Source of the DNA: Burkholderiales bacterium
Lineage (GTDB): Bacteria; Pseudomonadota; Gammaproteobacteria; Burkholderiales; Burkholderiaceae_D
Direction: 5' to 3'
NCBI GenBank assembly: GCA_028868455.1
Contig: JAGWUK010000026.1
Location: forward strand, 1-13,022
DNA length: 13,022 nucleotides
Every line of letters begins with the position of its first letter. Positions within the stretch are counted from its first letter, which is position 1. Position numbers and translations under genes: made by a program. This document shows positions 1 to 13,022 of the stretch, piece by piece. Under the pieces are notes generated by a model. The model worked only from the letters and a program-made list of their open reading frames with translations. It made no database searches and was not told the DNA's origin.

Positions 1-84
1 TTATAGAGAGGCGACTTGCTAATTGCAAGCCCCTTTGCAAAAAATAACCTGGGCGACAAGAGGCGGGGGGCTTGAGCAGGCTCA

Positions 85-113
85 CTGAGTGGTGAACGAC
101 TGTGACGTATAAT
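85..113 (+). promoter_or_regulatory. Promoter of the UbiH-family gene
   Basis: A perfect TATAAT lies at 108-113. The best -35 at 17 bases spacing is a weak CTGAGT (85-90). A transcript would start near 120, about 30 bases before the ATG at 151. The -10 overlaps an upstream in-frame ATG at 112, so that ATG cannot be the start for this promoter. An imperfect palindrome, TGAGC-AG-GCTCA (73-84), sits just upstream of the -35 position and could bind an activator; that is speculation. Confidence 0.55.
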
Positions 114-150
114 GAGCCGGTTAAGGCATCCGTGGCGAAGAGCAAAAGGT

Positions 151-1344
151 ATGGCAAATCTGGTCGAATTAACTGATATCTGTATTGTAGGGAATGGTGC
201 GGTCGGCAAAGCGGCAGCGCTGGGATTTGCGCAAGCCGGGTTGAAAGTCCGCTTGCTTTGCCGGAGCGCGGATGAGGTACAAAAGTCCGGCAGTTGGGAT
301 GTCCGCGTATTTGCCTTGAATCACGTAGCGCATGATTTGCTTTCGTCGCTGAAGGTCTGGGATGCGCTGGATCTGGCGCGGGTGGAAGCTGTGACTGCGA
401 TGCAGGTTAATGGAGGCAGTGCCACTGACGCCGGTAAGTTGGGGCTGGACGCTTACGGCGCCTGTGTGAATGAATTGGCGTGGATCGTCGAAGACCGCAA
501 TTTGAATCAGGCACTGGATACAGCAATTAAATTTTCTCAAAATCTGACGGTCGTGACGGGGGGGGCGCAACAATTGCGGTTGCACGATGCTTATGCGGAA
601 TTGCGCCTGGAAAGTGGTGAGGCTATCCATGCTTCTTTGGTGATTGGCGCTGACGGTGCACAATCGTGGTTGCGTGGTCAGTGCGATATCGGCCTGGATT
701 ACCGGGCGTATGGGCAAAAAGGCGTCGTCACTAATTTTGAATGCGAAAAACCGCATCACGGCGTAGCGCATCAGTGGTTTGTAGAAGAGCAGGGCATCAT
801 CGCGCTGTTACCTTTACCAGGACAAAGAGTGTCACTGGTGTGGTCGGCACCGGATGCGCTGGCACAGCAACTCATGAATGAACCTTTGTCGGCACTGGTA
901 CACCGGCTGGAAGAAGTTTGTTTGCCCGTCCTGGGACATTTGACTCCGGTGTTGCCGGAAGATATCAAGGCGTTTCCGCTGACACTGATGAAGCCGCATA
1001 GCTGTATCGCGCCGCGCGTTGCGCTGGTTGGCGATGCGGCGCACGTGGTGCATCCTTTGGCTGGCCATGGCATGAATCTGGGATTTGGTGATGTGAATGC
1101 TTTGCTGGATATTGTCAAAAAGCGTGAAACCTATCGCGATTGTGGTGATGCGCGTGTACTGGAGCGATACCAGCGTGTACGTAAGGAAGAAGTGATGTTG
1201 ATGCAGCTGGCGACCGATGGCCTGGCGCGTCTGTTTGCGTCCGATCTGGTGCCAGTGCGCATGATGCGCAATATGGGAATGAACTTACTGGATCGTTTGC
1301 CGCTCTTAAAGAAAAAAATGGTAGCGCATGCATTAGGTAAGTAG
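151..1344 (+). CDS. UbiH/UbiF/COQ6-family FAD-dependent monooxygenase
   Basis: Flavoprotein aromatic hydroxylase of 397 residues, probably hydroxylating the ring of a ubiquinone precursor at the inner face of the membrane. Visible motifs: the N-terminal dinucleotide-binding GNGAVG (residues 14-19), the mid-protein GADGAQS (166-172) containing the conserved Asp-Gly pair, and the FAD ribose-binding GDAAH (294-298) running into HPLAGHGMNLG, which is characteristic of the UbiH/UbiF/VisC family. Length fits the family (about 390-410). ATG at 151 is preferred over the ATG at 112, which lies inside the -10 box; a purine-rich AAAAGG directly precedes 151. Sequence alone does not decide between UbiH, UbiF and UbiI-type regiospecificity. 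A run of eight G (558-565) lies within the frame. The next gene is dsbC, 121 bases on. Confidence 0.88.
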   Translation: MANLVELTDICIVGNGAVGKAAALGFAQAGLKVRLLCRSADEVQKSGSWDVRVFALNHVAHDLLSSLKVWDALDLARVEAVTAMQVNGGSATDAGKLGLDAYGACVNELAWIVEDRNLNQALDTAIKFSQNLTVVTGGAQQLRLHDAYAELRLESGEAIHASLVIGADGAQSWLRGQCDIGLDYRAYGQKGVVTNFECEKPHHGVAHQWFVEEQGIIALLPLPGQRVSLVWSAPDALAQQLMNEPLSALVHRLEEVCLPVLGHLTPVLPEDIKAFPLTLMKPHSCIAPRVALVGDAAHVVHPLAGHGMNLGFGDVNALLDIVKKRETYRDCGDARVLERYQRVRKEEVMLMQLATDGLARLFASDLVPVRMMRNMGMNLLDRLPLLKKKMVAHALGK

Positions 1345-1404
1345 TTGGTGATAAGCGAAACCAGGTTGGCTCCTGACTTTGCGGTCACCTTGGCATCATC
1401 ATGC

Positions 1405-1436
1405 AGGATCGTGTTGATCCTCGTGTTGATCCTTTT
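1405..1436 (+). repeat. 12-base tandem repeat forming alternative hairpins before dsbC
   Basis: CGTGTTGATCCT occurs twice head to tail (1410-1421, 1422-1433). AGGATC at 1405-1410 can pair with GATCCT of either copy (1416-1421 or 1428-1433). The second copy is followed by a T4 run (1433-1436). The layout resembles a weak terminator with an alternative fold between the hydroxylase gene and dsbC. The stem is only six pairs, so function is uncertain. Confidence 0.4.
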
Positions 1437-1465
1437 AAACAGTGAATAAAGAAAAGAGTTTGGCG

Positions 1466-2197
1466 ATGAAGTTGATCAGATTGGTAATGGCGATGTGCCT
1501 TGGCTTGTCCGGGCTGGCGATGGCAGAAACAGCACAGGAAACTGCCGTAAAAAAATTATTGGAGCCGCGTCTCGGTGCGCACGTTAAGGTGGATTCGATT
1601 TCCAAAACGCCGTATGGCGGTTTGTATGAAGTACGTGTGGGTTCAGACATTATTTATACCGACGAAAAGGCGCAGTATCTGTTTGTCGGTAATGTGATCG
1701 ATAGTCAGTCTGGTACCAACTACACGCGCAGCAGAACGGATGAACTCAATCGGATTAAATTTTCCGAGTTGCCATTCGACTCAGCCGTCAAAATGGTCAA
1801 AGGCAACGGCAAGCGCGTCATTGCCGTCTTTGAAGATCCTAACTGCGGCTATTGCAAACGCTTACGCAAGACATTGGCAGGCATGGACAACATTACGGTT
1901 TACACATTCATGTATAACATTTTGTCCGAAGATTCCGCTGTGAAATCAAAAAACATCTGGTGCTCACCAGATCGTAACAAAGCCTGGGATGAGTGGATGG
2001 TGAATGGCAAAGCAGCGCCAGTGGCTGCGGCAAATTGTTCGACGCCGAATGAGAAAATTTATGCGCTGGGTCAGAAATTGCGCATCAATGGCACACCGGC
2101 CATTTTCTTCGCTGATGGCTCCCGTATTCCGGGCGCGGTCGATGCTCAGGGGCTGGAGGCAAAATTCGCCAGTCTGAGTACGGTCAAAGCGCATTAA
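1466..2197 (+). CDS. dsbC: Thiol:disulfide isomerase DsbC
   Basis: Periplasmic disulfide isomerase of 243 residues that reshuffles wrong disulfides and is normally kept reduced by DsbD. It has a signal peptide (residues 1-20, cleavage likely after AMA), an N-terminal DsbC dimerisation domain (about 21-85, containing the TPYGGLYEV stretch) and a thioredoxin-like domain with active site C127-G-Y-C130. The cis-proline loop is Thr210-Pro211. Cys166 and Cys191 match the structural disulfide of the DsbC C-terminal domain. The ATG at 1466 is chosen because it gives a clean signal peptide and has GAAAAGAG seven bases upstream; a GTG at 1442 would add eight residues. It may be read with the upstream hydroxylase gene or from its own start; no strong promoter is visible. 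A T7 run follows the stop without a hairpin. Confidence 0.95.
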   Translation: MKLIRLVMAMCLGLSGLAMAETAQETAVKKLLEPRLGAHVKVDSISKTPYGGLYEVRVGSDIIYTDEKAQYLFVGNVIDSQSGTNYTRSRTDELNRIKFSELPFDSAVKMVKGNGKRVIAVFEDPNCGYCKRLRKTLAGMDNITVYTFMYNILSEDSAVKSKNIWCSPDRNKAWDEWMVNGKAAPVAAANCSTPNEKIYALGQKLRINGTPAIFFADGSRIPGAVDAQGLEAKFASLSTVKAH

Positions 2198-2218
2198 GTT
2201 TTTTTCGCACCCGTGCAC

Positions 2219-2797
2219 ATGTGGACCGGGATACTGCTTGCTGCCGGGCGGGGTAGTCGCTTCGACCCCGCTGGAACGCGCAATAAATTATTGCAGACGC
2301 TGGACGATAACCGCAGCCTCGCTGAATGCAGTGCCGCGGCTTTGTTATCGCAGATCACCGATGTGCTGGTTGTTGTGCGGCCTGACAGCGATGTATTGGC
2401 AAATCGCCTGGCGCAACCGGGTTGCCAGACCACGATCTGTGTGACGGCAGATCAGGGGATGTCGGCGTCGCTGAAGCACGCTTTGCAATTACGCAGCGCG
2501 AGTCGGGGCTGGATCATTGCGCTGGCCGACATGCCTTTTGTTCAGACTGCAACGATCCGGGCCTTGCTGTCGGCCATGCAAAACGGCGCTGACATTGCTG
2601 TCCCCGTTTATCAGGGGCGGCGTGGCAATCCTGTCGGATTCTCTCAAAAATATCTGCCACAGTTGTTGACGCTGCATGGCGATCAGGGGGCGCGTCGCTT
2701 ATTGCAGCAATTTGCCGTGCATGAAGTGCTTGTCGACGATGCAGGTATTCACCGCGATATTGACTTCCCGGCCGATTTGGCTGCGTCGCAGGGCTGA
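2219..2797 (+). CDS. MobA/MocA-like nucleotidyltransferase (NTP_transf_3)
   Basis: A 192-residue single-domain enzyme of the MobA-like NTP transferase family, closest in pattern to MocA, which transfers CMP to molybdopterin for xanthine-dehydrogenase-type enzymes. Motifs: the nucleotide-binding loop LLAAGRGSRF near the N terminus with a following Lys; ALADMPFV with the metal-binding Asp104; GNPVGF (136-141); GDQGARRLL; and a C-terminal DIDFPADL. Substrate (CTP or GTP; molybdopterin or a sugar phosphate) is inferred. No molybdenum-cofactor or xanthine dehydrogenase gene is in view. The start is uncertain: ATG 2219 gives the usual short lead into the LLAAG loop, a GTG at 2213 is in frame, and neither has a good ribosome binding site. 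It starts 21 bases after dsbC, so co-transcription is likely. An imperfect palindrome with core CACATGTG covers the start codon. Confidence 0.75.
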   Translation: MWTGILLAAGRGSRFDPAGTRNKLLQTLDDNRSLAECSAAALLSQITDVLVVVRPDSDVLANRLAQPGCQTTICVTADQGMSASLKHALQLRSASRGWIIALADMPFVQTATIRALLSAMQNGADIAVPVYQGRRGNPVGFSQKYLPQLLTLHGDQGARRLLQQFAVHEVLVDDAGIHRDIDFPADLAASQG

Positions 2798-3265
2798 ACT
2801 TCTTCTTTCGATAAAATACTGACGGCGCGATGGTAGGACTGGCGCAAAGTCACGTCAGCAGTGCGTTAGCGCCATGTCGTGCAACTCGGACGACGTGTGG
2901 CGTCCTGGTTGCGATGGCTCGTCGGAAATGCACACAACATTTTGTCTGTCGACATCGCTGACTTTCCTGGCAACGGGAGTTTTCTCAGCCGCAAAGAAAG
3001 ATCCGCCAAGGCGAAACAAGTGTGCGTCAGTTCTGAGCGAATTAAGCGATATGAATTCGTCACTTGCGATCAGCGAACTTTCAATGAATTAATACCAGTT
3101 ACGTTCAGATATATCTAAGCATACGATTTAGCCCTAGAATAGCGGTTTTGTTTTATTTGACAGAGTATCAGTGCACCTTGCCAAAAAAGACACTTGCCGC
3201 TCAGAGGTTGGTGTGATGTGCAGTGGGTTCGCTGCATCTGTCGTTTTTATTGAGAAGTTGGATTG
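2798..3265. other. 468-base stretch without a convincing gene
   Basis: Several short frames exist here (for example 2874-3092 and 2879-3118 on +), but none has a recognisable motif, a ribosome binding site or a clear protein-like composition. Sites seen: a TAAAAT -10-like box at 2812-2817 with no good -35; inverted arms GGCGC/GCGCC at 2841-2845 and 2869-2873; a perfect 10-base palindrome AGATATATCT at 3107-3116; TTGACA at 3157-3162 with no -10 at the right distance; and a weak stem TGCAG/CTGCA followed by a T5 run near 3242. It may hold regulatory DNA, a small RNA or gene remnants. Confidence 0.5.
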
Positions 3266-3718
3266 ATGAATAATCTGAATCAGACACTGGTGATCCGTCT
3301 TGGCTTTCTCGGCCTGGTGCCTTTTGTTTTGCTGACTCTGGCGTGCTGGCTGGTGCATCCGGACTGGCTGGGGTATTTCATCAAGGCGCAACTGGCTTAC
3401 GGGATTGTGATTTTGTCGTTTCTCGGCGGCCTGCATTGGGGCGTCACGATCATGGCCGGTGCTCAGGATCACGAAGAAGCGCGCCGTGCCTTGATCTGGG
3501 GTGTGATTCCAACCTTGATTGCCTGGTGTTCATTAATCAATATGGGTTTTGGTTTTTTGGTGCAGGTGATCGGTTTTATCGCTGCCTATAAAATCGACAA
3601 ACGCCTGTATCAAAGCTATGCGATTCCGGAGTGGTTCATCAACCTGCGCCTGCAGTTGACGCGTGTCGTCGTTACCGCGCAAATTTTCACTTTCATTGCT
3701 GCCAATGTGCGCAGCTAA
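3266..3718 (+). CDS. DUF3429 family membrane protein
   Basis: A 150-residue inner-membrane protein of unknown function. Hydrophobic segments lie at about 13-30, 41-60, 76-92 and 94-109, with a possible fifth at 131-146. The second contains LSFLGGLHWG (50-59), the hallmark of DUF3429. A short charged loop (67-75) separates helices two and three. The ATG at 3266 is preceded by GAGAAG at a workable distance; the TTG just before it is unlikely to be used. The M61 peptidase gene begins 38 bases downstream, so the two are probably co-transcribed. I can propose no biochemical role. Confidence 0.8.
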   Translation: MNNLNQTLVIRLGFLGLVPFVLLTLACWLVHPDWLGYFIKAQLAYGIVILSFLGGLHWGVTIMAGAQDHEEARRALIWGVIPTLIAWCSLINMGFGFLVQVIGFIAAYKIDKRLYQSYAIPEWFINLRLQLTRVVVTAQIFTFIAANVRS

Positions 3719-3756
3719 GACCTTACCTGTTATCCGTATTTGAAAGATCGTTCCGC

Positions 3757-5643
3757 ATGAAAAAAACGACGAGCAATAAGAGACAAGCTCCTTTGCTGAC
3801 CGCGCTTGCCGGTTCAGCCAGCAAAATTATTTATACGATTGCTCCTAAAGATCTGGCCGGCCATGTGTTTGCGCTGACCATGCAGATTGATGCGCCTGCT
3901 GCCGGCGGACAGATTCTGAGTTTGCCAGCATGGATACCGGGCAGCTATATGGTCAGGGAATTTTCGCGCAATATCGTGAAGATTACGGCAACAGCAGGCG
4001 GCAAGAAAGTTGCCTTGCGCAAGCTTGACAAACACACATGGCAAGCGGCGCCATGCACGGAAGCATTGATCGTCAGTTACGAAGTGTATGCCTGGGATTT
4101 ATCGGTCCGGGCGGCGCATCTGGATCAGAGTCATGGTTTTTTCAATGGCACCAGCGTGTTTTTGTGCGCACAAGGGCAAGAAGAGGTTGCGCATATCGTC
4201 GATATTCAGCGTGCCGAAGATGCCGCCTGTAAAAGCTGGCGTGTGGCGACCGCTTTGCCGGAATTAAAAGCAAAACGCTATGGTTTCGGCACCTATATCG
4301 CCGCCAACTATGATGAGCTGATCGATCATCCGGTCGAGATGGGCAATTTTGCGTTGGCCAGTTTTGAGGCGCACGGCGTGCCGCATGATTTTGTCGTGAC
4401 TGGCAAAGTCCCGAATCTGGATATGCAGCGCGTAGTCGCCGATGTGAAAAAGATTTGCGAAAGTCAGATTGCGTTTTTTGAGCCACGCAGCAAGCGCGCA
4501 CCGATGGCGCGTTATGTGTTCATGACGATGGTTGTCGGGGAGGGTTATGGCGGTCTCGAGCATCGTGCTTCGACGGCATTGATTTGCAATCGCGGTGATT
4601 TGCCGGTGCTGCATCAGGCGGACATGAGCGACGCGTATCGCGGTTTTCTTGGATTGTGCAGCCATGAGTATTTCCACACCTGGAACGTCAAACGTATCAA
4701 ACCTGCTGCGTTTGCCAGCTACGATTTGCGTCGCGAAAACTATACGAGCTTGCTGTGGTTGTTCGAAGGTTTCACCAGTTATTACGATGATCTGATGCTG
4801 GTGCGCGCCGGGCTGATTGATGAAGCGGCCTATCTGAAGCTGATCAGCAAGACGATCAACACGGTAACGCGTGGCAGTGGCCGTCTGAAACAAAGCGTGG
4901 CGGAATCGAGCTTCGATGCCTGGACCAAATATTATCGTCAGGACGAAAATTCGCCGAATGCGATCGTTAGCTATTACACCAAGGGTTCGCTGGTTGCGCT
5001 GGGTCTGGATTTGACGTTGCGCGCCGAGACGGCAGGAAAATATTCTCTGGACGATGTCATGCGTGCTTTGTGGCAGCAATTTGGCCGCGATTTTTACCAA
5101 AAGTTTGCAACTGGCGAGCAACAGGGTTTGCCCGAAGACGCGATAGAAAGCATTGTCTTGCAACTGACCGGCGTCAACATCAAACGCTTCCTCGATCGTT
5201 ATGTGCGCGGGACCGATGATGTGCCGCTGGCAAAATTATTCGAGGCGTTTGGCGTGGCCTGCAATCCGGCGGGAAAATCCGCCAGACCGGCATTGGGTGT
5301 ACGTGTGGTGAAGGACGGCAATGATTGCAAACTGGCGAATGTGTACGAAGGCCGCGCCGCGCATCTGGCCGGTTTGTCTGCCGGAGATGTGCTGATCGCG
5401 ATCAATGATTTGCGTGTCACGGCTGCTGATGCGGCCGATGGCTTGGCGAGTGCGCTGAGTCGTTATCGCGTTGGGGAAACCTTGCAATTGCACGCTTTCC
5501 GCCGCGACGAGTTGTTGGTCGTGCAGGCGACTTTGCAAGGTGACGATATGCCTTCGTCCACCTTGAGTGTGCAGCAGAATGCCAGGGCGCCGTTGGCAGC
5601 ATATCGTCCCAGTGTTCAAAAGCTGCGTCGGAAATCAGTGTAA
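3757..5643 (+). CDS. M61 family metallopeptidase with PDZ domain
   Basis: A 628-residue zinc aminopeptidase of MEROPS family M61 (glycyl aminopeptidase type). Order: N-terminal beta-rich M61_N domain (about 25-195), gluzincin catalytic domain with H303-E-Y-F-H307 followed by TWNVKRIKP, third zinc ligand Glu337 in LFEGFTSYYDD, then a C-terminal PDZ domain (about 512-595, with AGLSAGDVLIAIND). The N terminus has Lys but no hydrophobic signal core, so the enzyme is probably cytoplasmic. The ATG at 3757 has GAAAGA nine bases upstream; the frame is open further upstream but overlaps the preceding gene. It likely trims peptides with N-terminal small residues; the physiological substrate is unknown. 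A strong hairpin and T run follow the stop. Confidence 0.93.
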   Translation: MKKTTSNKRQAPLLTALAGSASKIIYTIAPKDLAGHVFALTMQIDAPAAGGQILSLPAWIPGSYMVREFSRNIVKITATAGGKKVALRKLDKHTWQAAPCTEALIVSYEVYAWDLSVRAAHLDQSHGFFNGTSVFLCAQGQEEVAHIVDIQRAEDAACKSWRVATALPELKAKRYGFGTYIAANYDELIDHPVEMGNFALASFEAHGVPHDFVVTGKVPNLDMQRVVADVKKICESQIAFFEPRSKRAPMARYVFMTMVVGEGYGGLEHRASTALICNRGDLPVLHQADMSDAYRGFLGLCSHEYFHTWNVKRIKPAAFASYDLRRENYTSLLWLFEGFTSYYDDLMLVRAGLIDEAAYLKLISKTINTVTRGSGRLKQSVAESSFDAWTKYYRQDENSPNAIVSYYTKGSLVALGLDLTLRAETAGKYSLDDVMRALWQQFGRDFYQKFATGEQQGLPEDAIESIVLQLTGVNIKRFLDRYVRGTDDVPLAKLFEAFGVACNPAGKSARPALGVRVVKDGNDCKLANVYEGRAAHLAGLSAGDVLIAINDLRVTAADAADGLASALSRYRVGETLQLHAFRRDELLVVQATLQGDDMPSSTLSVQQNARAPLAAYRPSVQKLRRKSV

Positions 5644-5658
5644 ATATCAATACTGGCT

Positions 5659-5738
5659 GGGAGTATGAGTGTTCATGCCATTGAAGCGCAGATTTTAAGT
5701 GCGCTTCAATGGCATTTGAATGGATACTCCCCTTTTTT
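5659..5738 (+). terminator. Two-tier hairpin terminator after the M61 gene
   Basis: The inner stem is a perfect 16-base inverted repeat, ATGCCATTGAAGCGCA (5675-5690) with its complement at 5700-5715, around a 9-base loop. Outside it, GGGAGTAT (5659-5666) pairs with ATACTCCC (5724-5731) across a symmetric 8-by-8 internal loop. A T6 run (5733-5738) follows, so it should terminate + strand transcripts. Read on the minus strand, trpC transcripts would meet the same hairpin, but without a T run after it. Confidence 0.85.
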
Positions 5739-5772
5739 AATGCTTGTTTGCCTGGAAGCTGACAGGTGGCAA

Positions 5773-6573
5773 TCAGAAGAACAGGTTTCGTAATTCCTGC
5801 CCCGGATTGTCTGCCCGCATAAATGCCTCACCGACCAGAAAACCATGCACATTGGCGGCGCGCATACGCTTGACGTCGTCGCTGTTCATGATGCCGGATT
5901 CGGTGATCACCAATTTGTCCGGCGATAAACGCGGCAACAGACCGATGGTGGTGTCAAGCGTGACTTCAAACGTACGCAGATTGCGGTTGTTGATGCCGAT
6001 CAGATTGGTCTTGAGTTTTAGCGCAGCATCGAGTTCATTGCCGTCATGTACTTCCACCAGCACATCCATGCCCAATTCATGCGCACAGGCTTCGAGCTCC
6101 GCCATCAAGCCATGATCCAGCGCCGACACGATCAATAATATGCAATCCGCGCCCCAGGCGCGCGCCTGATATACCTGATATGGGTCGATCAGAAAATCTT
6201 TGCGTAGTGCAGGAATTGCGCAAGCGGCACGCGCTTGTTGCAGGTAAGCCGGCGCGCCCTGAAAAAACTGTTCATCGGTCAGCACCGACAAACAGGCTGC
6301 ACCGTGTTCCGCATAACTGGCGGCAATGTCCGCAGGGCGAAAGTCGGCGCGCAACACGCCTTTGGATGGCGAGGCTTTTTTGACTTCAGCGATGACACCG
6401 GCTTGACCGGCCTTGATCTTATTGCGCAGACTCGTTTCAAATCCGCGCAATGCAGCGCGTGCAGCTGTATCGCTTTCGACATCGCTGCGCAGGCTGGCGA
6501 ACGATTGATAGCGTTTGGCGGCAGCGACTTCATCGGCTTTGACTGCCAGGATTTTATTCAGAATATCGGCCAT
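5773..6573 (-). CDS. trpC: Indole-3-glycerol phosphate synthase TrpC
   Basis: A 266-residue (beta/alpha)8 barrel enzyme that closes CdRP to indole-3-glycerol phosphate, with loss of CO2 and water, in tryptophan synthesis. Motifs: [12 protein letters not shown] (61-72) with the substrate-binding Lys, LRKDFLID (123-130) with the catalytic Lys125, VEVH with Glu174, GINNRNL (193-199) and the phosphate-site TESGI (224-228). Length is right for a monofunctional enzyme with no TrpF fusion. Last gene of the trpE-G-D-C array. It starts only two bases after the trpD stop, and its ribosome binding site AAGGGAG lies in the trpD 3' end, so translation is probably coupled. Confidence 0.97.
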
Positions 6574-6575
6574 GC

Positions 6576-7613
6576 TTATGCTCCCTTGCCGAGTTGCTGC
6601 GTCACTTCCACCAGTTGATTCAGTTTGGCGAGAGCGGCACCCGACGCAATCGCTGCCTGCGCTTTTTTGACGCCGTCAGCAATAGAACCGGCGATGCCAG
6701 CACCATACAACGCCGTGCCCGCATTCAGACTGACGATGTCGGTTGCAGCACCAGCGACGTTGTTCATCACTTCCAGAATTTTCGCTTTCGATTCTTCGGC
6801 ACCCGATACTTTGAGCTGACGATTCGAGACCATGTTGAGGCCGAAGTCTTCGGGATGAATATCGTATTCACGAATTTCGCCATTCACCAGTTCACCCACC
6901 ATCGTTGGCGCACCGAGCGAGACTTCATCCATATTGTCGCGGCCCCAGACCACCAGCGCATGTTGCGCGCCGAGGCGTTGCAATACGCGCACCTGAATGC
7001 CGACCAGATCCGGATGAAACACCCCCATCAGAATATTCGGTGCAGCCGCCGGATTGGTCAGCGGGCCGAGAATATTAAAAATCGTCCGCACACCCAGTTC
7101 TTTACGCACCGGGGCGGCATGCTTCATGGCCGCATGGTGATTCGGTGCAAACATAAATCCTATGCCGGTTTGCGCGATGGATTGGGCAATTTGTTCTGGT
7201 TTCAGATTGATGTTGACGCCCAGCGATTCGAGCACGTCAGCACTGCCGGAAGACGACGAAACGCTACGTCCGCCATGTTTCGCCACGCGCGCACCCGCGG
7301 CGGCGGTCACGAACATGGAGGCGGTGGAAATATTGAACGTATGCGCACCATCACCGCCGGTGCCAACGATATCGATTAAATGATCCGTATTGACCATCGG
7401 TACTTTGGTAGAGAATTCACGCATGACCTGCGCTGCTGCCGTGATTTCGCCGATGCTTTCTTTCTTCACGCGTAATCCCATGGTCAGCGCCGTAATCATC
7501 ACCGGTGACATGTCGCCGCTCATGATTTTGCGGAACAGATACAGCATTTCATCATGAAAAATTTCGCGATGCTCGATCAGGCGCGTCAGTGCTTCTTGTT
7601 GAGAGATAGTCAT
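6576..7613 (-). CDS. trpD: Anthranilate phosphoribosyltransferase TrpD
   Basis: A 345-residue enzyme joining anthranilate and PRPP to phosphoribosyl-anthranilate. Motifs: PRPP loop GTGGDG (84-89), NISTAS (94-99), the [15 protein letters not shown] stretch (112-126), and the second metal site Asp229-Glu230 in NMDEVSLG. The usual basic residue in the SVSS-K/R-SGSAD motif is Ser here. It is monofunctional, without a fused TrpG domain. Its ATG overlaps the trpG stop by four bases (ATGA), a classic arrangement for re-initiation. It lies between trpG and trpC. Confidence 0.97.
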
Positions 7614-8182
7614 GATGGAGTTCCAGTCAAAAAGTTTTTCAGCAAGGCATGGCCATGCTCGGACAAGATGGATTCAGGATGGAATTGCACGCCCTGCAGA
7701 TCAAACTGTTTATGGCGTACGCCCATGATTTCGCCATCGTCGGTCCATGCCGTGACCTCCAGACAATCGGGCAAGGTGGCGCGTTCTATGGCCAGCGAGT
7801 GATAACGCGTAACGGTGTAAGGACTTGGCAAGTCGCGGAATACGCCGACGCCAGTGTGGGCGATCAGCGATGTCTTTCCGTGCATGACTTGCTTGGCACG
7901 GATGATGTTGCCACCATACGCCGCGCCGATACTTTGATGTCCGAGACAGACGCCCAGCATAGGAATCTTGCCAGCAAACCGTTCAATCACCGGCACTGAA
8001 ATACCGGCTTCATGTGGCGTGCATGGCCCTGGCGAAATGCAGATGTGATCCGGATTCAATGCGGCAATTTCATCCAGCGTGATTTCATCATTGCGATAGG
8101 TGCGCACATCTTCACCCAGCTCGGCAAAATACTGGACCAGGTTGTAGGTAAAGGAATCGTAGTTGTCGATCATGAGTAGCAT
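7610..8182 (-). CDS. trpG: Anthranilate synthase glutaminase subunit TrpG
   Basis: A 190-residue class I glutamine amidotransferase that supplies ammonia to TrpE. The catalytic triad is visible: Cys79 in MLGVCLGHQ, and His168 and Glu170 in VQFHPES. The oxyanion-side ISPGPCTP (49-56) and the N-terminal [13 protein letters not shown] are typical of the TrpG/PabA family. Because many bacteria share one subunit between anthranilate and aminodeoxychorismate synthases, it may also serve PabB; this is inferred. The ATG follows the trpE stop directly (TAAATG). The likely ribosome binding site GGAG lies in the trpE end. A second in-frame ATG three codons in (8173) is possible. Confidence 0.96.
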
Positions 8183-9679
8183 TTAAATTTCTCCGTCCAG
8201 GCCATCTTGTACTTGCTCGGCAGCGCGCAGTACGGCGCGTGCCTTGTTTTCGGTTTCCTGCCATTCCATTTCTGGCACCGAGTCGGCCACTACACCGGCG
8301 GCGGCCTGCACATACAACATGCCGTCTTTTAATACGCCGGTACGAATGGCAATCGCCAGATCCATTTCGCCGCCAAACGACAGATAGCCGCAAGCGCCAC
8401 CGTAGATGCCGCGTTTGACCGGTTCGAGTTCATCGATCAATTCCATCGCGCGCACTTTCGGCGCACCCGATAACGTACCGGCCGGGAAGGTCGCTTTTAA
8501 CACATCCAGATTCGATAATTCCGGCTGCAAAATGCCTTCGACATTCGAGACGATATGCTGAACGTGGGAATATTTTTCGATCACCATCTGGTCGGTGACT
8601 TTGACACTGCCGGTCCGTGCGATGCGACCGATGTCGTTGCGCGCCAGGTCGATCAACATGACGTGCTCGGCGATTTCTTTCGGATCGGCCAGTAATTCTT
8701 TTGCCAGTTCCGCATCGCGTTCCGGTGTCGCGCCACGTGGGCGAGTGCCGGCCAACGGGCGGATGGTGACTTTTTTATTACCGTCATTGAGCGTTTCGTT
8801 GCGTACCAGGATTTCCGGTGAGGCGCCGATAATCTGCATGTCGCCGAAATTGTAGAAATACATATAAGGCGAAGGATTTAAAGAGCGCAGCGCACGGTAC
8901 AAGGACAGTGGCGAATCAACATAGGGTTTCTTGATGCGCTGGCCGACTTGCACCTGCATCAGGTCGCCTGCCATGATGTATTCCTTGGCTTTTTCGACGG
9001 CTTTTAAATAATCTGCTTTCGCGAAATCACGGATGGATTCAGTACGCACAGACGCCGATGTGACAGGTGCATCGACGCTGCGGCGTAACATGGCGCGTAA
9101 GTCTTTCAATCGTTGACGCGCTTTCGACCAGGCTTCCGGTTGCGTCGGGTCGGCATACACGATCAGGTAAAGCTTGCCGGAAACATTGTCAATGACGGCC
9201 AGTTCTTCAGTCAGCAGCAACTGGATTTCCGGCAGACCCAGATCGTCGGCAGGGGCACTGTGCGCCAGGCGTTTTTCGACATGGCGCACGGTATCGTAGC
9301 CGAAGTAACCGGCCAGACCACCGCAAAAACGTGGCAAACCAGGGCGCAGTGCAACTTTGAAGCGCGCCTGAAATTCTGCGATAAAGGCCAGCGGGTCGCC
9401 TTGACGTGTTTCGGTGATTTGTCCATTTTTGAGCACTTCGATGCGTTCGCCAAAGCTGCGTACCAGCGTATTGGCAGGCAGGCCGATGAAGGAATAGCGT
9501 CCAAAGCGCTCCCCTCCCATGACGGATTCCAGCAAGAAGGTATTTTTACCTGCGTTCTGGGTCTGCGCCAGTTTCAGGTACAGCGTCAGCGGGGTTTCCA
9601 GATCGGCGAACGCTTCCGCGATCATAGGGATACGGTTGTAGCCTTGCGCGGCCAGCGATTTGAATTCGAGTTCGGTCAT
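8183..9679 (-). CDS. trpE: Anthranilate synthase component I TrpE
   Basis: A 498-residue chorismate-utilising enzyme making anthranilate, the committed step of tryptophan synthesis. The tryptophan feedback pocket is present: LLES (49-52) and NPSPYMYF (268-275). Chorismate/Mg motifs include IRPLAGTRPRG (306-316), LIDLARNDIGR, GTLSGAPK (401-408) and GGACGYLSF near the C terminus. Full length with no TrpG fusion. The ATG at 9679 is preceded by GAAAGA. Upstream lies a 220-base leader that contains a Trp-rich reading frame and candidate control sites, so expression probably responds to charged tRNA-Trp in addition to enzyme feedback inhibition. Confidence 0.97.
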   Translation of the reverse strand: MTELEFKSLAAQGYNRIPMIAEAFADLETPLTLYLKLAQTQNAGKNTFLLESVMGGERFGRYSFIGLPANTLVRSFGERIEVLKNGQITETRQGDPLAFIAEFQARFKVALRPGLPRFCGGLAGYFGYDTVRHVEKRLAHSAPADDLGLPEIQLLLTEELAVIDNVSGKLYLIVYADPTQPEAWSKARQRLKDLRAMLRRSVDAPVTSASVRTESIRDFAKADYLKAVEKAKEYIMAGDLMQVQVGQRIKKPYVDSPLSLYRALRSLNPSPYMYFYNFGDMQIIGASPEILVRNETLNDGNKKVTIRPLAGTRPRGATPERDAELAKELLADPKEIAEHVMLIDLARNDIGRIARTGSVKVTDQMVIEKYSHVQHIVSNVEGILQPELSNLDVLKATFPAGTLSGAPKVRAMELIDELEPVKRGIYGGACGYLSFGGEMDLAIAIRTGVLKDGMLYVQAAAGVVADSVPEMEWQETENKARAVLRAAEQVQDGLDGEI

Positions 9680-9796
9680 GATTTTCTTTCAGCCGCCAGC
9701 AAGTGCTCGCAAAATGGAGTGAGGGCGGATAAGACAGATTGATATAACAAGCAAGGAGATGTGCGATGGGTGTGCACAGCTACTCGCGGCATTCTT
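9680..9796 (-). promoter_or_regulatory. trp leader segment with C-rich, G-poor (rut-like) stretch
   Basis: The 117 bases between the leader-peptide stop and trpE. From 9776 down to 9713 the RNA-sense strand has about 24 C and 5 G in 64 bases, mostly as TC, CC and AC steps, which is the composition of Rho utilisation sites. No GC-rich hairpin followed by a U run is seen. CCGCC (9728-9724) could pair with GGCGG (9697-9693), next to the trpE ribosome binding site. A 5-pair stem TGTGC/GCACA lies at 9776-9757. That this is an attenuator is inferred. Confidence 0.4.
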
Positions 9797-9844
9797 TTAG
9801 GAGAATTGCCAGCGTCGCCATAGCCAGGCCTCAAAAGTGCCTGG
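9788..9844 (-). other. Two RNA hairpins over the Trp codons and stop of the leader frame
   Basis: In the RNA sense, CCAGGC (9844-9839) pairs perfectly with GCCTGG (9829-9824) around a 9-base loop; its 3' arm includes the first Trp codon. The second hairpin pairs GGCAATTCT (9810-9802) with AGAATGCC (9795-9788) with one bulged A and places the stop codon in the loop. A ribosome stalled at the UGG codons would affect both, as expected for an attenuator pause structure. Confidence 0.45.
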
Positions 9845-9877
9845 TGTGATTGCGGGACGTTTGTTATCGAGAAACAT
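9797..9877 (-). CDS. trpL: Putative tryptophan leader peptide (26 codons)
   Basis: A short frame starting ATG 23 bases after the gph stop and ending TAA 117 bases before trpE. Trp codons are at positions 18, 20 and 23, reading W-L-W-R-R-W, three codons before the stop. Tryptophan is the rarest amino acid in proteins, so three in six codons immediately upstream of trpE is the signature of a stalling leader. The intervening Leu and first Arg use CTA and CGA, generally uncommon codons. There is no good Shine-Dalgarno sequence, which is the main weakness; re-initiation after gph translation is possible. It overlaps hairpins that could sense ribosome position. The role is inferred from sequence and position, not from a known homologue. 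Confidence 0.65.
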   Translation of the reverse strand: MFLDNKRPAITPGTFEAWLWRRWQFS

Positions 9878-9900
9878 TCGTGATGTGAATGATTTGAAAG

Positions 9901-10584
9901 TCAAAGTTGAGTTGCCGTCGAAAGCAGTTGTGCCGCTTCCAACAGGGTTTCGACTATACCATCACTTTCGACATTTTGTATAGCTTCACCGTGGTTGTAG
10001 CCATACGGCACGTTCAGCACGCGACAGCCCGCTGCTCTGGCTGCAATGGCGTCATTGCTGGAGTCGCCTATTGCCAGCACCTGCTGTGGCTCGAGCTGGA
10101 AATTGCGGCAAACCTGCAACAGCGGCATCGGGTCTGGTTTCTTGCGTGGAAAAGAGTCGCCGCCGTAGATGAGTTGAAAATAATCGTGTAGCCCCTTTTT
10201 CTTCATGAGCGGCAATGCAAATGCCAGCGGTTTATTTGTCACGCAAGCCATGTGTAAGCGCAGGTCGCGCATGGCTTGCAGACCTTCGATGACGCCTGGA
10301 TACAGCTTGCTGTGATCGCCATTAATGTCCAGATAGTGCCGCTGGTAAGTTTCCAATGCATATTCAAAATGGGCTTTTACCTGTACTGCGTCGAAATCGA
10401 CTTCCAGCACTTTCTGGATCAGGTTTTCCGAACCTTTGCCGACCATAACTTTGATCTGTTCCAGTGCCAATGGCGCCAGTTTCAGATCAGTGCGCATACG
10501 ATTAATCGCCTCCAGAAAATCGGGCGCAGTATCGAGCATGGTACCGTCTAGGTCTATGATGACTGCTTTAATTTGTGTGAACAT
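9901..10584 (-). CDS. gph: Phosphoglycolate phosphatase (HAD family)
   Basis: A 227-residue HAD hydrolase dephosphorylating 2-phosphoglycolate, a by-product of DNA repair or Rubisco oxygenation. All four HAD motifs are present: nucleophile Asp11 and Asp13 in DLDGTMLDT, Thr116 in ACVTNKP, Lys149 in RKKPDP, and the acidic GDSSND (Asp174, Asp178). The helical cap domain between motifs I and II places it in subfamily IA, as expected for Gph. It lies between rpe and trpE, the usual betaproteobacterial order. The start ATG at 10584 has only a poor ribosome binding site. The 3' end carries a candidate promoter for the trp genes. Other small phosphate esters are possible substrates. Confidence 0.93.
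   Translation of the reverse strand: MFTQIKAVIIDLDGTMLDTAPDFLEAINRMRTDLKLAPLALEQIKVMVGKGSENLIQKVLEVDFDAVQVKAHFEYALETYQRHYLDINGDHSKLYPGVIEGLQAMRDLRLHMACVTNKPLAFALPLMKKKGLHDYFQLIYGGDSFPRKKPDPMPLLQVCRNFQLEPQQVLAIGDSSNDAIAARAAGCRVLNVPYGYNHGEAIQNVESDGIVETLLEAAQLLSTATQL
9953..9982 (-). promoter_or_regulatory. Candidate internal trp promoter within gph
   Basis: On the minus strand, TATACA (9982-9977) is followed after 18 bases by TATAGT (9958-9953), with TG one base upstream of the -10 (extended -10). Transcription would begin near 9946, giving about 70 bases before the leader ATG at 9877. This would let trpEGDC be expressed apart from rpe-gph. Predicted by eye only. Confidence 0.4.
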
Positions 10585-10614
10585 ATTGCTGGACTCAGGG
10601 ACGCAGTATTCATG

Positions 10615-10644
10615 CGCATTTCCAGCGTGCTGACCGGAAACGCG
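10615..10644 (-). other. Hairpin in the rpe-gph gap
   Basis: The minus-strand RNA can pair CGCGTTTCC (10644-10636) with GGAAATGCG (10623-10615), nine pairs including one G-U, around a 12-base loop. No U run follows, so it is not a standard terminator; it could stabilise or set a processing point in the rpe-gph-trp message. Confidence 0.35.
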
Positions 10645-10668
10645 GATGGCGGTTGGATGATGTGCGTA

Positions 10669-11334
10669 TCAGACTTTGCTCAGTTCGCTTCGCATAGAAG
10701 TGATAACTGCGGCGTAGTCCGGTTTGCCAAAAATGGCCGAACCAGCAACGAAAGTATCGGCGCCGGCGGCAGCCACTTCAGCGATGTTATCGATTTTGAT
10801 GCCGCCATCGACTTCCAGCATGATGTCGCGCCCGCAGGCATCAATCATTTGCCGGACTGCAGTAATTTTTTTCAGTGTGTGCGGAATGAAGGATTGACCA
10901 CCAAAGCCCGGATTGACGGACATCAATAAGATCAGGTCGAGTTTATCCATCACATGTTCAAGCACATTTAATGGCGTCGCCGGATTCAATACCAGTCCAG
11001 CTTTGCAACCATGATCGCGTATCAGTTGCAGACTGCGGTCTATGTGCTCGGAACCCTCAGGATGAAAGCTGATGATATTGGCCCCCGCTTTGGCAAAGTC
11101 GGGAATAATACGATCGACAGGTTTTACCATCAGATGTACATCGATCGGCACTTGTACATGCGGACGGATGGCTTCGCAGACCAGCGGTCCTATCGTGAGA
11201 TTAGGGACATAATGGTTGTCCATGACATCAAAATGGATCATGTCGGCGCCAGCAGCAACGACGTTACGGACTTCTTCGCCCAGACGTGCGAAGTCGGCAG
11301 ATAGGATGCTGGGGGCAATGCGGAATGTAGGCAT
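10669..11334 (-). CDS. rpe: Ribulose-phosphate 3-epimerase
   Basis: A 221-residue (beta/alpha)8 barrel metalloenzyme interconverting ribulose 5-phosphate and xylulose 5-phosphate in the pentose phosphate path. Conserved residues are visible: Ser9 in [10 protein letters not shown], metal ligands His34 and Asp36 in [13 protein letters not shown], His66 in DVHLMV, phosphate loop NPGFGGQSF (140-148) and catalytic Asp175 in EVDGGI. Full family length. First gene of the minus-strand array and divergent from apaG; gph follows after an 84-base gap. Its product pool feeds PRPP, used by TrpD, a loose link to the trp genes. Confidence 0.97.
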
Positions 11335-11363
11335 AGTTTTGTGATGCAGAAAGAAGATGCGTC

Positions 11364-11391
11364 ATTTTACTCTGCGCCTGACTACTCGTAA
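11364..11391 (-). promoter_or_regulatory. Candidate rpe promoter
   Basis: On the minus strand TAAAAT (11369-11364) is a good -10, with a weak -35 TTACGA (11391-11386) 16 bases upstream. It lies about 30 bases before the rpe start, in the divergent rpe-apaG gap. No equally clear promoter is seen for apaG on the other strand. Confidence 0.4.
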
Positions 11392-11452
11392 TGGACTTCG
11401 TCTGGCACAATACAGAGATTGATTACATTGCAATAGTTGCGAGGTGAAAAAA

Positions 11453-11827
11453 ATGGCTGCATATGAAATGCGTGTTTCGGTGGTGAGTCAGTATTTAAAA
11501 GAACAATCTGAGCCAGAGCAGGAAAGTTATGTTTTTGCATATACGATCACCATCAAGAATACCGGCAGCGTTGCTGCTCAGGTGATTGCGCGTCACTGGA
11601 TCATTACCGATGCCAAAAATCATGTGGAAGAAGTAAAGGGGCTAGGCGTAGTCGGCCATCAACCGTTCCTGGCACCAGGCCAGAGTTTCGAATACACCAG
11701 CGGCAGCTCGCTGAAAACGCCGCAAGGCAGCATGCAGGGAAGCTATTTCTGCGTTGCCGAAGATGGGCACCGGTTTGAAGTTAGTATTCCTGAGTTCGTA
11801 CTATCCTTACCACGCACGCTGCATTGA
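11453..11827 (+). CDS. apaG: ApaG protein (DUF525)
   Basis: A 124-residue protein of the ApaG family, an immunoglobulin-like fold of uncertain function, historically linked to Co2+/Mg2+ phenotypes and to diadenosine polyphosphate metabolism by its location beside apaH in enterobacteria. Family motifs: YVFAYTITIKN (26-36), RHWIITDA (47-54), GLGVVGHQP (63-71), SFEYTSGSSLKTPQGSM and the C-terminal IPEFVLSLP. The ATG at 11453 has GAGGTG six bases upstream; the GTG inside that site is an in-frame but unlikely start. Here it is not next to apaH; its neighbours are rpe (divergent) and a small membrane protein (convergent). Confidence 0.95.
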   Translation: MAAYEMRVSVVSQYLKEQSEPEQESYVFAYTITIKNTGSVAAQVIARHWIITDAKNHVEEVKGLGVVGHQPFLAPGQSFEYTSGSSLKTPQGSMQGSYFCVAEDGHRFEVSIPEFVLSLPRTLH

Positions 11828-11837
11828 GATCGATTGC

Positions 11838-11972
11838 TTAATTTGAATCTTGCTCTTTATTGACGGGTTTTGTTGGTCGTGAATCCGGTTTTTTTCCCGA
11901 AAACATGGTCCACCAGACGATGAATATCAATATCGACATTGCTATTCCCGCTTCTAATGCTAATAGCCACAT
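11838..11972 (-). CDS. Small single-span membrane protein, 44 residues
   Basis: A short protein with one hydrophobic helix (about 2-24, including IAMSILIFIVWWTMF) followed by a Lys/Pro/Asp-rich tail of about 18 residues. The start is set by GAGGA (11985-11981) eight bases before the ATG at 11972; an ATG two codons upstream (11978) is too close to that site. The frame is open to 12026, but that extension lacks a site. It converges on apaG with 10 bases between stops. I believe similar short proteins occur in related betaproteobacteria, but cannot verify it here. Function unknown. The N-out or N-in topology is not clear, although the positive tail suggests a cytoplasmic C terminus. Confidence 0.65.
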   Translation of the reverse strand: MWLLALEAGIAMSILIFIVWWTMFSGKKPDSRPTKPVNKEQDSN

Positions 11973-12027
11973 AATCATTTTCCTCAGACGTCGGACGAGC
12001 AGGCATTTTACCTGTTTCAGTTCCACA

Positions 12028-12056
12028 TCAATTCATTGACATTGGCCCGCTACAAT
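12028..12056 (+). promoter_or_regulatory. Candidate promoter of the enoyl-CoA hydratase gene
   Basis: TACAAT (12051-12056) is a good -10 box, 35 bases before the ATG. The -35 at 17 bases spacing is a poor TCAATT (12028-12033). A TTGACA at 12036-12041 is too close to serve as its -35. Confidence 0.4.
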
Positions 12057-12091
12057 AGAGGGTCGTTTATTCACACTTATCAGGAGAGAAT

Positions 12092-12868
12092 ATGGAATTC
12101 GAATGCATTTTGACTGAAGTCAGAGAAAAAGTTGGTTTAATCACGTTGAACCGGCCTAAGGCAATGAACGCCCTGAATGATCAATTGATGAACGAACTCG
12201 GTGAAGCATTGATCGCTTTTGATAAGGACGACAATATTCAGTGCATCATCCTGACCGGTAGCGAAAAAGCCTTTGCCGCCGGTGCAGACATCGCCGCCAT
12301 GGCCGACTATACATTTATGGATGCGTATAAAGGCAATTACATTTCGCGTAACTGGGAAACGATACGCCAGATTCGCAAGCCAGTAATCGGTGCCGTTGCC
12401 GGTTATGCATTGGGGGGAGGATGTGAGCTGGCAATGATGTGTGATTTCATTATTGCCGCTGATAATGCCAAGTTTGGACAGCCGGAAATTAAACTGGCGA
12501 CAGTGCCGGGTGCTGGCGGCACGCAACGTCTGCCGCGTGCGATTTCCAAATCGAAGGCGATGGATATGTGCTTGACTGCGCGCCTGATGGACGCAGTGGA
12601 AGCTGAGCGGGCAGGTTTGATTTCTCGCATCGTCCCTGTTGATATGTTGCTTGAAGAAGCATTTGCAGCGGCGAATACAATTGCTGCGATGTCCCTGCCT
12701 ATTATTATGATGGTGAAAGAATCAGTGAATCGCGCCTACGAAACGACTTTATCGGAAGGTATTCATTTCGAGCGGCGCATGTTCCATGCAAGCTTTGGTA
12801 CAGAAGATCAAAAAGAGGGTATGAAGGCATTCCTGGAAAAACGCCCGGCGGACTTCAAGAACAAATAA
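12092..12868 (+). CDS. Enoyl-CoA hydratase
   Basis: A 258-residue crotonase-fold enzyme hydrating trans-2-enoyl-CoA in fatty-acid or related acyl-CoA breakdown. Both catalytic glutamates are present: Glu112 in [11 protein letters not shown] and Glu132 in [19 protein letters not shown], which favours a true hydratase over other crotonase relatives. The oxyanion-hole segment AFAAGADI (60-67) and the C-terminal [21 protein letters not shown] complete the pattern. The ATG is preceded by AGGAG at a good distance. It appears to be a single-gene unit with its own promoter; no other beta-oxidation gene is in view. Chain-length preference cannot be read from the sequence. Confidence 0.95.
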
Positions 12869-12884
12869 AGAGGATAAATAATTT

Positions 12885-12949
12885 AGCGGGAGCACTTGCG
12901 CTGTGCGGTGTGAGTTTGCTATAGTTCGGCTCCCGCTGAGAAGCGGAGC
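12885..12949 (+). promoter_or_regulatory. Extended -10 promoter with flanking inverted repeats, truncated unit
   Basis: TTGCGC (12896-12901), an 18-base spacer and TATAGT (12920-12925) with TG at 12917-12918 form an extended -10 promoter. AGCGGGAGC (12885-12893) and GCTCCCGCT (12929-12937) are perfect 9-base inverted repeats around it. The right arm can also fold with AGCGGAGC (12942-12949) over a GAGA loop. The downstream 70 bases are purine-rich with no clear gene. It looks like the promoter of an rRNA, tRNA or other unit beyond the window; which one is not visible. Confidence 0.5.
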
Positions 12950-13022
12950 AAGTGAAGAAGAGCTGATGAAGGTGGAGCGGAGCGATCTGCGAAGGCTGGG
13001 GTCAGAAGATGTTGGCGCGGTA

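Follow-up and report, generated by a model that had tools for sequence, protein, structure and literature searches.

A conserved tryptophan-rich leader frame before trpE in a Burkholderiales bacterium, very likely part of a ribosome-mediated attenuator of trpEGDC

The window analysed here, a stretch of 13,022 nucleotides from a Burkholderiales bacterium, carries a short open reading frame between gph and trpE (9797..9877, minus strand), which very likely encodes the leader peptide through which a ribosome-mediated transcription attenuator controls trpEGDC. This reading is based on the conservation of the frame, its clustered Trp codons, the fixed synonymous sites of its Arg-Arg-Trp-Gln segment and two hairpins that share bases. 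For the relatives of the window, it assigns a mode of regulation to trpEGDC; combined with a wider survey, it offers a testable view of tryptophan control across the Burkholderiales, where the searches of Rfam, Pfam and NCBIfam recognized no leader.

The frame (9877-9797 on the minus strand) reads MFLDNKRPAITPGTFEAWLWRRWQFS from ATG to TAA, that is 26 codons and the stop, and tryptophan occupies residues 18, 20 and 23 of the peptide. The initial annotation, which gave no strand, had described such a 26-codon frame with W-L-W-R-R-W at residues 18-23, and this description is confirmed. The leader ATG lies 23 bases after the gph stop codon, and 117 bases separate the leader stop from the trpE ATG. 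According to NCBIfam, the gene order is rpe, gph, trpE, trpG, trpD, trpC. The following minus-strand genes match their models above cut-off: gph (phosphoglycolate phosphatase, 9901..10584, NF009695), trpE (anthranilate synthase component I, 8183..9679, TIGR00564), trpG (glutamine amidotransferase subunit, 7610..8182, TIGR00566), trpD (anthranilate phosphoribosyltransferase, 6576..7613, TIGR01245) and trpC (indole-3-glycerol phosphate synthase, 5773..6573, NF001373). Among the matches listed, the closest TrpE proteins are those of U. pigrum and U. umbellatum (96%), which places the genome of the window near Undibacterium.

The conservation of the frame was followed in the best 80 of 542 confirmed trpE loci obtained from a TrpE scan (counts out of 81 add the window). 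These loci are mostly labelled Oxalobacteraceae, and a few are labelled only as Burkholderiales, Burkholderiaceae or Proteobacteria. A homologous Trp-rich frame is found upstream of trpE in 80 of the 80, with the core EAWLWRRWQ or a near form of it (WPWRRW, WLWRGW and WLWRRR occur as variants), so that a short ORF with clustered Trp codons stands directly before the first trp gene in the window and in every locus of the set. The alignment of the gph-trpE gap, proposed at the outset as a check on the Trp codons in Oxalobacteraceae and their relatives, thus turned out as predicted. An open in-frame ATG precedes the first Trp codon of the core in 80/81 sequences, versus 8/162 for the other two frames; in one locus (L080), the leader starts at GTG. 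The conservation of the frame and of its in-frame ATG puts the leader ORF beyond chance. Of 145 genomes in the window's family, 103 contain the nucleotide core TGGCNNTGGCGACGCTGGC, a few of the matches lying away from trpE. The genome of the window has a single copy, at the trpE leader.

The codon alignment was anchored on TGG-NNN-TGG-CG or near variants, an anchor which is present in all 81 sequences. Trp codons 18 (9824..9826) and 20 (9818..9820), the putative first and second control codons, are TGG in 81/81 as part of this anchor, which leaves the third base of Arg-21 free in its main form. Arg-21 is nevertheless CGA in 81/81, a codon that in the trpE genes specifies 2.3% of the arginines. 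At Arg-22, 78/81 sequences use CGC; Trp-23 (9809..9811, within the proposed antiterminator stem) is TGG in 79/81, and Gln-24 is CAA in 78/81, for a CAA share of 39% of Gln codons. The 76 sequences with Glu at position 16 all encode it by GAG (GAG usage, 21%). Codon 19 is variable (CTA 40, CTG 22, CTT 14, CTC 2, CCC 3). The fixed synonymous sites after the second Trp codon point to a constraint on the RNA, beyond that on the protein alone, and the stretch 3' of Trp-20 thus looks fixed as RNA as well as protein. CTA, the most frequent codon at position 19, accounts for 2.3% of the Leu codons in trpE; the rare codons around the Trp codons (9815-9823 in the window, minus strand) may slow the ribosome besides fixing the RNA.

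The proposed terminator hairpin (segments 3:4, 9751..9787) has 12 pairs, each of which persists in 7 to 9 of the nine sequences compared (the window plus eight relatives). At 9783-9755, seven of these sequences have a G-C pair, one has C-G and one has A-U. In the window, the hairpin is followed by a degraded U tract, UUGUUAUAUC (9741..9750), and the tract is likewise degraded in the closest relatives. Over the whole set, a run of at least five T is found 55-135 nt 3' of Trp-18 in 69/81 sequences, versus 15/239 upstream control windows, which lie mostly in gph.

The pairing was quantified in an alignment (A1) of 32 of the 71 distinct segments, picked for a clear T tract, with Undibacterium left out. 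It replaced an earlier search which required the hairpin to adjoin the T run and missed the relatives with a CAACG-type spacer. In these 32 relatives, the terminator stem has 74.4% of its cells paired; shuffles reach 66.3%, and slid registers 18-53%. Four rows (L047, L052, L054 and L072) are out of register and depress the count obtained for the stem. The stem has 28 two-sided changes (10.6 in shuffles) and a covariation score of 0.355 (0.212 in shuffles). None of 500 shuffles matched the paired cells, the two-sided changes or the covariation score, while two coarser measures of the same stem in the same relatives are unexceptional (116 and 58 of 500 shuffles are as high). The case for an intrinsic terminator combines, in the relatives, the T runs with a covarying stem and, in the window, a predicted hairpin with a degraded U tract.

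The window itself was compared with dinucleotide shuffles, and the hairpins that the initial annotation had placed around the Trp codons and the stop are indeed predicted there. The terminator stretch is equalled or beaten in folding by 10 of 200 shuffles, the antiterminator stretch by 11/200 and the entire gph-trpE gap by 2/200. A built-in terminator scan, restricted to loops of 3-8 bases, finds none in the window; the same scan misses the strong terminator of locus L079, which has an 11-base loop, and its negative result in the window therefore carries little weight. Two loci (L004 and L006) have a hairpin of the window type with UUGUUUUAU kept. The weakness of the U tract suggests that termination in the window's clade is probably leaky or helped by factors, and the window would then probably be a working but leaky attenuator.

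The proposed antiterminator (segments 2:3, 9785..9814) surrounds the leader stop codon, which lies in or near its loop. Predicted by folding and by comparison of the same nine sequences, it keeps ten of its eleven pairs in 7 to 9 of the nine, and the innermost pair in 3/9. In the window, it overlaps the terminator by three bases only (GCG, 9787-9785); in relatives, the codons of Trp-23 and Gln-24 (GGCAAUC) form a helix with GAUYGCC, a segment that extends into the 5' arm of the terminator. In the 32 relatives, 87% of the cells of the helix are paired, and the helix together with the stop-codon hairpin reaches 84%, versus 22-67% in slid registers. The antiterminator does not rise above shuffles in this alignment (64 to 306 of 500 are as high, over five measures) because its 5' strand is coding and nearly invariant. 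When the two states are folded separately, both structures appear in many rows (no count was made), and in some rows, e.g., L018-L022, L065, L066 and L069, the T-tract rule of this procedure took an early T run. Another hairpin, CCAGGC/GCCUGG (9824..9844), is predicted to end on Trp codon 18 and is a possible pause hairpin.

These elements suggest the following mechanism. Transcription would start from a promoter that lies within the 3' end of gph. Under a shortage of charged tRNA-Trp, the ribosome would stall at Trp-18 or Trp-20, a position that, judging from usual footprint sizes, would leave at least part of the antiterminator free. The segment CGCUGGCAAUUC could then pair with GAAUGCCGCG around the stop codon, and the antiterminator so formed would block the terminator hairpin and let RNA polymerase continue into trpE. 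When tryptophan is plentiful, the ribosome would reach the stop codon and cover this strand, the terminator hairpin would form and transcription would end. With the leader stop positioned within or close to the antiterminator loop, a ribosome at the stop would be expected to open the antiterminator. The initial annotation had proposed ribosome-mediated attenuation; the covarying terminator of the relatives and the alternative pairing that shares bases with it support this proposal, with the degraded U tract as the weaker point in the window.

Other explanations of the same features deserve consideration. The leader and the stall at its Trp codons could be real, but the off-switch in the window's clade, instead of an intrinsic terminator, would be Rho-dependent termination or occlusion of the trpE start further downstream, after decay of the U tract. 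The degraded tract of the window and of its closest relatives speaks for this alternative, but members of this clade retain the 3:4 hairpin, in which the pair 9783-9755 has undergone two two-sided changes, and L004 and L006 share the hairpin and have UUGUUUUAU. As for masking, the stretch 5' of the trpE start in the window folds like shuffles (z 0.02). We thus regard this alternative as rather unlikely. In L017, L064, L079 and other loci, a possible second hairpin, noticed by eye, stands directly 5' of the trpE Shine-Dalgarno sequence, and its arms seem to covary among relatives; folding of the window gives it no support there.

TnaC is an arrest peptide which senses free tryptophan in the ribosome. 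A leader acting in the same way, rather than as a codon counter, would explain why the residues EAWLWRRWQ are so strongly conserved over 80 loci, but the conservation extends to synonymous sites, so that the RNA can account for it, and other families share the Trp cluster with a different pattern (WRWR, WRWWR, WPWRRW); an arrest peptide is therefore improbable. A chance origin of the frame, as an ORF in a spacer that is not translated, might be argued from its short length and from the lack of a Shine-Dalgarno-like tetramer before it. Given the homologous frames of all 80 loci and the contrast between its in-frame ATG and the other two frames, this reading is very unlikely, to the point of being hardly tenable. 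Attenuation by a ribosome that counts Trp codons remains the preferred reading.

Inside the 3' end of gph, a sigma-70-like promoter with an extended -10 element is predicted (9953..9982, minus strand): TATACA, a spacing of 18 nt, and TATAGT preceded by TG. It is the sole promoter-like match in 9640-10100 of the window. The extended -10 motif TGNTATANT occurs upstream in 81/81 sequences; among 80 additional loci from the order, 26 have it, whereas none of 161 reverse complements does. In the window, the extended -10, TGGTATAGT, lies in the coding 3' end of gph and makes use of an ATA Ile codon.

The start of the leader is less conventional. No Shine-Dalgarno-like tetramer is found 4-17 bases 5' of the leader ATG in any of 80 sequences (9881-9894 in the window, minus strand). 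This absence is explained by the scarcity of G, which makes up 6% of the bases 5' of the leader ATG: 1.2 tetramers are expected when each interval is reshuffled. Before trpE, such a tetramer is present in 55/81. Similar counts were made on 42 leaders listed by hand from the 53 loci with a Trp cluster in a survey of the order described below (33 outside the window's family and 9 inside). Five of these leaders have a tetramer, versus 4.2 expected on reshuffling, and at least 26 of the same loci have one before trpE, where several of the starts are set a few codons late. A leader start without a Shine-Dalgarno sequence poses a real question as to how the leader is initiated.

The Rfam family Trp_leader (RF00513) has no match in the window at its gathering score, and none in 9640-9960 at E up to 10; 14 related loci, searched at E up to 0.1, were likewise negative. 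The same model finds E. coli trpL with 93 bits. Three of the leader peptides, searched against Pfam and NCBIfam, hit nothing but unrelated families, all below threshold. A covariance model made from relatives, with the window and all Undibacterium loci excluded, recovers the window leader with 31.6 bits (E 8e-6 in 120 kb), and the leader is its only match at E ≤ 0.01 in the window's genome (E 2.8e-4). Within the family, four of five members are matched, G101 being the exception. In other families, the model gives weak matches in nine genomes (E 0.002-0.01), none of them at a listed trpE; these are taken as chance, and the E of 2.8e-4 obtained for the window is not far off.

A 2004 survey of attenuation in proteobacteria reportedly covered the alpha and gamma groups. 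A search of the open-licence literature, covering titles and the opening lines of abstracts, turned up no trp leader peptide described from betaproteobacteria. A survey with Rfam models that included Burkholderia and Ralstonia counts 48 Trp leaders, whose lineages are not given in the part of the article available (PMC3766115). As far as Rfam, Pfam and NCBIfam go, the leader thus appears to be a betaproteobacterial type absent from their annotation, and the suggestion of the initial annotation to this effect holds for the libraries searched.

The survey of the order covered the trpE upstream regions of 80 genomes, 60 outside the family and 20 inside, the latter picked mainly for divergence. 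A frame with a Trp cluster precedes trpE in 53 of the 80 (41/60 outside the family and 12/20 inside), versus 2/80 reverse complements and 4.9/80 Markov shuffles; a few of the 53 are probably due to chance. The eight misses inside the family comprise four loci with two Trp codons further apart, three with one (L147, L148 and L153) and one without a leader (G101, locus L160), in which gph extends to about ten bases from trpE. Relatives whose gap lacks a Trp cluster had been named at the outset as grounds for rejecting the leader. One such relative does exist among the 20 divergent members, namely the leaderless genome, and the three with a single Trp codon come close, but all 80 loci of the main set keep the leader, and these four cases are read as loss or reduction in single lineages. 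In the last 160 bases before trpE of L147 and L148, the reduced leader ends in LWRR and the stop, with a single Trp codon, and is followed by seven T.

In an additional 20 regions from outside the family, a Trp-cluster frame was found in 13. Many leaders outside the family are short (TWRWR, SWRWWR). Among 37 of them ending 35-100 bases before trpE, a T5 run is present in 10 spacers, and C exceeds G in 31. Short Trp-cluster leaders, mostly without a T5 run, were read in the last 50-130 bases before trpE in L100, L101, L105, L111, L113, L118, L121, L129, L177 and others. Two candidate features of the other families were set aside. A hairpin involving the Trp codons, seen by eye in L113 and L177, is hardly supported over the loci examined, since the pairing between Trp codons and spacer barely exceeds that of shuffles (mean z 0.36; 12/43 loci have z above 1), and masking of the trpE start by the Trp codons was seen in only three genomes, of one genus of family f21. 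In L113, a terminator-like hairpin whose 5' arm is formed by the leader's own Trp codons is followed by six T, and a stalled ribosome would directly block its formation.

If other families have no intrinsic terminator, the stall must act by another route. These data lead us to the tentative proposal, which we consider possible rather than likely, of a large betaproteobacterial class of trp leaders. Its members would have a Trp-codon cluster translated without a Shine-Dalgarno sequence from a G-poor 5' region, and a promoter buried in gph in Oxalobacteraceae; in many other families, where some 40-95 bases separate the leader's end from the trpE start, they would lack an intrinsic terminator, and the stall would work through Rho, by covering the trpE start or by directly preventing the folding of a hairpin that contains the Trp codons. 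The apparently terminator-free leaders of these families raise the question of how stalling becomes control.

In E. coli, trpL is followed by alternative hairpins. Like the window leader, it is a small frame ahead of trpE in which Trp codons cluster, and its terminator has a U run; the scan that detected the leader ORF also recovers trpL, as a positive control. The two differ in that the Trp codons of trpL are adjacent, whereas those of the window leader are arranged as W-L-W-R-R-W, in that trpL has the Shine-Dalgarno-like AAGG, whereas no such tetramer precedes the leader described here, and in the promoter-like element inside gph. In Sinorhizobium meliloti, trpL upstream of trpE(G) encodes a Trp-rich leader peptide, peTrpL, with terminator and antiterminator alternatives, according to the available part of the paper (PMC7298713). 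The peptide has three adjacent Trp codons there, and by eye the window peptide resembles it in the Trp cluster only; the initial statement that the leader is unlike those of E. coli and rhizobia is thus upheld, Trp cluster aside, within what that part of the paper gives (PMC7298713). The trp attenuators of Corynebacterium and Streptomyces are described, in the portion of the source at hand, with repeated UGG codons, a GC-rich terminator with a U tract and conserved complementary triples (PMC1262725). They resemble the window in the plan of a repeated-UGG leader and, for the window, a proposed terminator, but belong to another phylum and have double or triple UGG. On present sequence comparisons, the window leader is thus filed as one that would work like a classic trp attenuator, outside the Rfam Trp_leader family.
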